Positions 1-64,000 of a stretch of 64,000 nt of DNA are shown piece after piece. Source of the DNA: Uruburuella testudinis (GTDB lineage: Bacteria > Pseudomonadota > Gammaproteobacteria > Burkholderiales > Neisseriaceae); NCBI RefSeq assembly GCF_022870865.1, contig NZ_CP091508.1, forward strand, positions 310,001 through 374,000, written 5' to 3'. Below the pieces are notes generated by a model, which was not told where the DNA came from, ran no database searches, and saw only the letters and a list, made by a program, of their open reading frames with translations. Within the stretch, counting starts at the first letter, position 1. Every line of letters begins with the position of its first letter. A program made the translations under genes and the position numbers.

Positions 1-724
1 GTTTGTAGAGAAAAATAAACGCCAGCACCAACAGCGCCTGTTGCACGCCTTTTCTGCCGAAAAATTCGCTGAACGGCTCAACCACGGTTTGATAGAAGGT
101 TTTCGGTGCGGCAGGCGGCAGTTGCGGTTCGCGGGCGATAAACAGCGTCATCAGCAGGCCGGGAATCATAAACAGCGCGGTAATCAGAAACACATTCTGC
201 CAGGGCATGATGTCGGCCAGAATCAGCGATAGAGAACCGGGCACCAGCGCGGCGATGCGGTAGGTGTTGACATGCACGGCATTGCCCAGCCCCAATTCGT
301 TGTCGGGCAGAATTTCGCGGCGGAAGGCATCGAGCACGATATCTTGGCTGGCGGAGAAAAAAGCCACCACCAGCGATAAGCCCATGATGATGTGCATATG
401 TTGGTGCGGATTGAGAAATGCATAAGCTGCCAGCGCGAGTAGCAGGCTGATTTGGGTAACCAGCATCCAGCCGCGGCGGCGGCCGAGAAAGGGCAACTGC
501 ACCGCATCCATCAGCGGCGACCACACGAATTTCCACGTAAACGGCAGGCCGATCAGGGCGAACAGGCCGATGGTTTTCAAATCAATGGCTTCGCTGCGCA
601 GCCAGGCCGGAATCAGGTTGATCAGAAAATACAGCGGCAGGCCGGAAGTGAAGCCGGTAAAGATACAAATCAGCATGCGGCGGGTAAAGATTTGCTGCCA
701 GATGCCGGGTGGGGTTGTGTGCAT
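1..724 (-). CDS. ampG: AmpG-type muropeptide permease, N-terminal part (cut by window start)
   Basis: Major-facilitator permease that imports anhydro-muropeptides from the periplasm for cell-wall recycling. Translating the minus strand from the ATG at 724 gives 241 residues with no stop before the window edge. Visible family marks are GFTSGLPLYFL (about residues 23-33), KFVWSPLMD, the loop GRRRGWML and SASQDIVLDAFRRE, all characteristic of AmpG. Several hydrophobic helices of about 20 residues are seen. The C-terminal half lies outside the window, so completeness cannot be judged. An inverted DUS pair (742-765) lies just upstream of the start. The assignment rests on recalled family motifs, not on an alignment. 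Confidence 0.88.
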   Translation of the reverse strand, partial: MHTTPPGIWQQIFTRRMLICIFTGFTSGLPLYFLINLIPAWLRSEAIDLKTIGLFALIGLPFTWKFVWSPLMDAVQLPFLGRRRGWMLVTQISLLLALAAYAFLNPHQHMHIIMGLSLVVAFFSASQDIVLDAFRREILPDNELGLGNAVHVNTYRIAALVPGSLSLILADIMPWQNVFLITALFMIPGLLMTLFIAREPQLPPAAPKTFYQTVVEPFSEFFGRKGVQQALLVLAFIFLYK

Positions 725-741
725 GGAAAATCCTGAATGAT

Positions 742-765
742 GCCGTCTGAAAGGCTTCAGACGGC
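742..765. terminator. Inverted DUS pair upstream of ampG
   Basis: GCCGTCTGAA (742-751) and TTCAGACGGC (756-765) form a 10-bp stem with a 4-base loop. On the plus strand the stem is followed by CTTAAAATT, only weakly terminator-like. It lies upstream of the ampG start and not at a gene end, so it may serve only for DNA uptake. Confidence 0.4.
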
Positions 766-1037
766 CTTAAAATTAAGCGGTATTGTAACAATAAGCGTTG
801 AGGCCGTCTGAAAAGATTATGCAAAAACAAGCGGCATGGCGGGTGTTTGGGGCGGGTGTTTGTTTGTCGGGCGGTTTTCAAGCGTGAGAAAGGCATGCCC
901 GGCGGTTTGCTGCCCGCTCCCGCAGAAGAGCTCGAGTGGCAGGCCGTCTGAAAGGCTGCTGTGGTTTAAAAGCGCCCGGCAGCTCGAATCAATCATGCAA
1001 TTGTGTAGCGTGGACTTTGCCTGCGGAATATCAGCCG

Positions 1038-1070
1038 CTAGGGTGTCCTGACAATTCAGAATTATTCATG
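1038..1070. mobile_element. Fragment of the CTAG-flanked MITE (one arm only)
   Basis: CTAG followed by GGTGTCCTGACAATTCAG and ATTATTCA is the outer arm of the full elements seen at 54406 and 58568. The fragment stops after about 29 bases and the conserved core is absent, so it is a decayed or truncated copy. Confidence 0.6.
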
Positions 1071-1120
1071 TCAAACCACGCAATTTGTGCGGGGAAAGCA
1101 GGCCGAGCGGCCGCAATCTT

Positions 1121-2776
1121 TCAGACGGCCTCTGCCGCCGTATCTTCGCTATCTTTGCCGCTGCCGTCGGGTAGGGCGGGCGCTTGTTCGGCCTGTTCGG
1201 CCAATTGTTTGTCGAGCTGTTTGGTGGCTTTGATGCCGAGTTTGCGCAGCTTTTCGGCACGGTTGACAAGATTGCCGCGGCCTTCGGAAAGCTGTTTGTA
1301 GGCGGCCTGATATTGGGTTTGTGCCTGCTCGATGTTTTTGCCGACGCTTTCGAGCGTGGTCACGAAGCCGACGAATTTGTCGTACAGCTTGCCACCCTCA
1401 TCGGCAATGGCTAGCGCATTTTGGTTTTGCTGCTCGTTGCGCCAGATGTTGGCAACGGTGCGCAGGGTGGCCAGGAGGGTGCTGGGGCCGGCGAGCATGA
1501 TGCGTTTGTCGAAACACTCTTGAAACAGGCTGTTGTCGTGTTGCAGCGCCAACAGATACGCAGGCTCTACCGGGATAAACATAAACACGAAATCCAGCGT
1601 GTTGACGCCTTCGATATTGCTGTATTGCTTGAGCGACAGGCTTTTGATGTGGGCGCGGATGCTGGCCACGTGGGCGGCGAGCGCGCGGCCGGCTTCGTCG
1701 GCATCTTGTGCTTGGGTGTAGCGCACATAGGCGGTGAGCGAGACTTTGCTGTCGATGATGATTTGTTTGTTGTCGGGCAGGTTGACTAAAACGTCGGGCT
1801 GGAGGCGGCGGGTGCTGCCGTCTTCTTCGGTGCGGGTGCCGGCGGCCTGCACGAGGTATTCGCGCCCTTTGCTGAGGCCGGAATTTTCGAGCACGGTTTC
1901 CAAAATCATCTCGCCCCAGTTGCCTTGGGTTTTGTTTTGGCTGCCAATCAGCGCTTGGGTGAGGGCTTTGGCGTCGGTGTGCAGCTGGCTGTTGAGGGTT
2001 TGCAGGCGCTTGAGCTCGTTTTCAAGTGTGAGCCGCTCTTTGGCTTCTTTTTCGTAGGTGTTTTGCACTAGCTCGCTGAATTTGCCCATGCGCTCGTTGA
2101 GCGGGGTGAGCAGGCGGTTGATGCTTTCGGTGTTGTGTTCGCTGAATTTTTTGCTTTTTTCTTCGAGAATGTTGTTGGCGAGGTTTTGAAATTGGTCGCT
2201 CAGGCTTTGGCGCGCTTCGGTGAGCAGGGCAAGTTTTTCTTGGTGGGCCAGGCGCTCTTGTTCGATTTGGGTGGCCAGGCGCTCGTTGCGGATTTGGGTG
2301 TCGGCCAGTTGCTGCTGCAAATCGTTGAAATCGTTTTTCAGACGGCCTGCTTCTTGTTCGCGCTGTTGCAGATGCTCGATTTGCTGGCCGGCGGCGGCGA
2401 AACGGCTGTGCAGCGCTTGCAGCTGGGTTTGCAGCTCGCGGGCGCTGCGGTGTTGTTCAGCCAGCTCGTTTTGCAGCGGCGGCAGCTGGCGGTTGATGGT
2501 TTCGGCGGTGGCCAGCGCGTTTTGGGTGTTTTGATATTGCTGGCGGAGCGCGGTCAGCGCGGTTTCCGCTTCGGCCTGCTCTTGTGCGGCAAATTGGTAT
2601 TGCTGGGTGCGCTCGGCAAGTTGGTTTTGCAGGGCGGCGGTTTCTTCGCGGTGGGCGCTGCGTTCGGTTTGCATGCGGGTTTGGTGTTTGTGGTTCAGCA
2701 GCAGCCAGATAATCAGGGCGCTGAAAAAGGCGGCGGCGAGGGCGGCGAGAATGAGGTGGAGTTGGGTGTCGGTCAT
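1121..2776 (-). CDS. rmuC: DNA recombination protein RmuC
   Basis: Membrane-anchored coiled-coil protein of the RmuC family, which in E. coli limits DNA inversions between repeats; it carries a nuclease-like fold whose biochemical activity is unproven. The 551-residue product has an N-terminal membrane helix (about residues 7-27), a long Glu/Gln/Ala-rich coiled coil (about 30-230) and the conserved RmuC domain with GNWGEMILETVLENSGL and LPDNKQIIIDSKVSLTAY. The C-terminal tail is Glu/Ala-rich. The ATG at 2776 puts the membrane helix at the expected place. It stands alone between ampG and a divergent transporter gene. Length and motifs fit the family well. Confidence 0.93.
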   Translation of the reverse strand: MTDTQLHLILAALAAAFFSALIIWLLLNHKHQTRMQTERSAHREETAALQNQLAERTQQYQFAAQEQAEAETALTALRQQYQNTQNALATAETINRQLPPLQNELAEQHRSARELQTQLQALHSRFAAAGQQIEHLQQREQEAGRLKNDFNDLQQQLADTQIRNERLATQIEQERLAHQEKLALLTEARQSLSDQFQNLANNILEEKSKKFSEHNTESINRLLTPLNERMGKFSELVQNTYEKEAKERLTLENELKRLQTLNSQLHTDAKALTQALIGSQNKTQGNWGEMILETVLENSGLSKGREYLVQAAGTRTEEDGSTRRLQPDVLVNLPDNKQIIIDSKVSLTAYVRYTQAQDADEAGRALAAHVASIRAHIKSLSLKQYSNIEGVNTLDFVFMFIPVEPAYLLALQHDNSLFQECFDKRIMLAGPSTLLATLRTVANIWRNEQQNQNALAIADEGGKLYDKFVGFVTTLESVGKNIEQAQTQYQAAYKQLSEGRGNLVNRAEKLRKLGIKATKQLDKQLAEQAEQAPALPDGSGKDSEDTAAEAV

Positions 2777-2903
2777 AGTGGGTAAATGAAAGAGAGGCCG
2801 TCTGAAAAAAGAATTCGGGGGGTTACTATATCATGTTTAGATGTTTCAGACGGCCTGTTTGCGGTATGATTCAGACCGATAATATCTGAACAGGATAAGG
2901 ATT

Positions 2904-3860
2904 GTGGGCGGATTTTGGGAAGCGGTGCTGTTTGCGGTCGGAGTGACGGTGCCGAGTATGTTGTTGCTGCTTTTTGGCATGCTGCTGCGCCGCAGCGGCC
3001 AGATTAACGGTGATTTTTGCGCACAGGCTGCCAAGCTGGTGTTTAACTACGGCTTGCCGACACTGCTGTTTGTGAACCTGCTCAAGGGCGAGATTCATTA
3101 CGGCGAACAGTTGGTGCTGTTGGCGGCGGGGGTTGGTTCTACGCTGCTGCTGTATTTCGGAGCGGAGCTGTATGCCTGGCGCTTTGTGCCGGAAACGCGC
3201 GATAAGGGTGTGTTTGTGCAAGGTGTGTTCCGCAGCAATCTGGGCATTATGGGGCTGGCGTTTGTGCAAAATGCTTACGGTGACGGCGGGTTGGCCGCAG
3301 GGGCGGTGTATATGGGCGTGGTCACGATTTTGTTTAATATTCTGGCGGTGATTACGCTGAGCCGTTCTGCTGAGGGCTCGTGGGCGGCGAAGATGAAAGT
3401 GATGGGCGGAAAAATCATCACCAATCCGCTGATTGTTGCGATTGTGCTGGCGTTGGCGTTGCAGGCGCTGGCGCTGAAAGTGCCGCGGCCGCTGCTGCAA
3501 ACGGCGCAATATGTGGGCAATATTTCGCTGCCGCTGGCGCTGATTTGCGCAGGGGCGACGTTTGATATGAAGTCGATGTTGAAGATGTCGGATATTTCGT
3601 TGCAGGCCAGCATCGGGCGCTTGGTGGTGGCGCCGCTGGTGGCGGTGGCGGTGGGGCTGCTGTTGGGGCTCGAAGGTGTGCCCATGGGGGTGCTGTTTTT
3701 GATGACGGCCACGCCGGTGGCGGCGACCAGTTATGTGATGGCCAAGGTGATGGGCGGCAATGATGTGGCGGCGGCGAATATCACCGGCATTACTACGCTC
3801 GGGGCGCTGTTTTCGGCAGCTGTAGGCATTGTAGCGCTGCGCAGCATGGGCTTGATGTAG
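2904..3860 (+). CDS. AEC-family membrane transporter (auxin efflux carrier type)
   Basis: Integral membrane protein of 318 residues with about ten hydrophobic segments, fitting the AEC permease family, whose bacterial members export or import small carboxylates such as malonate or malate. Visible family features are the N-terminal half with FNYGLPTLLFVNLL, the centre with GVFRSNLGIMGLAFVQN, and the C-terminal half with LICAGATFDMKS and MTATPVAATSYVMA. The substrate cannot be told from sequence. The start is GTG at 2904, preceded by AGGATAAGGATT, which contains an adequate Shine-Dalgarno. A DUS hairpin terminates it. Confidence 0.85.
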   Translation: MGGFWEAVLFAVGVTVPSMLLLLFGMLLRRSGQINGDFCAQAAKLVFNYGLPTLLFVNLLKGEIHYGEQLVLLAAGVGSTLLLYFGAELYAWRFVPETRDKGVFVQGVFRSNLGIMGLAFVQNAYGDGGLAAGAVYMGVVTILFNILAVITLSRSAEGSWAAKMKVMGGKIITNPLIVAIVLALALQALALKVPRPLLQTAQYVGNISLPLALICAGATFDMKSMLKMSDISLQASIGRLVVAPLVAVAVGLLLGLEGVPMGVLFLMTATPVAATSYVMAKVMGGNDVAAANITGITTLGALFSAAVGIVALRSMGLM

Positions 3861-3870
3861 CGGCGATATC

Positions 3871-3904
3871 ATCATGCCGTCTGAAAACTTTCAGACGGCA
3901 TGAT
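3871..3904. terminator. DUS-hairpin terminator after the AEC transporter gene
   Basis: Two DUS of the ATGCCGTCTGAA dialect face each other: 3871-3886 pairs with 3889-3904 over 16 bp with a 2-base apex. It sits 10 bases after the stop at 3860 and between convergent genes (transporter and engB), so it may serve both strands. Confidence 0.75.
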
Positions 3905-3949
3905 GATGGTTTTGATTGTTAAGTTGCCAAGGCCTTTCAGACGGCCTCT

Positions 3950-4594
3950 TCAGTGACTGTTTTCATCTTTACCGTTTTCATCTTCAATGAGGGATGTGGC
4001 GGCGGCAAACCATTTTCCCACCACTTCATTCACTTCTTCCTTGCCCTGTTTTTTCAGGCTGGAAAACAGTTGCACGCTGACCGGTTGGCGCTCGGCATAA
4101 GGTTTCAATGCTTTTTTGACCGCCGACAAGGTTTTGATTTGCTCGTTTTTGGATAATTTGTCTGCTTTAGACAACAAAATATGCACCGGCCGGCCGGTGT
4201 GGTGGAAAAAATCCAGCATCTGCACATCCAGCGCTTTGAGCGGGTGGCGGGCATCCATAATCAGCACCAGGCCGATAAGCTGGCGCCGCTGTTGCAGATA
4301 ATCGCCCAGCAGCCTCACCCAGTGGGTGCGGATGGCCTCGGGCACTTGGGCATAACCGTAACCGGGCAGGTCGACCATAAAATGACCGTCGGCCAGCTCG
4401 AAAAAGTTGATGTGCTGGGTGCGGCCGGGGGTTTTCGATACATAGGCCAGGCGCACGTGGTTGGTCAAGGTGTTGATGGCGCTTGATTTGCCCGCATTAC
4501 TGCGCCCCACAAAGGCGATTTCGGCCGGTGTGTCGGGAAGGTCTTTCAAATGATTGACCGTAGTAAAGAATTTTGCGTTTTGAAATAGGTTCAT
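3950..4594 (-). CDS. engB: Ribosome biogenesis GTPase EngB (YsxC/YihA)
   Basis: Small Era-like GTPase needed for assembly of the large ribosomal subunit. The 214-residue product has the G1 loop GRSNAGKSS at residues 30-38, the G3 motif [10 protein letters not shown], and the G4-type motif LSKADKL, in canonical order. The length is typical. The ATG at 4594 is 37 bases upstream of the invariant GTP-binding region's first conserved strand and gives the standard MNLFQNAKF start. It is convergent with the AEC transporter and divergent from the cytochrome c4 gene. Confidence 0.96.
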
Positions 4595-4743
4595 GGGTAG
4601 TAAAATTGTGTGAACTTAGTATAGAATAGCATGTTTATAGCGTTATCGGTTTGGCCGGGCACAAAAATCAGGCCCGGTGTTGAGTATTAGCAAAGGGTAT
4701 TGCAGGCAGCGGGCCTGACAATGCTGTCATCAGGAGCACTTCC

Positions 4744-5373
4744 ATGAAACGGTTTACCTTACTGGCTTTAACGGCGCTGGCTGCCGGCTCGGCATTGGCT
4801 GCCGAACTGAAAGGCGATGTTGCCAAGGGCAAAGAAATCGCAACCAACGTGTGCGCAGCCTGCCATGCGGCAGACGGCAACAGCGGCATTGCGATGTATC
4901 CGAAGCTGTCGGCTCAGTTTTCAAACTATATTTTCCATCAGACCAAAGATATTAAAGACGGCAAGCGCACCACCGGGGCGGCCGCGTCGATGGCGCCGAT
5001 GGTGATGGGGCTGTCTGATCAGGACATCGCCGACGTTTCGGCTTTCTATGCCAAACAGTTTCCCAAGCAGGGCGAAACCAATCCTAAAGAAAACCCCGAG
5101 CTGGGCGCCCGTATTTTCCGCGGCGGCCTGGCCGATAAGAAAATTCCGGCCTGCATGGCCTGCCACGGCCCCAACGGCGCCGGTATTCCGGGCGGCGGCA
5201 CCGATATTCTGGCCTACCCGCGCTTGGGCGGCCAGCACAAGGCTTATGTGGTTGAGCAGCTGAAGGCCTACCAAAGCGGCCGTCGCGAAAATGCCATTAT
5301 GGCCGACGTGGCCAAGCGTATGTCTGATGAAGAGATGAATGCGGTGGCCAACTTTATCCAAGGTTTACATTGA
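4744..5373 (+). CDS. Dihaem cytochrome c4
   Basis: Periplasmic electron carrier feeding terminal oxidases or denitrification enzymes. The 209-residue precursor starts with a Sec signal peptide (residues 1-20, ending ALAA) and has two haem c sites: CAACH at residues 37-41 and CMACH at 137-141, each in a c-type domain of about 100 residues, with later methionines available as axial ligands (for example in APMVMGLSDQD). The tandem arrangement and length are those of cytochrome c4. An AGGAGCACTTCC stretch just before the ATG is a good ribosome binding site. The neighbouring downstream pair resB-ccsA is the machinery that attaches haem to such proteins, which supports the call. Confidence 0.93.
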   Translation: MKRFTLLALTALAAGSALAAELKGDVAKGKEIATNVCAACHAADGNSGIAMYPKLSAQFSNYIFHQTKDIKDGKRTTGAAASMAPMVMGLSDQDIADVSAFYAKQFPKQGETNPKENPELGARIFRGGLADKKIPACMACHGPNGAGIPGGGTDILAYPRLGGQHKAYVVEQLKAYQSGRRENAIMADVAKRMSDEEMNAVANFIQGLH

Positions 5374-5415
5374 TTCATTTGCGGTTTGAATGATTTTTCA
5401 AGTTATCATGCCGGG

Positions 5416-5449
5416 AGGCCGTCTGAAAGCTGTTTCTTTCAGACGGCCT
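5416..5449. terminator. DUS-hairpin terminator after cytochrome c4
   Basis: AGGCCGTCTGAAAG (5416-5429) pairs perfectly with CTTTCAGACGGCCT (5436-5449), 14 bp, six-base loop, 43 bases after the cytochrome c4 stop codon. Confidence 0.75.
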
Positions 5450-5507
5450 TGCCTACAGTTTGACCGACTGTTTTATCCGTTTGTATTGTTGTATAAAATC
5501 CACAGTT

Positions 5508-7523
5508 ATGAGCCAGCCTAAACCTTCTCTTCCCCTTATCCGCCGCCCGTGGTTTGCTTTTTTAAGCTCCATGCGTTTTGCTGTGGCCTTGCTGTGCCTG
5601 CTCGGTATCGCTTCGATTATCGGCACGGTGTTGCAGCAGGGGCAGCCGGTGGCGAATTATCTGGTGAAATTCGGCCCGTTTTGGACGGAAATTTTCGGCT
5701 TTCTCGGTTTGTTTGATGTGTATGCATCGGGCTGGTTTGTGGTGATTATGTTGTTTTTGGTGCTTTCCACCGGCTTGTGTTTGTGGCGCAATATTCCGCC
5801 GTTTATGCGCGAGATGAAGTCTTACCGCATCAAGGCGGGCCGGCAGTCGCTCGCGGCCATGCGGCACAGCACCGTGCTCGCGGGGCGGCTGACGCCGGAA
5901 ATCGCCGTGCGCTATCTTGATGTGCAGGGTTTCAGCAGCAAAACCGTGGTGCGGGAAGACGGCTCGCTGCTGGTTGCCGCCAAAAAAGGCGCCATGAACA
6001 AATGGGGCTATATCTGCGCCCATGCCGCCATTATCGTGATTTGCCTGGGCGGCCTGATCGACAGCAATATTTTGCTCAAAGCCGGCATGCTCAGCGGCCA
6101 TATCGTGCCCGACAATGATTCGCTGTATGCCAAAGATTTCAAACCGGAAAGCACGTTGGGGCGCAACAATATTTCGTTTCGCGGCAATGTGGATATCCGC
6201 GAAGGGCAAGGCGCGGACGTGGTATTTCTGAATGCCGATAAAGGGATGCTGGTGCAGGATTTGCCCTTTACCGTCGATCTGAAAAAATTCCATATCGATT
6301 TTTACGATACCGGCATGCCGAAAGATTTTGCCAGCGACTTGGTGGTCACCGACAAGGCCACCGGTGAAAAAATCGAACAAACCATCCGCGTTAATCATCC
6401 GCTGACTTTGCACGGCATCACCATTTACCAGGCCAGCTTTGCCGACGGCGGCTCCGATTTGAAATTCAAAGCCTGGAATCTGGCCGGCAACAGCCGCACG
6501 CCCACAGCGATGGATGCCGTATCGATGCGCCAGTTTCCATTTGAGATGGGCGGGCGCAAATATCAGTTGGAATTCGATCAGTTTACGGCCATGAATGTGG
6601 AAGACATGAGTGAGCCGTCTGAAAAAAAAGCGCAAAACTTTCAGACGGCCATTAATGATGTCCGAGCCGTGCGCCAAGATAAAAAATTTACCAATATCGG
6701 CCCGTCGATTATTTACCGGCTGCGCGATCAGGCAGGGCAGGCGGTGGAATATAAAAACTATATGCTGCCGGTGAAGCAGGAAGAAGATTATTTTTTCATC
6801 ACCGGCACGCGGGAAGGCTTGGAGCAGCAATACCGCTGGCTGCGCCTGCCGGCCGATGCCCAAGGCAAACCTGATACCTTTATGGCATTGCGCGAGCGGA
6901 TTAATGATGAAAGCGCCCGCAAACGCATTATCGAAGCAGCCACCCGCGGCACGCCCGCAGATATCCGCGACCGCTTCAATCAGGCGGCGGAAAACACCTT
7001 GAGCATTTTTGCGCAAGGCGGTTATTTGGCTTTGAATGATTTTATGGCGCAAAATATTCCGCAGGCCGAGCGCGCCAAAATGCAGGATTATTTTTATCAG
7101 ATTTTATACGGCGCCATGAATGCCGCGCTGGAAGACACCATCAGCCATTACCGGCTGCCCGCGTGGCCGCAGGATGAAGCGCGCAACCGTTTTTTGTTTC
7201 ACAGCATGGATGCCTATACCGGCCTGACTGTTTACCCGGCCCCCGTGCTGTTGCAGCTTGAGGGCTATAAAGAGGTGCGCTCTTCCGGCTTGCAGATGAC
7301 CAAATCGCCGGGGGCGTCGCTGGTGTATGTCGGCTCGCTGCTGCTGGTGTTGGGCACGGTATTTATGTTTTATATCCGCGAAAAACGCGCTTGGCTGCTG
7401 TTTGATGATGGGGAAATCCGTTTCGCCATGTCTTCCAGCCGCAATGAGCGCGACTTACAAAAAGAATTTCCAGAACACACACAACGCCTGGAGCAGTTGG
7501 CGAAGGACTTAAACCATGACTAA
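5508..7523 (+). CDS. resB: Cytochrome c maturation protein ResB (System II, CcsB-like)
   Basis: Together with CcsA it forms the System II haem lyase, which delivers haem to the outside of the membrane and ligates it to CXXCH motifs. The 671-residue product has three N-terminal membrane segments (starting near FAVALLCLLGIASIIG, WFVVIMLFLVLSTG and YICAHAAIIVICLGG), a large periplasmic region and a last membrane segment (LVYVGSLLLVLGTVFMF). I prefer the ATG at 5508 (MSQPKPS) over the in-frame TTG at 5460 because the extra residues are cysteine-rich and unlike the family. The gene overlaps ccsA by 8 bases. An inverted DUS pair lies inside the coding region at 6614-6652. Confidence 0.92.
   Translation: MSQPKPSLPLIRRPWFAFLSSMRFAVALLCLLGIASIIGTVLQQGQPVANYLVKFGPFWTEIFGFLGLFDVYASGWFVVIMLFLVLSTGLCLWRNIPPFMREMKSYRIKAGRQSLAAMRHSTVLAGRLTPEIAVRYLDVQGFSSKTVVREDGSLLVAAKKGAMNKWGYICAHAAIIVICLGGLIDSNILLKAGMLSGHIVPDNDSLYAKDFKPESTLGRNNISFRGNVDIREGQGADVVFLNADKGMLVQDLPFTVDLKKFHIDFYDTGMPKDFASDLVVTDKATGEKIEQTIRVNHPLTLHGITIYQASFADGGSDLKFKAWNLAGNSRTPTAMDAVSMRQFPFEMGGRKYQLEFDQFTAMNVEDMSEPSEKKAQNFQTAINDVRAVRQDKKFTNIGPSIIYRLRDQAGQAVEYKNYMLPVKQEEDYFFITGTREGLEQQYRWLRLPADAQGKPDTFMALRERINDESARKRIIEAATRGTPADIRDRFNQAAENTLSIFAQGGYLALNDFMAQNIPQAERAKMQDYFYQILYGAMNAALEDTISHYRLPAWPQDEARNRFLFHSMDAYTGLTVYPAPVLLQLEGYKEVRSSGLQMTKSPGASLVYVGSLLLVLGTVFMFYIREKRAWLLFDDGEIRFAMSSSRNERDLQKEFPEHTQRLEQLAKDLNHD
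6614..6652. other. Inverted DUS pair inside resB
   Basis: GCCGTCTGAAA and TTTCAGACGGC, 14 bases apart, lie in the periplasmic region of ResB, where they encode the residues around EPSEKKAQNFQTAINDV. They can form an 11-bp hairpin in the mRNA. No T-run follows, so termination is unlikely. Confidence 0.8.
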
Positions 7524-8709
7524 CCCTACTGAGCGCGGCCGGCTGCCCGAGCATGCCCTGCTGACGCATAAATCGTTTATCCGCCGGCTGACTGCGGCCG
7601 ACTGGCTGTTTGCCGTTGCCATTGTTTTTATTGCGGTATTTTCCCAAACCCGTATCGGCCACCATATGGACGGTTATGAAGTGGCGATTTTGTGGTTCAG
7701 CGCCGCTTCGGCCATCTTGTTGGGCTGGTTTTTCAAACCCTTGCGCTGGTTTACCCCGCTCAGCGTGCTGCTGGCTTATACGGCGGTGTTGCTGTATGGC
7801 GGCAACATCAATCGCGGCGACGGCTTTTTGCTGAAATATTTTTTGAGCAGCCAGTCGGCGATTATGTGGCAGTGTGCCACCGTATTTTTTGCACTGTTTT
7901 GCTATATTGCCGGTGCGGTTGTGGCGAAACAACGCCACGCCGACACCAACACCTTGCTCGGTATGGGCACGGCGCTGGCTTGGGTGTCGGCGCTGGCCGG
8001 CTTTACCGGGCTGCTGGTACGCTGGCACGAAAGCTATTTGCTGCGCCCCGATGCCGGGCATATTCCGGTGTCGAACCTGTATGAGGTGTTTATTCTTTTT
8101 TTGGTGATTACGGCGCTGATGTATCTGTATTATGAGAAAAAATTTGCCGTGCAGAAGCTGGGCGGGTTTGTCTTTTCGTTTATGGCGGTGGTGGTGGTGT
8201 TTGTCTTGTGGTACAGCATCTCTCGTGATGCGCATGCCATTCAGCCGCTGATTCCGGCCTTGCAGTCGTGGTGGATGAAAATTCATGTGCCGGCCAATTT
8301 TATCGGCTACGGCGCATTCTGTATGGCGGCCATGCTCGGCATTGCCGAATTGTGGGCATTGGCCAACGAAGCCAAAGGTAAAAAATCATGGCTTCCCGAA
8401 TCGCAAGTGATTGAAGAAGTGATGTATAAAGCCATTGCGGTGGGTTTTTTGTTTTTTACCATCGCTACGATTTTGGGCGCACTGTGGGCAGCAGACGCTT
8501 GGGGCCGCTATTGGAGTTGGGATCCGAAAGAAACCTGGGCGTTTATCGTGTGGCTCAATTATGCCGTGTGGCTGCATTTGCGCCTGGTGGCCGGCTGGCG
8601 CGGCAAAGTGCTGGCATGGTGGGCGATTGTCGGCCTGTTTATCACTGCTTTCGCTTTTATCGGCGTGAATATGTTTTTGAGCGGCCTGCATTCTTACGGC
8701 ACTTTGTAA
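7516..8709 (+). CDS. ccsA: Cytochrome c maturation protein CcsA (ResC, System II)
   Basis: Polytopic haem-handling subunit that partners ResB. The 397-residue product has about eight membrane helices and the haem-binding WWD signature GRYWSWDPKETWAFIVWLN near residues 330-348, followed by conserved histidine-containing loops. It starts with ATG at 7516, overlapping the resB stop, which is typical of translational coupling. The long N-terminal extension before the core domain is common in beta-proteobacterial versions. A DUS-free intergenic region with a candidate small RNA follows. Confidence 0.93.
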   Translation: MTNPTERGRLPEHALLTHKSFIRRLTAADWLFAVAIVFIAVFSQTRIGHHMDGYEVAILWFSAASAILLGWFFKPLRWFTPLSVLLAYTAVLLYGGNINRGDGFLLKYFLSSQSAIMWQCATVFFALFCYIAGAVVAKQRHADTNTLLGMGTALAWVSALAGFTGLLVRWHESYLLRPDAGHIPVSNLYEVFILFLVITALMYLYYEKKFAVQKLGGFVFSFMAVVVVFVLWYSISRDAHAIQPLIPALQSWWMKIHVPANFIGYGAFCMAAMLGIAELWALANEAKGKKSWLPESQVIEEVMYKAIAVGFLFFTIATILGALWAADAWGRYWSWDPKETWAFIVWLNYAVWLHLRLVAGWRGKVLAWWAIVGLFITAFAFIGVNMFLSGLHSYGTL

Positions 8710-8758
8710 GCATTGGGTTGCCGCTTGCATTTTTGATGCAAACTGGTAAACTTGAATT

Positions 8759-8888
8759 TCTTATATTTAAGGCCGATTCACACCACCATGAAAGATGACG
8801 AGCAGAGCAGTTTACGTTGGCGTAATCCGTGTGGTGGCGTGTATGCAGCAGATTCAAGGCAACCCTGAAGCTTCGGGGTTGCCTTTTG
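8759..8888 (+). ncRNA. Candidate structured small RNA between ccsA and the terC gene
   Basis: The segment contains a possible closing stem (CACACCACC near 8780 with GGTGGCGTG near 8833, one mismatch), an inner perfect hairpin TTACGTTGGCGTAA near 8812-8825, and a strong intrinsic terminator at 8857-8884 followed by TTT. A possible promoter is TTGCAT (8725-8730), 16 bases, TAAACT (8747-8752). No open frame with a ribosome binding site covers it. It could instead be the 3' end of the ccsA transcript with an ordinary terminator. I do not recognise it as a known RNA family. Confidence 0.35.
8857..8887 (+). terminator. Rho-independent terminator
   Basis: AGGCAACCCTGAAG (8857-8870) pairs with CTTCGGGGTTGCCT (8871-8884) with one G-T pair, followed by a T-rich tract. 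It ends either the resB-ccsA transcript or the candidate small RNA. Confidence 0.85.
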
Positions 8889-8923
8889 TTATTTTTATTT
8901 TACAACCGTAACCAACCGTTCAA

Positions 8924-8976
8924 TACCCATACAAAACAATCAGCCGAGGCCGTTGGGCTGTTTTTGTGAATGGGCA
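8924..8976. repeat. Correia-like element, shortest form
   Basis: TACCCATACAAAA at the left and TTTTTGTGAATGGGCA at the right are near-inverted repeats of the family found at 48481 and 57080. The interior is reduced to about 25 bases, so this 53-base copy is a mini form or remnant. Confidence 0.55.
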
Positions 8977-9036
8977 TCAGACGGCCTGTAGATACTTGAG
9001 GCCGTCTGAACGGCATGCGTAAGGACATCAAATATT

Positions 9037-10608
9037 ATGGATTTCAGTTGGCTCGCCGAACCGACCACTTGGATAGGTTTCGCTACTTTGCTGATATTGG
9101 AAGTGGTGTTGGGCATCGACAATCTGGTTTTTGTGGCGATTCTGGCCAATAAGGTCAAGCCTGCTTATCGCGATAAAGCCCGGATTACCGGCCTCTCTTT
9201 GGCCATCGTGATGCGTATCGTGATGCTGGCCTTTATGGCACACATCATGACGCTGACCCACCCGTGGTTTTACATCGGCTCGTTTGCGGTGTCGGGCAAA
9301 GATCTGATTATGCTGCTGGGCGGCTTGTTTCTGCTTTATAAAGCCACCACCGAGCTGCATGAGCGGTTGGAAGGACACAATCAATTTCATGTGGCCGATA
9401 CGCAAAAAAAACACTCGCCGTTTTGGGGGGTGGTGTTGCAGATTTTGGTGCTGGATGCGGTGTTTTCCATCGATTCGGTGATTACTGCCGTGGCGATGGT
9501 GGATCATATCGTGGTGGCGATGGCCGCCGTCATCGTGGCCATGAGCGTGATGATTTGGGCAAGCAAACCGCTGACTGAATTTGTCGATAACCATCCTACC
9601 GTAGTGATGTTGTGCTTGGGCTTCCTGTTGATGATCGGTTTCAGTCTGATTGCCGAAGCGTTTCACTTCCATATTCCCAAAGGGTATCTGTATGCCGCCA
9701 TCGGTTTCTCAATTCTGATTGAAGTGTTTAACCAGGTTTCGCAGAAAAACAGCAAGCGCAATGCCTATATCGGCAACACCTGGCGCCAGCGCACGGCGGA
9801 AAACGTGTTGGGCATGATGGGCATTCGCGAGGCGGTGCTGGCTAAGGCCGGAGAGAGTGTTGGGGAAGATGACAGCCATTTCGAAGAAAACGAAAAATCA
9901 ATGATACGCAGCGTGCTCACGTTGGCCGAACGGCCGATTATGGGGGTGATGATACCGCGGCGCGACATCGAGCGGCTGGATATTTCGCAAAGCAGAGAAG
10001 AACAGTCTGCACAACTGCAAAACACGCCCTACAGCCGCCTGTTGGTGGTCGGCAAAGCAGGGGTAGACGAGCCGTTGGGTTATATCAACAAAAAAGATCT
10101 GCTGGCGCAACTGATCGACGGCGGCGAGATGAACATTCAAGCCGCCCTGCGCCAGCCGCTGGTTTTACCCGACAGCACCACTGCGCTGAATGCCATCGAG
10201 TTGTTCCGCAAAAACAGCGCTGATTATGCGCTGGTGGTGGATGAATTCGGCGCCATTCTCGGCATGGTTACCATGAAAGACCTGCTGGAAACCATCGCAG
10301 GCGAGTTTCCCGAAGAATTCGAGCGCGAAGATGCGCCGCTGATTGAAGAAAACAGTGAAGATGAAAGCTTCACGGTCGACGGCAGCATCGAATATGTGGA
10401 ATTGGCGCAGCAAATCGACTTGCCGCCGCACAATGATGATGCCGATTACCATACCGTGGCCGGTTTGATGATGGAAGAGTTGCAAACCATTCCCGACGTG
10501 GGCGATGCGGTTGATTTTCACGGTTGGCGTTTTGAAGTAACCGAAAAAGAAGGCCAGCGCATTGAGCGTGTGCGCATCAGCCGCGTGCCTGATGCGGAGG
10601 ATGTTTGA
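9037..10608 (+). CDS. TerC-CBS-CorC membrane protein (YegH/YoaE type)
   Basis: Three-part protein of 523 residues. Residues 1-230 are a TerC membrane domain with about seven helices and conserved acidic residues inside membrane segments (EVVLGIDNLVFVAIL and LDAVFSIDSVITAVAM), thought in related proteins to bind or move metal ions. Residues about 295-420 form a pair of CBS domains (GVMIPRRDIERLD, DYALVVDEFGAILGMV). Residues about 440-515 form a CorC/HlyC domain (DGSIEYVELAQQ, TVAGLMMEELQTIPDVGD). Enterobacterial relatives such as YegH and YoaE share this order; the substrate is not established. The ATG at 9037 follows AGGACATCAAATATT. Confidence 0.87.
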   Translation: MDFSWLAEPTTWIGFATLLILEVVLGIDNLVFVAILANKVKPAYRDKARITGLSLAIVMRIVMLAFMAHIMTLTHPWFYIGSFAVSGKDLIMLLGGLFLLYKATTELHERLEGHNQFHVADTQKKHSPFWGVVLQILVLDAVFSIDSVITAVAMVDHIVVAMAAVIVAMSVMIWASKPLTEFVDNHPTVVMLCLGFLLMIGFSLIAEAFHFHIPKGYLYAAIGFSILIEVFNQVSQKNSKRNAYIGNTWRQRTAENVLGMMGIREAVLAKAGESVGEDDSHFEENEKSMIRSVLTLAERPIMGVMIPRRDIERLDISQSREEQSAQLQNTPYSRLLVVGKAGVDEPLGYINKKDLLAQLIDGGEMNIQAALRQPLVLPDSTTALNAIELFRKNSADYALVVDEFGAILGMVTMKDLLETIAGEFPEEFEREDAPLIEENSEDESFTVDGSIEYVELAQQIDLPPHNDDADYHTVAGLMMEELQTIPDVGDAVDFHGWRFEVTEKEGQRIERVRISRVPDAEDV

Positions 10609-10738
10609 GCCAGGCTGCACAATAAAGTGGCTTTGCTGAAACCTGCACGTTTCAAATAGCCTGAATATGTTCGCCTGCCTGAGCCGCAGGAGCATGATTA
10701 AGCTTTGGATGCCAAGGATATCATTCCATTAATACTTC

Positions 10739-10772
10739 AGGCCGTCCGAACATTTTGCTTTCAGACGGCCTG
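10739..10772. terminator. Degenerate DUS hairpin downstream of the terC gene
   Basis: CAGGCCGTCCGAA pairs with TTTCAGACGGCCTG with one mismatch in the left DUS (T to C). It lies 130 bases beyond the terC-family stop codon. Confidence 0.45.
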
Positions 10773-10845
10773 ATGATATATCCAGTAGCCAAATGCCTGA
10801 TATTTATTCGGAAAAATAAATTGGTGTCGAAAGGCTGGCGCTGGT

Positions 10846-10941
10846 GCGCATTCACAAAATTCAGCTAACCCGGCGGCGGGCTGAAGACGGTGTACACGTA
10901 TGGCGAGCCGGTACGGTTGGATGCTTTTTTTGAATGGGTAT
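10846..10941. repeat. Correia-like element with diverged ends
   Basis: Left end GCGCATTCACAAAATTC, interior with GCTAACCCGGCGGCGGGCTG and a GAAGACGG block, right end TTTTTTTGAATGGGTATG. The order of blocks is that of the 102-bp copy at 48481. It fills much of the gene-free stretch 10609-10957, in which I see nothing else besides the DUS hairpin. Confidence 0.6.
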
Positions 10942-10957
10942 GAAAAAATGGTAAATG

Positions 10958-10989
10958 AAAAAAGACCACATGATGATGTGGTCTTTTTT
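10958..10989 (-). terminator. Terminator of the tRNA-Met/tRNA-Ala unit
   Basis: AAAAAAGACCACA (10958-10970) and TGTGGTCTTTTTT (10977-10989) form a 13-bp stem including the A/T flanks, a few bases past the 3' end of tRNA-Ala on the minus strand; its T-run is on the minus strand as required. Confidence 0.88.
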
Positions 10990-10995
10990 TGAATC

Positions 10996-11071
<76 letters not shown>

Positions 11072-11074
11072 AAA

Positions 11075-11151
11075 TGGTGGCGAATCAGGGATTCGAACCC
11101 CGGACACAAGGATTATGATTCCTCTGCTCTAACCGACTGAGCTAATTCGCC
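11075..11151 (-). tRNA. tRNA-Met (anticodon CAT), elongator type
   Basis: 77-base cloverleaf on the minus strand with encoded CCA. The acceptor GGCGAAT pairs with ATTCGCC, the D arm is AGCTCAGTCGGTTAGAGC, and the anticodon loop ATCATAA reads CAT. The 1-72 pair is G-C, unlike initiator tRNA, and the loop resembles E. coli tRNA-Met (metT). A lysidine-modified tRNA-Ile would also show CAT; the overall sequence favours elongator Met. Confidence 0.93.
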
Positions 11152-11170
11152 GCTTTGTGTTGAAGACGTG

Positions 11171-11198
11171 ATTATACGGGTTTTAAATTTTTGGGCAA
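11171..11198 (-). promoter_or_regulatory. Sigma-70 promoter for the tRNA unit
   Basis: On the minus strand TTGCCC (11198-11193), 16 bases, TATAAT (11176-11171), placing transcription start about 12 bases before the mature tRNA-Met. Confidence 0.72.
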
Positions 11199-11288
11199 GC
11201 GTTTTTTACAGGAATATTAATTTTTATTTGATTTTTCGGGGAAAATTACTTTTGATACCGCAAGCTTAAGGCCGTCTGAAAGTTTTTA

Positions 11289-11350
11289 TACCCATTCACA
11301 AAACAGCCTGAATACATTCTTGTTAGCTTACTTTTATGTAGATGGGTGTA
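11289..11350. repeat. Correia-like element, short form
   Basis: TACCCATTCACAAAA at the left and a right end with TTTTATGTAGATGGGTGTA. The interior has TTGTTAGCTTACTTTT, the reverse of the GTAAGCTAACAAG block of longer copies, so orientation within the family varies. Confidence 0.5.
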
Positions 11351-11401
11351 AAAAAGATGGGTGTAAAAAACTTTCAGACGGCCTCTGAAGTGGTTGTTTC
11401 G

Positions 11402-12550
11402 CTATAGTTTGTGGCAAATATCGCCAAAACTGAAACCTTGCCAATCAACATCGATATTCCGCCCAAGCGCCATCACTTTAAACAGCTCGCCCATTTCATG
11501 TTGGTCGATTAATTGGTGTAGGGCGGCGGATTGGTGTATGTAGTCGGCAGATTGCGGCTGCGCGGTTTGTGCCATGATGTCGGTAATGCCCAAATTGAGC
11601 AGAAAATGAGCCTGGCTGGTGTAGCCGATTAAATCCAGCCCCGCATCGGTGCCTGCCTGGGCGATGTCGGTAAAATTAACGTGTGCGGTCAGGTCGGTGA
11701 GGCCGATATGGAAAAACGGGTCGTGTACGGTGTGGTGGCGGTAGTGGCCGATTAATGTGCCCATGTGTCGTTGCGGGTGGTAATACTGGGCGGCATCAAA
11801 ACCGTAATCGATAAAGATAAGGGCGCCGCAGGCCAGTTTGCCGGCCAAGGTGTGTATCAGGGCGTGTTGTGCCGGGTGTAGCTCGCTGGTGTAGGGTTCG
11901 CAGCCCGGAAAGTAGTTGCGGGCGGCTTGCAGCAGCGCGGGCGAAGTCAGCGGGCGGGGCGTTTGTGTGAACGTTTGTTTGGTCATGCCAACCCCGATTT
12001 GCCAAAACTGCCCTTGTTGTCGGCGGACCAATTCGCAGGGGATGGCATCGAGTACTTCGTTGCCGATGAGTATGCCGTTCAGTGTATCGGGCAGCTGGCT
12101 GAGATGTATCACTTTGTCGGCGTTTTCGGGAGCGTTTTCGGCAATATGGATCCGTTGGCGTTCGGCCAGCTCGGGCGAGACTTCGATGATGTAATAGTGT
12201 TTGATGCCGTCTGAAAGGCTGTTGAGTAAGGTGGCGGCCAGTGCGCCGGTGCCTGCGCCCAGCTCATACAGATTGCCTTCCGTTTGCGCCAGCAGCGGCT
12301 TGAGTTGGCGGGCCAGGGTTTGGCCGAACAGTGGTGAGAGGGTGGGCGCGGTAATGAAGTCGCCGCCGCTGCCGATTTTATGTGCGCCGCCGGTGTAATA
12401 GCCGTATTGCGGTGCATAAAGTGCCAGCTCCATAAAGCGTGAAAACGGTATCCAGTTTCCTTGCCGGCGGATTTCCTCGGCAATCAGCGTTTGCAATGCA
12501 CGGCTGGCGGCTGCGGCTGTTGCAGAAGGGGGAGGAAGTTGTAAATCCAT
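11402..12550 (-). CDS. MidA-family (NDUFAF7-like) SAM-dependent methyltransferase
   Basis: Class I methyltransferase of 382 residues. The N-terminal half has GDFITAPTLSPLFGQTLA, the SAM loop YELGAGTGALAATLL and the family-specific GNEVLDAIPCELV. Mitochondrial relatives (NDUFAF7/MidA) dimethylate an arginine of a complex I subunit; the bacterial substrate is uncertain. The ATG at 12550 gives the MDLQLPPPSATA start. It stands alone, between a Correia-like repeat and the mraZ promoter region, and ends at 11402 before a DUS. Confidence 0.85.
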   Translation of the reverse strand: MDLQLPPPSATAAAASRALQTLIAEEIRRQGNWIPFSRFMELALYAPQYGYYTGGAHKIGSGGDFITAPTLSPLFGQTLARQLKPLLAQTEGNLYELGAGTGALAATLLNSLSDGIKHYYIIEVSPELAERQRIHIAENAPENADKVIHLSQLPDTLNGILIGNEVLDAIPCELVRRQQGQFWQIGVGMTKQTFTQTPRPLTSPALLQAARNYFPGCEPYTSELHPAQHALIHTLAGKLACGALIFIDYGFDAAQYYHPQRHMGTLIGHYRHHTVHDPFFHIGLTDLTAHVNFTDIAQAGTDAGLDLIGYTSQAHFLLNLGITDIMAQTAQPQSADYIHQSAALHQLIDQHEMGELFKVMALGRNIDVDWQGFSFGDICHKL

Positions 12551-12773
12551 GATTGTTAGAACATGTAAATTTAAAAAGAGGATGCAGTCATTATAACCTG
12601 TATTGAAATGGTGCGGGTTTTGGTGTCTGAATACTATATATGGTATTTTTTATAATTAGTTGATACTAAATGTTGTATTTTTGCTTGTTTGAGGCCGTTG
12701 TCTGTAAAGGTGGCGGCCTGTTTTTGTGCCGATAAGTGCTTGTCTGGCCGTCTGTTTTTATGAAAAAGCCGAT

Positions 12774-12802
12774 TTGACCGTGAGCATAAAATTTTTTATA
12801 GT
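12774..12802 (+). promoter_or_regulatory. Promoter of the dcw cluster (mraZ)
   Basis: TTGACC (12774-12779), 17 bases, TATAGT (12797-12802): a close sigma-70 match about 70 bases before the mraZ start. TGGGC (12804) and TGGGG (12812) follow; MraZ of E. coli binds TGGGN repeats, but the 8-base period here differs from the 10-base period described there, so an operator is only possible. The rest of 12551-12770 holds no gene. Confidence 0.7.
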
Positions 12803-12870
12803 GTGGGCATGTGGGGTAATGTGTGTCAAAGTGTCGCTATTGCCCGAAAATGATAACGGAGTGGGATAAA

Positions 12871-13326
12871 GTGTTTGGCGGCGTTCATGAATTGAGCATA
12901 GACAGCAAAGGGCGGTTGGCGATTCCTGCCAAGTTCCGCGAAATGCTGCTGCGCCATTACACCCCGGCCGTGGTGGCCACGCTGGATTCGCGCCACCGCC
13001 TGCTGATTTATCCCGAACCGGAGTGGGAAGGGGTTGCCCGCCAGCTGTTGGGTTTGAAAGTGGCCGGCAACCCGGCCTTGCAGCGTTATCAAAACCTGTT
13101 GTTGCACAATGCCGATACGCTGGAGCTGGATACCGCAGGCCGTGTGTTGCTGCCGGCCAATCTGCGCCGCCGTGTGGATTTCGATAAAGAAGTGACTTTG
13201 GTCGGCCGCGCCAACCGCCTTGAGCTGTGGGGCAGAGAGCATTGGGAAGAAGAAATGAATCAGGCGCTGGATATTGATGCGGACGAGCTGGCGTTTGAAT
13301 TGAGCAAAACGGATTTGCAGCTATGA
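12871..13326 (+). CDS. mraZ: Transcriptional regulator MraZ
   Basis: First gene of the dcw cluster; MraZ is a ring-shaped AbrB-fold DNA-binding protein that represses its own operon in E. coli. The GTG at 12871 gives 151 residues beginning [18 protein letters not shown], exactly the usual start and length; the upstream in-frame start at 12823 would add 16 unconserved cysteine-containing residues. GGAG sits 10 bases before the GTG. Two MraZ repeats are visible, each with a DSKGR or DTAGR-type motif ([30 protein letters not shown]). The stop overlaps the rsmH start by 4 bases. Confidence 0.95.
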
Positions 13327-14294
13327 GTGAAACCACGCCGCACCGCCACATTACGGTATTGCTGAATGAAGCGGTGGATGCGCTGAATATCCGTGACAAC
13401 GGTGTGTATGTTGACGGCACCTTCGGCAGGGGCGGCCATTCGCGGCTGATTTTGTCGAAGCTGGGCAGCGAAGGCCGTTTGGTGGTGTTTGATAAAGACC
13501 CGCAAGCCATTGCCGTAGCCCGTGAGCTGGCTGCCCGAGATTCGCGCGTGAGCGTGGTGCACAACGGTTTTGCCACGTTTCAGACGGCCTTGGATGATTT
13601 GGGCATTGGCAAGATTGACGGCGCTCTGTTTGATTTGGGCATTTCGTCGCCGCAAATTGACGAAGGCGCGCGCGGATTCAGTTTCCGTTTTGATGCGCCG
13701 CTGGATATGCGTATGGATCCGACCCGCGGCCAATCCGCTGCCGAATGGCTGGCGGCGGCTGAAGAGCAGCAGATACACGAGGTGATTAAAAATTATGGTG
13801 AAGAGCGGTTTAGTCGCCAGATTGCGCGCGCCATTGTTTCGCAACGCGAGGCCGCGCCCATTGATACAACCGGCAAGCTGGCGCAGCTGGTGGCGCAAAA
13901 CGTCCGTACTCGCGAGCGCGGACAGGATCCGGCGACGCGGACGTTTCAGGCCGTTCGCATCTTCATCAACCGTGAGCTTGAAGAAGTAAAAGCCGTGCTG
14001 CCGCAAGCGGTGCAGCGTTTGAATACGGGCGGGCGCCTTGCGGTGATTGCCTTTCATTCGCTGGAAGACCGCATCGTGAAGCAGTTTATGAAGCAATATT
14101 CGCAACATGCGCCGCTGCCGAAATGGGCGGCAATACGTGAAGCCGATTTGCCGCAGCCGCCGCTTACCTTAATCGGTAAAGCTGTGAAGCCGTCTGAACA
14201 AGAAGTGCAAGGCAACCCGCGCGCCCGTTCGGCCGTATTGCGGATTGCCGGGCGCACGGGCGGTCAATTTGAAGCATCTGAGCAGGCCGTCTGA
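13323..14294 (+). CDS. rsmH: 16S rRNA (cytosine-1402 N4) methyltransferase RsmH (MraW)
   Basis: Methylates C1402 of 16S rRNA in the decoding centre. The 323-residue product has the SAM loop [10 protein letters not shown], the acidic motif [18 protein letters not shown] and [12 protein letters not shown], and the C-terminal [13 protein letters not shown], all in family order. ATG 13323 overlaps the mraZ stop (ATGA), implying coupling. A DUS sits at the very 3' end, so the stop codon TGA at 14292-14294 is part of the DUS, a common Neisseria economy. Confidence 0.97.
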
Positions 14295-14306
14295 AAAAAT
14301 AAGTGT

Positions 14307-14567
14307 ATGAATAAATTAAATGTGATTTTGCTGGCGGCGGCGTTGTTGTCGGGCTTGGCGGTGGTAACCGTGCAAGACCAGTCGCGCCAATACTACATAG
14401 CGTTGGATAAGGCCGAAAAGCAGGAAGTGCAGCTTGAGCAGGATTATGCGCGCCTGAAGTTGGACCAGGCCAAGTTGTCCAACCACCAGCTGATTAAAAA
14501 TGCAGCCGAAAGGCAAAACCTGCATCCGCCCGCCATGGCCGATACCCGCATGATTCAGATGCAATAA
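14307..14567 (+). CDS. ftsL: Cell division protein FtsL
   Basis: Short bitopic divisome protein that with FtsQ and FtsB activates FtsWI. The product is 86 residues: a cytoplasmic stub, one membrane segment (VILLAAALLSGLAVVTV) and a periplasmic leucine-heptad coiled coil from about residue 30. Sequence conservation in FtsL is poor, so the call relies on size, topology and position between rsmH and ftsI. Confidence 0.9.
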   Translation: MNKLNVILLAAALLSGLAVVTVQDQSRQYYIALDKAEKQEVQLEQDYARLKLDQAKLSNHQLIKNAAERQNLHPPAMADTRMIQMQ

Positions 14568-14620
14568 CGGCCGGCACGTTCTGCCAATGGGTTTGTAAGA
14601 GGCAAAAACATCTGTAAATC

Positions 14621-14696
14621 GAATGGTCGGGATGCCGCGGGAGGCCCCGCAACGGCCGCAGAAGATTTTGTATGCCGGCGGATGCTGCCGACCATT
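14621..14696. other. Inverted repeat in the ftsL-ftsI gap
   Basis: AATGGTCGG (14622-14630) and CCGACCATT (14688-14696) face each other across a G/C-rich interior within the 160-base gap. They could make a leader hairpin before ftsI. The left arm with its flank (AAATCGAATGGTC) also matches an outer arm of the CTAG-flanked element at 54406, so it may be a remnant. Confidence 0.35.
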
Positions 14697-14727
14697 GAAT
14701 GAAATATTATAAAAACGAGAAGTTGCT

Positions 14728-16479
14728 ATGTTAATCAAAAACGAATACAAGCCGCAGATGCTGCCCAAGCAGCCCAAGGGCAAGAAACCCGTCAGCACCA
14801 ACGGGCGGATTGCGTTTGTGTTGGGCGGCTTGGCGCTTGCCTTTGCCGCATTGGTAGGGCGGGGCGTGTATCTGCAAACCACACAGCATGATTTTCTGAA
14901 AAATCAGGGCGACCAGCGCTTTGTGCGCACCTTGGCATTGCCCGCATCGCGCGGCACCATTACCGACCGCAACGGCGCCACCTTGGCGCTGAGTGCGCCG
15001 ACCGAATCGCTGTATGCCGTGCCTTCCAGCATGGATGCGATGCCGCCGGCCGACAAGCTGGCCGAGCTCTCGGCGTTGACCGGTGTGCCGTTGGAAACCC
15101 TTGAGGCGCGGCTGGCCAAAAAAGACAAAGATTTTATCTATCTGAAACGCCAGCTGCCGAAAGAAACCGCCGATAAAGTGGCGGCCTTGGGCATTAAAGG
15201 GCTGGCTTTCCAAAAAGAAGCCAAACGCCATTATCCGATGGGCAATCTGTTTGCCCATGTGATCGGTTTTACCAATATCGACGGCAAAGGCCAGGAAGGC
15301 TTGGAGCTGGCGCGTGAAGATGATTTGCGCGGAGAAAACGGCGCCAAAGTGGTGTTGCGCGACAATAAAGGCAACATCGTCGACAGCCTCGATTCGCCGC
15401 GCAACCGCGATCCGAAAAACGGCCACGATATGGTGATGTCGATGGATCAGCGTATCCAAACGCTGGCTTATGAAGAGTTGAACAAAGCCATCGCCCACCA
15501 CCGTGCCAAAGCCGGCAGCGTGGTGGTGCTGGATGCGCAAACCGGTGAAATTCTGGCGTTGGCCAACAGCCCGGCTTATGATCCCAACAATCCGGGCAAG
15601 GCCGACAGCGAGCAGCGCCGCAACCGCGCCGTTACCGATATGATTGAGCCCGGCTCCGCCATGAAGCCGTTTGCCATTGCCAAAGCATTAGATTCGGGCA
15701 AAGTGAATGTGAATACCTGGTTTAACACCAACCCCTATAAAATCGGCCCGGCCACCGTGCGCGACACCCATGTTTACCCTTCTTTGGATGTGCGCGGCAT
15801 TATGCAGAAATCATCCAACGTGGGCACCAGCAAGCTGTCGGCCATGTTTACGCCGCATGAAATGTATGATTTTTACCGCAGCATCGGTGTCGGCCAGCGC
15901 ATGCATTCGGGCTTTCCGGGCGAATCGGCCGGCCTGTTGCGCAAGTGGGAAAACTGGCGGCCGATCGAGCAGGCCACCATGTCGTTCGGCTATGGTCTGC
16001 AATTGAGCCTGCTGCAACTGGTGCGCGCCTACACCGTGATTACCCACGACGGCGAATTGCTGCCGATAAGTTTTGAAAAGCAGGAAGCCGCGCCCAAAGG
16101 GCAGCAGATTATCAAGCCCGAAACCGCCAAAGCCGTGCGCAATATCATGATTTCGGTCACTGAAAAAGGCGGCACCGGCACCGCCGGCGCAATAGACGGC
16201 TTTGATGTGGGCGCCAAAACCGGCACCGCCCGCAAACTGGTCAACGGCCGTTATGTCAACAATAAGCACGTGGGCACCTTTATCGGTTTCGCGCCGGCGC
16301 AAAGCCCGCGGGTGATTGTGGCGGTGAGCATCGACGAGCCTACTGTTAACGGCTATTACGGCGGCGTGGTGGCCGGGCCGGTGTTTAAAAGCGTGATGGC
16401 GGGCAGCCTGAATATTCTCGGCGTTTCCCCCACCAAACCCTTGAAAGAAACCATCGTGCAGGCCGCCCGCAACCCTTAG
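14728..16479 (+). CDS. ftsI: Penicillin-binding protein 2 (FtsI), septal transpeptidase
   Basis: Septal peptidoglycan transpeptidase and main beta-lactam target (penA in Neisseria). The 583-residue product has one N-terminal membrane helix (about 28-50), a PBP dimerisation region, and the transpeptidase domain with Ser310 in SAMK, SSN at 362-364 and KTG at 497-499, the same numbering as gonococcal PBP2. Ala501 is the wild-type residue, and there is no extra residue in the [13 protein letters not shown] stretch, where resistant gonococci carry Asp345a. The protein therefore does not show the classical resistance changes I can check. It starts at ATG 14728 after GAGAAGTTGCT. Confidence 0.97.
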
Positions 16480-16494
16480 ACAAGAGACCTTTGT

Positions 16495-17967
16495 ATGTTC
16501 AGCGAATTATCCCCTTTAGCTGAAACCCATCTGCCGCCCCTGCTGTGTGATTTTACAGCAGGGCGGTTGCTGCATTCAGACAGCCGCAAAATCCGCCCCG
16601 GCGACATCTTCATCGCCTGCCAGGGCGAATATACCGATGGGCGCAGCTATATTCCCGCCGCCATCGATAACGGTGCGGCGTTTGTGTTTTGGGACGACGA
16701 CGGCACATTTGCGTGGCCGTCTGAATACACCGTGCCCAATCAGGGCATCAAAGATTTGAAACGCCGCGCCGGCATTGTGGCTGCTGCGGTGTACGGCAAT
16801 GTTTCAGACGGCCTCACCGTTTGGGGTGTAACCGGCACCAACGGCAAAACCTCCATCAGCCAATGGCTGGCGCAGGCCGGCGATTTGCTCGGCACCCCCA
16901 CCGCCGTTATCGGCACCGTGGGCAACGGCTTTTGGGGCAAACTCGAAGCCGCCACGCACACTACCCCCGATCCGGTGTCGGTGCAAACCCTGTTGCACCA
17001 CTTTGCCGGGCAAAACGCAAAAAATGTGGCGATGGAAGTGTCCAGCCACGGCCTCGACCAATTCCGTGTGAACGGCACCGCGTTTAAAAGCGCCATTTTC
17101 ACCAATCTCACGCGCGACCACCTCGACTACCACGGCAGCATGCAGGCATACGGCGAAATCAAGGCGCGGCTGTTTTATTGGCAGGGTTTGCAGCATGCGT
17201 TTATCAATATCGACGACGACTACGGCGCTGTATTGGCAGGCCGTCTGAAAGCCGAGCGCCCCGATTTGGCGGTATATGGATATGGTTTCGGCGAACAGGC
17301 CGACATCCGCATCAACCGTTTTAGCGCTGCTTCAGACGGCATGAACGTGATGCTGGCCACACCGTGGGGCCGCAGCGAAATCAACAGCCGCCTGCTCGGA
17401 CGCTTCAACGCCCAAAACCTTGCCGCCTGCGTAGGCCTGCTGTGCGCCAACGGTTATCCGCTGGATAAAGTATCGGCCGCGCTGGCGCAAATCCGCCCCG
17501 CCACCGGCCGCATGGACTGCATCATGAACCCCGGTAAGCCGCTGGTGGTGGTGGATTATGCCCACACCCCCGATGCGCTTGAAAAAGCCATTGCCACGTT
17601 GAATGAAATCAAACCGCAAGGTGCTGTGCTGTGGTGCGTGTTCGGCTGCGGCGGCAACCGCGACAAAGGCAAACGCCCGCTGATGGGCGCCGCCGCGACC
17701 GCCGCCGACAAAGTGGTGGTAACCAGCGACAACCCGCGCATGGAAGAGCCGCAAGACATTATCAATGATATTCTGCCTGCCGTGCCGCAGCCCGAACGGG
17801 TGGAAGCCGACCGTGCAGCCGCCATCCGATACGCCGTGGCGCAGGCCGCACCGCAAGACATTATCCTGATTGCGGGCAAAGGCCATGAAACCTATCAGGA
17901 TATCTTGGGTCAGAAACAGCATTTTTCCGATTTTGAAGTGGCCGAAGCGGCGTTGGTCGGGCGATAG
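16495..17967 (+). CDS. murE: UDP-MurNAc-tripeptide synthetase MurE (meso-diaminopimelate adding)
   Basis: Adds the third stem-peptide residue in the cytoplasm. The 490-residue product contains the substrate-gripping start LHSDSRKIRPGDIFIA, the P-loop GVTGTNGKTS, the EVSSHGLDQ and DHLDYHG motifs, and DNPRMEEP, which marks specificity for meso-diaminopimelate rather than lysine. ATG 16495 is 15 bases after the ftsI stop with AAGAGACC before it. Several DUS are embedded in frame. It is part of the contiguous dcw transcript. Confidence 0.97.
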   Translation: MFSELSPLAETHLPPLLCDFTAGRLLHSDSRKIRPGDIFIACQGEYTDGRSYIPAAIDNGAAFVFWDDDGTFAWPSEYTVPNQGIKDLKRRAGIVAAAVYGNVSDGLTVWGVTGTNGKTSISQWLAQAGDLLGTPTAVIGTVGNGFWGKLEAATHTTPDPVSVQTLLHHFAGQNAKNVAMEVSSHGLDQFRVNGTAFKSAIFTNLTRDHLDYHGSMQAYGEIKARLFYWQGLQHAFINIDDDYGAVLAGRLKAERPDLAVYGYGFGEQADIRINRFSAASDGMNVMLATPWGRSEINSRLLGRFNAQNLAACVGLLCANGYPLDKVSAALAQIRPATGRMDCIMNPGKPLVVVDYAHTPDALEKAIATLNEIKPQGAVLWCVFGCGGNRDKGKRPLMGAAATAADKVVVTSDNPRMEEPQDIINDILPAVPQPERVEADRAAAIRYAVAQAAPQDIILIAGKGHETYQDILGQKQHFSDFEVAEAALVGR

Positions 17968-18075
17968 TTTTCAAGCGGCCTGTATAGGTTCAGGCCGTCT
18001 GAAAACAAGCACAGGATGGGTGTAAACCCAGCAAAATAATTCGATTGCTGAAAATATGAAGAAGGCATTAAATTA

Positions 18076-18555
18076 ATGCAGTGGTTTAAACGTATATTTC
18101 CGGATTATTCACGCTTGCCGAAAAGCGGCAAATTTTTGGCATGGCTAACTTTTTTACAGGCTACACATTGGCTGGCTGTGTTGGTATTGCAGCAGGTTTT
18201 TGCGCCTGAAACGGTTTTTTGGTGGTCGGTATTGGTGATGCTGGCGGTGGCTGCACTCACTTTGGCGGCATCGTGGAATGCTTTTAAATATCGGGTCAAA
18301 GGCTTCCGGCTGATGTTGCTGGTATTTGCATTGGCTTTGATTAAGGTTCAATTTGGCAACAAGTTTTTTATCGATTTGACAGGAGTGCTGTCTTTTAGCG
18401 TGAGCTGGCATACCAATAATATAATGTTTGGTATCAATTTTTTAGCATTGCTGTTTTTGTGGTTGGCTGGAAAAAATATTGCTTATTTTACTGATGAAGC
18501 AGCCAGGCAACGCTCTGCAAATACGCCTGAGCAGATAGAAAAGCAGCAGGCGTAG
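18076..18555 (+). CDS. Dca-like inner-membrane protein in the dcw cluster
   Basis: 159-residue protein with four hydrophobic segments (around 25-45, 47-70, 75-92 and 112-135) and a short polar C-tail rich in Gln/Arg. It has no motif I recognise. Its position between murE and murF is that of dca (division cluster competence associated) in gonococci and meningococci, a gene reported to affect transformation. Identity with Dca is therefore inferred from synteny, not from sequence. It is visibly more AT-rich than its neighbours. The ATG follows GAAGAAGGCATTAAATTA, a fair binding site. Confidence 0.6.
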   Translation: MQWFKRIFPDYSRLPKSGKFLAWLTFLQATHWLAVLVLQQVFAPETVFWWSVLVMLAVAALTLAASWNAFKYRVKGFRLMLLVFALALIKVQFGNKFFIDLTGVLSFSVSWHTNNIMFGINFLALLFLWLAGKNIAYFTDEAARQRSANTPEQIEKQQA

Positions 18556-18639
18556 GATGGGGCAAACTCATCAACATCTGATACGATACGAAAAATGATG
18601 GGTTCACGCCCACCCTATACTTAAAATCATAAATACGCT

Positions 18640-18678
18640 TTTCAGACGGCCTTTGCATAAACCACAGGCCGTCTGAAA
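18640..18678. terminator. Inverted DUS pair before murF
   Basis: TTTCAGACGGCC (18640-18651) and GGCCGTCTGAAA (18667-18678) form a 12-bp stem with a 15-base loop, 15 bases before the murF start. It could end the upstream transcript or attenuate murF. Confidence 0.5.
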
Positions 18679-18693
18679 GAAACTATAAATCAT

Positions 18694-20052
18694 ATGAAAC
18701 CTTTAGATTTAAACTTTATTTGTGAAGCGCTCCATCTGCCGTTGCCGTCTGAAAATGCAGCGGTGCAGCGCATTGTTACCGACAGCCGCGATATACAAAG
18801 CGGTGATGTGTTTTTCGCGCTTGCGGGCGATCGCTTTGATGCACATGATTTTGTCGCCGACGTGTTGGAAAAAGGCGCATTGGCGGCGGTGGTGTCGCGT
18901 GAAGATTGCGCGGCGCTGCCGGATACGCTGCATGTGGCAGACACGCTGCACGCCCTGCAAACGCTGGCGCAGGCTTGGCGCAACCACATCAACCCGTTTG
19001 TGGTCGGCATCACCGGCTCATCGGGCAAAACCACGGTGAAAGAAATGCTGGCGGCAGTATTGCGCCACAGCTTCGGTGCGGAAACGGTGTTGGCCACAGC
19101 AGGCAATTTCAACAACCACATCGGCCTGCCGCTTACCTTGTTGAAGCTCACGCCGGCGCACCGTTATGCGGTAATTGAAATGGGCATGAGCCATTTTGGC
19201 GAATTGGCGGCATTAACACAAATCGCCAAGCCCGATGTGGCGCTGGTCAACAATGCCTTGCGCGCGCATGTCGGTTGCGGTTTTGACGGCGTGGGCGATA
19301 TTGCCCGCGCCAAAAGCGAGATTTATCAGGGCTTGGCTTCAGACGGCCTGGCGCTGATTCCGTGTGAAGACGCTCATCAGGCGGTGTTTCAGACGGCCTC
19401 AAAAGCATTTAAACGGCAGACGTTCGGTGTGCAGGGCGGTGATATTCATGCTGAAAACATGGTATTGAAGCCTTTGTCTTGCGAATTTGATTTGGTGTAC
19501 GGCGGCAAACGGGCGGCGGTGGTGCTGCCGGTGCCGGGGCGGCACAATGTGCACAATGCCGTGGCCGCCGCCGCATTGGCCTTGGCGGCAGGGTTGGATG
19601 TGCAAAACGTTGCCGACGGTCTTAAAAATTTTGCCAACATCAAAGGCCGTCTGCAAATCAAACCGGGCATCAAAAACGCCACCGTGCTCGATGATACTTA
19701 TAATGCCAACCCCGACAGCATGAAAGCGGCGTTGGATGTGTTGGCCGAGCTGCCCGCACCGCGCGTGTTTGTGATGGGCGATATGGGCGAACTCGGCGCA
19801 GACGAAGCCGCCGCCATGCATGCCGAAGTGGGCAGGTATGCGCACGGCAAAGGCATCGAAGCGGCTTATTTTGTCGGCGATGAGAGTGTGCATGCGGCCG
19901 AAGCATTCGGTGCGGCGGGTTTGTGGTTTGCTGATAAAGATCCGCTGATTCAGGTGCTTTGCCACGATTTGCCGCCGGGTGCGCATGTGCTGGTGAAGGG
20001 GTCGCGTTTTATGAAAATGGAAGCTGTGGCCGCCGCGCTGGCCGAACATTGA
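18694..20052 (+). CDS. murF: UDP-MurNAc-tripeptide:D-Ala-D-Ala ligase MurF
   Basis: Adds D-Ala-D-Ala to complete the pentapeptide precursor. The 452-residue product shows VTDSRDIQSGDVFFAL, the P-loop GITGSSGKTTVKEM, EMGMSHFGEL, the FNNHIGLPLTLL stretch and DDTYNANPDSMKAALD, all typical MurF marks. ATG 18694 lies right after the DUS pair. Full family length. Confidence 0.97.
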   Translation: MKPLDLNFICEALHLPLPSENAAVQRIVTDSRDIQSGDVFFALAGDRFDAHDFVADVLEKGALAAVVSREDCAALPDTLHVADTLHALQTLAQAWRNHINPFVVGITGSSGKTTVKEMLAAVLRHSFGAETVLATAGNFNNHIGLPLTLLKLTPAHRYAVIEMGMSHFGELAALTQIAKPDVALVNNALRAHVGCGFDGVGDIARAKSEIYQGLASDGLALIPCEDAHQAVFQTASKAFKRQTFGVQGGDIHAENMVLKPLSCEFDLVYGGKRAAVVLPVPGRHNVHNAVAAAALALAAGLDVQNVADGLKNFANIKGRLQIKPGIKNATVLDDTYNANPDSMKAALDVLAELPAPRVFVMGDMGELGADEAAAMHAEVGRYAHGKGIEAAYFVGDESVHAAEAFGAAGLWFADKDPLIQVLCHDLPPGAHVLVKGSRFMKMEAVAAALAEH

Positions 20053-20068
20053 ATCGGGTTAGCCAGAT

Positions 20069-20091
20069 GCCGTCTGAATGTTTCAGACGGC
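20069..20091. terminator. Inverted DUS pair between murF and mraY
   Basis: GCCGTCTGAA (20069-20078) and TTCAGACGGC (20082-20091) with a 3-base loop. No T-run follows, so read-through into mraY is likely. Confidence 0.5.
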
Positions 20092-20144
20092 CTGTGCGAA
20101 GCGGCAACATCAATAAAAGCAATATCAATTAAAGGAATCAGCCC

Positions 20145-21230
20145 ATGCTGTTATGGCTTGCAAATATTTTCGACAACTGGATTACTGCCTTTAATGTGGT
20201 GCATTACACCACGTTTCGCGCCGTGATGGCGGCACTGACTTCGCTGGCATTTTCGCTGCTGTTGGGGCCGTGGACCATCCGCAAGCTCACGGCGCTGAAA
20301 GTCGGCCAGGCGGTGCGCCACGACGGCCCGCAAACCCATTTGGTGAAAAACGGCACCCCGACCATGGGCGGCTCGCTGATTCTGACCGCCATTGCCGTGT
20401 CTACGCTGTTGTGGGGCAATCTGGCCAATCCGTATATCTGGATTTTGCTGGTGGTGCTGCTGGCCACCGGCGCGCTCGGTTTTTACGACGATTGGCGCAA
20501 AGTGGTTTATAAAGACCCCAACGGCGTGTCGGGCAAGTTTAAGCTGGTGTGGCAATCAGTGGTGGCGCTTTCGGCCGGCGTGTTTTTGTTTTATTTTGCC
20601 CATTTGAGTGCCAGCAATGCCTTTATCGTGCCGTTTTTCAAGCAAATTGCCTATCCGCTCGGCGGCATCGGCTTTGTGGTGCTGACTTATTTTGTGATTG
20701 TCGGCACATCGAATGCGGTCAACCTCACCGACGGCTTAGACGGCTTGGCGGCGTTTCCGGTGGTGCTGGTGGCGGGCGGCTTGGCAATTTTTGCCTATGC
20801 CAGCGGCCACGTGGAATTTGCCCGTTATCTGCAATTGCCGCACGTGGTGGGCGCAAATGAAGTGGTGATATTCTGTGCCGCGATGTGCGGGGCGTGTTTG
20901 GGCTTTTTGTGGTTCAACGCCTATCCCGCGCAGGTGTTTATGGGCGACGTGGGCGCCTTGGCGCTGGGCGCAGCTTTGGGCACGGTGGCAGTGATTGTGC
21001 GCCAGGAAATCGTGCTGTTTATCATGGGCGGGTTGTTTGTGGTGGAAGCGGTGTCGGTGATGTTGCAGGTGGGCTCTTATAAAACCCGCAAGAAGCGCAT
21101 TTTTCTGATGGCGCCGATTCACCATCATTACGAACAAAAAGGCTGGAAAGAAACCCAAGTGGTGGTGCGCTTTTGGATTATCACCATGATTTTGGTGCTG
21201 ATTGGCCTGACGACTTTGAAAATCCGCTAG
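20145..21230 (+). CDS. mraY: Phospho-MurNAc-pentapeptide translocase MraY
   Basis: Makes lipid I from undecaprenyl phosphate and UDP-MurNAc-pentapeptide. The 361-residue product has ten membrane helices and the catalytic or conserved loops GDPN-type [45 protein letters not shown] and the HHHYE box. The stop TAG at 21228-21230 is part of the CTAG that borders the inserted MITE, so the element abuts the gene exactly. Confidence 0.97.
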
Positions 21231-21387
21231 GGTGTCTTGATGTGTTGTTGATGAGGTTTTTTTGTTCCTGTAAATGCAGATACCAGGCAAAAAACGCAGC
21301 AAGATTGGACATCTTGCGAGGCTTTTTCACGCAGCAGATGTGTTTTCAGAGGCAAAATACCCCCATCAATCGAATGGACAAGACACT
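21231..21387 (+). mobile_element. CTAG-flanked MITE-like element, copy 1
   Basis: About 157 bases with ends GGTGTCTTG and, inverted, AGTGTCTTG. The conserved core has AAAAAACGCAGCAAGATTGG followed by ACATCTTGCGAGGC. The left border is CTAG, the right border is CTGA, one copy having decayed. No coding capacity. It separates mraY from the next two small genes and may bring terminator-like structure into the dcw cluster. Confidence 0.75.
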
Positions 21388-21429
21388 CTGAAAGCCGTCT
21401 GAAAGCCATTGTGTTTAACAGTAGGAAAA

Positions 21430-21720
21430 ATGATGTTTATCCATCCAAAAACTTTTGCTGTTTTACTTTTGCCGGTGCTTGTCAGTGGCTGCTTGACTTT
21501 GTCTGGCCATTACGAGTTGAAAGCCTTTGATCACAATGGCAAACCGGCTTTGGGCAATATTCGCTCGGTAGCCCAAGGCAGCGGCATTTATAGCGCGCGC
21601 AACGCGATGTGCTCGGCATTGGAGACGGGGGCAACCATTCGTATTTATCATTTGGAAACGGGTAAAGAGTTGGCAAGCGAAAGCCCTTATCATTGCCGCC
21701 GGCATAAAAAGGCCGTCTGA
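21430..21720 (+). CDS. Small predicted lipoprotein, unknown function
   Basis: About 96 residues. The N-terminus is a lipoprotein signal with lipobox LVSGC (hydrophobic stretch TFAVLLLPVLVSGC), so a mature, membrane-attached protein of about 75 residues is expected. It has three further cysteines, two close to the C-terminus (CSALETGATIRI, YHCRRHKK). ATG at 21430 or 21433 follows GTAGGAAAA. The stop TGA at 21718-21720 lies in a DUS and is 2 bases before the globin gene, suggesting coupling with it. I do not recognise the family. Confidence 0.65.
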   Translation: MMFIHPKTFAVLLLPVLVSGCLTLSGHYELKAFDHNGKPALGNIRSVAQGSGIYSARNAMCSALETGATIRIYHLETGKELASESPYHCRRHKKAV

Positions 21721-21722
21721 AC

Positions 21723-22229
21723 ATGAGCACGATGTATGCCTCACTCGGCGGAGAAACGGCAGTGGCCGCACTGACCGACCGTTTTTACGATTTGATGGAT
21801 TTGGAGCCGTGTTATGCGGCTTTACGCGCCACACACGGCGAAACGCTGGATTACGCGCGCGAGCGCCTGTTTCAATTTTTAAGCGGCTGGCTCGGCGGCC
21901 CCGATTTGTATCAGCAGGCGCACGGTCATCCGCGTTTGCGCCAGCGGCACATGCCGTTTGCCGTCACCATGCAGCTGCGCAACGAATGGCTGGCTTGTTT
22001 TGCGCAGGCTTTGCAGGAATTGGCAGTGGCAAAAGAGCTGGCCGAGCCGCTGCTGTTTAATCTGTTTGTATTGGGCGACTGGATGCGCAACCAGCCCGAA
22101 CCGCAATATGCGCCGCCGCAACCGCCGATGGCCGCCGATGTGCAGCGCCTGCCGCAATTGCAGGCGCTGTTGCAGCAATACGGTATCGAGGGTTTTTTTC
22201 AGACGGCCTCTGTCATGGATGTTGAATAA
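21723..22229 (+). CDS. Group II truncated haemoglobin
   Basis: 168 residues with the truncated-globin pattern YASLGGETAVAALTDRFYDLM at the N-terminus, FLSGWLGGPDLYQQAHGHPRLRQRHMPFAV in the middle (given here in pieces: FLSGWLGGP, HGHPRLR, RHMPFAV) and a C-terminal helix with WMRNQPE. The conserved histidine in RHMPF is the proximal haem ligand position. Group II globins bind oxygen or NO and are thought to detoxify NO or peroxide. It overlaps nothing but is only 3 bases from murD, so it is co-transcribed with cell-wall genes. The C-terminal 40 residues are Pro/Gln-rich and less conserved. Confidence 0.85.
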   Translation: MSTMYASLGGETAVAALTDRFYDLMDLEPCYAALRATHGETLDYARERLFQFLSGWLGGPDLYQQAHGHPRLRQRHMPFAVTMQLRNEWLACFAQALQELAVAKELAEPLLFNLFVLGDWMRNQPEPQYAPPQPPMAADVQRLPQLQALLQQYGIEGFFQTASVMDVE

Positions 22230-22232
22230 GCG

Positions 22233-23567
22233 ATGAATTGGCAAAATAAACAAGTATTAGTCGCCGGCCTCGGTGGCTCTGGCGTATCGATGATTGCCTT
22301 TTTGCAGGGGCAGGGCGCGGCGGTGTCGGCTTACGATGCCAAATTAAGCGCAGAACGCGAAACGCAGCTGAAGCAGCGGTTTCCCGGCCTGCCATGTTAT
22401 ACAGGCCGTCTGAACGATGCTTTGCAAGGCGTTGAAATATTGGCGCTCAGCCCCGGCATCAGCGAGCGCACGCCCGAAATCGCAGCTTTCAAACAAGCGG
22501 GCGGGCGGGTGCTCGGCGACATTGAAATACTGGCCGGTCTGCTGGCGCAACAAAGCGGCAAAATCATTGCCATCACCGGCAGCAACGGCAAAACCACGGT
22601 CACCAGCCTGGCGGGCTATTTGTGTGAACAATGCGGCCTCGATACGGTGGTGGCGGGCAATATCGGCACACCGGTGCTGGAAGCGTATATGCAGCGCGGC
22701 GGCCGGCCTGCCGATGTGTGGGTGTTGGAGCTTTCCAGCTTTCAATTGGAAAACACCGATCATCTAAACGCCGATGCGGCGGCGGTGCTGAATATTTCTG
22801 AAGACCACCTCGACCGCTATGACGATTTGCTCGATTACGCCCACGCCAAAGATAAAATTTTTCGCGGCAGCGGCGTGCAGGTGCTGAATGCCGATGATGT
22901 GATGTGCCGTGCCATGCGCCGCAGCGGCCGCGAAGTGAAATGGTTTTCGCTGGCGCAGCCGGCCGATTATTGGGTGGAGGGCGGTTCAGGCCGTCTGAAA
23001 GCGGGTAATAACGATTTGCTCGCCGCTGCCGATATTCCGCTGCAAGGGCTGCATAATGCCGCCAATGTGCTGGCCGCACTGGCCTTGTGCGAAGCCGTCG
23101 GGCTGCCGCGCACCGAATTGCTCAAACATGTACAAACCTTTAAAGGCCTGCCGCACCGTGTCGAAAAAGTGGGTGAGAAAAACGGCGTTGTGTTTATCGA
23201 CGACAGCAAAGGCACCAATGTCGGCGCCACCGAAGCGGCGATTGCCGGGCTGCAAAGCCCGCTGGTGCTGATTGCGGGCGGGCAGGGCAAAGGCCAGGAT
23301 TTCACGCCGTTGCGCGCCGCGCTGCACAACAAAGCCCGTGCGGTGCTGTTGATCGGTGCGGACGCGCCGAAAATCGAAGCCGACCTGCAAGGCTGCGGTG
23401 TGCCGCTGGAGCACTGCCATACGCTGCAAGCGGCGGTGCGGCGCGCTTATGAAATCGCGCAGAGCGGCGATATCGTGTTGCTCAGCCCGGCTTGCGCCAG
23501 CTTTGATATGTTTCAAGGCTATGCCCACCGCGCGCAAGTGTTTGTTGAAGCATTTGAGGCTTTATAG
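22233..23567 (+). CDS. murD: UDP-MurNAc-L-alanine:D-glutamate ligase MurD
   Basis: Adds D-glutamate in precursor synthesis. 444 residues with [13 protein letters not shown] at the N-terminus, P-loop [32 protein letters not shown] and a C-terminal [16 protein letters not shown], all family marks. ATG 22233 follows TGAATAAGCG with little Shine-Dalgarno character, but the 3-base distance from the globin stop suggests coupling. Confidence 0.97.
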
Positions 23568-23628
23568 CTTATTTACCCGCGGCATATCCTTAAGCCGCAG
23601 CTGCTGATCCGGCCGGCTTTTTTGAAGG

Positions 23629-23667
23629 GTTTTCAGACGGCCTTTCTGATACAGGCCGTCTGAAAAC
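23629..23667. terminator. Inverted DUS pair between murD and ftsW
   Basis: GTTTTCAGACGGCC (23629-23642) pairs with GGCCGTCTGAAAAC (23654-23667), 14 bp, 11-base loop, 19 bases before ftsW. Confidence 0.5.
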
Positions 23668-23686
23668 CGAAAATGATGATGTTGAT

Positions 23687-24847
23687 ATGATTACCGAATC
23701 CAAAATCCTCGACCGCAAAATCTTGAAAAGCGGCCATAAAATCGACCAGTCACTGTTGTGGATGGTGGTGCTGATGCTGTCGTTCAGCCTGCTGATGATT
23801 TATTCCGCCTCGATTGCCTATGCCGCGCACGACGGCGGCGACAAATGGTTTTACCTCGGCCGGCAGGCGGTGTTTCTGGCCGCCGGCACGACAGCCGGGC
23901 TGGTGGCGGCCAAAATTCCGATGGCCAAGTGGAAAAAACATACGCCGAAAATTCTGATTTTCAGCGTGATTTTATTGATAGCAGTGTTGGCTGTCGGCCG
24001 TGAAATCAACGGTGCCAAACGCTGGATTCACTTGGGGCCGGTCAACCTGCAACCGACGGAAGTGTTTAAGTTGGCGATTATTCTTTATCTGGCCAGCTTT
24101 TTTACCCGCCGTGCCGAGATTTTGAAGCAGTTTAAAAAAGTGGCTTTTGCCGGTGTGCCGGTGGGTATCGGGCTGGGGCTGATTATGCTGGAGCCGGATT
24201 TCGGCTCGTTTGTGGTGGTGACCGTGGTGGCCTTGGGTTTGCTGTTTTTGGCCGGGCTGCCGTGGAAATGGTTTTCTATGATGGTGGGCATGGGCTTACT
24301 GAGCATGGCCGGACTGATTGCAATAGCGCCTTACCGGGTGGCGCGGGTAACGGCGTTTCTGAATCCGTGGGAAGACCCGTTGGGCAAGGGCTACCAGCTC
24401 ACCCATTCGCTGATGGCGATTGCGCGCGGCGAATGGTTCGGCGTGGGCTTGGGTGCGAGCCTCGAAAAACGTTTTTATCTGCCCGAAGCGCATACCGACT
24501 TTATTTTGGCGGTGATTGGCGAAGAATTTGGTATGGCGGGCATCTGCGTGTTGATTTTCTGCTACGGCTGGCTGGTGTGGCGGGCGTTTTCCATCGGCAA
24601 ACAGGCGCGTGATTTGGAATTGTATTTCGGTGCGTTTGTGGCTAAAGGTGTGGGCATCTGGTTGGGCATTCAAAGCTTTTTCAATATCGGTGTGAATATC
24701 GGCCTGCTGCCCACCAAAGGGCTCACGCTGCCGCTGATGTCATACGGCGGCTCGGCCGTAATTGTGATGCTGGTCAGCATGGCGCTGCTGTTGCGGGTGG
24801 ATTATGAAAACCGCTTGAAAATGCGCGGTTATAAAGTGGAAGGATAA
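23687..24847 (+). CDS. ftsW: Septal peptidoglycan glycosyltransferase FtsW
   Basis: SEDS-family polymerase that works with FtsI. 386 residues, ten membrane helices, with GAKRWIHLGPVNLQPTE, LEPDFGSFVV, PLGKGYQLTHSLMAIARG, FGVGLG, PEAHTDFILAVIGEE (catalytic aspartate region) and NIGLLPTKGLTLPLMSYGG. All are SEDS signatures. ATG at 23687 follows AAAATGATGATGTTGAT, so alternative starts a few codons away cannot be excluded. Confidence 0.96.
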   Translation: MITESKILDRKILKSGHKIDQSLLWMVVLMLSFSLLMIYSASIAYAAHDGGDKWFYLGRQAVFLAAGTTAGLVAAKIPMAKWKKHTPKILIFSVILLIAVLAVGREINGAKRWIHLGPVNLQPTEVFKLAIILYLASFFTRRAEILKQFKKVAFAGVPVGIGLGLIMLEPDFGSFVVVTVVALGLLFLAGLPWKWFSMMVGMGLLSMAGLIAIAPYRVARVTAFLNPWEDPLGKGYQLTHSLMAIARGEWFGVGLGASLEKRFYLPEAHTDFILAVIGEEFGMAGICVLIFCYGWLVWRAFSIGKQARDLELYFGAFVAKGVGIWLGIQSFFNIGVNIGLLPTKGLTLPLMSYGGSAVIVMLVSMALLLRVDYENRLKMRGYKVEG

Positions 24848-24852
24848 CTGAA

Positions 24853-25920
24853 ATGGGCGGCAAAACCTTTTTATTGATGGCCGGCGGCACCGGCGGCCAT
24901 ATTTTCCCTGCGCTGGCGGTGGCCGAAGCTTTGCGCGCGCGCGGGCATCATGTGGTGTGGTTGGGCAGCGAAGGCGGCATGGAAACGCGGATTGTGCCGC
25001 AACACGATATTTTGTTGGAAACGCTGGCCATGAAAGGGGTGCGCGGCAACGGCTGGAAACGCAAGCTGATGCTGCCGTTTACCTTGTCGAAAGCGGTGGC
25101 GGCAGCGGCTAAAATCATCAAAAAACACCGTATCGACGGCGTTATCGGTTTTGGCGGGTTTGTCACGTTTCCCGGCGGCCTGGCGGCAAAAATGGCCGGT
25201 GTGCCGATTGTGATTCACGAGCAAAACGCCATTGCCGGCATGGCCAACAAACAGCTTGCCCGCTGGGCGCAGCGCGTATTGTATGCGTTTCCGCGCGCCT
25301 TTGATAATGCCGACGGGCTGGTGGGCAACCCCGTGCGCGCCGATATCGCCAACCTGCCTGCGCCGGAAACGCGTTTTGCCGCCAGAGAAGGCCGTCTGAA
25401 AGTATTGGTGATGGGCGGCAGCTTGGGTGCCGATGTGTTGAATCAGACCATGCCCAAAGCGCTGGCGCTGCTGTCTGAAAACGAACGGCCGCAGATTTAC
25501 CACCAATCGGGCCGCAATAAGTTGGGCAATTTGCAGGCGGAATATACGCAGTTGGGCGTGGATGCCGAGTGTGTGGAATTTATCGACGACATGGTCTCGG
25601 CTTACCGTAAGGCCGATGTAGTGGTTTGCCGCAGCGGTGCGCTTACCATCGCCGAACTGACCGCTGCCGGTGTGGGCGCGCTGCTGGTGCCTTATCCGCA
25701 TGCCGTCGACGACCATCAAACCGCCAACGCCCGCTTTATGGTGCATGCCGAGGCGGGGCTGCTGCTGCCGCAGTCGCAGCTGACTGCCGAAAAGCTGGCG
25801 CAAGTGTTGGGCGGGTTGAGCCGCGGACAATGTTTGCAGTGGGCGCAAAATGCCCGCACGCTGGCCCTGCCCGACAGCGCCGACGATGTGGCGCAAGCCG
25901 CCGTTGCGGTGGCGGCGTAA
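24853..25920 (+). CDS. murG: Lipid I N-acetylglucosaminyltransferase MurG
   Basis: Converts lipid I to lipid II. 355 residues with the G-loops LLMAGGTGGHIFPALAVAEA and VMGGSLGADVLNQTMP, HEQNAIAGMANK, and the donor-site VVCRSGALTIAELTAAGVGALLVPYP. It begins 5 bases after the ftsW stop (GGATAACTGAAATG). Confidence 0.97.
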   Translation: MGGKTFLLMAGGTGGHIFPALAVAEALRARGHHVVWLGSEGGMETRIVPQHDILLETLAMKGVRGNGWKRKLMLPFTLSKAVAAAAKIIKKHRIDGVIGFGGFVTFPGGLAAKMAGVPIVIHEQNAIAGMANKQLARWAQRVLYAFPRAFDNADGLVGNPVRADIANLPAPETRFAAREGRLKVLVMGGSLGADVLNQTMPKALALLSENERPQIYHQSGRNKLGNLQAEYTQLGVDAECVEFIDDMVSAYRKADVVVCRSGALTIAELTAAGVGALLVPYPHAVDDHQTANARFMVHAEAGLLLPQSQLTAEKLAQVLGGLSRGQCLQWAQNARTLALPDSADDVAQAAVAVAA

Positions 25921-26080
25921 GCTTTATGCCGTCTGAATGGCAAAGATGCGGCGCATGTTTTCAGACGGCCTTTGACCGCCTTTACAATAAAAGCATGGCG
26001 CAGATTGCAGACGGCCTTTAAAATAACCTTTTTCGAGCATTTCAAGGCCGTCTGAAACACGAGGTTTGGGAACTGAAACC

Positions 26081-27487
26081 ATGATGAAAAACAGAGTAAA
26101 CAACATTCATTTTGTCGGCATCGGCGGCTCGGGCATGAGCGGCATTGCCGAAGTTTTGCACAACCTCGGTTTTAAAGTATCCGGCTCCGATCAGGCGCAA
26201 AGTGCCGTGACCCAACATTTGAGCAGTTTGGGCATTCAGGTTTACCCCGGCCACACCGAAGCGCATGTGGCCGATGCCGATGTGGTGGTCACGTCTACCG
26301 CCGTGAAAAAAGACAACCCCGAAGTGATGGCGGCACAAGAGCGCAAAATCCCCGTGATTCCGCGCGCGCTGATGCTGGCTGAATTGATGCGCTTTCGCGA
26401 CGGCATCGCCATTGCCGGCACTCACGGCAAAACCACCACCACCAGCCTCACCGCCTCGATTTTGGCGGCGGCGGGTATGGATCCGACTTTTGTCATCGGC
26501 GGCAAACTCACCGCCGCCGGCACCAACGCCCGTTTGGGTAAAGGCGAATACATTGTGGCCGAAGCCGATGAATCGGACGCCTCGTTTCTGCACCTGACCC
26601 CCATCATGTCGGTGGTAACCAACATCGACACCGACCACATGGACACTTACAACCACAGCATCGACAAGCTGCATCAGGCGTTTGTGAGCTTTATCCACCG
26701 CATGCCGTTTTACGGCAAAGCGTTTTTGTGTATCGACAGCGAGCATGTGCGCGCGATTCTGCCGCAAATCAGCAAGCCTTTTGCCACCTACGGGCTGGAC
26801 GAAGATGCCGATATTTATGCCGCCGATATTCAAACCGACGGCGCTCAAATGCGCTTTACCGTACATGCCGAACAGGAAGGTGTGGCGCCGTTTGAAGTGG
26901 TGCTGAACATGCCCGGCCGCCACAATGTGCTCAACGCCCTGGCCGCCATCGGCGTGGCCTTGGAAGTGGGCGCGCCTGTTGAAGCCATCCAACAGGGTTT
27001 GCTCGGTTTTGCCGGCGTCGGCCGCCGTTTTCAAAGCTATGGCGAAATCAGCCTGCCTGCCGGCGGCACGGCGCTGGTGATTGACGATTACGGCCACCAT
27101 CCCGTAGAAATGGCGGCCACGCTGGCCGCCGCGCGCGGTGCTTATCCCGACAAACGCCTGGTGTTGGCCTTTCAGCCGCACCGCTACACCCGCACCCGTG
27201 ATTTGTTTGAAGATTTTGTCGGCGTATTGGGCAAAACCGACTGCCTGGTGCTCACCGAGGTATATGCTGCCGGCGAAGAGCCGATTGTGGCTGCCGACAG
27301 CCGCGCATTGGCACGCGCCATCCGCGTATTGGGCAAGCTGGAGCCGATTTATTGCGAAGAAGTGGGCGAATTGCCGCAAACCTTGTTGAACGTATTGCAA
27401 GACGGCGATGTCGTACTCACCATGGGCGCCGGCAGCATCAATAAAGCGCCGCAGGCATTGGTAGCGGCGGCAGCCGGCAAGCAGTAA
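26081..27487 (+). CDS. murC: UDP-MurNAc:L-alanine ligase MurC
   Basis: First amino acid addition to UDP-MurNAc. The ATG at 26081 gives 468 residues beginning [18 protein letters not shown], like meningococcal MurC; the TTG at 26066 further upstream is unlikely. P-loop [35 protein letters not shown] and [12 protein letters not shown] are present. The 145-base gap after murG holds three DUS. Confidence 0.97.
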
Positions 27488-27519
27488 CAGGCCGTCTGAA
27501 CAAGAAACAGGAAATAAAT

Positions 27520-28431
27520 ATGCAAGATTTCGGTAAAGTGGCCGTATTGGCAGGCGGGTTTTCCAGCGAGCGCGAAGTATCGCTCAACAGCGGCGGCGCC
27601 GTGCTGGCAGCGCTGCAAAGCAAAGGCATTGACGCCCATCTGTTTGATCCGCAGCAAACACCGTTGGGCGAATTGAAAGCACAAGGTTTTCAGACGGCCT
27701 TTAATATGCTGCACGGCACTTACGGCGAAGACGGCGTGGTGCAGGGCGCATTGGAGGCCATGCAGATGCCTTATACCGGCTGCGGCGTATTGGCTTCAGC
27801 CATCGGTATGGACAAATACCGCTGCAAACTGCTGTGGCAGGCGCTCGGGCTGCCGGTGCCCGAATTTGCGGTATTAAACGACGACAGCGATTTTGATGCG
27901 GTCGAGCGCCGGCTCGGCTTGCCGCTGTTTATCAAGCCCGCGCTCGAAGGCAGCAGCGTGGGTGTGGTCAAAGTAAAAGAAGCAGGCCGTCTGAAAGCCG
28001 CCTACCAATCCATCAAACACCTGCACGGCGAAATTCTGGCCGAACGCTTTATCGGCGGCGGCGAATACACCTGCGCGGTGTTGAACGGCCAAGCTTTACC
28101 GAGCATCCGCATCATTCCGGCCACCGAATTTTACGATTACGAAGCCAAATACAACCGCGACGACACGGTATACCAATGCCCGTCGGATTTGGACGAGGCC
28201 GGTGAGGCGCAAATACGCGCGCTGGCCATACGCAGTGCCGACGCCATCGGCGCAGAAGGCTGCATCCGTGTTGATTTCTTGAAAGATGCCGAGGGCAGAC
28301 TTTACCTGCTTGAAATCAATACCCTGCCCGGCATGACCGGCCACAGCCTGGTGCCGAAAGCGGCGGCGGAAAGCGGCTTGAGCTTTGCCGATTTATGTGT
28401 TGAAATCTTGAAGCGTGCACATGTGGGATAA
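27520..28431 (+). CDS. ddl: D-alanine:D-alanine ligase
   Basis: ATP-grasp enzyme making D-Ala-D-Ala for MurF. 303 residues with [51 protein letters not shown] and [17 protein letters not shown]. The EGSSVGV and KYRCK features fit DdlB-type enzymes. It lies after a DUS that follows murC and overlaps ftsQ by 11 bases. Confidence 0.97.
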
Positions 28432-29182
28432 TGCCGGCGCCATGCGGCGCATCACCCGATGGCTGTTTACCCTGGTATTGCTGCTGTTGCTGGGCGCGGG
28501 CGCGGTATGGCTTTACCATTCGCCGCATTTTCCGATTAAGCAGGTCAGAATCGAAGGCGATTTGCAGCGTGTCAGCAGCAGCCAGTTGCAAACCGTGGCG
28601 CAAAAATATATCCGCGGCAATATTTTCAGCGCCGATCTCAACGGCGCGCAGCAAGCATTTGAAAAACTGCCGTGGATTGCCAAAGCACAAGTGCGCCGCC
28701 GTTTGCCTGATGTGGTGGAAATCCATCTGGTCGAGCGGATTCCGGTGGCGCGTTGGCAAGGCGCCGGCCTGGTCGACAGCGACGGCCGGGTGTTTCAGGC
28801 GGCCACAGACGAGACGTTTCCCGAATTCGACGGCCAGCCGGGCACCGGCGCAACCATGGTGGCGCATTATGCCGAATTCAGCCGCATTCTCGAGCCGCAA
28901 GGTTTGGCGATTGCCAAGCTTGAATACACACCGCGCTCAGCCTGGTCGGTGGTGCTGACCAATGGCGTCAACGTGCGCTTGGGGCGCGAGCAGGAAACGC
29001 CGCGCCTGCAAAGGTTTGCTGCCGTATGGCCCGGTATTTTGCGGGCGCAGCAGGGTAATTTGGATTATGTCGACATGCGCTATAAAGACGGCTTTGCCGT
29101 ACGCCACCGCAACCGCGACGAAGAAACAGGCGCCACCGCCCAAGCAGAGGCTTCAGGGGCGGCCGCAGAAAATCAACAGTAA
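28421..29182 (+). CDS. ftsQ: Cell division protein FtsQ
   Basis: Bitopic divisome protein. The ATG at 28421 ([14 protein letters not shown]) matches the start known in Neisseria and overlaps ddl; a GTG at 28415 is possible. 253 residues: short cytoplasmic tail, membrane helix (about 14-36), a POTRA domain ([15 protein letters not shown] onwards) and the beta domain with [35 protein letters not shown] and [13 protein letters not shown]. The C-tail is Ala/Glu-rich. Confidence 0.95.
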
Positions 29183-29203
29183 CACGAAAATGAATGGAAC
29201 ATC

Positions 29204-30439
29204 ATGGTAAAAGGCAAATACATCAGTGCCCTGGATATCGGCACCTCTAAAGTGATTGCGCTTATCGGCGAAGTGCAGGAAGACAACGAAATCCATATCG
29301 TCGGCTTGGGTCAGGCGCCTTCGCGCGGCCTGAAAGCCGGCATGGTGACCAACATCGACGCCACCGCACAAGCCATCAAACAAGCCATGAACGAAGCCGA
29401 GCTGATGGCCGACTGCAAGGTCGACAGCGTCACCACCGGCATCGCCGGCAACCACATTCGCAGCCTCAATTCGCAAGGCGTGGTAAAAATCAAAGACGGC
29501 GAAGTGTCGCAGGCAGATATCGACCGCGCCATCGAAACCGCCAAAGCCGTGAATATTCCGCCCGACCACAACATTTTGCATACCGTGGTGCAGGAATACA
29601 TCATCGACAACCAGCCCGGCGTGAAAGAGCCCATCGGCATGAGCGGCGTGCGCCTCGATACGCGCGTACACATCATCACCGGCGCCATTACCGCGCTGCA
29701 AAACATTCAAAAATGCGTTAACCGCTGCGGCCTGCACATGGATCAAATCATGCTGCAACCCTTGGCCAGCGGCCAGGCGGTGCTGACCGAAGATGAAAAA
29801 GATTTGGGCGTGTGTGTGATTGATATCGGCGGCGGCACCACCGATATCGCCGTGTATACCAACGGCGCCATCCGACACACCGCGGTGATTCCGGTGGCCG
29901 GCGATTTGATTACCAAAGATTTGGCGCAAGCCCTGCGCACGCCGCACAATGCCGCCGAATACATCAAAATCAACCACGGCGTGGCCATCGCCAGCATGGA
30001 CGGTCTCGATGAAATGATTGAAGTGCCCAGCGTGGGCGACCGCCAGCCGCGTCAGATTTCCCGCCGCGTATTGGCCAGCGTAATCGGGCCGCGGGTAGAA
30101 GAAATTTTGGAGCTGACCCTCAATGAATTGCGCCGCAGCGGCTTTCCCGAAGAAGTGCTCACATCAGGCGTGGTGCTGACCGGCGGCGCCTCGCTGCTGA
30201 CCGGCATCGTTGATTTGGCGGAAGACGTGTTCAACCTGCCGGCGCGTATCGGCGTGCCGCATGAAATGGGCGGTGTTTCCGAGCGCATCCGCAACCCGCG
30301 TTATGCCACCGCCATCGGCCTGCTGCAAGCTGCGCGCGGCGATGTCTACGGCAGCTCCGTCAGCGGCGCCGTGGCGGTTAAGGAACCGCAGGAAAGCTTG
30401 CTGGTCAAAATAAAAGAGTGGTTGAAAAATAATTTTTAA
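29204..30439 (+). CDS. ftsA: Cell division protein FtsA
   Basis: Actin-like protein tethering FtsZ to the membrane. 411 residues: phosphate-1 motif ALDIGTSKVIALIGE, the 1C subdomain, phosphate-2 CVIDIGGGTTDIAVY, adenosine motif GVVLTGGASLLTGI, and a C-terminal amphipathic helix LVKIKEWLKNNF for membrane binding. It begins 21 bases after ftsQ. Confidence 0.97.
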   Translation: MVKGKYISALDIGTSKVIALIGEVQEDNEIHIVGLGQAPSRGLKAGMVTNIDATAQAIKQAMNEAELMADCKVDSVTTGIAGNHIRSLNSQGVVKIKDGEVSQADIDRAIETAKAVNIPPDHNILHTVVQEYIIDNQPGVKEPIGMSGVRLDTRVHIITGAITALQNIQKCVNRCGLHMDQIMLQPLASGQAVLTEDEKDLGVCVIDIGGGTTDIAVYTNGAIRHTAVIPVAGDLITKDLAQALRTPHNAAEYIKINHGVAIASMDGLDEMIEVPSVGDRQPRQISRRVLASVIGPRVEEILELTLNELRRSGFPEEVLTSGVVLTGGASLLTGIVDLAEDVFNLPARIGVPHEMGGVSERIRNPRYATAIGLLQAARGDVYGSSVSGAVAVKEPQESLLVKIKEWLKNNF

Positions 30440-30488
30440 CGCGCCTGCAAATACATGCCGGAGCGAACGTAAAGTTGTAAGAAGCCTT

Positions 30489-30518
30489 TTGCAATCGGGC
30501 TTGTAGTTCTTATATAAT
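30489..30518 (+). promoter_or_regulatory. Predicted ftsZ promoter
   Basis: TTGCAA (30489-30494), 18 bases, TATAAT (30513-30518), within the 142-base gap between ftsA and ftsZ. Separate ftsZ promoters are known in gonococci, so extra ftsZ transcription at the end of the cluster is plausible. Confidence 0.65.
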
Positions 30519-30581
30519 GTCAACAGTTTATTATTCGAGTCATCACGTTTTCGTCCTGACGCAGGGCGCAGAGGAGTAGTT

Positions 30582-31751
30582 ATGGAATTGGTTTACGACG
30601 TAGTAGAGTCTGCCGCAAGCCCTGCGGTAATCAAAGTGATCGGTATCGGCGGCGGCGGCTGCAATGCCATCAACAATATGATCGACAACACCGTGCAAGG
30701 CGTAGAATTTATCAGCGCCAACACCGATGCGCAGGCTTTAGGTAAAAACAATGCCGCCAAGCGCATTCAGCTGGGCGTTAACCTGACCCGCGGTTTGGGT
30801 GCGGGTGCCAACCCCGAAATCGGCCGTGCCGCCGCACAGGAAGACCGTGAAGCCATTGCCGACGCTATCCGCGGCGCCCATATGCTGTTTATCACCACCG
30901 GCATGGGCGGCGGCACCGGCACCGGCGCCGCGCCCGTGATTGCCGAAATCGCCAAAGAGCTGGGCATTCTCACCGTAGCCGTGGTCACGCGCCCCTTCGG
31001 CCATGAAGGCAAACGCATCAGCATCGCCCAAGAAGGCTTGGATCACCTGAAAAGCCAAGTGGATTCGCTGATTGTGATTCCGAACGACAAACTGATGACT
31101 GCTTTAGGTGAAGACGTGACCGTGCGAGAAGCCTTCCGTGCTGCCGACAACGTATTGCGCGATGCCGTAGCCGGTATTTCCGAAGTGGTGACCCGTCCCG
31201 GCTTTATCAACCTTGACTTCGCCGACGTGAAAAACGTGATGAGCATCATGGGCATGGCCATGATGGGCTCTGGTGCGGCACAAGGCATCGACCGTGCCCG
31301 CCTGGCTACCGAACAAGCCATTTCCAGCCCGCTGCTGGATGATGTTACTCTAGACGGCGCACGCGGCGTTTTGGTTAACATCACCACCGCTCCGGGCTGC
31401 CTGAAAATGTCGGAATACCGCGAAATCATGAAAGTGGTAGACGAATACGCCCACCCCGATGCCGAGCGCAAATACGGTACGGCCGAAGATGAAGCGATGG
31501 AAGAAGATGCCATCCGCGTGACCATCATCGCCACCGGTTTGAAAGAAAACCAAAACACCGGCGGCAATAATCTGCGCATGGTCAAACAAGCGCAGGCCAC
31601 CGGCACCGACGACGGCTTTCCGGGTATGGGCGGCGTGCTCCGCCCCAACCGCGAACCGCGCAGCATGAACCTGACCGCCTCAGATTTCTCCAATCAATCG
31701 GTGTTGGACGATTTTGAAATTCCCGCCGTATTGCGCCGCCAGGCAGACTGA
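30582..31751 (+). CDS. ftsZ: Cell division GTPase FtsZ
   Basis: Tubulin-like GTPase forming the Z ring. 389 residues with GIGGGGCNAINNM, the tubulin signature GMGGGTGTGAAPVIAEIAK, the T7 loop region PGFINLDFADVKNVMS, and the conserved C-terminal peptide DDFEIPAVLRRQAD for FtsA/ZipA binding. GAGGAGTAGTT before the ATG is a strong ribosome binding site. A terminator follows 12 bases after the stop, and the DUS array starts in its T-tract. Confidence 0.98.
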   Translation: MELVYDVVESAASPAVIKVIGIGGGGCNAINNMIDNTVQGVEFISANTDAQALGKNNAAKRIQLGVNLTRGLGAGANPEIGRAAAQEDREAIADAIRGAHMLFITTGMGGGTGTGAAPVIAEIAKELGILTVAVVTRPFGHEGKRISIAQEGLDHLKSQVDSLIVIPNDKLMTALGEDVTVREAFRAADNVLRDAVAGISEVVTRPGFINLDFADVKNVMSIMGMAMMGSGAAQGIDRARLATEQAISSPLLDDVTLDGARGVLVNITTAPGCLKMSEYREIMKVVDEYAHPDAERKYGTAEDEAMEEDAIRVTIIATGLKENQNTGGNNLRMVKQAQATGTDDGFPGMGGVLRPNREPRSMNLTASDFSNQSVLDDFEIPAVLRRQAD

Positions 31752-31762
31752 TATCGCGTCTG

Positions 31763-31795
31763 AAAAAAAGCCCGCACAACGTGCGGGCTTTTTTT
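31763..31795 (+). terminator. ftsZ terminator
   Basis: AAAAAAAGCCCGCAC (31763-31777), loop AAC, GTGCGGGCTTTTTTT (31781-31795). A textbook intrinsic terminator usable on both strands. Left of it is a DUS missing one base (GCGTCTGAA at 31757) and right of it the first DUS of the tandem array, so the ancestral arrangement was probably an inverted DUS pair framing the hairpin. Confidence 0.93.
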
Positions 31796-33412
31796 CAGAC
31801 GGCCAACCCATTTCAGACGGCCAACCCATTTCAGACGGCCAACCCATTTCAGACGGCCAACCCATTTCAGACGGCCAACCCATTTCAGACGGCCAACCCA
31901 TTTCAGACGGCCAACCCATTTCAGACGGCCAACCCATTTCAGACGGCCAACCCATTTCAGACGGCCAACCCATTTCAGACGGCCAACCCATTTCAGACGG
32001 CCAACCCATTTCAGACGGCCAACCCATTTCAGACGGCCAACCCATTTCAGACGGCCAACCCATTTCAGACGGCCAACCCATTTCAGACGGCCAACCCATT
32101 TCAGACGGCCAACCCATTTCAGACGGCCAACCCATTTCAGACGGCCAACCCATTTCAGACGGCCAACCCATTTCAGACGGCCAACCCATTTCAGACGGCC
32201 AACCCATTTCAGACGGCCAACCCATTTCAGACGGCCAACCCATTTCAGACGGCCAACCCATTTCAGACGGCCAACCCATTTCAGACGGCCAACCCATTTC
32301 AGACGGCCAACCCATTTCAGACGGCCAACCCATTTCAGACGGCCAACCCATTTCAGACGGCCAACCCATTTCAGACGGCCAACCCATTTCAGACGGCCAA
32401 CCCATTTCAGACGGCCAACCCATTTCAGACGGCCAACCCATTTCAGACGGCCAACCCATTTCAGACGGCCAACCCATTTCAGACGGCCAACCCATTTCAG
32501 ACGGCCAACCCATTTCAGACGGCCAACCCATTTCAGACGGCCAACCCATTTCAGACGGCCAACCCATTTCAGACGGCCAACCCATTTCAGACGGCCAACC
32601 CATTTCAGACGGCCAACCCATTTCAGACGGCCAACCCATTTCAGACGGCCAACCCATTTCAGACGGCCAACCCATTTCAGACGGCCAACCCATTTCAGAC
32701 GGCCAACCCATTTCAGACGGCCAACCCATTTCAGACGGCCAACCCATTTCAGACGGCCAACCCATTTCAGACGGCCAACCCATTTCAGACGGCCAACCCA
32801 TTTCAGACGGCCAACCCATTTCAGACGGCCAACCCATTTCAGACGGCCAACCCATTTCAGACGGCCAACCCATTTCAGACGGCCAACCCATTTCAGACGG
32901 CCAACCCATTTCAGACGGCCAACCCATTTCAGACGGCCAACCCATTTCAGACGGCCAACCCATTTCAGACGGCCAACCCATTTCAGACGGCCAACCCATT
33001 TCAGACGGCCAACCCATTTCAGACGGCCAACCCATTTCAGACGGCCAACCCATTTCAGACGGCCAACCCATTTCAGACGGCCAACCCATTTCAGACGGCC
33101 AACCCATTTCAGACGGCCAACCCATTTCAGACGGCCAACCCATTTCAGACGGCCAACCCATTTCAGACGGCCAACCCATTTCAGACGGCCAACCCATTTC
33201 AGACGGCCAACCCATTTCAGACGGCCAACCCATTTCAGACGGCCAACCCATTTCAGACGGCCAACCCATTTCAGACGGCCAACCCATTTCAGACGGCCAA
33301 CCCATTTCAGACGGCCAACCCATTTCAGACGGCCAACCCATTTCAGACGGCCAACCCATTTCAGACGGCCAGCCCATTTCAGACGGCCAGCCCATTTCAG
33401 ACGGCCAACCCA
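31793..33412. repeat. Tandem array of 90 DUS-containing 18-bp units
   Basis: The unit TTTCAGACGGCCAACCCA is repeated 90 times without interruption (90 x 18 = 1,620 bases). Every unit contains TTCAGACGGC, the complement of the DUS core GCCGTCTGAA, always in the same orientation. On the complementary strand the 12-mer is TGGCCGTCTGAA, one base from the AG-DUS that dominates in this window. By eye, 88 units are identical; units 88 and 89 (starting 33359 and 33377) have AACCCA changed to AGCCCA. A degenerate half-unit follows (33413-33421). The unit is 56% GC. The array fills the whole space between ftsZ and a convergent permease gene. Because 18 is divisible by 3, five of six frames stay open, but no ribosome binding site or codon bias supports coding. 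An assembly effect on copy number cannot be excluded. Confidence 0.97.
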
Positions 33413-33420
33413 ATGCAGAT

Positions 33421-33475
33421 AGCTGAGCCTGCCGAAGCCATTATGTTGACATAAAAGGCTTCGGCAGGCTCAGCT
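33421..33475. terminator. Long inverted repeat between the array and the permease gene
   Basis: A 19-bp perfect stem: 33421-33439 (AGCTGAGCCTGCCGAAGCC) with its complement at 33457-33475 and a 17-base loop. It lies 10 bases past the permease stop on the minus strand, so it probably stops that transcript before it enters the array, although no clear T-run follows. Confidence 0.6.
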
Positions 33476-33485
33476 TGCTCATCGG

Positions 33486-34967
33486 TTAAATGGTATTGTC
33501 GCTGCGTTTCATCAGCAGCAGATACAGAATAAAGCCCAAGGCGCAGCCGATAAACCAATTGAAGTCGGCCAGAGGTTTGATGCCGGCCAAGGTAATGCTC
33601 ACGCCGACCGCCACCGGCGGTATCAGCGCCAGCAATGCTTTGATGTTCCAGCCGCCGCGATACCAGTAAGCACCGTCGGGGCGGGTGCTGTAGAGGGCGT
33701 CGACATCGATTTTTTGCTGGCGGACGATATAGAAATCGGCCAGCAAGATGCCGAACAGCGGCCCGATAAAGGCAGAAAGCATATCCAGAGTATAGTGGAT
33801 GGTTTCCGGAGAGTTAAACAGATTCCAGGGCATGATAAACACCGAGCCGATGGCAGCAATAAAACCGCCGATGCGAAAGCTGATGTGCTGCGGCGCCACA
33901 TTGGCAAAATCGAAGGCGGGCGATACGAAATTGGCCACGATATTGATGCCGATGGTGGCGGTCACAAAAGTAAAGGCACCCAACAGCATCACGCCGACAT
34001 TATCGATGCGGGCTACGGTGTCGATGGGGTCAGTCAGCATTTCGCCAAATACCGGAATGGTGCCGGAAGTAATGATCACAGTCACCAGGGCAAACAGTGT
34101 GAAGTTGATCGGCAACCCCCAGAAATTGCCTTTTTTCACGGCTTTAAAGCTTTTGCCGTAGCGTGAAAAGTCGCCGAAGTTCAACATCGGCCCTGAAAAA
34201 TAAGACACCACCAACGCGATGGCGGTTAGCATCGGCAAAATGGCATCGCTGCCGAAATATTTGACCTCGCCCAGATTCAGGCTGATGTTGCTCAAGCCGG
34301 CGCGCTGCACAATCCAGATGGCCAGCAGCAGCATCACCACATAAACGGCAGGGCCCGCCCAATCGATAAATTTTTTGATGGTATCCATGCCGTGCCAAAA
34401 TACAGCGGCTTGCAATACCCACATAATGCCGAAGCTGAGCCAGCCCAACAGCGACAAGCCCAGCAGGCTGGTTTCCGCCAACCCTTGTGCGGCAGGAAAC
34501 GCCCACAAAATCAGAATATCCAGCGATTTTGAGGCCAGAAAAGTTTGAATGCCGTACCAGGCCACCGCAATCAAACCGCGGATGACCGCCGGCACATTGG
34601 CGCCGAATACCCCGAATGCCATGCGGCAGGCCACCGGATAAGGCACACCGGCCTGCTGGCTGGGTTTGGCGACCAGATTGCATAAAAACTGCACAATCAC
34701 AATGCCGACAATCAGCGATATCAATACCTGCCAGCTGTGCAGGCCGAGGGCAAACAGGCTGCCGGCAAACACATAACCGCCAACACTGTGCACATCAGAC
34801 ATCCAGAAAGCAAAAATGTTATACCACGACCAGTTTTGCCGGGCACCGGAGAGCGGCGCCAAATCATTATTATAAAGTTTATGGCTGTATTCTTCCGATA
34901 CACTATCGGTTTGCCCGGCAGAGGGTGCCATTGCACCGTCTATCACAGAATCGAAGGTTTTTTCCAT
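33486..34967 (-). CDS. NCS1-family nucleobase/hydantoin permease
   Basis: Polytopic transporter of 493 residues with about twelve helices. Family marks are the N-terminal NDLAPLSGARQNWSWYNIFAFWMSDVH, here noted as NDLAPL and WYNIFAFWM, plus FGVFGANVPAVIRGLIAVAWYGIQTF in the third helix region and NFGDFSRYGKS after helix 6. NCS1 carriers import cytosine, allantoin, hydantoins, uracil or thiamine precursors with sodium or protons. The divergent racemase of the hydantoin/allantoin type makes those ureide-type substrates the best guess. ATG at 34967 follows GGGAGCGCTAA on the minus strand. Confidence 0.85.
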   Translation of the reverse strand: MEKTFDSVIDGAMAPSAGQTDSVSEEYSHKLYNNDLAPLSGARQNWSWYNIFAFWMSDVHSVGGYVFAGSLFALGLHSWQVLISLIVGIVIVQFLCNLVAKPSQQAGVPYPVACRMAFGVFGANVPAVIRGLIAVAWYGIQTFLASKSLDILILWAFPAAQGLAETSLLGLSLLGWLSFGIMWVLQAAVFWHGMDTIKKFIDWAGPAVYVVMLLLAIWIVQRAGLSNISLNLGEVKYFGSDAILPMLTAIALVVSYFSGPMLNFGDFSRYGKSFKAVKKGNFWGLPINFTLFALVTVIITSGTIPVFGEMLTDPIDTVARIDNVGVMLLGAFTFVTATIGINIVANFVSPAFDFANVAPQHISFRIGGFIAAIGSVFIMPWNLFNSPETIHYTLDMLSAFIGPLFGILLADFYIVRQQKIDVDALYSTRPDGAYWYRGGWNIKALLALIPPVAVGVSITLAGIKPLADFNWFIGCALGFILYLLLMKRSDNTI

Positions 34968-35321
34968 TTAGCGCTCCCAATTTGACTGCATGGTTAAAAA
35001 ATAATGAGGTGAAAATATCGGGAAATCTGCTGCAATAACCGTTTGCCCGCATCTGTTTGGATGACGGTGCCATTGTGCAAATTTCAATCAATCAGGTTAT
35101 TTCATTGCGTGAAAGTGTGCACCTGTCGAAGAAAATGCTCAATATAATTCAAACACGCTATAAAAAATAACCATAAATTTTTTATAGCCGGAAGATTCAA
35201 GGTTGATTATTTTAAATTAAATTTATTTTAACGCATAAATTGTTGACAATATAATCTATGATTGTTGACAATATGCGCATATTATCTGATGCTGAAACCA
35301 GTTTCACCGAAAGGAAACACC
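34968..35321. other. Divergent control region between permease and racemase genes
   Basis: About 350 bases, strikingly AT-rich from 35140 on, with no gene. It carries the duplicated operator described separately. The permease-side half has no clear promoter by eye. Confidence 0.6.
35239..35274. promoter_or_regulatory. Duplicated operator ATTGTTGACAATAT with an internal -10 box
   Basis: The 14-mer ATTGTTGACAATAT occurs at 35239-35252 and again at 35261-35274, 22 bases apart (two helical turns). Each copy is a near-palindrome ATTGT-TG-ACAAT of the GT..AC kind bound by GntR-family regulators. TATAAT (35250-35255) lies between them, so a bound repressor would block the promoter. The regulator gene is not in the window. 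Confidence 0.6.
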
Positions 35322-36047
35322 ATGCATATCCGCCTGATCAACCCCAATACCTCGGCACACATGACCGAGGCCATGTTTCAAAGCGTTCGTGCTTACGCTG
35401 CGCCCGGCACGGTGCTGTCGGCCGTGACATCGGCGCAGGGGCCGGTGTCGATCGAATCGCATTTTGACGAAGCGGTAAGCGTTATCGGTGTGTGTGATGA
35501 AATTTTGCAGGGCTGCGCTGAACAGGTAGACGCCTATATATTGGCCTGTTTCGGCGATCCGGGCATTTGGGCGGCGCGCGAGCTGACTGATGCGCCGGTG
35601 ATCGGCATTGCTCAAGCCGCTTTCAGCACCGCAGCCATGCTGGCGCCGCGTTTTGCGGTGGTTACCAGCATGCAGCGCACCGTGATTATGGCGCATCACC
35701 TGCTGGCACAATACGGCATGGCATCGTTGTGCTGCCATGTCGGTGCGGTTGATTTACCGGTGCTCGATTTGGATAACGGAGCTGCCGTTGAAGCCATTAT
35801 CCGCCATGCCGTGCAGGCGCGCGATCAGCACGGTGCCGGCGCCATCGTGCTCGGATGTGGCGGCATGTCGCACGCCCGCGCCGAAATCGAAGCGGCTGTG
35901 GAGGTGCCGGTGGTAGACGGGGTGGCGGCGGCGCTGAAGCTGGCGGAAATGCTGGTGATGCTGGGTCTGAAAACCGGCAAACACGGTGATTTGGCCTACC
36001 CGCTGCCGAAGACCTTTACCGGCGGTATGAGCCGGTTTAGTCGCTAG
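35322..36047 (+). CDS. Hydantoin/allantoin racemase family protein (Asp/Glu racemase superfamily)
   Basis: 241 residues from the ATG at 35322, which has AAAGGAAACACC before it. Family marks are IRLINPNTSAHMTE, GPVSIESHFDEA, the first catalytic cysteine in LACFGDPGIWAARE, and the second in VLGCGGMSHARAEIE, with DGVAAALKLAEMLV near the end. Such enzymes racemise 5-substituted hydantoins or allantoin by a two-cysteine mechanism. No hydantoinase or allantoinase is in the window. The stop TAG (36045-36047) is within a CTAG that borders a fragment of the MITE. Confidence 0.85.
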   Translation: MHIRLINPNTSAHMTEAMFQSVRAYAAPGTVLSAVTSAQGPVSIESHFDEAVSVIGVCDEILQGCAEQVDAYILACFGDPGIWAARELTDAPVIGIAQAAFSTAAMLAPRFAVVTSMQRTVIMAHHLLAQYGMASLCCHVGAVDLPVLDLDNGAAVEAIIRHAVQARDQHGAGAIVLGCGGMSHARAEIEAAVEVPVVDGVAAALKLAEMLVMLGLKTGKHGDLAYPLPKTFTGGMSRFSR

Positions 36048-36070
36048 GGTGTTCTGACCATTAAGAATAC
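36044..36070. mobile_element. Fragment of the CTAG-flanked MITE after the racemase gene
   Basis: CTAG then GGTGTTCTGACCATTAAGAA resembles the outer arm of the full copies; the core is missing. The TAG in CTAG ends the racemase gene. Confidence 0.55.
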
Positions 36071-36179
36071 CCCGGGTTTTGCATGGGCATAAAAGCCGCA
36101 CCATGTATCTTGCAGCCAAAAAGCTTAAATTGCTTTACAATAACAACATGTATGTAATTTATGCGGTTTGCTATTATTC

Positions 36180-38483
36180 ATGAACGAACACACCACAGCG
36201 CCCGCCGCCACCGGCGACGACTATCTGCTGCTCGGCCAATACGCCGAACGCGCCTATCTCGAATACGCCATGAGCGTGGTCAAAGGCCGCGCGCTGCCTG
36301 ATGTTTCAGACGGCCAAAAGCCGGTGCAGCGCCGCATTCTGTATGCAATGAAAGACATGGGCTTGAGCCACGGCGCCAAGCCGGTGAAATCGGCACGCGT
36401 GGTCGGCGAAATTCTCGGTAAATACCATCCGCACGGCGATGCTTCGGCCTATGATGCGATGGTGCGTATGGCGCAAGATTTCACCCTGCGCTATCCGCTG
36501 ATCGACGGCATCGGCAACTTCGGTTCGCGTGACGGCGACGGCGCGGCGGCCATGCGTTATACCGAGGCGCGGCTGACACCGATTGCCGAATTGCTGCTTT
36601 CCGAAATCAATATGGGCACGGTTGATTTCGTGCCCAACTATGATGGTGCGTTTGAAGAACCGCTGCACCTGCCTGCACGGCTGCCGATGGTGTTGCTCAA
36701 CGGTGCTTCGGGCATCGCCGTCGGCCTGGCCACCGAAATCCCGTCGCACAATCTTACCGAAGTCACCCAAGCCGCGATTGCGCTGCTGAAAAAGCCGGGC
36801 ATGAATGTTGCCGATCTGATGCAGTATATTCCCGCCCCCGATTTTGCCGGCGGCGGCCAAATCATCACGCCTGCGGCCGATTTACAGCATATTTATGAAA
36901 CCGGCAAAGGCAGCGTGCGCGTGCGTGCGCGTTATGAGATCGAAAAGCTGGCGCGCGGCCAATGGCGTGTGATTGTGAGTGAATTGCCGCCGAATACCAG
37001 TGCGCAAAAAATCCTCGCCGAAATCGAAGAGCAAACCAATCCCAAACCCAAAGCCGGCAAAAAACAGCTCAACCAAGACCAGCTCAACACCAAAAAACTG
37101 ATGCTCGATTTAATAGAAAAAGTGCGCGACGAGAGCGACAGCCAATCGCCCGTGCGCTTGGTGTTCGAGCCGAAATCCAGCCGCATCGAGCCGGAAAACT
37201 TCATCAACACGCTGATGGCGCAAACCGGCCTCGAAGGCAATGTGTCGATGAATCTGGTGATGATGGGCTTGGATAACCGCCCGGCGCAAAAAAACCTCAA
37301 AACCATCTTGCAGGAATGGCTGGATTTCCGCGTGATTACCGTCACACGCCGTCTGAAATTCCGTTTGAACCAAGTGGAAAAACGCATTCACATTCTCGAC
37401 GGGCGCATGATTGCGTTTCTGCATATTGATGAAGTTATCCGCGTGATTCGTGAAGCAGACGAGCCCAAACCCGAATTGATGGCGGCGTTTGACCTTACCG
37501 ACATTCAGGCCGAAGACATTCTCGAAATCCGCCTGCGCCAGCTTGCCCGTTTGGAAGGCTTCAAGCTGGAAAAAGAATTAAACGAATTGCGCGAAGAGCA
37601 AGGCCGTCTGAATCTTTTGTTGGGCGATGAGGGCGAAAAACGCAAACTGATTATTAAAGAGATGCAGGCCGATGTGAAGCAGTTTGGCGATGCCCGCCGC
37701 ACCTTGGTAGAAGAAGCCAGCCGCGCCACACTCACGCAAACCACTGCCGATGAGCCGATTACGCTGATTTTGTCGGCCAAAGGCTGGATACGCAGCCGTG
37801 TCGGCCACAGTCTCGATTTGAGCCAAACCAATTTCAAAGAAGGCGACGGCCTCAAACAGGTGCTGGAAGGGCGCAGCGTGTGGCCGATGGTGGTGCTCGA
37901 TTCACACGGGCGCACCTACACGCTCGATGCGGCTGAAATCCCCGGCGGGCGCGGTGACGGCGTGCCCATCGGTTCGCTGATCGAATTGAAAAACGGCGCC
38001 GAAGTGGTGGCGATGATGACCGGCCTGCCCGAGCAGCATTACCTGCTCAGCAACAGCGGCGGCTACGGCTTTATCGCCAAGCTGGGCGATATGATCGGCC
38101 GTGTGAAAGCCGGCAAAGTGATGATGACGTTGGAAGCGGGGGAGAAAGTGCTGTCGCCGCAAACCGTGTATGCCGTATCGCTGATTAACCCCGACTGCAA
38201 AGTGGTGCTCGCCTCCAGCGGCAACCGTTTGCTGGCGTTTGCCTTGGGCGAGTTGAAAGTAATGAGCAAAGGGCGCGGCCTGCAATTGATGAATCTGGCC
38301 GACGGCGAAGAGCTGGCGCATGCCGTGGTGGTGAGCACGCCTGAGTTTGTGGTGGAAAGCACCGGCAAGCGCGGCGCGGCACACAGCGATCGGCTGCGGA
38401 TTCGGGATATTGAAAACAAACGCGGCCGCAAGGGCAAGATGCTGGATATATCAGGCCGTCTGAAAGGTTTGAGTGGCGGTTGA
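36180..38483 (+). CDS. parC: DNA topoisomerase IV subunit A (ParC)
   Basis: Decatenating type II topoisomerase subunit. ATG 36180 gives 767 residues; the catalytic tyrosine is Tyr127 in AMRYTEARL. The quinolone-resistance region reads [19 protein letters not shown]: Ala88 and Asp92 stand where gonococcal ParC has Ser87 and Glu91 (numbering shifted by one). The C-terminal part has beta-pinwheel repeats ([22 protein letters not shown], here [10 protein letters not shown]). It stands alone; the stop overlaps no other gene. A DUS sits in the last codons. Confidence 0.96.
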
Positions 38484-38654
38484 CGGTGTGTGTGATGTAA
38501 ATAGCCGTTGCCGTAATATCAACAATAATGGTTTTCCGCTAGAATGCAATTATTCCGGCAGGATATCTGAAGTTTCAAAACAGAATAAAAGCAACAACGG
38601 CTGCATGCGGCAGGCTGCATGCGGGTTGACACAAAGCATACAAGGTGTAACCGG

Positions 38655-40253
38655 ATGAGCGGACACAAGCTATTCGTCAAACAAGATTGGGAAAGCCAGA
38701 GCGAGCGGATTCCGGGGCTGATTAATATCGCCCGCACATCCATCGTGTTGTCGTTGCTGGTGTTCCAAGTGTTGAGCGGCGCCCTCGATGTGAAAAACGG
38801 AACCGCCCACACGCTTTTTCCGCAGGCAGAGTTTTACAGCTGGGTGGCGGTTTACGGCGCCATGATTCTCACAGCGGCATTCAAGCCCGAATGGCAGTGG
38901 CAAACGCTCGAGCTGCCCAACGCCAGCGCCGTGGCCGACATCACCATGATGATGGTGCTGACCTACCTTACCGGCGGCATCAATACCGGTTTCGGCATTT
39001 TGGTGCTGCCTTTTGTTGCCACTTCATGCCTGCTCAGCCACGGGCGCTATCCAATGCTGTATGCCACGTATGCGGCCATGCTGGTGGTGTTGAACCTGTT
39101 TCTCAGCGGCCACATCGGCCTGGATCCGGCGCAATGGGACAATCATGCGCTGATTTCCGGCGTGTTGCTCACCGGCGCATGTTATCTGGTGGCGGCACTC
39201 ACGGCATTTTCTGCCACTTATCTTCAGGCGGCCACAGAGTCGGCAGCCAAACACCAATTGGCTTACCGGCGCGTGAGCGGGCTTAACCGGCTGGTGCTCA
39301 ACCGCGTGCAGGAAGCCGTGGTGGTGATTGATGCCGCCCAGCGCGTGTGGTTGTTTAACCGTCAGGCCAAAACCTATTTTCCCAGCCTGGCGGTCGACCG
39401 TCAGGAAACCGTTTTCAGCGAGCTGGCCGCCCGTTGGCGGCGCCAGCCCGATAAAGGTTTTGAAACCGATATCCACATTTACCAGCACTCAATGCATGTG
39501 CGGGCAGTGCCGCTGATTCAGGAAGAAACCGAGCTGCTGATGCTGTATGTGCGCTCGCTGCGCGAAGTGGCGGCCGAAGCGATGGCCACCAAGCTGGCCT
39601 CGCTCGGTCAGCTCACCGCCAATCTGGCGCATGAAATCCGCAATCCGATGTCGGCCATCCGCCACGCCAACGATTTGCTGCAAGAAGACGACAACGACCC
39701 CACCAGAAGCCGGCTGCACGATATCATCGACAGCAATATCCAGCGCATCGATAAAATGCTGGAAGACGTGTCGCTGATTCACAAGCGCGACAGCATCAGC
39801 CGCGAAACCATCAACCTGATGAAATTCTGGCTGGCGTTCAAGCAAGAATTCACATTGAGCAACCCCGCTGCCGTCGGCTGCCTGAAAATGAATATGGACG
39901 GTAGCAATCTGAGCGTGAAAACCGATCCTATGCATTTGCAGCAAATCATGTGGAACCTCTGCAACAATGCCTGGCGGCACAGCCGGCAGGACGAGCACGC
40001 CATTACCGTGCTGATCAAACCCAGCGGCCGCATGCACATTTCGATTGTGGTGGCCGATAACGGCAAAGGCGTGCCACCCGATGTGCGCAATCATCTGTTT
40101 GAGCCGTTTTACACCACTGAAAAACAAGGCACCGGCCTGGGTCTGTATGTGGCGCGCGAGCTGGCGCATGCCAACTTGGGCCAGCTGCACTATCATGCCG
40201 AGATGAACGGGTTTGAATTGATTTTACCGAGAGAAGACCATGAGCAAGCATAA
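38655..40253 (+). CDS. pilS: PilS-type sensor histidine kinase
   Basis: 532 residues from ATG 38655. The N-terminal 180 residues hold about six membrane helices without a large periplasmic loop, the PilS topology; a PAS-like linker follows (about 190-290). The kinase has the H box SLGQLTANLAHEIRNPMSAI with His326, the N box IMWNLCNNAWRHS, and G boxes VADNGKGVPP and GTGLGLYVARELA. It overlaps pilR by 14 bases. In Pseudomonas, PilS-PilR drives sigma-54 transcription of the major pilin gene. NtrY is the main alternative, but NtrY has a HAMP domain and a larger periplasmic part. Confidence 0.82.
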   Translation: MSGHKLFVKQDWESQSERIPGLINIARTSIVLSLLVFQVLSGALDVKNGTAHTLFPQAEFYSWVAVYGAMILTAAFKPEWQWQTLELPNASAVADITMMMVLTYLTGGINTGFGILVLPFVATSCLLSHGRYPMLYATYAAMLVVLNLFLSGHIGLDPAQWDNHALISGVLLTGACYLVAALTAFSATYLQAATESAAKHQLAYRRVSGLNRLVLNRVQEAVVVIDAAQRVWLFNRQAKTYFPSLAVDRQETVFSELAARWRRQPDKGFETDIHIYQHSMHVRAVPLIQEETELLMLYVRSLREVAAEAMATKLASLGQLTANLAHEIRNPMSAIRHANDLLQEDDNDPTRSRLHDIIDSNIQRIDKMLEDVSLIHKRDSISRETINLMKFWLAFKQEFTLSNPAAVGCLKMNMDGSNLSVKTDPMHLQQIMWNLCNNAWRHSRQDEHAITVLIKPSGRMHISIVVADNGKGVPPDVRNHLFEPFYTTEKQGTGLGLYVARELAHANLGQLHYHAEMNGFELILPREDHEQA

Positions 40254-41883
40254 TCTGCAAGATCCGGTGCTGGTGGTGGATGATGAAGCCGACATCCGCG
40301 ATCTGATGGAAATGACACTGATGAAGATGGGCTTGCGTGTCGATACCGCCGTGGGTGTGGAAGAGGCTAAGGCCAAGCTGGATGAAAACGATTATTCGCT
40401 GGTACTCACCGATATGCGCATGCCCGACGGCTCGGGTTTGGAAGTGGTGCAATACATCAGCCGGCTGCTGCTCGATACGCCGGTGGCGGTGATTACCGCA
40501 TTCGGCAACGCCGATCAGGCCGTGGAAGCACTCAAAGCCGGCGCGTTTGATTATCTGCAAAAACCGATTACCTTATCGCAATTGCGCTCACTGGTGAAAT
40601 CGGCCGTCACCGTTAACGAGCCGGCAACCGCCATGGCCGAGCCGGAAAGCCCGGCGCCGAGCGCCGTTGCCGGCAAAAATCAGGAAGCAGCAGCCGGTGC
40701 GGCCGCTCCTGCGCCGGTGCTGAATACGCGTAAAGGCGTTTCAGGCGGCATCGACAAACCCATGAGTGTGCCCGACGGGCTGCGCTCGCTCAAGGAGCGT
40801 TTCAGCAGCGGCGAAACCGAAGCGCACACCCCTTTGCCGGAGCAGGAATTGTTCGGCGAAGAAGACATGCCGCGCCTGCTGGGGGTATCGCCGCAAATGG
40901 TGGAAGTGCGCCATCTGATCCGCCGCTTGGCCCGCAGCGATGTGCCGGTGTATATCGCCGGCGAATCGGGCAGCGGCAAAGAGCAGGCTGCCCGCAGCAT
41001 TCATGAATTATCCGCACGGGCGGCGCAGCCTTTTATTGCGGTCAACTGCGGCGCCATTCCGGAAAACCTGATGGAAAGCGAATTTTTCGGCTATAAAAAA
41101 GGCAGTTTCACCGGCGCCGATGCCGACCGGATGGGGTTTTTCCAGTATGCCGACGGCGGCACACTGTTTCTCGACGAAGTTGCCGATCTGCCCTTGGCGA
41201 TGCAGGTCAAGCTGTTGCGCGCCATTCAAGAAAAAGCCGTGCGCCGTTTGGGCGATGCGCGCGAAACACAAGTGGATGTGCGCCTGGTGTGCGCCACTCA
41301 CAAAAACCTGCACAAGCTGGTTGAAGAAGGCAAATTCCGGCAAGACCTTTATTACCGTTTGAATGTTGTGTCGCTGAATATGCCGCCGTTGCGCGAAATG
41401 CGTGAAGATTTGGGCGGTCTGATTCTGCGCCTGCTGCACAAACACCGCCACGGCCAGGAAATGTACCGACTCAGCCCCAAAGCGCAAGATGCGCTGTTGC
41501 GCTACAGCTATCCGGGCAATTTCCGCGAATTGGAAAATATTCTCGAACGGGCGGTCGCACTGACCGTGGGGCAGATTATCCAGCTCGATGATTTGCAGAT
41601 TCAAACCGATAACCTGTTGTACACCGATGCGGCGGCCGGCGCAGAAATGCACTTGCTTGACGAAATTGCCGAGCCGGCAAAAACCAATTTGGCCGCAGGC
41701 AGCCGCCTGCCTGATTTTGTGCCGGGCCAAACGCAGATTCAGGATTATCTGGACGATATCGAACGGCGCATCATCACCCAAGCCTTACAGCAAACCCGCT
41801 ATAACCGCACCCAGGCCGCCAAGTTGCTCGGCATCAGCTTTCGCTCGATGCGTTACCGTATGGAGCGGTTGGATATCAGCTAG
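40240..41883 (+). CDS. pilR: PilR-type sigma-54 response regulator
   Basis: 547 residues: receiver domain (8-122) with Asp58 as the phosphorylation site, an Ala/Pro-rich linker (about 125-215) much longer than in Pseudomonas PilR, a sigma-54 AAA domain with Walker A GESGSGKE, the sigma-54 contact loop GSFTGA and Walker B GGTLFLDEVADLP, and a C-terminal Fis-type helix-turn-helix (NRTQAAKLLGISFRSMRYRM). All catalytic motifs are intact, so a functional sigma-54 is expected elsewhere in the genome. The stop TAG at 41881-41883 coincides with the CTAG of the adjoining MITE. Confidence 0.87.
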   Translation: MSKHNLQDPVLVVDDEADIRDLMEMTLMKMGLRVDTAVGVEEAKAKLDENDYSLVLTDMRMPDGSGLEVVQYISRLLLDTPVAVITAFGNADQAVEALKAGAFDYLQKPITLSQLRSLVKSAVTVNEPATAMAEPESPAPSAVAGKNQEAAAGAAAPAPVLNTRKGVSGGIDKPMSVPDGLRSLKERFSSGETEAHTPLPEQELFGEEDMPRLLGVSPQMVEVRHLIRRLARSDVPVYIAGESGSGKEQAARSIHELSARAAQPFIAVNCGAIPENLMESEFFGYKKGSFTGADADRMGFFQYADGGTLFLDEVADLPLAMQVKLLRAIQEKAVRRLGDARETQVDVRLVCATHKNLHKLVEEGKFRQDLYYRLNVVSLNMPPLREMREDLGGLILRLLHKHRHGQEMYRLSPKAQDALLRYSYPGNFRELENILERAVALTVGQIIQLDDLQIQTDNLLYTDAAAGAEMHLLDEIAEPAKTNLAAGSRLPDFVPGQTQIQDYLDDIERRIITQALQQTRYNRTQAAKLLGISFRSMRYRMERLDIS

Positions 41884-42040
41884 GGTGTCTTGGTGTGTCG
41901 TTTATGGAGGAATTTTGCCCCTGAAAACGCATCTGCTGCGTTAAAAAGCCTTGCAAGATGTTCAATCTTGCTGTGTTTTTTGCCTTGCACCTGCACTTTT
42001 ATCACAAAAAATCTGAATAATTCTGAATCGTCAGGACACT
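41884..42040 (-). mobile_element. CTAG-flanked MITE-like element, copy 2
   Basis: 157 bases with CTAG on both sides (41880-41883 and 42041-42044), ends GGTGTCTTGG and CAGGACACT. The core is in the opposite orientation to copy 1. The left CTAG contains the pilR stop codon. A DUS hairpin (42100-42135) follows, and no gene is seen in the rest of 41884-42274. Confidence 0.85.
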
Positions 42041-42099
42041 CTAGGCTGATGTTGGGCGCAGCGCAGGTTGATATCCGTATGATTTTTCCGCAGCAGATA

Positions 42100-42135
42100 T
42101 TTCAGACGGCCTGACAAACATCAGGCCGTCTGAAA
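42100..42135. terminator. Inverted DUS pair after pilR
   Basis: TTTCAGACGGCCTGA (42100-42114) and TCAGGCCGTCTGAAA (42121-42135), 15-bp stem with a 6-base loop. Confidence 0.65.
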
Positions 42136-42274
42136 AAGCATTCAAATCGATATAGTTGTTCAACTGAATCCTTTTACTTGATTGTTTTGCCGCCTTGTCA
42201 GCTTGTTGTGATGAACGGATATTGAGTTGAACGGCTATAATGCCGATTTCTATCTTTGAGGCCGTCTGAAAACC

Positions 42275-43030
42275 ATGACCACTCCTGTTTACCTGATCAA
42301 CACCGACGATAAGCTGCAAGCGCAAATCCGCTCGTTCGGGCTGCTGCCGCAAACCGAAGCACCGCAAAGCGGCGAATATCTGCTGGCCGGTCATGAAGGC
42401 ATCGCCCTTTGCCGCGCCGGTGAAAAAGGGCAGGTCAGGGTGGATTTTGCCGGCGGTGCGGCGCAATACCGGCGCCAAAAAGGCGGCGGCGAGCTGATTG
42501 CCAAAGCCGTCAACCACACCGCCTCACCTACCGTGTGGGACGGCACCGGCGGCTTGGGTCGGGATGCTTTCGTGCTCGCTTCGCTGGGTTTGCACGTTGA
42601 CGTGTTTGAGCAACACCCTGCGGTTGCCTGTTTATTGGCCGACGGCCTGCGGCGTGCGGCGGATGAGGATGCTGAAACCGCCGCCACCGCCGCCCGCATC
42701 ACCCTGCATTTCGGCGACACCTGCACCTTAATGCCGCAATGGGCGGGTTCGGCCGGCCGTCCGGATGTGGTGTATCTCGACCCGATGTATCCCGAACGCC
42801 GCAAATCGGCAGCGGTGAAAAAAGAAATGGCCTATTTTCACGGTCTGGTCGGCACGGCGCAGGATGAAGCCCGCTTGCTGGCCGTTGCCCGCGCCGTTGC
42901 CAAAAAACGCGTGGTGGTCAAGCGCCCGCGTTTGGGCCAATTTCTCAACGGCGAAGCGCCGGCCTATCAATATTCGGGCAAAAGCACACGTTTTGATGTG
43001 TATCTGCCTGAATATCCCGAGCATGGATAA
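42275..43030 (+). CDS. rsmJ: 16S rRNA (guanine-1516 N2) methyltransferase RsmJ
   Basis: 251 residues resembling E. coli RsmJ (YhiQ). Motifs are YRRQKGGGELIAKAVNH (family-specific), the SAM loop VWDGTGGLGRDAFVLASLG, the catalytic VVYLDPMYPERRKSA and VVVKRPRLGQFLNG. ATG 42275 is preceded by a DUS and lacks a strong ribosome binding site. Confidence 0.92.
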   Translation: MTTPVYLINTDDKLQAQIRSFGLLPQTEAPQSGEYLLAGHEGIALCRAGEKGQVRVDFAGGAAQYRRQKGGGELIAKAVNHTASPTVWDGTGGLGRDAFVLASLGLHVDVFEQHPAVACLLADGLRRAADEDAETAATAARITLHFGDTCTLMPQWAGSAGRPDVVYLDPMYPERRKSAAVKKEMAYFHGLVGTAQDEARLLAVARAVAKKRVVVKRPRLGQFLNGEAPAYQYSGKSTRFDVYLPEYPEHG

Positions 43031-43266
43031 AACTGCACCGCCTATTTCCTATTTATAGACAGATGGGCAAGGCTATGCGGTTTGGTTGTGAAACGCTTGC
43101 TCAAGCCCGGGTATGAATCATCTGCACTTCGTAGGCTTGCCATCATCGGATACCAGGTTTCAGGCCGTCTGAAAACCGGATTGCCAAAGCGCTGGTGCAG
43201 ACACATCAACAGCGGCCGGTATATTTGTTACAATTGCTTGTTTTACCGACTTCAATTGATTGAAAA

Positions 43267-44169
43267 ATGAACGGACAAATTCGATTCGGCCTGCGTTTGA
43301 GCGAGACCGAGCATGCGCGCTTATGGGCGCGCGTGCAAAACCATTTTGCTTGGAACGAGCGCGAGTGGCAGCCTTTGTGGCTGAACGGCGAGCGTTTGGG
43401 TTTGGTCAGCGAAAAGTGGCGGCAGCTCATCCGGCAAGACTGGCAGGGCGGGCTGGACGTGCGCGAAAGCGGCTTGGCGCTGTCTGCCGATAATTGGCTG
43501 GCGATGGCCGATAATCTGCAAAATATGGCGCAAGGCTGGAACCGCTTGGGGGTGTTGGAAGGATGGCGCAACGAAAAATTCGATGTGGCCGATGATAGCG
43601 GGCGGCCGTTGTTTGCGTTGGAACGGGCGGCATTCCGTCCGCTCGGCCTGCTCAGCAATGCCATCCACATCAACGGCCTAACGTGCCGAAACGGCGAGTG
43701 GCGCTTTTGGATCGGACGCCGCAGCCCGTTTAAAGCGGTAGACCCCAATAAGCTGGATAATTTGGTCGGCGGCGGGGTGTCGAGCGGCGAGCGTATTGAA
43801 GAAGCCATGTTGCGTGAGGGTGCGGAAGAAGCGGGGTTGCTGCCGCCGCTGCTGCAAGGGCTGGATTGCCGCAGCTGCCGTTTGAGTATGCGCCGGGTGT
43901 CGCGCGGGCTGCACCGCGAGCGGCTGCATATTTTTGATGTGGTGCTGCCGCCGGACGTGCTGCCGGAAAACCAAGATGGCGAAGTGGCGGAGTTTATGCT
44001 GATGGATTGCCATGAACTGGCCGCAGCCATGGCCGACGGCCGCTTGATGAATGATGCACTGCTGGCCACGCTGGATTTATTTTTACGCGGCGGCCTGCTC
44101 GATGAGGCACATCCGCTTGCGCAATGGTTGTCAACCTCTGCCGACTGCCGTTCGTTAATCAATTTTTAA
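43267..44169 (+). CDS. Nudix hydrolase with N-terminal DUF4743-type domain
   Basis: 300 residues. Residues 1-110 are like the DUF4743 domain found before Nudix domains in Tnr3/thiamine-related proteins. The Nudix box GGGVSSGERIEEAMLREGAEEAGL (quoted in part: GERIEEAMLREGAEEAGL) lies near residue 165-187 and is complete. Related plant and yeast proteins hydrolyse damaged thiamine diphosphates; that role here is inference. Start at 43267 follows TTGAAAAATGAACGG; its ribosome binding site is weak. Confidence 0.8.
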   Translation: MNGQIRFGLRLSETEHARLWARVQNHFAWNEREWQPLWLNGERLGLVSEKWRQLIRQDWQGGLDVRESGLALSADNWLAMADNLQNMAQGWNRLGVLEGWRNEKFDVADDSGRPLFALERAAFRPLGLLSNAIHINGLTCRNGEWRFWIGRRSPFKAVDPNKLDNLVGGGVSSGERIEEAMLREGAEEAGLLPPLLQGLDCRSCRLSMRRVSRGLHRERLHIFDVVLPPDVLPENQDGEVAEFMLMDCHELAAAMADGRLMNDALLATLDLFLRGGLLDEAHPLAQWLSTSADCRSLINF

Positions 44170-44702
44170 AAAACATTTTTTAATCAACAAAGTTATGCCG
44201 CTTTCGAATCATTAAAATAAATCGGCCTTAAAGTTTCAGACGGCCTGATGTCGGCATCGGGCGGTGATGCGAACACAGGGGCGTTAAAATTTTTTGCAGA
44301 GATAACGTGCGTGCAGCATTTTTTCAAGTGTTTGATGTTAATGAATTTCTTTTCAAGTGCCTTTTGGGCGGCATGGGTATCGGCTGCCCGGCCTCAGACT
44401 TCGGGCAGAGGTTTGCGGCGGTTTGTCATGATTTTTCTGTAATTGTATGTATAATCAAATCCGCAAGCACCTGAATTCGGCGGCGCCGGCGGTTTATGCC
44501 GGCCGGCAAGTGTGCTTTTATTATCAAAAGAAAATGATATATGAGTGGTTAGAATACCCTGGGACACACAGGGATTATATGAAAATAGTTTTGCCGGTTT
44601 TGTTGTGATTTGAATTAAATTGGAATACTATTTAGTTAAAGAGAGAAGCTTCTAAGTGCCGATTAAAAAAGGTTTTTAGCAGAAAATAGTTGGAGAAAGA
44701 AA
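44170..44702. other. Intergenic region before farR
   Basis: About 530 bases without a convincing gene: one DUS (near 44237), an AT-rich second half, and a short open frame at 44248-44442 with no ribosome binding site or homologous features. The promoter noted next lies at its end. Confidence 0.6.
44603..44631 (+). promoter_or_regulatory. Predicted farR promoter
   Basis: TTGTGA (44603-44608), 17 bases, TACTAT (44626-44631), about 70 bases before the farR start. The -10 is followed by TTAGTTAAAGAG; FarR-type regulators often control their own promoter, but I cannot identify an operator. Confidence 0.5.
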
Positions 44703-45140
44703 ATGTCTGCCCAATCAAAACATGCATCTGTTAATATCAGTCTGATTCAGGCGCGTGAAGCGCTGATGACGCAATTTCGTCCCATATTGAATAATGCCGG
44801 CATCACCGATCAGCAATGGCGCATCATCCGCCTGCTGGCTGAAAACGGCACTCTTGATTTTCAAGATTTGGCCAATCAGGCCTGCATTTTGCGCCCCAGC
44901 CTCACCGGCATTCTCACCCGTTTGGAAAAAGCCGGGCTGGTGGTGCGTTTGAAACCCTCTAATGACCAGCGCCGCGTGTATTTGAAGCTGACCGCATCGG
45001 GCGAAAAGCTGCACCGTTCTACTTGCGAGCAGGTCGATGCGCGTTATGATGTGATCGAAGAAGTGTTGTCGAAAGATAAAATGAAGCAGCTGCAAAGCCT
45101 GCTTGGCGAATTGTCGCAAATCGGGCAACATATCAAGTGA
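44703..45140 (+). CDS. farR: MarR-family regulator FarR/NadR
   Basis: 145-residue winged-helix regulator. The core ARHEALM-like stretch QAREALMTQFRPILNNAGIT, WRIIRLLAENGTLDFQDLA, ILRPSLTGILTRLEKAGLV and RLKPSNDQRRVYLKL is nearly as recalled for meningococcal FarR/NadR, which represses the farAB efflux genes and nadA and is released by 4-hydroxyphenylacetate. The helix-turn-helix is about residues 50-85 and the wing DQRRVY about 86-95. GGAGAAAGAAAATG is a good start. The next gene encodes an HpaC-like reductase, the same neighbour as in meningococcus. Confidence 0.93.
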   Translation: MSAQSKHASVNISLIQAREALMTQFRPILNNAGITDQQWRIIRLLAENGTLDFQDLANQACILRPSLTGILTRLEKAGLVVRLKPSNDQRRVYLKLTASGEKLHRSTCEQVDARYDVIEEVLSKDKMKQLQSLLGELSQIGQHIK

Positions 45141-45163
45141 TTCCCGAACAACGATAAAACACC

Positions 45164-45670
45164 ATGTCTTCAGACCACACACACACACCTGCATTTCAGC
45201 AGGATTTCCGTCATGCTATGGCTTCGTGCGCTGCCGGGGTGCACGTGATCACCACCGACGGCGCCGCCGGGCGTTACGGCATTACCATGACGGCGGTAAC
45301 GTCGATTACCGATGAGCCGCCCACCGTGATGCTGTGCATCAACCGCAAAGCCGCCATCATTCCGATACTTTCCGCCAACCGCGATTTGTGTATTAATGTA
45401 TTGTCGGCCTCGCAGCAGGATGTGGCCGAACATTTCGCCGGCATGACCAAGCTCTCGCCCGAAGAGCGTTTTGAATATCATATTTGGCACCGGGGCGAAA
45501 ACGGGCAGCTGCAAGTGGAAGGTGCGCTGGCGCATCTGCACGGCCGCATCATTGCCGAGCACGAAGTGGGCACGCACAAAGTGTTTTATGTGCGCATCGG
45601 CGAAATCAAGATACACGGTGCCGAGCCGGCGCTGGTGTATTTCCGCCGCCGGTTTTGCGAATTGGCCTAA
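45164..45670 (+). CDS. HpaC-like flavin reductase
   Basis: 168 residues of the flavin-reductase-like fold: VITTDGAAGRYGITMTAVTSIT, PPTVMLCINRK, INVLSASQQDVAEHFAG and a C-terminal GEIKIHGAEPALVYFRRRF. HpaC supplies reduced flavin to 4-hydroxyphenylacetate 3-monooxygenase (HpaB). No HpaB-like gene is in the window, so its partner is unknown; the link to FarR, which senses 4-hydroxyphenylacetate, suggests a common theme. It starts 23 bases after farR. Confidence 0.85.
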   Translation: MSSDHTHTPAFQQDFRHAMASCAAGVHVITTDGAAGRYGITMTAVTSITDEPPTVMLCINRKAAIIPILSANRDLCINVLSASQQDVAEHFAGMTKLSPEERFEYHIWHRGENGQLQVEGALAHLHGRIIAEHEVGTHKVFYVRIGEIKIHGAEPALVYFRRRFCELA

Positions 45671-45790
45671 ACATACGCCGCCGGCTGCCGTGCGGCTTTT
45701 TTGTGCGGGCTTGGTGCCGACACCGCTTGCAAACAGAGTGCCGGCAGATTTTGGCAAGCGGCTTTTTGCACATGTTGCCTGTGAAACAGT

Positions 45791-45796
45791 TATAAT
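45791..45796 (+). promoter_or_regulatory. Possible -10 box of the carbonic anhydrase gene
   Basis: TATAAT at 45791-45796, about 76 bases before the gene; the best -35 match, TTGCAC (45766-45771), has a long 19-base spacer. Confidence 0.4.
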
Positions 45797-45871
45797 GGCG
45801 CCGTAAACGCTTGGTTTTTGCCGCCCTGCCGCAGCATCGGGCGTTGCCGTAATCTTCATTTAGGAAGCTGC

Positions 45872-46453
45872 ATGAGCGAGTTGGACAGTATTCTCACCCA
45901 CAACCAAACATTTGTTTCATCAGGCGAATACGCCCAATTTTTCAGTAATAAATATCCCGAGCGCGAGCTGGCGATTTTATCCTGTATGGATGCGCGCATG
46001 GTTGAGCTGCTGCCGCGCGCCTTGGGCTTGAAAAACGGCGATGCCAAGCTGATTAAAAACGCCGGCGCCGTGGTAACCCATCCGTGGGGTTCGGTGATGC
46101 GCAGCCTGCTGGTGGCGGTGTTTGATTTGAAAGTGAAAGAAATCATGGTGGTGGCGCATTATGATTGCGGCATGCGCGGCCTGAATGCCGAGGCGTTTCT
46201 CAAGCGGGCGCATGAAAACGGCATTCCCGACGACCGCATTGTTACCCTGCGCAATGCCGGCATCGATCTCGACGGCTGGCTGACCGGCTTTGATGATGTG
46301 GAAGACAGTGTGCGCCATACCGTAAGCATTATCCGCCGTCATCCGCTGATGCCCGATAATGTTGCCGTGCACGGCTTGGTGATTCATCCGGCCACCGGCA
46401 AACTGACCTTGGTGGTGGACGGCAAAACCGAATGTGCCATTACGCCCAAATAA
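45872..46453 (+). CDS. Beta-class carbonic anhydrase
   Basis: 193 residues from ATG 45872 with AGGAAGC upstream; the longer in-frame start at 45818 would add cysteine-rich unconserved residues. Zinc ligands and catalytic dyad are visible: Cys38, Asp40 and Arg42 in SCMDARM, then His and Cys in VVAHYDCGM. It interconverts CO2 and bicarbonate, needed for growth in air. It is related to the shorter type-II-like cyanobacterial/mycobacterial branch rather than to E. coli Can; I judge this only from the SCMDAR pattern. Confidence 0.88.
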   Translation: MSELDSILTHNQTFVSSGEYAQFFSNKYPERELAILSCMDARMVELLPRALGLKNGDAKLIKNAGAVVTHPWGSVMRSLLVAVFDLKVKEIMVVAHYDCGMRGLNAEAFLKRAHENGIPDDRIVTLRNAGIDLDGWLTGFDDVEDSVRHTVSIIRRHPLMPDNVAVHGLVIHPATGKLTLVVDGKTECAITPK

Positions 46454-46523
46454 TACCCATCCATTCACCGAAGTAAACGAACAAGGCGAACCAACGCCGT
46501 TAGATTATTTTTATGAATGGGTA
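46454..46523. repeat. Correia-like element, 70-bp form
   Basis: TACCCATCCATTCAC at the left, AAGTAAACGAACAAGGCG, CCAACGCCGTTAGATTATTTT and TATGAATGGGTA at the right. It begins immediately after the carbonic anhydrase stop codon. Confidence 0.7.
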
Positions 46524-46570
46524 TAACCCCATAAGGCCGTCTGAAACGGCTATGCAAACCCTGACGTAAT

Positions 46571-47179
46571 ATGAAAAAAATCGGACTTTTCGGCGGCACT
46601 TTCGACCCCGTCCACAACGGCCATATCCACATCGCCCGTGCTTTTGCCGATGAATTGGCGCTGGAGCTGGTGGTGTTTCTGCCGGCGGGCGACCCCTATC
46701 ACAAAGACAGCACCCAAACGAGCGCGCGCCACCGCTTCGCCATGACCGAGCTGGTCATGGCTGCGGATGCACGTTTTGCCGTCAGCGATTGCGATATGGT
46801 GCGCGAGGGCGCAACCTACACGTTTGATACCGTGCAGATTTTCCGTCAGCAATTTCCCGGTGCGCAATTGTGGTGGTTGTTGGGGATGGATAGTTTGCTG
46901 CAATTGCACACTTGGAAAAAATGGCAGACCTTGGTGCAGCAAGTCAATATTGCGGTGGCTGCCCGCCAAGGCGAAAGCCTCAACCGGGCGCCGCGCGAAT
47001 TGCACGGCTGGATTGGCGAAGCGCTGCAAAACGGCAGCCTCAGGCTCTTGAATGCGCCGATGTATGATGTCAGCTCCACCGCCATCCGCAACACACTGGC
47101 GGCAGGCGGCAGCGCCGATGAGTGGCTCGACCGCAGAGTGGCGCGCTATATCGGGCAGCAGCAGCTTTACCGAAAATGA
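46571..47179 (+). CDS. nadD: Nicotinate-nucleotide adenylyltransferase NadD
   Basis: NAD synthesis enzyme. 202 residues with the nucleotidyltransferase motifs GLFGGTFDPVHNGHIHIAR, LPAGDPYHKD and near the end DVSSTAIRNTLAAG (the ISSTxxR motif). The downstream rsfS and rlmH genes are common neighbours of nadD in bacteria. ATG 46571 lies after a DUS. Confidence 0.95.
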   Translation: MKKIGLFGGTFDPVHNGHIHIARAFADELALELVVFLPAGDPYHKDSTQTSARHRFAMTELVMAADARFAVSDCDMVREGATYTFDTVQIFRQQFPGAQLWWLLGMDSLLQLHTWKKWQTLVQQVNIAVAARQGESLNRAPRELHGWIGEALQNGSLRLLNAPMYDVSSTAIRNTLAAGGSADEWLDRRVARYIGQQQLYRK

Positions 47180-47278
47180 TGCCTGCCCATTTGATTAGCA
47201 GAAGTATTTCAGACGGCCTTGAATCAGCGCCGTGATAGCCTTATATTCAGATAACAAATTTAATCAACAGGATAATGA

Positions 47279-47674
47279 ATGAACGAACAAGAACTGCAAG
47301 ATTTGCAAAAAATGGTGGCCGTGGCCGTCAACGCTTTGGAAGATATTAAAGCCAAAGACATCACCGTATTGGAAACCCAGGAAAAAACCTCATTGTTTGC
47401 CCGCATGATTATTGCCAGCGGCGACAGCTCGCGCCAAGTGAAAGCGCTGGCCAACAATGTGGCGGTGGATTTGAAAGAAGCGGGTTTTGAAATTTTAAGC
47501 ACCGAAGGCCAAGACAGCGGCGAATGGGCACTGGTGGATGCCGGCGATTTGGTGGTGCACGTGATGCTGCCGGCCGTGCGTGATTATTACGATATCGACA
47601 CCTTGTGGGGCGGCGAGAAGCCTTCTTTCCATGCCGGCGCCGCCAAACCGTGGCATGCTGCCGACAATGCCTGA
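47279..47674 (+). CDS. rsfS: Ribosomal silencing factor RsfS
   Basis: Binds uL14 and blocks 70S formation in starvation. 131 residues with ALEDIKAKDITVLE, ARMIIASGDSSRQVKALAN, DSGEWALVDAGDLVVHVMLP and YYDIDTLWGG, all RsfS features. Start is ATG 47279 after AGGATAATGA. Confidence 0.95.
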   Translation: MNEQELQDLQKMVAVAVNALEDIKAKDITVLETQEKTSLFARMIIASGDSSRQVKALANNVAVDLKEAGFEILSTEGQDSGEWALVDAGDLVVHVMLPAVRDYYDIDTLWGGEKPSFHAGAAKPWHAADNA

Positions 47675-47703
47675 TGCAGGTTAACCGGAATAAGCCGTGA
47701 AAT

Positions 47704-47738
47704 ATCAGGCCGTCTGAAACTGATTCAGACGGCCTGAT
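47704..47738. terminator. DUS-hairpin terminator after rsfS
   Basis: ATCAGGCCGTCTGAA (47704-47718) pairs with TTCAGACGGCCTGAT (47724-47738), 15 bp, 5-base loop. Confidence 0.75.
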
Positions 47739-47776
47739 GTTTTCAGTGTCATAGATATCCGCAAAAAATAATCGAA

Positions 47777-47845
47777 TACCCATTCATAAAGGTTAAGCAA
47801 ACAAGGCGGCGGGCCAACGCCGCTAGGTTGTTTTGTGAATGGGGA
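47777..47845. repeat. Correia-like element, 69-bp form
   Basis: TACCCATTCATAAAGG, then AAACAAGGCGGCGGGCC, AACGCCGCTAGGTTG and TTTTGTGAATGGGGA. Same architecture as the copy at 46454, with the left half shortened. Confidence 0.7.
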
Positions 47846-47920
47846 TGACTTGCATGATCTCCTGCGGCCTTATCAGCTTATTTTTTTCTAAGATACCTGC
47901 CAACAGAAAGTCTGACCGTT

Positions 47921-48391
47921 ATGAACATTACCGTATTGGCCGTCGGCACCAAAATGCCGCGCTGGGTCGATGAAGCCGTGGGCGAATATGCGAAACGATT
48001 CGGCCGCGATGTCAACTACAGCCTTAAAGAAATCAAACCCGAAAAACGCGGTGCCGGCGTGAATGCCGCGCAAGGCATGGCGGCGGAAGAAAAGCGCATT
48101 CTCGAAGCCGTGCCGCCGGGCGCGTTTTTGGTGGTGCTCGACGAGCGCGGCAAAGCGCCCACTTCGGTAGAATTGGCCGGGCAGTTGAAGCAATGGCAGC
48201 AAAACGGCGAAAACGTGTGCTTCGTCATCGGCGGTGCCGACGGCATGACCGACCATGTGAAGCAGCAGGCCCGCATGATGATGCGCTTGTCCAGCCTCAC
48301 GCTGCCGCACGGCATGGTGCGCGTTTTGCTCACCGAGCAGCTTTACCGCGCCGTATCGATTTTGCACAACCATCCCTATCATCGTGAATAG
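47921..48391 (+). CDS. rlmH: 23S rRNA (pseudouridine-1915 N3) methyltransferase RlmH
   Basis: 156-residue SPOUT enzyme. N-terminal MNITVLAVGTKMPRW, the knot region FLVVLDERGKAPTS, FVIGGADGMTD and C-terminal LTLPHGMVRVLLTEQLYRAVSI with NHPYHRE are all hallmark RlmH residues. Confidence 0.97.
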   Translation: MNITVLAVGTKMPRWVDEAVGEYAKRFGRDVNYSLKEIKPEKRGAGVNAAQGMAAEEKRILEAVPPGAFLVVLDERGKAPTSVELAGQLKQWQQNGENVCFVIGGADGMTDHVKQQARMMMRLSSLTLPHGMVRVLLTEQLYRAVSILHNHPYHRE

Positions 48392-48394
48392 GCC

Positions 48395-48442
48395 GTAAAG
48401 CTTGAGGTCGTCTGAACGCTTTCAGACGGCCTCAAGCTTTAC
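48395..48442. terminator. Extended DUS-hairpin terminator after rlmH
   Basis: A 22-bp stem with one mismatch (48395-48416 with 48421-48442) built around two DUS; the left DUS has GTCGTCTGAA in place of GCCGTCTGAA. Loop of 4 bases. Confidence 0.75.
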
Positions 48443-48480
48443 GGTGCGGATTTAACGTTGCGCCTATTGAAAAGAAGTAT

Positions 48481-48582
48481 TACCCATTCACAAAAGTAAG
48501 TTAACCAAGCGGCGAGCCGAAGACGGAAAAAGTCGTACGACGAGGCGCGCCAACGCCGTGAGATGATTTTTGTGAATGGGTA
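48481..48582. repeat. Correia-like element, 102-bp reference form
   Basis: Ends TACCCATTCACAAAA and TTTTTGTGAATGGGTA are exact inverted repeats of 15 bases. The interior reads GTAAGTTAACCAAGCGGCGA, GCCGAAGACGG, GTCGTACGACGAGGCGCG, CCAACGCCGTGAGATG. This block order is that of Neisseria Correia elements (AAGGCGACGAAGCCGCAGAC ... GTACGGCAAGGCGAGGCAAC) while the ends differ. TA could be the target duplication. A truncated second half-element follows at 48583-48640. Confidence 0.75.
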
Positions 48583-48642
48583 TCAGCCGACAAAGCCGTG
48601 CAGATAGGCGAACCCATGCCGCCAGGTTGTTTTGACGACACA
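48583..48642. repeat. Truncated Correia-like half-element next to the MITE
   Basis: GCGAACCCATGCCGCCAGG and TTGTTTTG resemble the right half of the 69-bp copy at 47777 but stop where the CTAG of the MITE begins. The insertion of the MITE may have cut it. Confidence 0.4.
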
Positions 48643-48646
48643 CTAG

Positions 48647-48802
48647 GGTGTCCGGACAATTCGATTTACGGGTGTATTTTGCCCCTGAAAATGCATCTGC
48701 TGCGTTAAAAAGCCTCACAAGATGTCCAATCTTGCTGCGTTTTTTGCCTTGCATCTGCATTTCCAGGAACAAAAATCCCCTCATAAACGACACATCAGGA
48801 CC
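48647..48802 (-). mobile_element. CTAG-flanked MITE-like element, copy 3
   Basis: 156 bases, left border CTAG (48643-48646), right border CTAA (48803-48806), ends GGTGTCCGGAC and CATCAGGACC. The core is in reverse orientation (TGCTGCGTTAAAAAGCC, CACAAGATGTCCAATCTTG). Right and left outer arms are of different types. It lies just beyond the end of the lipoprotein gene on the minus strand. Confidence 0.8.
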
Positions 48803-48810
48803 CTAAGCCA

Positions 48811-49293
48811 TCAAGCTGCCGGGGTGCAGTTTTTCACCAGAATATTGTCTACCGGAGTGGCCTCTTGGTTGACTTCCTGTTGCTCGTGGCGCACCAGAAA
48901 GCCATTGTCTTCCCGATAAAAGTCGGCGTTGTGCTGGTTGCTGATGGTCCAGGTGTAGTCGCCGCCGCTGAATGCGGTTAAATCTTCATTGCTCAGTTCG
49001 CCGTCGTAATCCATGGTAACGGTTTGGCCGTTGTAGCGGATTTGCGCAACCGCATGAGCCTCGCCCGCCACATAGCGCGCTTCGATGCTGCGGTCTTCAT
49101 CGCAGCGGTAAGCCTGCCATCGGGCATCGTTAATCACCAGCTGGTGTTCGGCGGGTGCGATATCGTCGGGTGCGGCAGATGCGGCCGCTTCTTGAGGCGC
49201 CGAGGCTGTGCCGGCATGGTCTTGCGAAGCGGGCGAGCAGGCGGCCAGCGCCAACAGCGCAGCAACCGGCAGGAAAAAATGTGTGTTCATCAT
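48811..49293 (-). CDS. Lipoprotein resembling ACP/MliC lysozyme-inhibitor family
   Basis: 160 residues from ATG 49293 ([10 protein letters not shown]). Signal peptide with lipobox LALAAC, then an Ala/Pro-rich linker to about residue 50, then a globular domain with [43 protein letters not shown] and a C-terminal LVKNCTPAA. The paired cysteines, the YxC start and the layout recall the MliC-type fold of meningococcal adhesin complex protein (ACP), an inhibitor of C-type lysozyme. Homology is inferred from pattern only. Longer in-frame starts are possible up to 49338 but would disrupt the signal peptide. Confidence 0.65.
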
Positions 49294-49448
49294 ATTCTCA
49301 TCATGATACGGTTGGTAACATGCGATACGATAACACAAAAATGCCGTTATGCCGCAACCGCCCGGCGCCGCGCAGTTTCTGCGTGGTCAAAACAATCTCT
49401 GCTATAATCGCGCATAAAACCCCGCTTCAGATATTAAAAGAACATGCC

Positions 49449-51335
49449 ATGAGCCAAACCCCCTTACTTGATATTGTCGATCTGCCGCAAGATTTGCGCC
49501 GTTTGGAGAAAAAACAGCTGCCGCAATTGTCGGCGGAATTGCGCGCGTTTCTGCTGGATTCGGTCGGCAAAACCGGCGGCCATTTTGCCAGCAATCTCGG
49601 TGCTGTCGAGCTGACGGTGGCGCTGCATTATGTGTATCACACGCCGGAAGACAAATTGGTGTGGGATGTCGGCCACCAGAGCTATCCGCACAAAATTCTC
49701 ACCGGCCGCAAAAACCGCATGAATACCATGCGCCAATACGGCGGCTTGGCGGGTTTCCCCAAACGCAGCGAGTCGGCCTACGATGCTTTTGGCGTGGGGC
49801 ATTCTTCCACTTCTATCGGCGCGGCGCTGGGCATGGCCGTGGCCGACAAGCTGGCAGGCAACGGCCGCCGCAGCGTGGCGGTGATCGGCGATGGCGCGAT
49901 GACGGCGGGGCAGGCGTTTGAAGCGCTCAATTGTGCAGGCGATACCGATGTGGATTTGCTGGTGATTCTCAACGACAACGAAATGTCGATTTCGCCCAAT
50001 GTGGGCGCACTGCCGAAATACCTCGCACGCAATGTGGTGCGCGATATGCACGGCTTGCTCAGCAGCATCAAGGCGCAATCGAGCAAAGTGTTGGGCGCAT
50101 TGCCCGGTGCGATGGAAATCGCCCAAAAAGTGGAACACAAAATCAAGAGCATGGCCAGCGAGAGCGAACACATCAAGCAATCGTTGTCGCTGTTTGAAAA
50201 CTTTGGTTTTGCCTACACCGGCCCCGTCGACGGCCACGATGTCGAACATCTGGTCGACGTATTGCAAAATCTGCGGGCGAAAAAAGGGCCGCAGCTGCTG
50301 CACGTGATTACCAAAAAAGGGCAGGGCTACAAGCTGGCGGAAAACGACCCGGTCAAATACCACGCCGTATCAACGCTGGCGAAAGAGGGCGATGCACCGC
50401 CGGCACCCGTGCCGCCGCCCCGGCCGACCTACACGCAGATTTTCGGGCGCTGGTTGTGCGACCAGGCCGCTGCCGACAGCCGGCTGGTGGCGATTACCCC
50501 GGCCATGCGCGAAGGCAGCGGGCTGGTGGAATTCGAGCAGCAGTTTCCCGAGCGTTATTTCGATGTCGGCATTGCCGAGCAGCATGCCGTGACCTTTGCC
50601 GGCGGCCTGGCCTGCGAAGGCATGAAACCGGTGGTGGCGATTTATTCCACCTTTTTACAGCGCGGCTATGATCAGCTGGTGCACGATGTGGCGCTGCAAA
50701 ACCTGCCGGTGCTGTTTGCCGTCGACCGTGCCGGCATTGTCGGCGCCGACGGCCCCACCCATGCCGGCGTGTATGATTTGAGCTTTTTGCGCTGCATTCC
50801 CAATATGGTGATTGCCGCACCCAGCGACGAGCAGGAATGCCGCCTGCTGCTTGCCACCTGTTATCAGCTGGATGCTCCCGCGGCGGTACGTTATCCGCGC
50901 GGTTCGGGAGCCGGCGCCGATGTTTCAGACGGCCTCGATACTGTGCCTGTGGGCAAAGGCGTATTGAAACGGCAGGGCGGGCAAACCGCGCTATTGGCCT
51001 TCGGCAGCATGGTGCAGCCCGCCCTGCAGGCCGCCGAAGTGCTGGATGCCAGCGTGGCTGATATGCGTTTTGTGAAGCCGCTTGATGAAGCGCTGATTAT
51101 CGAATTGGCACACCGCCACGATTATCTGGTCACCCTCGAAGAAAACGCCGTGCAGGGCGGTGCGGGCAGCGCGGTGCTGGAAGTGTTGGCGCAACACAAA
51201 ATCATGAAACCCGTGCTGGTGCTGGGTGTAGAAGATACCGTGACCGAACACGGCGACCCCAAACAGCTGATGACCGATTTGGGCTTGAGCGCCGATGCGG
51301 TGTTGGCGCAGATACAAAGCTGGTTGGCCGGCTAG
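49449..51335 (+). CDS. dxs: 1-deoxy-D-xylulose-5-phosphate synthase
   Basis: First enzyme of the MEP isoprenoid pathway. ATG 49449 gives 628 residues beginning [17 protein letters not shown], the family start; nothing upstream is conserved. Thiamine diphosphate motif [15 protein letters not shown], substrate histidine in [12 protein letters not shown], and the transketolase pyrimidine domain with [17 protein letters not shown] and [25 protein letters not shown] at 49403-49408 may be its -10. The stop TAG (51333-51335) lies in a CTAG followed by a short MITE remnant. Confidence 0.97.
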
Positions 51336-51347
51336 GGTATCCTAGCG
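51332..51347. mobile_element. Tiny remnant of the CTAG-flanked MITE at the dxs stop
   Basis: CTAG followed by GGTATCCTAGCG matches only the outermost bases of the element ends. It could be chance, but the stop-codon CTAG context is the same as at three other genes. Confidence 0.35.
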
Positions 51348-51363
51348 TGCTGATTGATAAGGT

Positions 51364-51405
51364 AAAGGCCGTCTGAAAGGTATCATTGCTTTTCAGACGG
51401 CCTTT
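51364..51405. terminator. DUS-hairpin terminator after dxs
   Basis: AAAGGCCGTCTGAAA (51364-51378) pairs with TTTCAGACGGCCTTT (51391-51405), 15 bp, 12-base loop. Confidence 0.78.
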
Positions 51406-51467
51406 GTATGATTATGTGCAGTTTCGCAGTATCATAGCGCATTCACACCCCCATAAGCACGGCAGCC

Positions 51468-52868
51468 ATGATCAGCATTTTCGATATTTTCAAAATCGGC
51501 CTCGGCCCCTCCAGCTCACACACCGTCGGGCCGATGAAAGCCGCCGCTGCCTTTTCAGACGGCCTCAGGCACAGCGGCCTGCTCGGCGATACCGCGCGGA
51601 TTGTGGCCGAAACCTACGGCTCGCTGGCGCTGACCGGCCAAGGCCACGGCACGTTTGATGCGCTGTTGCTCGGGCTGGAAGGCAGCCTGCCGCACGATGT
51701 GCCGTTGGCTGATATTCCCGCACGTCTGGCACGCATCCGCGAGCGGCACGAACTGTATGTACACGGGTGTACTTTGGCCTTCGACTCCGCCGCCGATTTG
51801 CGCATACACGGCGATGAAGTGCTGCCGAAACACCCCAACGGCCTGCGTTTCTGCGCGTACGATGCAGACGGCCTCGAATTGCGTGCACAGGTTTATTATT
51901 CGGTAGGCGGTGGTTTTGTGGTTACCGAAGAAGCGTTCGGGCAGGAAAACGACACCGCCGCGCCCGTGCCTTACCCGTTTGCCAGCGCGGCAGAATTGTT
52001 GGCGCAGTGCCGCACCGAGCAGCTCAATATCTGCGAAGTGGTGCTGGCCAACGAAATGGCCTTGAGCGGGGAAAGTGAAGCCCAAGTGCGCCAGCGCGTG
52101 GCGGCGGTGGCGGCTGCGATGGAAAGCTGTATCAAGCGCGGCCTGGGGGCAGACGGCGAATTGCCCGGCGGGCTGAACGTGCGCCGTCGTGCGCCGCAAT
52201 TAGCCGCCAAATTGAAGGTATTGCGCGAAACCGAGATTGTGAACACGCAATTGTGGCCGATGGTGTATGCGATGGCGGTCAACGAGGAAAACGCTGCCGG
52301 CGGCCGCGTGGTTACCGCACCGACCAACGGCGCGGCGGGCATTATTCCGGCGGTGCTGCATTATTACCGCAAGTTCAATCCGCACGCTTCGCAGGCGCGG
52401 GTAGAAAATTTTCTGCTCACCGCCGGCGCCATCGGCATTCTGTATAAAACCAATGCCTCGATTTCGGGAGCAGATGTGGGCTGTCAGGGTGAGGTGGGCG
52501 TGGCCTGCTCGATGGCCGCCGGCGCCTATGCCGAAGCCATCGGCGGCACGCCGGCGCAAGTGGAAAACGCCGCCGAAATGGCGATGGAACACCATTTGGG
52601 TCTGACCTGCGACCCTGTGGGCGGGCTGGTGCAGATTCCCTGTATCGAGCGCAACGGCATCGCCGCCGAAAAAGCGCTCAAACTCGGCGCGCTGGCGTTG
52701 CTGGAAGACGGCACCGGTAAAAAAGTATCGCTGGATATGGTGATTCAAACCATGCTGCAAACCGGCCGCGACATGAAGTCCACCTACAAAGAAACCTCGT
52801 TGGCGGGGCTGGCGGTGACGTTAAAACAAAAAGCAGTGCCGGTGTCGGTGCGGGTGGTGGAATGTTGA
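51468..52868 (+). CDS. sdaA: L-serine ammonia-lyase (iron-sulfur type)
   Basis: Deaminates serine to pyruvate with a 4Fe-4S cluster. 466 residues in one chain: N-terminal beta domain with [19 protein letters not shown], and C-terminal alpha domain with [55 protein letters not shown] (two cluster cysteines, here [13 protein letters not shown]) and [18 protein letters not shown] (third cysteine). Catalytic iron ligands are all present. In-frame DUS codons occur near residue 28. Confidence 0.96.
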
Positions 52869-52925
52869 GGGTTTGCCCGCGCCCATCCATCGCATTATCT
52901 GACTGCATGGGTGTGCTTAAATCAA

Positions 52926-54167
52926 TCAGGCCGCCGTCTGTTTGTGTGTTAACCAGCGGTTGGCCAGCAGCGCACCGGTCACACACACCGCCATCGGCAT
53001 CAGAAAAGCGCCGGATACGCGGGTCAGCTCCAACACGAATACCAGCGCGGTAAGCGGCATTTTCTGCGACACGGCCAAAAAAGCCGCTGCGCCCACCAGC
53101 GCGGCGGCTTCAACCGATAAGGGCGGCAGCATATGGTTCCAGCCGAATGCGCATGCCAGCGCCAGCATGCCGCCCAGCATCATCGAGGGCGTAATCAGAC
53201 CGCCGTAGGCACCTGCCGCCAATGCCAGCAATACCACCAGCCATTTCACGGCAAACAGCGTTAAGCTGCTCTGCCCGTCGAGCAGGCCGGCAAAACCCAG
53301 TTGGTTGCCGGCCTTGCCGTTACCCAGTACCGCCGGAAAATAGACTGCCAGCAAACCGATCAGCAAAAAAGCAGCCACCGCCACCAGTATGATTTTCGGA
53401 TCGTCACGCCGCATCAGCGGCAGCGGCGCGACAGTTTTGCGAAACAGTGCCACCACGGCGCCGATCAGCGGCCCCATCAGCAGCGCCCAGCCGATAAGCG
53501 CGGTATTCACAGAGGCATCGATCAGATGGTATTGCACCAAATCGCCCATGCCCCAGCGCGATACTGCCGTGGCCACCACAGAAGTGAGCAAGGCTGCCGC
53601 CACCGCAGTCGGCGACCATACGCACAATAAGGTTTCCAGCGTAAACACTGCCGCCGCCAGCGGCACGTTGTACACCGCCGCCAAACCCGCGCCGGAAGCG
53701 CAGGCAATCAACAGGCGGGCTTCGGTTTCGCTCATGCCGAGGCGGCGCACCCACGCAGAAGCGAAGGCGGCGCTCATTTCCCGCGGCGCCACTTCACGCC
53801 CCATCGGCGAGCCCAGCCCCACGGTAACGATTTGCAGCAGCGAATGGCACACCGTGGTCAAAAAAGGCAGACCTTGGCGGGGTTTGTCGAGCGCCGCTTT
53901 AATCGATACCAACGGCGCACCGCGCCGTTTGATGAGATACCAGCCCACGCCCACCAGCAGCCCGCAAAGTGCCAAAGCAGCCACCCGGCGCCACGGCGGC
54001 GCATGCTCCACGCCCAGCCGGAACGGAATTTCTCCGGCACCTGTCAAGCCATAGCCGTAGGCATGGTGCTGGATAAAATGCAGCAGCCACGACAATCCGA
54101 TACCGGCCAAACCGGCAATGATACCGATGGCAACCAGGGAAAACAGTAAACGCGGTGTGAATTTCAT
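52926..54167 (-). CDS. ClC-family chloride channel or antiporter
   Basis: 413 residues, about ten membrane helices. The selectivity loops read GSPMGREVAPREM (in place of GREGP) and GAGLAAVYNVPLAAAVFTLE; the third loop is GAAAFLAVSQKMPLTALVFVLE. The GREVAP variant occurs in a bacterial subgroup and alters the gating-glutamate position relative to ClcA, because glutamate is kept but the following glycine-proline is not. Whether it exchanges protons for chloride or fluoride, or conducts passively, cannot be said. ATG 54167. Confidence 0.82.
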   Translation of the reverse strand: MKFTPRLLFSLVAIGIIAGLAGIGLSWLLHFIQHHAYGYGLTGAGEIPFRLGVEHAPPWRRVAALALCGLLVGVGWYLIKRRGAPLVSIKAALDKPRQGLPFLTTVCHSLLQIVTVGLGSPMGREVAPREMSAAFASAWVRRLGMSETEARLLIACASGAGLAAVYNVPLAAAVFTLETLLCVWSPTAVAAALLTSVVATAVSRWGMGDLVQYHLIDASVNTALIGWALLMGPLIGAVVALFRKTVAPLPLMRRDDPKIILVAVAAFLLIGLLAVYFPAVLGNGKAGNQLGFAGLLDGQSSLTLFAVKWLVVLLALAAGAYGGLITPSMMLGGMLALACAFGWNHMLPPLSVEAAALVGAAAFLAVSQKMPLTALVFVLELTRVSGAFLMPMAVCVTGALLANRWLTHKQTAA

Positions 54168-54637
54168 AAATTATGATGACCGGCAACGGTGCGGCAGCCG
54201 GCATGGCTTATATGCCGGTGTGGCCGGCGGCAGCGGGATAAAGCGCCGTCAAAACCTGAAAACCGTTGTATGCGTGTCTTAAGCAGAGAGAAAACGCACA
54301 TTATACCCCAGGCCGTCTGAAAATAATGATGGTGGACAGCGCAATGAAGCAAACCTGCGGTTTGCCGCCCTCTCCCCAACCCTCCCCCGCAGGGGAGGGA
54401 GCCAGGGTGTCCTGACCATTCAGAATGATTCAGATTTTTTTGTGATAAAAGCACAGATGCCAGGCAAAAAACGCAGCAAGATTGGACATCTTGTGAGGCT
54501 TTTTAACGCAGCAGATGCGTTTTCAGGGCAAAAAACACCCGGAAATCGAATGGTCAGAACACCCTGACAATCGCTTGCAGATATGTGCAGGCCGTCTGAA
54601 TAGCTGTGATGTTGTTGTTTTGGATGAACGGGCAAGA
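54168..54637. other. Intergenic region between the ClC and MscS genes
   Basis: 470 bases without a gene: a DUS (54312), a G/C hairpin CCCTCCCC...GGGGAGGG (about 54380-54400), MITE copy 4 (54406-54563) and another DUS (54590). Confidence 0.7.
54406..54563 (+). mobile_element. CTAG-flanked MITE-like element, copy 4
   Basis: 158 bases, borders CCAG (54402-54405) and CTGA (54564-54567), both decayed from CTAG. Ends GGTGTCCTGACC and GGTCAGAACACC are inverted. Core as in copies 1 and 6 (AAAAAACGCAGCAAGATTGG, ACATCTTGTGAGGC). The left arm has the TTTTTTTGTGATAAAAGC block. Confidence 0.8.
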
Positions 54638-55495
54638 TTAACCGTTGCCGGCTTCGACTTCGGCTGGCGGTGAAGCTGCCAGCAGCGGGCGGATGCAGGA
54701 AAGCACCCGGTCCTGCATTTGGTTGTTATCGGTGTGGTCGTCGGTCCACCAGTGCAGAGTCAGGGTTTCGCCGCCGCTGATGCCGGTGAGGGCGATTTCG
54801 GGCTGATAAACAAAGGGGGCGCATTCGCGGCTGAGTTTGTCGAGAATTTGCGCTTTGAGCCTGTCGGCATCGGTATCGGCGGGCAGGGTGAGCGTGGCGC
54901 TGAGGCGGTGGCGGCCGTTGCGGGTGTTGACCGTTACCGGCGAAGTAAACAGCTGCGCGTTGGGAATCACAATCCGCCGCCCGTCGTAGGTGCGCAGGGT
55001 GGTGGCACGGATTTCGATGGTTTCCACCGTGCCCTCGAAGCTGCCGTTGATGATGCGGTCGCCGATTTTAAACGGCTCGTTGAGCAGCAGCAAAATGCCG
55101 GACAGCAGGTTTTGGAAAATATCTTTAAACGCAAAGCCGACCGCCACCGAGCCGATGCCCAGCGCGCTCACCAGCTGGCCGGGGGTAAAGCCGGGCACGG
55201 CCACCATCATGGCAATCAAAAAGCCGGCGAACACAATCAGCGCCGCGCCGATGCGCTGCAAAACCAACAGCAGGTTGTAGCGGTTGGCCATCCGCCGCGA
55301 CAGCAGGCGTGCGGCCAGCTTTTTAAACAGCCGCGAGGCGAGCCAAAACACGATAAACAGCAGCAGCGCCAACACCAGATAAGGCACGCGCTGCCAAAAC
55401 GCATCAATCATGCCGTGCACGCTTTTCATCATGCCGGCATAATGGCTGAGGCTGGTTTGGGTGTGTTCGGCAAGGGCGGAAACGGAACGGTTCAT
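54638..55495 (-). CDS. Small-conductance mechanosensitive channel (MscS family)
   Basis: Releases osmolytes on hypo-osmotic shock. ATG 55495 gives 285 residues (MNRSVSALAEHTQT); an in-frame start at 55585 adds 30 unconserved residues. N-terminal three membrane helices, then the pore helix VSALGIGSVAVGFAFKDIFQNLLSGILLL, quoted in part (GIGSVAVGFAFKDIFQNL), beta domain with GDRIINGSFEGTVETIEIRAT and TYDGRRIVIPNAQLF. It is divergent from selO. Confidence 0.92.
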   Translation of the reverse strand: MNRSVSALAEHTQTSLSHYAGMMKSVHGMIDAFWQRVPYLVLALLLFIVFWLASRLFKKLAARLLSRRMANRYNLLLVLQRIGAALIVFAGFLIAMMVAVPGFTPGQLVSALGIGSVAVGFAFKDIFQNLLSGILLLLNEPFKIGDRIINGSFEGTVETIEIRATTLRTYDGRRIVIPNAQLFTSPVTVNTRNGRHRLSATLTLPADTDADRLKAQILDKLSRECAPFVYQPEIALTGISGGETLTLHWWTDDHTDNNQMQDRVLSCIRPLLAASPPAEVEAGNG

Positions 55496-55592
55496 GATGT
55501 GTGGTTTTGATGTGCGGTTTTCAGACGGCCTATACAGATGCAGAGGCGCTGTGTTATTGTCAAAGCCTATTCTAACATCAAACAATCAGCCG

Positions 55593-57059
55593 ATGACACA
55601 CATCCTTTCCCTGCACACGCCAGCGTTTGCGCAACTGCCCGAATCGTTTTACCGCCGTGTATCGCCCGAACCGCTGAACCAACCTTATTGGGTGGCGCAA
55701 AACCACACTTTGGCCGCCGAAATCGGCATGCCGTCTGAAATGTTTTCAGACGGCATGTTGGCTTATTTGAGCGGCAGTGCGGCACATTATGACCCTGCGC
55801 CGATAGCTTCTGTGTACAGCGGCCACCAGTTCGGCGTGTATGTGCGCCAGCTCGGCGACGGCCGCGCCATGCTGTTGGGCGATTGGTTCGATCCGGCAGG
55901 CGGGCGCTGGGAGTGGCAGCTTAAAGGCGCGGGCAAAACGCCGTATTCGCGCTTTGCCGACGGCCGCGCCGTGTTGCGCTCGTCGATTCGCGAATATTTG
56001 TGTTCTGAAGCCATGCACGGCCTCGGCATCCCCACCACGCGCGCGCTGGCGCTGGCCGGCAGCGATGATGCGGTGTATCGCGAAGAAGCGGAAACCGCCG
56101 CCGTGGTGACCCGCGTGGCGCCGAGTTTTATCCGCTTCGGCCACTTCGAATACCTCTATCACAACGGCCGCCACGAGCAGATTGCCACGCTGGCCGATTT
56201 TCTGATCGAGCATCATTTTCCCGACTGCCGCCAAGCCGAAAACCCTTATTTTGCGCTGTTTCAGCAGATTTCGCAGCGCACGGCCGATTTGGTGGCGGCC
56301 TGGCAGAGCGTGGGCTTCTGCCACGGCGTGCTCAACACCGACAATATGTCGGTGCTGGGGCTGACCATCGATTACGGCCCCTTCGGCTTTCTTGATGCCT
56401 ACGACCGCCGCCATATCTGCAATCATTCCGACACCGGCGGACGCTATGCCTACAACGAGCAGCCCTATGTGGTGCATTGGAACCTGTCGCGGCTGGCTTC
56501 CTGCCTGTTGCCGCTGGTATCGGAAAGTGCGCTGATTGATGAGTTGGAGCGCTTTCCCGACCTTTTTCAGACGGCCTATGCAAACAAAATGCGCGCCAAG
56601 CTGGGCTTGCAAACCGAGCAGAAGGGCGATGACGAATTAATCGCCGATATGTTTACCGCACTGCAAAGCCGAAAAATTGATTTCACCCTCTATTTCCGCC
56701 ATTTGGCCGATGTGGGCAACCGCCACGACGACCCCTTGCCCGAAGCCCTGATGGCGCTGTTTCATGGCCCCACCGAATCGTTTATTGCCTGGATAGGCCG
56801 CTACCGCGGCCGCTTGCGCGCCGAAAACAGCGACCCGGCCGCACGCAAAATGCAGATGCATGCTGTGAATCCGCTGTATGTGTTGCGCAATTATCTGCTG
56901 GAGCAGGCGATTGCACAGGCAAAAAACGGCGACTACCGCGAAATCGAACGCTTGCACCGCTGCCTGCAAAATCCGTTTGCCGAACAAAAAGCATTTGCCG
57001 ATTTTGCCGAAGCCGCACCCGATTGGGCGGCGCAGATTTGTGTGAGCTGTTCGAGTTAA
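55593..57059 (+). CDS. selO: Protein AMP-transferase SelO (YdiU)
   Basis: Pseudokinase-fold enzyme that AMPylates proteins in redox stress. ATG 55593 gives 488 residues. Seen are VYSGHQFGVYVRQLGDGRA, WQLKGAGKTPYSRFADGRAVLRS, RSSIREYLCSEAMHGLGIPTTRAL, ESFVRVAPSF-like VVTRVAPSFIRFGHFEY, GFCHGVLNTDNMSVLGLTIDYGPFGFLD and a C-terminal MHAVNPLYVLRNYL. These are SelO marks. The C-terminal cysteines (CVSCSS) replace the usual selenocysteine/cysteine tail. A perfect DUS hairpin interrupts the reading frame softly at codons 45-55. Confidence 0.94.
   Translation: MTHILSLHTPAFAQLPESFYRRVSPEPLNQPYWVAQNHTLAAEIGMPSEMFSDGMLAYLSGSAAHYDPAPIASVYSGHQFGVYVRQLGDGRAMLLGDWFDPAGGRWEWQLKGAGKTPYSRFADGRAVLRSSIREYLCSEAMHGLGIPTTRALALAGSDDAVYREEAETAAVVTRVAPSFIRFGHFEYLYHNGRHEQIATLADFLIEHHFPDCRQAENPYFALFQQISQRTADLVAAWQSVGFCHGVLNTDNMSVLGLTIDYGPFGFLDAYDRRHICNHSDTGGRYAYNEQPYVVHWNLSRLASCLLPLVSESALIDELERFPDLFQTAYANKMRAKLGLQTEQKGDDELIADMFTALQSRKIDFTLYFRHLADVGNRHDDPLPEALMALFHGPTESFIAWIGRYRGRLRAENSDPAARKMQMHAVNPLYVLRNYLLEQAIAQAKNGDYREIERLHRCLQNPFAEQKAFADFAEAAPDWAAQICVSCSS
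55727..55757. other. Perfect DUS hairpin inside selO
   Basis: CATGCCGTCTGAAA (55727-55740) and TTTCAGACGGCATG (55744-55757) form a 14-bp stem with loop TGT. Both arms are canonical ATGCCGTCTGAA DUS. It encodes the peptide around GMPSEMFSDGM. No T-run follows. Confidence 0.9.
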
Positions 57060-57079
57060 TTTGGGTGGTTAAGCAATAA

Positions 57080-57282
57080 TACCCATTCACAAAAGTAAGC
57101 TAACAAGGCGTCGAGCCGAAGACAATATAGTTATAGATTCGGCAATTTTAATTCTAAAAATATTTTCTTAATTTCTATTTAAAAACAATTAGATTGATTA
57201 AAAAAAATGTAGTTATTTAATTGCCGTTTCTATAGTACGGCAAGGTGGGCCAACGCCGTTAGGTTATTTTTGTGGGTTGGTA
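57080..57282. repeat. Correia-like element, 203-bp form with a nested insertion
   Basis: Left end TACCCATTCACAAAA, GTAAGCTAACAAGGCG, GTCGAGCCGAAGAC; right half GTACGGCAAGGTGGGCC, AACGCCGTTAGGTTATTTTT, TGTGGGTTGGTA. Between the halves a 103-base AT-rich inverted-repeat element is inserted (57132-57234). Remainder of 57060-57503 is DUS hairpin and the dusB leader. Confidence 0.75.
57132..57234. mobile_element. Nested AT-rich inverted-repeat element
   Basis: Arms TATAGATTCGGCAATT (57132-57147) and AATTGCCGTTTCTATA (57219-57234) match at 14 of 16 positions when inverted. The interior is almost all A and T with no open frame. It splits a Correia-like element at the point where other copies have their centre. 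Confidence 0.65.
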
Positions 57283-57283
57283 T

Positions 57284-57331
57284 CAGGCCGTCTGAAAGCA
57301 CGATGAATCTATTCTGCTTTCAGACGGCCTG
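57284..57331. terminator. DUS-hairpin terminator downstream of selO
   Basis: CAGGCCGTCTGAAAGCA (57284-57300) pairs perfectly with TGCTTTCAGACGGCCTG (57315-57331), 17 bp, followed by TTTTA. Confidence 0.85.
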
Positions 57332-57503
57332 TTTTATTGTGCGATTTGATTGTGCGAGGTTTAAAAGTATCAACCGCTATTTTCTGCCACGTTTGGCGCG
57401 ATTCATTCGCAAAAGCCGCCGATGCGTGTAAAAATCCAAATAGCGATTGGAAGCGCTGCTTAAAAATTGTACAATTCCAACCTTTCCCACTGATTTCAGA
57501 GCC

Positions 57504-58502
57504 ATGCAGATCGGCGCTTATTCCGTAGACACTCCTATTGCGCTGGCGCCGATGGCCGGCATTACCGACAAGCCGTTCCGGCAGCTTTGCCGTGCGTTCG
57601 GTGCCGGTTGGGCGGTGGGCGAAATGCTCACCAGCGACCCGTCGCTGCGCCATACCCGCAAAAGTTTGCGCCGCAGTGATTTTGAGGGGGAAACCGGTGT
57701 GCGGGTGGTGCAGATTGCCGGCAGCGATCCGGTGCAATTGGCCGAAGCGGCGCGTTATAATGTGGCGCAGGGCGCGCAGATCATCGACATCAATATGGGC
57801 TGCCCGGCGAAAAAAGTATGCAATGTGCTGGCGGGCAGCGCGTTGTTGCAAAACGAGCCGTTGGTGGCAGAAATCCTGCATGCGGTGGTCGGCGCCGTTG
57901 ATGTGCCGGTTACCTTGAAAACCCGTTTGGGTTGGCATGACGAGCATCAAAATATCGGCACCGTTGCCCGCATGGCCGAAGATGCCGGTATTGCCGCGCT
58001 GGCGGTGCACGGGCGCACGCGTACGCAGATGTATAAAGGGCAGGCCAGCTATGATTTGATTGCCGAAGTGAAAAGCCGTCTGAAGATTCCCGTGTGGGTC
58101 AACGGCGACATCACTTCGCCGCAAAAAGCCGCCGCTGTGTTGCAGCAAACAGGTGCCGACGGCATCATGATCGGGCGCGGTGCGCAAGGGCAGCCGTGGC
58201 TGTTTCGCGATTTGGCTTATTTTGCCGAACACGGCTGTTTGCCGATGCCGCCGGATTTGGCCGAATGCAGCGCCACGGTGTTGCAACATGTGCAGGCGAT
58301 GCACGCATTTTACGGCGAAACAGCAGGGGTGCGCATTGCCCGCAAACACATCGGCTGGTATCTCGACCCGCTGCCCGGCGGTGAAGCGGCGCGGCGCGAC
58401 ATCAACCGGCTCGACAGTGCGGCGGCGCAATATGATGCGGTGGCGGCGTTTTTAGACCGGTTGCCGCACCACACCGATGCATGGGTTTGCGCTTATCGGT
58501 AA
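57504..58502 (+). CDS. dusB: tRNA-dihydrouridine synthase B
   Basis: Flavin enzyme reducing uridine in tRNA D-loops. ATG 57504 gives 332 residues with IALAPMAGITDKPFRQLC, DINMGCPAKKVCNVLAGSALL (active cysteine in MGCPAKKVC), VPVTLKTRLGW, LAVHGRTRTQMYKG, WVNGDITSPQ and GADGIMIGRGAQGQPW. In E. coli dusB is co-transcribed with fis; here fis follows but a terminator and a MITE stand between. Confidence 0.95.
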   Translation: MQIGAYSVDTPIALAPMAGITDKPFRQLCRAFGAGWAVGEMLTSDPSLRHTRKSLRRSDFEGETGVRVVQIAGSDPVQLAEAARYNVAQGAQIIDINMGCPAKKVCNVLAGSALLQNEPLVAEILHAVVGAVDVPVTLKTRLGWHDEHQNIGTVARMAEDAGIAALAVHGRTRTQMYKGQASYDLIAEVKSRLKIPVWVNGDITSPQKAAAVLQQTGADGIMIGRGAQGQPWLFRDLAYFAEHGCLPMPPDLAECSATVLQHVQAMHAFYGETAGVRIARKHIGWYLDPLPGGEAARRDINRLDSAAAQYDAVAAFLDRLPHHTDAWVCAYR

Positions 58503-58511
58503 AGTCATGGC

Positions 58512-58549
58512 TTTCAGACGGCCTCAAATCATGACCGGGCCGTCTGAAA
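58512..58549. terminator. Inverted DUS pair after dusB
   Basis: TTTCAGACGGCC (58512-58523) and GGCCGTCTGAAA (58538-58549), 12-bp stem with a 14-base loop, 10 bases past the dusB stop. Confidence 0.65.
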
Positions 58550-58567
58550 AAATGAAATTTTGCCTAG

Positions 58568-58725
58568 GGTGTCCTGACAATTCATATATCATCATCTTTT
58601 TTGTGATAAAAGCACATTTGCTGCGTTAAAAAGCCTCGCAAGATGCCCAATCTTGCTACGTTTTTTGCCTGGCATCTGCACTTTTATCACAAAAAATCTG
58701 AGTCATTCTGAATTGTCAGGACACC
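58568..58725 (-). mobile_element. CTAG-flanked MITE-like element, copy 5
   Basis: 158 bases with perfect CTAG on both sides (58564-58567, 58726-58729). Ends GGTGTCCTGACAATTCA and TGAATTGTCAGGACACC are exact inverted repeats of 17 bases, the best-kept copy. Core in reverse orientation. It lies between dusB and fis. Confidence 0.88.
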
Positions 58726-58729
58726 CTAG

Positions 58730-58770
58730 GGTAGCCTGACCATTCGATTTTATAGTGTATTTTATATGCC
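58730..58770. mobile_element. Arm fragment of a second MITE abutting copy 5
   Basis: After the right CTAG of copy 5 comes GGTAGCCTGACCATTCG and ATTTTATAGTGTATTTTA, resembling another type of outer arm. Two elements probably shared the same CTAG site and one has decayed. Confidence 0.5.
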
Positions 58771-58855
58771 GATAAAAAGTTTCAGACGGCCTCTGTGTTT
58801 GCCGATGCCGTCTGAACCGTTTCCAACCGAATAACGATAACAACAAAAAGATAAT

Positions 58856-59101
58856 ATGATGCCGAATAAAACCCATAATCTGGCCGACTGTGTGTCGCAA
58901 AATATCCGTCAATATTTCAAAGATTTGGATGGTGAAACGCCGTGCGGTGTTTATGATATGGTGCTGCACCAGATTGAGAAGCCGCTGCTCGAATGCGTGA
59001 TGGCCGAATGCGCCGGCAACCAGTCGAAGGCGGCATCGGTGTTGGGGCTGAACCGCAATACGCTGCGCAAAAAACTGGTGCAGCACGGCTTGATCGAATA
59101 A
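58856..59101 (+). CDS. fis: Fis-family nucleoid DNA-binding protein
   Basis: 81 residues, a little shorter than E. coli Fis (98). The C-terminal helix-turn-helix GNQSKAASVLGLNRNTLRKKL is nearly identical to Fis, with VYDMVLHQIEKPLLECVMAE forming the dimer helices. Fis bends DNA at rRNA promoters and recombination sites. ATG at 58856 or 58859. Position between dusB and purH supports the call. Confidence 0.93.
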   Translation: MMPNKTHNLADCVSQNIRQYFKDLDGETPCGVYDMVLHQIEKPLLECVMAECAGNQSKAASVLGLNRNTLRKKLVQHGLIE

Positions 59102-59164
59102 GCCGGATTTTTGTTTTCTTTTCTTTTTCACTCACTTGTATTATCTGCATATAAAGGAACGACG

Positions 59165-60742
59165 ATGGCAGCAGTCAAACGGGCATTAATCAGCTTATCC
59201 GACAAAAGCGGCGTGGTGGATTTTGCGCGCGCGCTGAATGATTTGGGCGTGGAAATCCTCTCAACCGGCGGCACCGCCAAATTATTGGCCGATGCGGGCG
59301 TGCCCGTGATTGAGGTGGCCGACTATACCGGCTTTCCCGAAATGCTCGACGGCCGCGTGAAAACGCTGCACCCGAAAATCCACGGCGGCATTCTCGGCCG
59401 CCGCGACCTGCCCGAACATGTGGCGAAAATGGAAGAATACGAAATCGGCAACATCGATATGGTGTGCGTCAACCTTTATCCTTTTGCCGCCACCATCGCC
59501 AAGCCCGGCTGCACGCTGGAAGATGCGATTGAAAACATCGATATCGGCGGCCCCACCATGGTGCGCTCGGCCGCGAAAAACTGGAAACACGTGGCCATCG
59601 TGACCGACAATGCCGATTTTGCTGATGTGGTGAGCGAATTGCAGGCCAACGGCGGCGCATTGAGCGACAAAACCCGTTTCAACCTCTCGCGTAAAGCCTT
59701 CAGCCACACTGCCCAATACGACGGCATGATTTCTAACTACCTTACCAGCCTGTCGGACGACAAACTTGCCGGCGAGCCGGAAGTGGGCGCGTTTCCCGGC
59801 CAAATCAACGGCAGCTGGCTGAAAGTGCAAGATTTGCGCTATGGCGAAAACCCGCACCAACAGGCCGCGTTTTACCGTGATTTCTATCCCGCCGCCGGCA
59901 GCCTGAGCGCTTACGAGCAATTGCAGGGCAAAGAGTTGTCATACAACAATATCGCCGATGCCGATGCCGCTTGGGAGGCCGTTAAAGCATTTGACGAACC
60001 GGCATGCGTGATTGTGAAACACGCCAACCCCTGCGGTGTGGCTGTGGCCGCCGACACTTTGAGCGCCTACAAACTGGCGTTTGCCACCGACACCACCAGC
60101 GCATTCGGCGGTATCATCGCCTTCAACCGCGAAGTGGATGCCGAAACGGTAGAAGCCGTTACCGGCCAGTTTCTCGAAGTGTTGATGGCGCCGAAATTCA
60201 CCGACAAGGCCAAAGAAATCATCGCCGCCAAGAAAAACGTGCGCGTATTGGAAGTGCCGCTGATGGCCGGCGCCAACCGCTTCGAATTAAAACGCGTGGG
60301 CGGCGGGCTGTTGGTGCAAACACCTGATGTCCACCGTATCCGCCGCGAAGATTTGACGGTGGTCAGCAAGCGTCAACCGAGCGAGCAGGAATGGAAAGAT
60401 TTGATGTTTGTGTGGAATGTGGCCAAATATGTGAAATCAAATGCCATCGTGTTCGGCAAAGGCGGCCAAACTTACGGCATCGGCGCCGGCCAGATGAGCC
60501 GCGTGGATTCTACCCGCATCGCCGCCCGCAAAGCGCAAGACGGCGGTTTTGATTTGAACGGCGCCTGCGCGGCTTCAGATGCCTTTTTCCCGTTCCGTGA
60601 CGGCATTGATGTGATTGCCGAACAGGGCATTAAAGCCATTATCCACCCCGGCGGCTCCATGCGCGACCAAGAAGTGTTTGATGCCGCCGACGAACACGGC
60701 ATCGCCATGGTGCTGACCGGCGTGCGCCATTTCCGCCATTAA
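59165..60742 (+). CDS. purH: Bifunctional AICAR transformylase/IMP cyclohydrolase PurH
   Basis: Last two steps of purine synthesis. ATG 59165 (AAGGAACGACG before it) gives 525 residues. The IMP cyclohydrolase part has [41 protein letters not shown], and [13 protein letters not shown]. The transformylase part has [41 protein letters not shown] and [33 protein letters not shown]. Complete and of normal length. Confidence 0.97.
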
Positions 60743-60762
60743 TTTTGATGTGATAAACGGTG

Positions 60763-60801
60763 AGGCCGTCTGAACGCGTAGGGCATTCAGACGGCCTTTT
60801 T
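60763..60801. terminator. DUS-hairpin terminator after purH
   Basis: AGGCCGTCTGAA (60763-60774) pairs with TTCAGACGGCCT (60786-60797), followed by TTTT. Confidence 0.82.
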
Positions 60802-60974
60802 GAATCAGCACCGGCAGTAAAAAGAAGCATGGAATGGGCAAGCTGATAAAAATCTTTGCAACAATCCGGCAACCAGATTCATGGCAACGGCATCCATACT
60901 TTCCGGCGCAAGAAAATGAAAACTGATAGGCGGCTTATGATGCCCATTCAGACGGCCTTTGCCGTAACCCGCAG

Positions 60975-61250
60975 TCAGCGCCCAAACAAATTGGCAATGG
61001 CTTCCATTTGTTCATCGGTATAAGCTTGTTGCCCCAAACGCGCAGATACTGCCCATTCGCCACTCAAGCCGTGTTTGGCGGCGGTGTCGTGCCATTTTTC
61101 GATTTTGGCTTCATCAGTGGCGTTTTTCGGCAGCGGCTCGGTTTTAATAATGGATTTAGGCAGTGTCTTCATGCTTTGGCGCTCATTATCGGCTGGTGGA
61201 TTGATATAGCCGTTCAACTGATACCATGCATCAAAATAGCTTGACGGCAT
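60975..61250 (-). CDS. Small orphan ORF, possibly a gene remnant
   Basis: 91 residues, Lys/Glu/Ala-rich, hydrophilic, without signal peptide or known motif; the part from Met27 (MKTLPKSIIKTEPLPKNA onward) looks like an ordinary folded domain. The frame remains open upstream for about 12 codons to a stop, with no clear ribosome binding site at the ATG, so it may be the 3' end of a decayed longer gene. It lies alone between purH and a MITE. Confidence 0.4.
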   Translation of the reverse strand: MPSSYFDAWYQLNGYINPPADNERQSMKTLPKSIIKTEPLPKNATDEAKIEKWHDTAAKHGLSGEWAVSARLGQQAYTDEQMEAIANLFGR

Positions 61251-61591
61251 CGGCTTGCCGCTTTGTATGATGAAGTTGGACAGCTACAGCATACGCTTTT
61301 CAGGCCGGTTTGCAAAATACAGGCCGTCTGAAGCCTAGGGTGTCCTGATGTGTTGTTTATGGAGGGATTTTTGTTTCTGAAAATGCAGATGCCAGGCAAA
61401 AAACGCAGCAAGATTGGACATCTTGCGAGGCTTTTTAACGCAGCAGATGCGCTTTCAGGGGCAAAATACACCTATAAATCAAATTGTCTGGGCAGCCTAG
61501 GTAAAGTAATTGGGTTTCAGACGGCCAGAGGGTTTGCCAACAACAAGATTTGTGTTTCAAACAACAAGCTCAAACGGATGGCCTGTATTCA
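61251..61591. other. Intergenic region between the orphan ORF and hemL
   Basis: About 340 bases: two DUS (near 61321 and 61518) and MITE copy 6. No gene seen. Confidence 0.65.
61339..61496 (+). mobile_element. CTAG-flanked MITE-like element, copy 6
   Basis: 158 bases with CTAG on both sides (61335-61338, 61497-61500). Left end GGTGTCCTGATGTGTTG, right end CTGGGCAGC with more decay. The core is the same as in copy 1 (AAAAAACGCAGCAAGATTGG, ACATCTTGCGAGGC). Confidence 0.83.
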
Positions 61592-62875
61592 TTATGCTGC
61601 CATATCGGCAAACACATCACGCGCAACTGCAACGGTTTCCTCAATCAGTTCGGGCGTGTGTGCGGCCGACATAAAGCAGGCTTCGTAAGCCGAGGGGCCG
61701 AAGGCCACGCCGCGATTGAGCATGCCGTGGAAAAAGCGCTTGAATGCATCTGTGTCGGAGCGGGTCATGTCGGCATAGCTTTGCGGCGGCTGTGCGGCAA
61801 AATAGAGGCCGAACATACCGCCGATGCTGTCGCTGCTGAAGGTAATGCCCGCATCGGCAGCGGCGGCATTGAAGCCGGCCAGCAGTTGGCCGGTGCGCTC
61901 GCTGAGTTGCTCGTAAAAGCCCGGGCGCTGAATGATTTCCAGCGTTTTCAAGCCGGCCGCTACAGCCACCGGGTTGCCCGACAAGGTGCCGGCCTGATAC
62001 ACGCCGCCGAGTGGGGAAATGCAGGCCATGATGTCGGCGCGGCCGCCAAACGCGGCCAACGGCATGCCGCCGCCGATAACCTTGCCCATGGTGGTGAGAT
62101 CGGGGGTGATACCGTGCAGCGATTGCGCGCCGCCTAATGCCACGCGGAAACCGGTCATCACTTCGTCGTAAATCAGCACTGCACCGTGCTGTTCGGTCAG
62201 GGTGCGCAAGGCGGTGATAAAGGCTTCAGACGGCCTCACCAGATTCATGTTGCCGGCAAAAGGCTCCAGAATCACGCAGGCGATTTCTGCGCCGATTTGG
62301 GCGAAGGTTTCTTCCAACTGTGTCACATCGTTATACGACAACACTAAAGTATGTTTGGTAAAGTCGGCAGGCACGCCGGCGGAACTGGGGTTGCCGAATG
62401 TGAGCAGGCCGCTGCCGGCTTTGACCAGCAGGCTGTCGGAATGGCCGTGGTAGCAGCCTTCGAATTTGATGATTTTGTCGCGCCCGGTAAAGCCGCGTGC
62501 CAGACGAATCGCGCTCATGGTGGCTTCGGTGCCGGAGCTGACCAGGCGCAACTGCTCGACGCCGGGCATGATTTTGGCGATTTCTTCGGCAATCACGATT
62601 TCTGCTTCAGTGGGGGCGCCGAACGATAAACCGCCCAAGGCCGCTTCGCGCACGGCTTCAATCACTTCAGGATGGGCGTGGCCGACAATTGCCGGCCCCC
62701 ATGAGCCGACATAATCGATATAGCGCAAGTCGTTTTCATCCCAAACATAAGCGCCTTCGGCTTTTTTGATAAAGCGGGGAATGCCGCCCACGCTGCCGAA
62801 AGCGCGCACAGGTGAATTAACGCCGCCGGGAATGATGGCTTTGGCGCGGTTGAAAAGTTGCTCGTTGCGGTTCAT
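61592..62875 (-). CDS. hemL: Glutamate-1-semialdehyde 2,1-aminomutase HemL
   Basis: Makes 5-aminolevulinate for haem. 427 residues; N-terminal [71 protein letters not shown], and the lysine that binds PLP in [18 protein letters not shown]. Complete. The upstream MFS gene ends 92 bases before with a DUS hairpin between, so hemL has its own promoter. Confidence 0.96.
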
Positions 62876-62897
62876 GTCGGAAATCCTTTAATCATCA

Positions 62898-62931
62898 AAA
62901 ATGCCGTCTGAAAACGTTCAGACGGCATTTT
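62898..62931 (-). terminator. DUS-hairpin terminator between the MFS gene and hemL
   Basis: AAAATGCCGTCTGAA (62898-62912) pairs with TTCAGACGGCATTTT (62917-62931), 15 bp, 4-base loop. The T-run on the minus strand fits termination of the MFS transcript. Confidence 0.82.
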
Positions 62932-62966
62932 AACAGTTTTGACGTGCTTTTTCAGAAGCCTTGCTT

Positions 62967-64000
62967 TTAAAAGCTTTTCAATTTTCGGGTGCTCAACACA
63001 ATAATCACGGCACTCAGAATCATGCTGCCGCCTAAAAAGGTGATGGCTGCATTAAACGAGCCGGTCAGATCACGCAGATAGCCCACCACATAAGGGCCGA
63101 AAAAGCCGCCCAAATTGCCGATGCTGTTGATCATGGCAATGGCACCGCCGGCTGCGGCTCCGGTCAGAAAGGAAGGCGGAATCGCCCAAAAGGGCGAAAA
63201 AGCCCCAAACGCGCCACACAAAGCAATCATCAGCAGAATAAAAGCCAGCACGACATTGGCGGCAGCGATATAGGCGGCGGCTGTCAAAGCGACGGCGCTG
63301 ATGCTCAGGCAAACTGCCACGTGCCGGCGGCGTTCGCGTTTTTTGTCGGAATGGCTGCCCACCCACAACATCGCCAGCATGGCTGCGAAATACATGAATC
63401 CGATCAGCCAGCCGAGGTTTTGCAGGCTTAATGAGGTAACGGCTACCATGCTGCGCGAGATGGTGGGCAAAAACATATTGATGCCGTAATAGCCCATCAT
63501 CCAGAAAAGATAACCGGCCGACAGCAGCAACACATATTTGTCTTTCAGTGCTTGCAGGAAGGTGTAGTGTTTGACCGCTTGCTTGGCTTGCTGCTCTTTA
63601 TCCAGCGTTTGCATCAGCCAGTTTTTTTCATCGGCACGAAGCCATTTGACATCGGCAATGCGGTCATCGAGATAGAAAAATGCCATGATGCCGAGCGCCA
63701 CGGCGGGCAAGGCTTCGAGAATAAACATCCATTGCCAGCCGGCCAGCCCCCAGCCTTCGATGCCGAGCAAAAAGGTAGAGAGGGGCGCGCCCAGCGCATT
63801 AGCACCGGGAATGGCCAGCATAAAGGCGGCAATGGCTTTGGCGTGGTGTTTGGTTTGGTAAAAGCCGCTCAGGTAGTGCACCATGCAGGGATAGAAACTG
63901 GCTTCTGCAACGCCGAGCAGAAAGCGCACGGTATAAAATTGCCAGGGCGTTTTGATAAAGGCCATCAAAACGGCCAGCAGCCCCCAGCTGACCATAATCC
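62967..64000 (-). CDS. MFS transporter of the anion:cation symporter type, 5' end outside the window
   Basis: At least 342 residues, all from the middle and end of a 12-helix transporter. Family marks are RFLLGVAEASFYPCMVHYLSGFY, noted as GVAEASFYP, and GANALGAPLSTFLL, with WQWMFILEALPAV. The C-terminal part holds AIPPSFLTGAAAGGAIAMINSIGNLGGFFGPYVVGYLRD, noted as INSIGNLGGFFGP. ACS-family members carry glucarate, phthalate, tartrate or similar anions. The first Met in view (63995) is internal, so the true start lies beyond 64000. Confidence 0.8.
   Translation of the reverse strand, partial: IMVSWGLLAVLMAFIKTPWQFYTVRFLLGVAEASFYPCMVHYLSGFYQTKHHAKAIAAFMLAIPGANALGAPLSTFLLGIEGWGLAGWQWMFILEALPAVALGIMAFFYLDDRIADVKWLRADEKNWLMQTLDKEQQAKQAVKHYTFLQALKDKYVLLLSAGYLFWMMGYYGINMFLPTISRSMVAVTSLSLQNLGWLIGFMYFAAMLAMLWVGSHSDKKRERRRHVAVCLSISAVALTAAAYIAAANVVLAFILLMIALCGAFGAFSPFWAIPPSFLTGAAAGGAIAMINSIGNLGGFFGPYVVGYLRDLTGSFNAAITFLGGSMILSAVIIVLSTRKLKSF

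What the first reader, a model, noticed from the sequence alone, without database searches (positions are those of the whole stretch)
31793..33412. A 90-copy tandem array of the DNA uptake sequence downstream of ftsZ
Seen: 90 uninterrupted 18-bp units, each with one complete DUS core (TTCAGACGGC), all in one orientation. Known: in Neisseria the DUS is bound by the minor pilin ComP during transformation, occurs some 2,000 times scattered in genomes, and normally stands as singles or inverted pairs, not in tandem. Inference: this locus concentrates as many uptake signals as tens of kilobases of ordinary DNA. It may make fragments carrying the dcw/ftsZ end preferentially taken up, act as a ComP sponge, or be a neutral satellite that borrowed the DUS. 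I know of no described counterpart.
Basis: partly seen in the sequence, partly recalled or inferred. Interest (0 to 1): 0.96.

Follow-up and report, generated by a model that had tools for sequence, protein, structure and literature searches.

The report
Long tandem arrays of uptake signals
This Neisseria-group genome carries six long head-to-tail arrays (90 copies in the largest) of the short DNA tag that these bacteria use to recognise their own DNA, and relatives carry different arrays of the same kind, which offers a natural test of how uptake tags multiply.

Summary
The array is real: 90 uninterrupted 18-bp units at 31793-33412, each with a perfect 10-bp DUS core. It is not unique. The genome (G000, one contig of 2.95 Mb) holds six tandem DUS arrays of 13-90 units, 224 cores in all, each with its own spacer, period 14-18 bp. 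Tandem DUS triples occur in 8 of 46 genus genomes; triples of other DUS-dialect cores in 3 genomes of three other genera.

The array begins inside the right arm of the ftsZ terminator hairpin. In the relative nearest by FtsZ, the contig ends at the same place inside a tandem DUS with another spacer. Most likely it is a young minisatellite, born by local duplication of one DUS arm and grown by slippage or unequal exchange. DUS-biased transformation may explain why DUS units are over-represented among large arrays, but this is inferred. Against a strong uptake effect: papers report that closely spaced DUS/USS add little uptake, three of six arrays carry a minority DUS flank, and an old relative array has decaying cores. 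The 'ftsZ uptake hub' and 'ComP sponge' readings lack support. Nine paper searches found no description of such arrays.

The parts
30582..31751 (+). ftsZ, last gene before the array
   Evidence: Pfam Tubulin and FtsZ_C; ORF 389 aa
31757..31801 (+). ftsZ terminator hairpin, 21-bp stem; left arm ends in a degenerate DUS, right arm runs into the first array core, so the array begins inside the terminator
   Evidence: Fold -35.8 kcal/mol, z -7.96; left arm CGCGTCTGAA is 2 mismatches from the core
31793..33412 (+). 90 x 18-bp tandem DUS array, unit TTTCAGACGGCCAACCCA; units 88 and 89 CAGCCCA
   Evidence: TRF and direct unit count
33421..33475 (.). long hairpin between the array and the convergent gene, a likely terminator for the permease
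   Evidence: Fold -51.3 kcal/mol, z -9.38; role inferred from position
33486..34967 (-). NCS1-type cytosine/purine/allantoin permease, convergent with ftsZ; no DNA match in G043, the relative nearest by FtsZ
   Evidence: Pfam Transp_cyt_pur; DNA search, 6 of 46 genus genomes match including G000, G043 not

Best explanation
A young DUS minisatellite. The downstream arm of the inverted DUS pair at the ftsZ terminator was duplicated in tandem with a few bases of local sequence, then grew to 90 near-identical copies by slippage or unequal exchange. The same process happened independently at other DUS in this genome and in relatives. Inferred, not shown: DUS-biased transformation spreads or retains such arrays, because released DNA that carries them is DNA the cells can take up. 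That would explain why DUS units are over-represented among the large arrays.
For: Six arrays in G000, each with its own spacer, which argues for separate births rather than one copied element; the exact unit here matches (three units, up to 3 mismatches) nowhere else in 83 family genomes. The first core lies in the 3' arm of the ftsZ terminator stem. Of 24 TTCAGACGGC array sites examined, 14 have an exact inverted partner within 70 bp upstream and 2 more one with 1-2 mismatches (L078, L082 and the other-dialect sites were not in this count). In G043 the ftsZ contig ends 78 bp after the stop codon, in the second of two tandem units with another spacer; of the other 28 ftsZ loci fetched (30 of 46 in all), none has tandem cores in the first 400 bp. 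In G043 7 of 28 tandem DUS pairs lie within 30 bp of a contig end. In a 43% sample of G000 (1.26 Mb; TRF, >=85% match, >=5 copies, period 8-60) 5 of 8 arrays carry DUS, while DUS-bearing 18-mers are 1.2% of all 18-mers and 3.1% of roughly non-coding ones. Three genomes of other genera have tandem TTCAGGC[TA]GC cores, and the stretches around them hold that core and no TTCAGACGGC. ComP-family genes are present in G000.
Against: For the uptake part: closely spaced DUS or USS add no measurable uptake in published tests (passages of PMC3388099; PMC7811141). Three of six G000 arrays carry the TG flank found at 70 of 1704 ordinary DUS. In the old G063 array only 12 of 27 units keep a perfect core, so cores are not protected. 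38 of 46 genus genomes show no TTCAGACGGC triple, though 21 of the 46 are drafts in which arrays may be broken and some use another core. For the birth at an inverted pair: 6 of 24 sites (L069, L070, L071, L077, L202, L203) show no DUS-like inverted neighbour at up to 2 mismatches within 70 bp upstream or 90 bp downstream. Three non-DUS arrays of 10.1-30.3 copies exist in the sample.
Confidence: 0.5

Rival explanations
1. Purely neutral minisatellite. Intergenic DUS hairpins are slippage hotspots, so a very common hairpin-forming repeat makes many of the arrays; uptake plays no part.
For: Many arrays sit at inverted pairs or terminators; spacers and periods vary; the TG flank is over-represented among arrays; cores decay in the old array L207; non-DUS tandem repeats, some large, exist in the same genome.
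Against: The unit carries one DUS, not the hairpin. In the 43% sample the non-DUS arrays of >=5 copies and >=85% match are three, all inside stop-to-stop frames of 100 codons or more, two with periods divisible by 3. How many DUS-free terminators exist was not counted.
Confidence: 0.35
2. Uptake hub: the array is selected because it makes fragments carrying the ftsZ end enter competent cells preferentially.
For: 90 perfect cores next to an essential gene; ComP-family genes are present.
Against: Five other arrays lie beside other genes; of 28 other ftsZ loci read, none has tandem cores in the first 400 bp (16 of 46 genomes' ftsZ loci were not fetched); close DUS do not add up in published tests.
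Confidence: 0.06
3. Assembly artefact: a short array inflated by the assembler.
For: No reads were available; tandem repeats are a known assembly hazard (recalled).
Against: Single-contig genomes G000 and G049 and two-contig G029 hold arrays with differing units; the two variant units near the right end give internal structure; in the draft G043 contigs tend to end at tandem DUS.
Confidence: 0.05
4. Decoy or sponge that occupies ComP, or a repeat-coding gene.
For: Many binding sites; frames across the array are open because 18 is a multiple of 3.
Against: Chromosomal DNA does not meet pili before lysis (recalled biology). Other arrays have periods 14, 16, 17 and 19, which do not keep a frame.
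Confidence: 0.03

Closest known systems
DUS and composite DUS (inverted DUS pairs in terminators) of Neisseriaceae
   Same: Same 10-bp core; this array starts at such a pair, with the left arm degenerate
   Different: Head-to-tail units in one orientation, up to 90 copies; the word tandem is absent from the main texts of PMC2397512 and PMC3630211 (only passages seen)
Bacterial minisatellites / VNTR loci
   Same: Short near-identical units, locus-specific; most frequent period 14-19 bp in 28 of 33 clusters
   Different: In the sampled part of this genome 5 of 8 large arrays carry the uptake signal, at independent loci
Molecular drive of uptake sequences (as discussed in PMC2397512 and PMC7811141, passages seen)
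   Same: Biased uptake can spread a motif without benefit to the cell
   Different: The passages concern scattered motifs; here the motif multiplies in place
Pasteurellaceae USS
   Same: Analogous uptake signal discussed under the same drive model
   Different: Tandem USS arrays were not searched for in genomes; two paper searches listed none

Membership tests
DUS (10-bp core TTCAGACGGC / GCCGTCTGAA) | Exact core, abundant in the genome, ComP-family reader present | tested here: met
   90 of 90 units; 1704 further cores in the 43% sample; PF16732 ComP_DUS hits in G000, best E 2.7e-14
DUS (10-bp core TTCAGACGGC / GCCGTCTGAA) | Extended 12-mer of the genome's main dialect (AG-DUS) | tested here: not met
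   Array 12-mer is TGGCCGTCTGAA in 90 of 90; AG flanks 1377 of 1704 elsewhere
DUS (10-bp core TTCAGACGGC / GCCGTCTGAA) | Promotes uptake | not testable with these tools
   Needs transformation or binding assays
Minisatellite / VNTR | Head-to-tail units of about 10-60 bp with high identity | tested here: met
   18 bp x 90, 99% match
Minisatellite / VNTR | Copy number varies between strains | not testable with these tools
   Only one genome per species is held; the species nearest by FtsZ has another unit at the same place, at a contig end
CRISPR array | Repeats separated by unique spacers | tested here: not met
   All spacers identical but for one change in two units

The most novel reading that the evidence does not exclude
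These are selfish uptake satellites: once a DUS is duplicated in tandem, biased transformation spreads longer alleles between cells while unequal recombination between incoming and resident arrays lengthens them, a runaway in-place form of molecular drive that leaves dialect-matched arrays across Neisseriaceae.
Probability: 0.3. Interest if true: 0.88.

Novelty: new variant of a known kind. Interest (0 to 1): 0.72.

Why it matters
Whether uptake sequences spread by selfish molecular drive or by selection was called doubtful in print in 2008 (PMC2397512). Arrays of 3 to 90 perfect signals at many loci are a natural dose series for that question. They can be tested for uptake, for spread between cells and for copy-number change after transformation. 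In one draft genome contigs tend to end at tandem DUS, so such arrays are probably undercounted in drafts.

Tried and rejected
A copied element: rejected, the unit matches at one place in 83 genomes. Phage link: one IMG/VR hit, which by eye looks like a coding repeat in L200; not pursued. Hits of the triple pattern outside Neisseriaceae (30 of 34 stretches): taken as chance or coding repeats, not checked one by one. Recurrent neighbour genes: one search lists nine protein matches between array loci of different genomes, among them purF-like (G049 and G063), potD-like (G000 and G049), EamA-like (G000 and G052) and ftsZ (G000 and G043); apart from ftsZ these names are mine, by eye, from no family search. 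A rough hand estimate, with an assumed 500 DUS-pair sites per genome, expects about 0.6 orthologous coincidences, so nothing is claimed. Helical phasing of binding sites: not supported, periods run from 14 to 19 bp in 28 of 33 clusters (three clusters are pieces of L207, five have longer periods). Strand bias relative to replication: considered, not tested (origin not located). Core versus spacer protection: young arrays vary too little to tell; in L207 the core varies. Tandem USS in Pasteurellaceae genomes: not tested. The >=5-copy threshold of the tandem-repeat control was chosen after the first sample. One search read minus-strand ftsZ loci in the wrong orientation and picked ftsA in many rows; re-read all 30 fetched loci and replaces both.

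Full report
OBSERVATION. The array is exactly where it was reported. TRF gives 31793-33412, period 18, 90.0 copies, 99% match. Reading the units directly, 88 are TTTCAGACGGCCAACCCA and units 88 and 89 carry one change in the spacer; all 90 cores are perfect and in the same orientation. The core is expected 0.09 times in a shuffled window and occurs 178 times, 88 of them outside the array. The window is G000:C1:310001-374000, in a genome of one contig of 2,949,123 bases.

ANATOMY. The array lies between convergent genes: ftsZ on the left and an NCS1-type permease on the right. The ftsZ terminator is a 21-bp stem (31757-31801, -35.8 kcal/mol, z -7.96). Its right arm runs into the first DUS core and its left arm carries a degenerate DUS, two mismatches from the core. 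So the array grew from the right arm of a DUS-flanked terminator. Inverted neighbours are ordinary here: outside arrays, of 403 neighbouring cores within 30 bp, 309 are in the order GCCGTCTGAA...TTCAGACGGC, 75 in the opposite inverted order and 19 direct. A second long hairpin (33421-33475) stands between the array and the permease. Open frames across the array follow from 18 being a multiple of 3; other arrays have periods that keep no frame.

NOT ALONE. The unit is found only here among 83 family genomes (three units, up to 3 mismatches). A general pattern (three TTCAGACGGC cores in one orientation, 3-20 bp apart) matches 8 of 83 genomes, all in this genus, that is 8 of 46 genus genomes. G000 itself has six arrays, and every match of the pattern is accounted for (193 forward, 19 reverse): 201192 (47 cores, 16 bp), 341794 (90, 18 bp, this finding), 496949 (16, 17 bp), 1412888 on the minus strand (21, 17 bp), 2343614 (37, 14 bp) and 2361172 (13, 16 bp), in all 224 cores. 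Each has its own spacer. In G049 eight sites of 3-67 cores were fetched and TRF saw one more repeat in a sampled stretch (L144); 9 forward and 12 reverse matches were not placed. G029 has six sites of 3-16 cores. G012, G013, G018, G036 and G052 have one or two small ones of 3-7 cores. Of genus genomes with one or two contigs, 5 of 25 match; of drafts, 3 of 21 (contig numbers).

RELATIVES AND DIALECTS. The relative nearest by FtsZ, G043 (95% identity), is a draft of about 110 contigs. Its ftsZ contig ends 78 bp after the stop codon, after the same kind of terminator, in the second of two tandem units whose spacer differs, TTCAGACGGCCTTACACA. It has no triple, but 28 tandem pairs, 7 of which lie within 30 bp of a contig end; two of the seven overlap in sequence, so six loci. 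That is what short reads would give at long arrays, though it does not prove their length. Of the seven, only the ftsZ one matches a G000 array locus (compared with all six array loci, the window and 20 further stretches). The permease has no DNA match in G043. Of the 30 ftsZ loci fetched (30 of 46), only G000 and G043 have tandem cores within 400 bp after the stop; 15 of the other 28 show the usual inverted order within 50 bp. Among cores of other dialects (recalled), TTCAGGCNGC triples occur in 3 of 83 genomes: G063, G081 and G082, in three other genera; the G082 one mixes two cores. The stretches fetched around them hold TTCAGGCTGC or TTCAGGCAGC and no TTCAGACGGC. G063 has an old, degenerate array of 26.4 copies whose left neighbour looks like a terminator by eye. 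A search that also admits TTCAGACAGG and TTCAGACGAC cores matches 13 of 83 genomes; the five added ones (G014, G019, G020, G030, G037) have one to three matches each, mixed in dialect except for one pure TTCAGACAGG triple in G019.

IS THE DUS CONTENT MORE THAN CHANCE? I ran TRF on 60 stretches plus the window, 1.26 Mb or 43% of G000. With >=85% match, >=5 copies and period 8-60 there are eight arrays: five with DUS (13.8, 16.1, 21.2, 47.4 and 90 copies) and three without (15 bp x 30.3, 19 bp x 11.9, 21 bp x 10.1). The three lie wholly inside stop-to-stop frames of 100 codons or more; two have periods divisible by 3 and are probably coding, the 19-bp one is uncertain. The sixth DUS array lies outside the sample. 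Repeats of lower identity or fewer copies listed carry no DUS, apart from a 3.3-copy one in G049. DUS-bearing 18-mers make up 1.22% of all 18-mers and 3.1% of those outside ORFs of 150 codons, arrays excluded. Leaving out this window, because it was chosen for its array, 4 of 7 arrays at 3.1% each has a chance of 3e-5; leaving out the two probably coding ones and allowing 10%, 4 of 5 has 5e-4. The mask is rough and the copy threshold was set after the first sample, so I take this as a strong hint, not a proof. In 200 kb each of G049 and G029 no array of >=5 copies was seen (TRF, at least 3 copies listed).

EVIDENCE AGAINST AN UPTAKE EFFECT. First, passages of PMC3388099 say that DUS 5 nt apart transformed no better than one, while two dispersed DUS roughly doubled transformation and three added no more; they also cite an older competition study with a linear effect of DUS number, which points the other way. 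[quoted passage not shown] Second, three of six G000 arrays have the TG flank, seen at 70 of 1704 other DUS, and only two have the usual AG flank, seen at 1377 of 1704; three or more TG of six has a chance of 0.0013. A passage of PMC3630211 says that the flank position in which AT and AG differ matters less than an inner one; the position changed in TG is not addressed there. Third, in the old array L207, 12 of 27 units keep a perfect core, so cores are not guarded. Fourth, 38 of 46 genus genomes show no such triple, with the caveat on drafts and other cores.

MECHANISM. Shown: position at a DUS-flanked terminator, local spacers, near-identity of units, six separate arrays. Inferred: birth by duplication of one DUS arm, growth by slippage or unequal exchange, recent because the units hardly differ. 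Inferred and uncertain: biased transformation as the reason why DUS units are over-represented. ComP-family matches (three, best E 2.7e-14, two of them in neighbouring ORFs) are present in G000, so the reader protein is probably there. I give this whole account 0.5 and the purely neutral one 0.35. The checking of this report changed counts, not these odds.

KNOWN OR NEW. Nine paper searches (listings and abstract starts seen) and passages of seven papers (PMC7371117, PMC3388099, PMC2346458, PMC3091790, PMC2397512, PMC3630211, PMC7811141) showed no description of tandem DUS arrays; the word tandem is absent from the main texts of PMC2397512 and PMC3630211. The library lacks most subscription journals and supplements were not read. 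I file it as a new variant of a known kind: minisatellites made of the uptake signal.

Noticed in passing
G019:C1:831661-831703, G020:C1:151053-151095, G014:C1:623956-624013, G037:C38:25652-25703: Tandem clusters that mix two DUS-like cores (TTCAGACAGG and TTCAGACGGC); in G019 and G020 the spacer letters are shared, as if one duplicate had changed dialect.
   Followed up: no
G060 and G062 (another genus of the family): The control pattern, the triple read backwards (CGGCAGACTT), gives 19+12 and 5+20 matches, so these genomes hold tandem repeats of an unrelated motif.
   Followed up: no
L207 (G063:C114), 1846-2291: Old 26-copy array of the TTCAGGCTGC core with many decayed cores: a possible picture of how such arrays age.
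   Followed up: partly
L074 (G049) and L209 (G063): Tandem DUS of two cores beside a purF-like gene (named by eye) in two genera; may be chance.
   Followed up: partly
L237 (G000:C1:962001-982000), 14072-14298: 19-bp tandem repeat of 11.9 copies without DUS, the largest non-DUS array in the sample whose period is not a multiple of 3.
   Followed up: no
L247, 12565-12615 and L127, 5673-5723 (G000): Small tandem repeats of 3.6 and 4.2 copies that do not contain a DUS but end within about 30 bp of one.
   Followed up: no
window 33486-36047: NCS1 permease and Asp/Glu/hydantoin racemase genes between ftsZ and a topoisomerase IV subunit A gene; the permease DNA matches 6 of 46 genus genomes including G000, at 65-72% in the other five.
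   Followed up: partly
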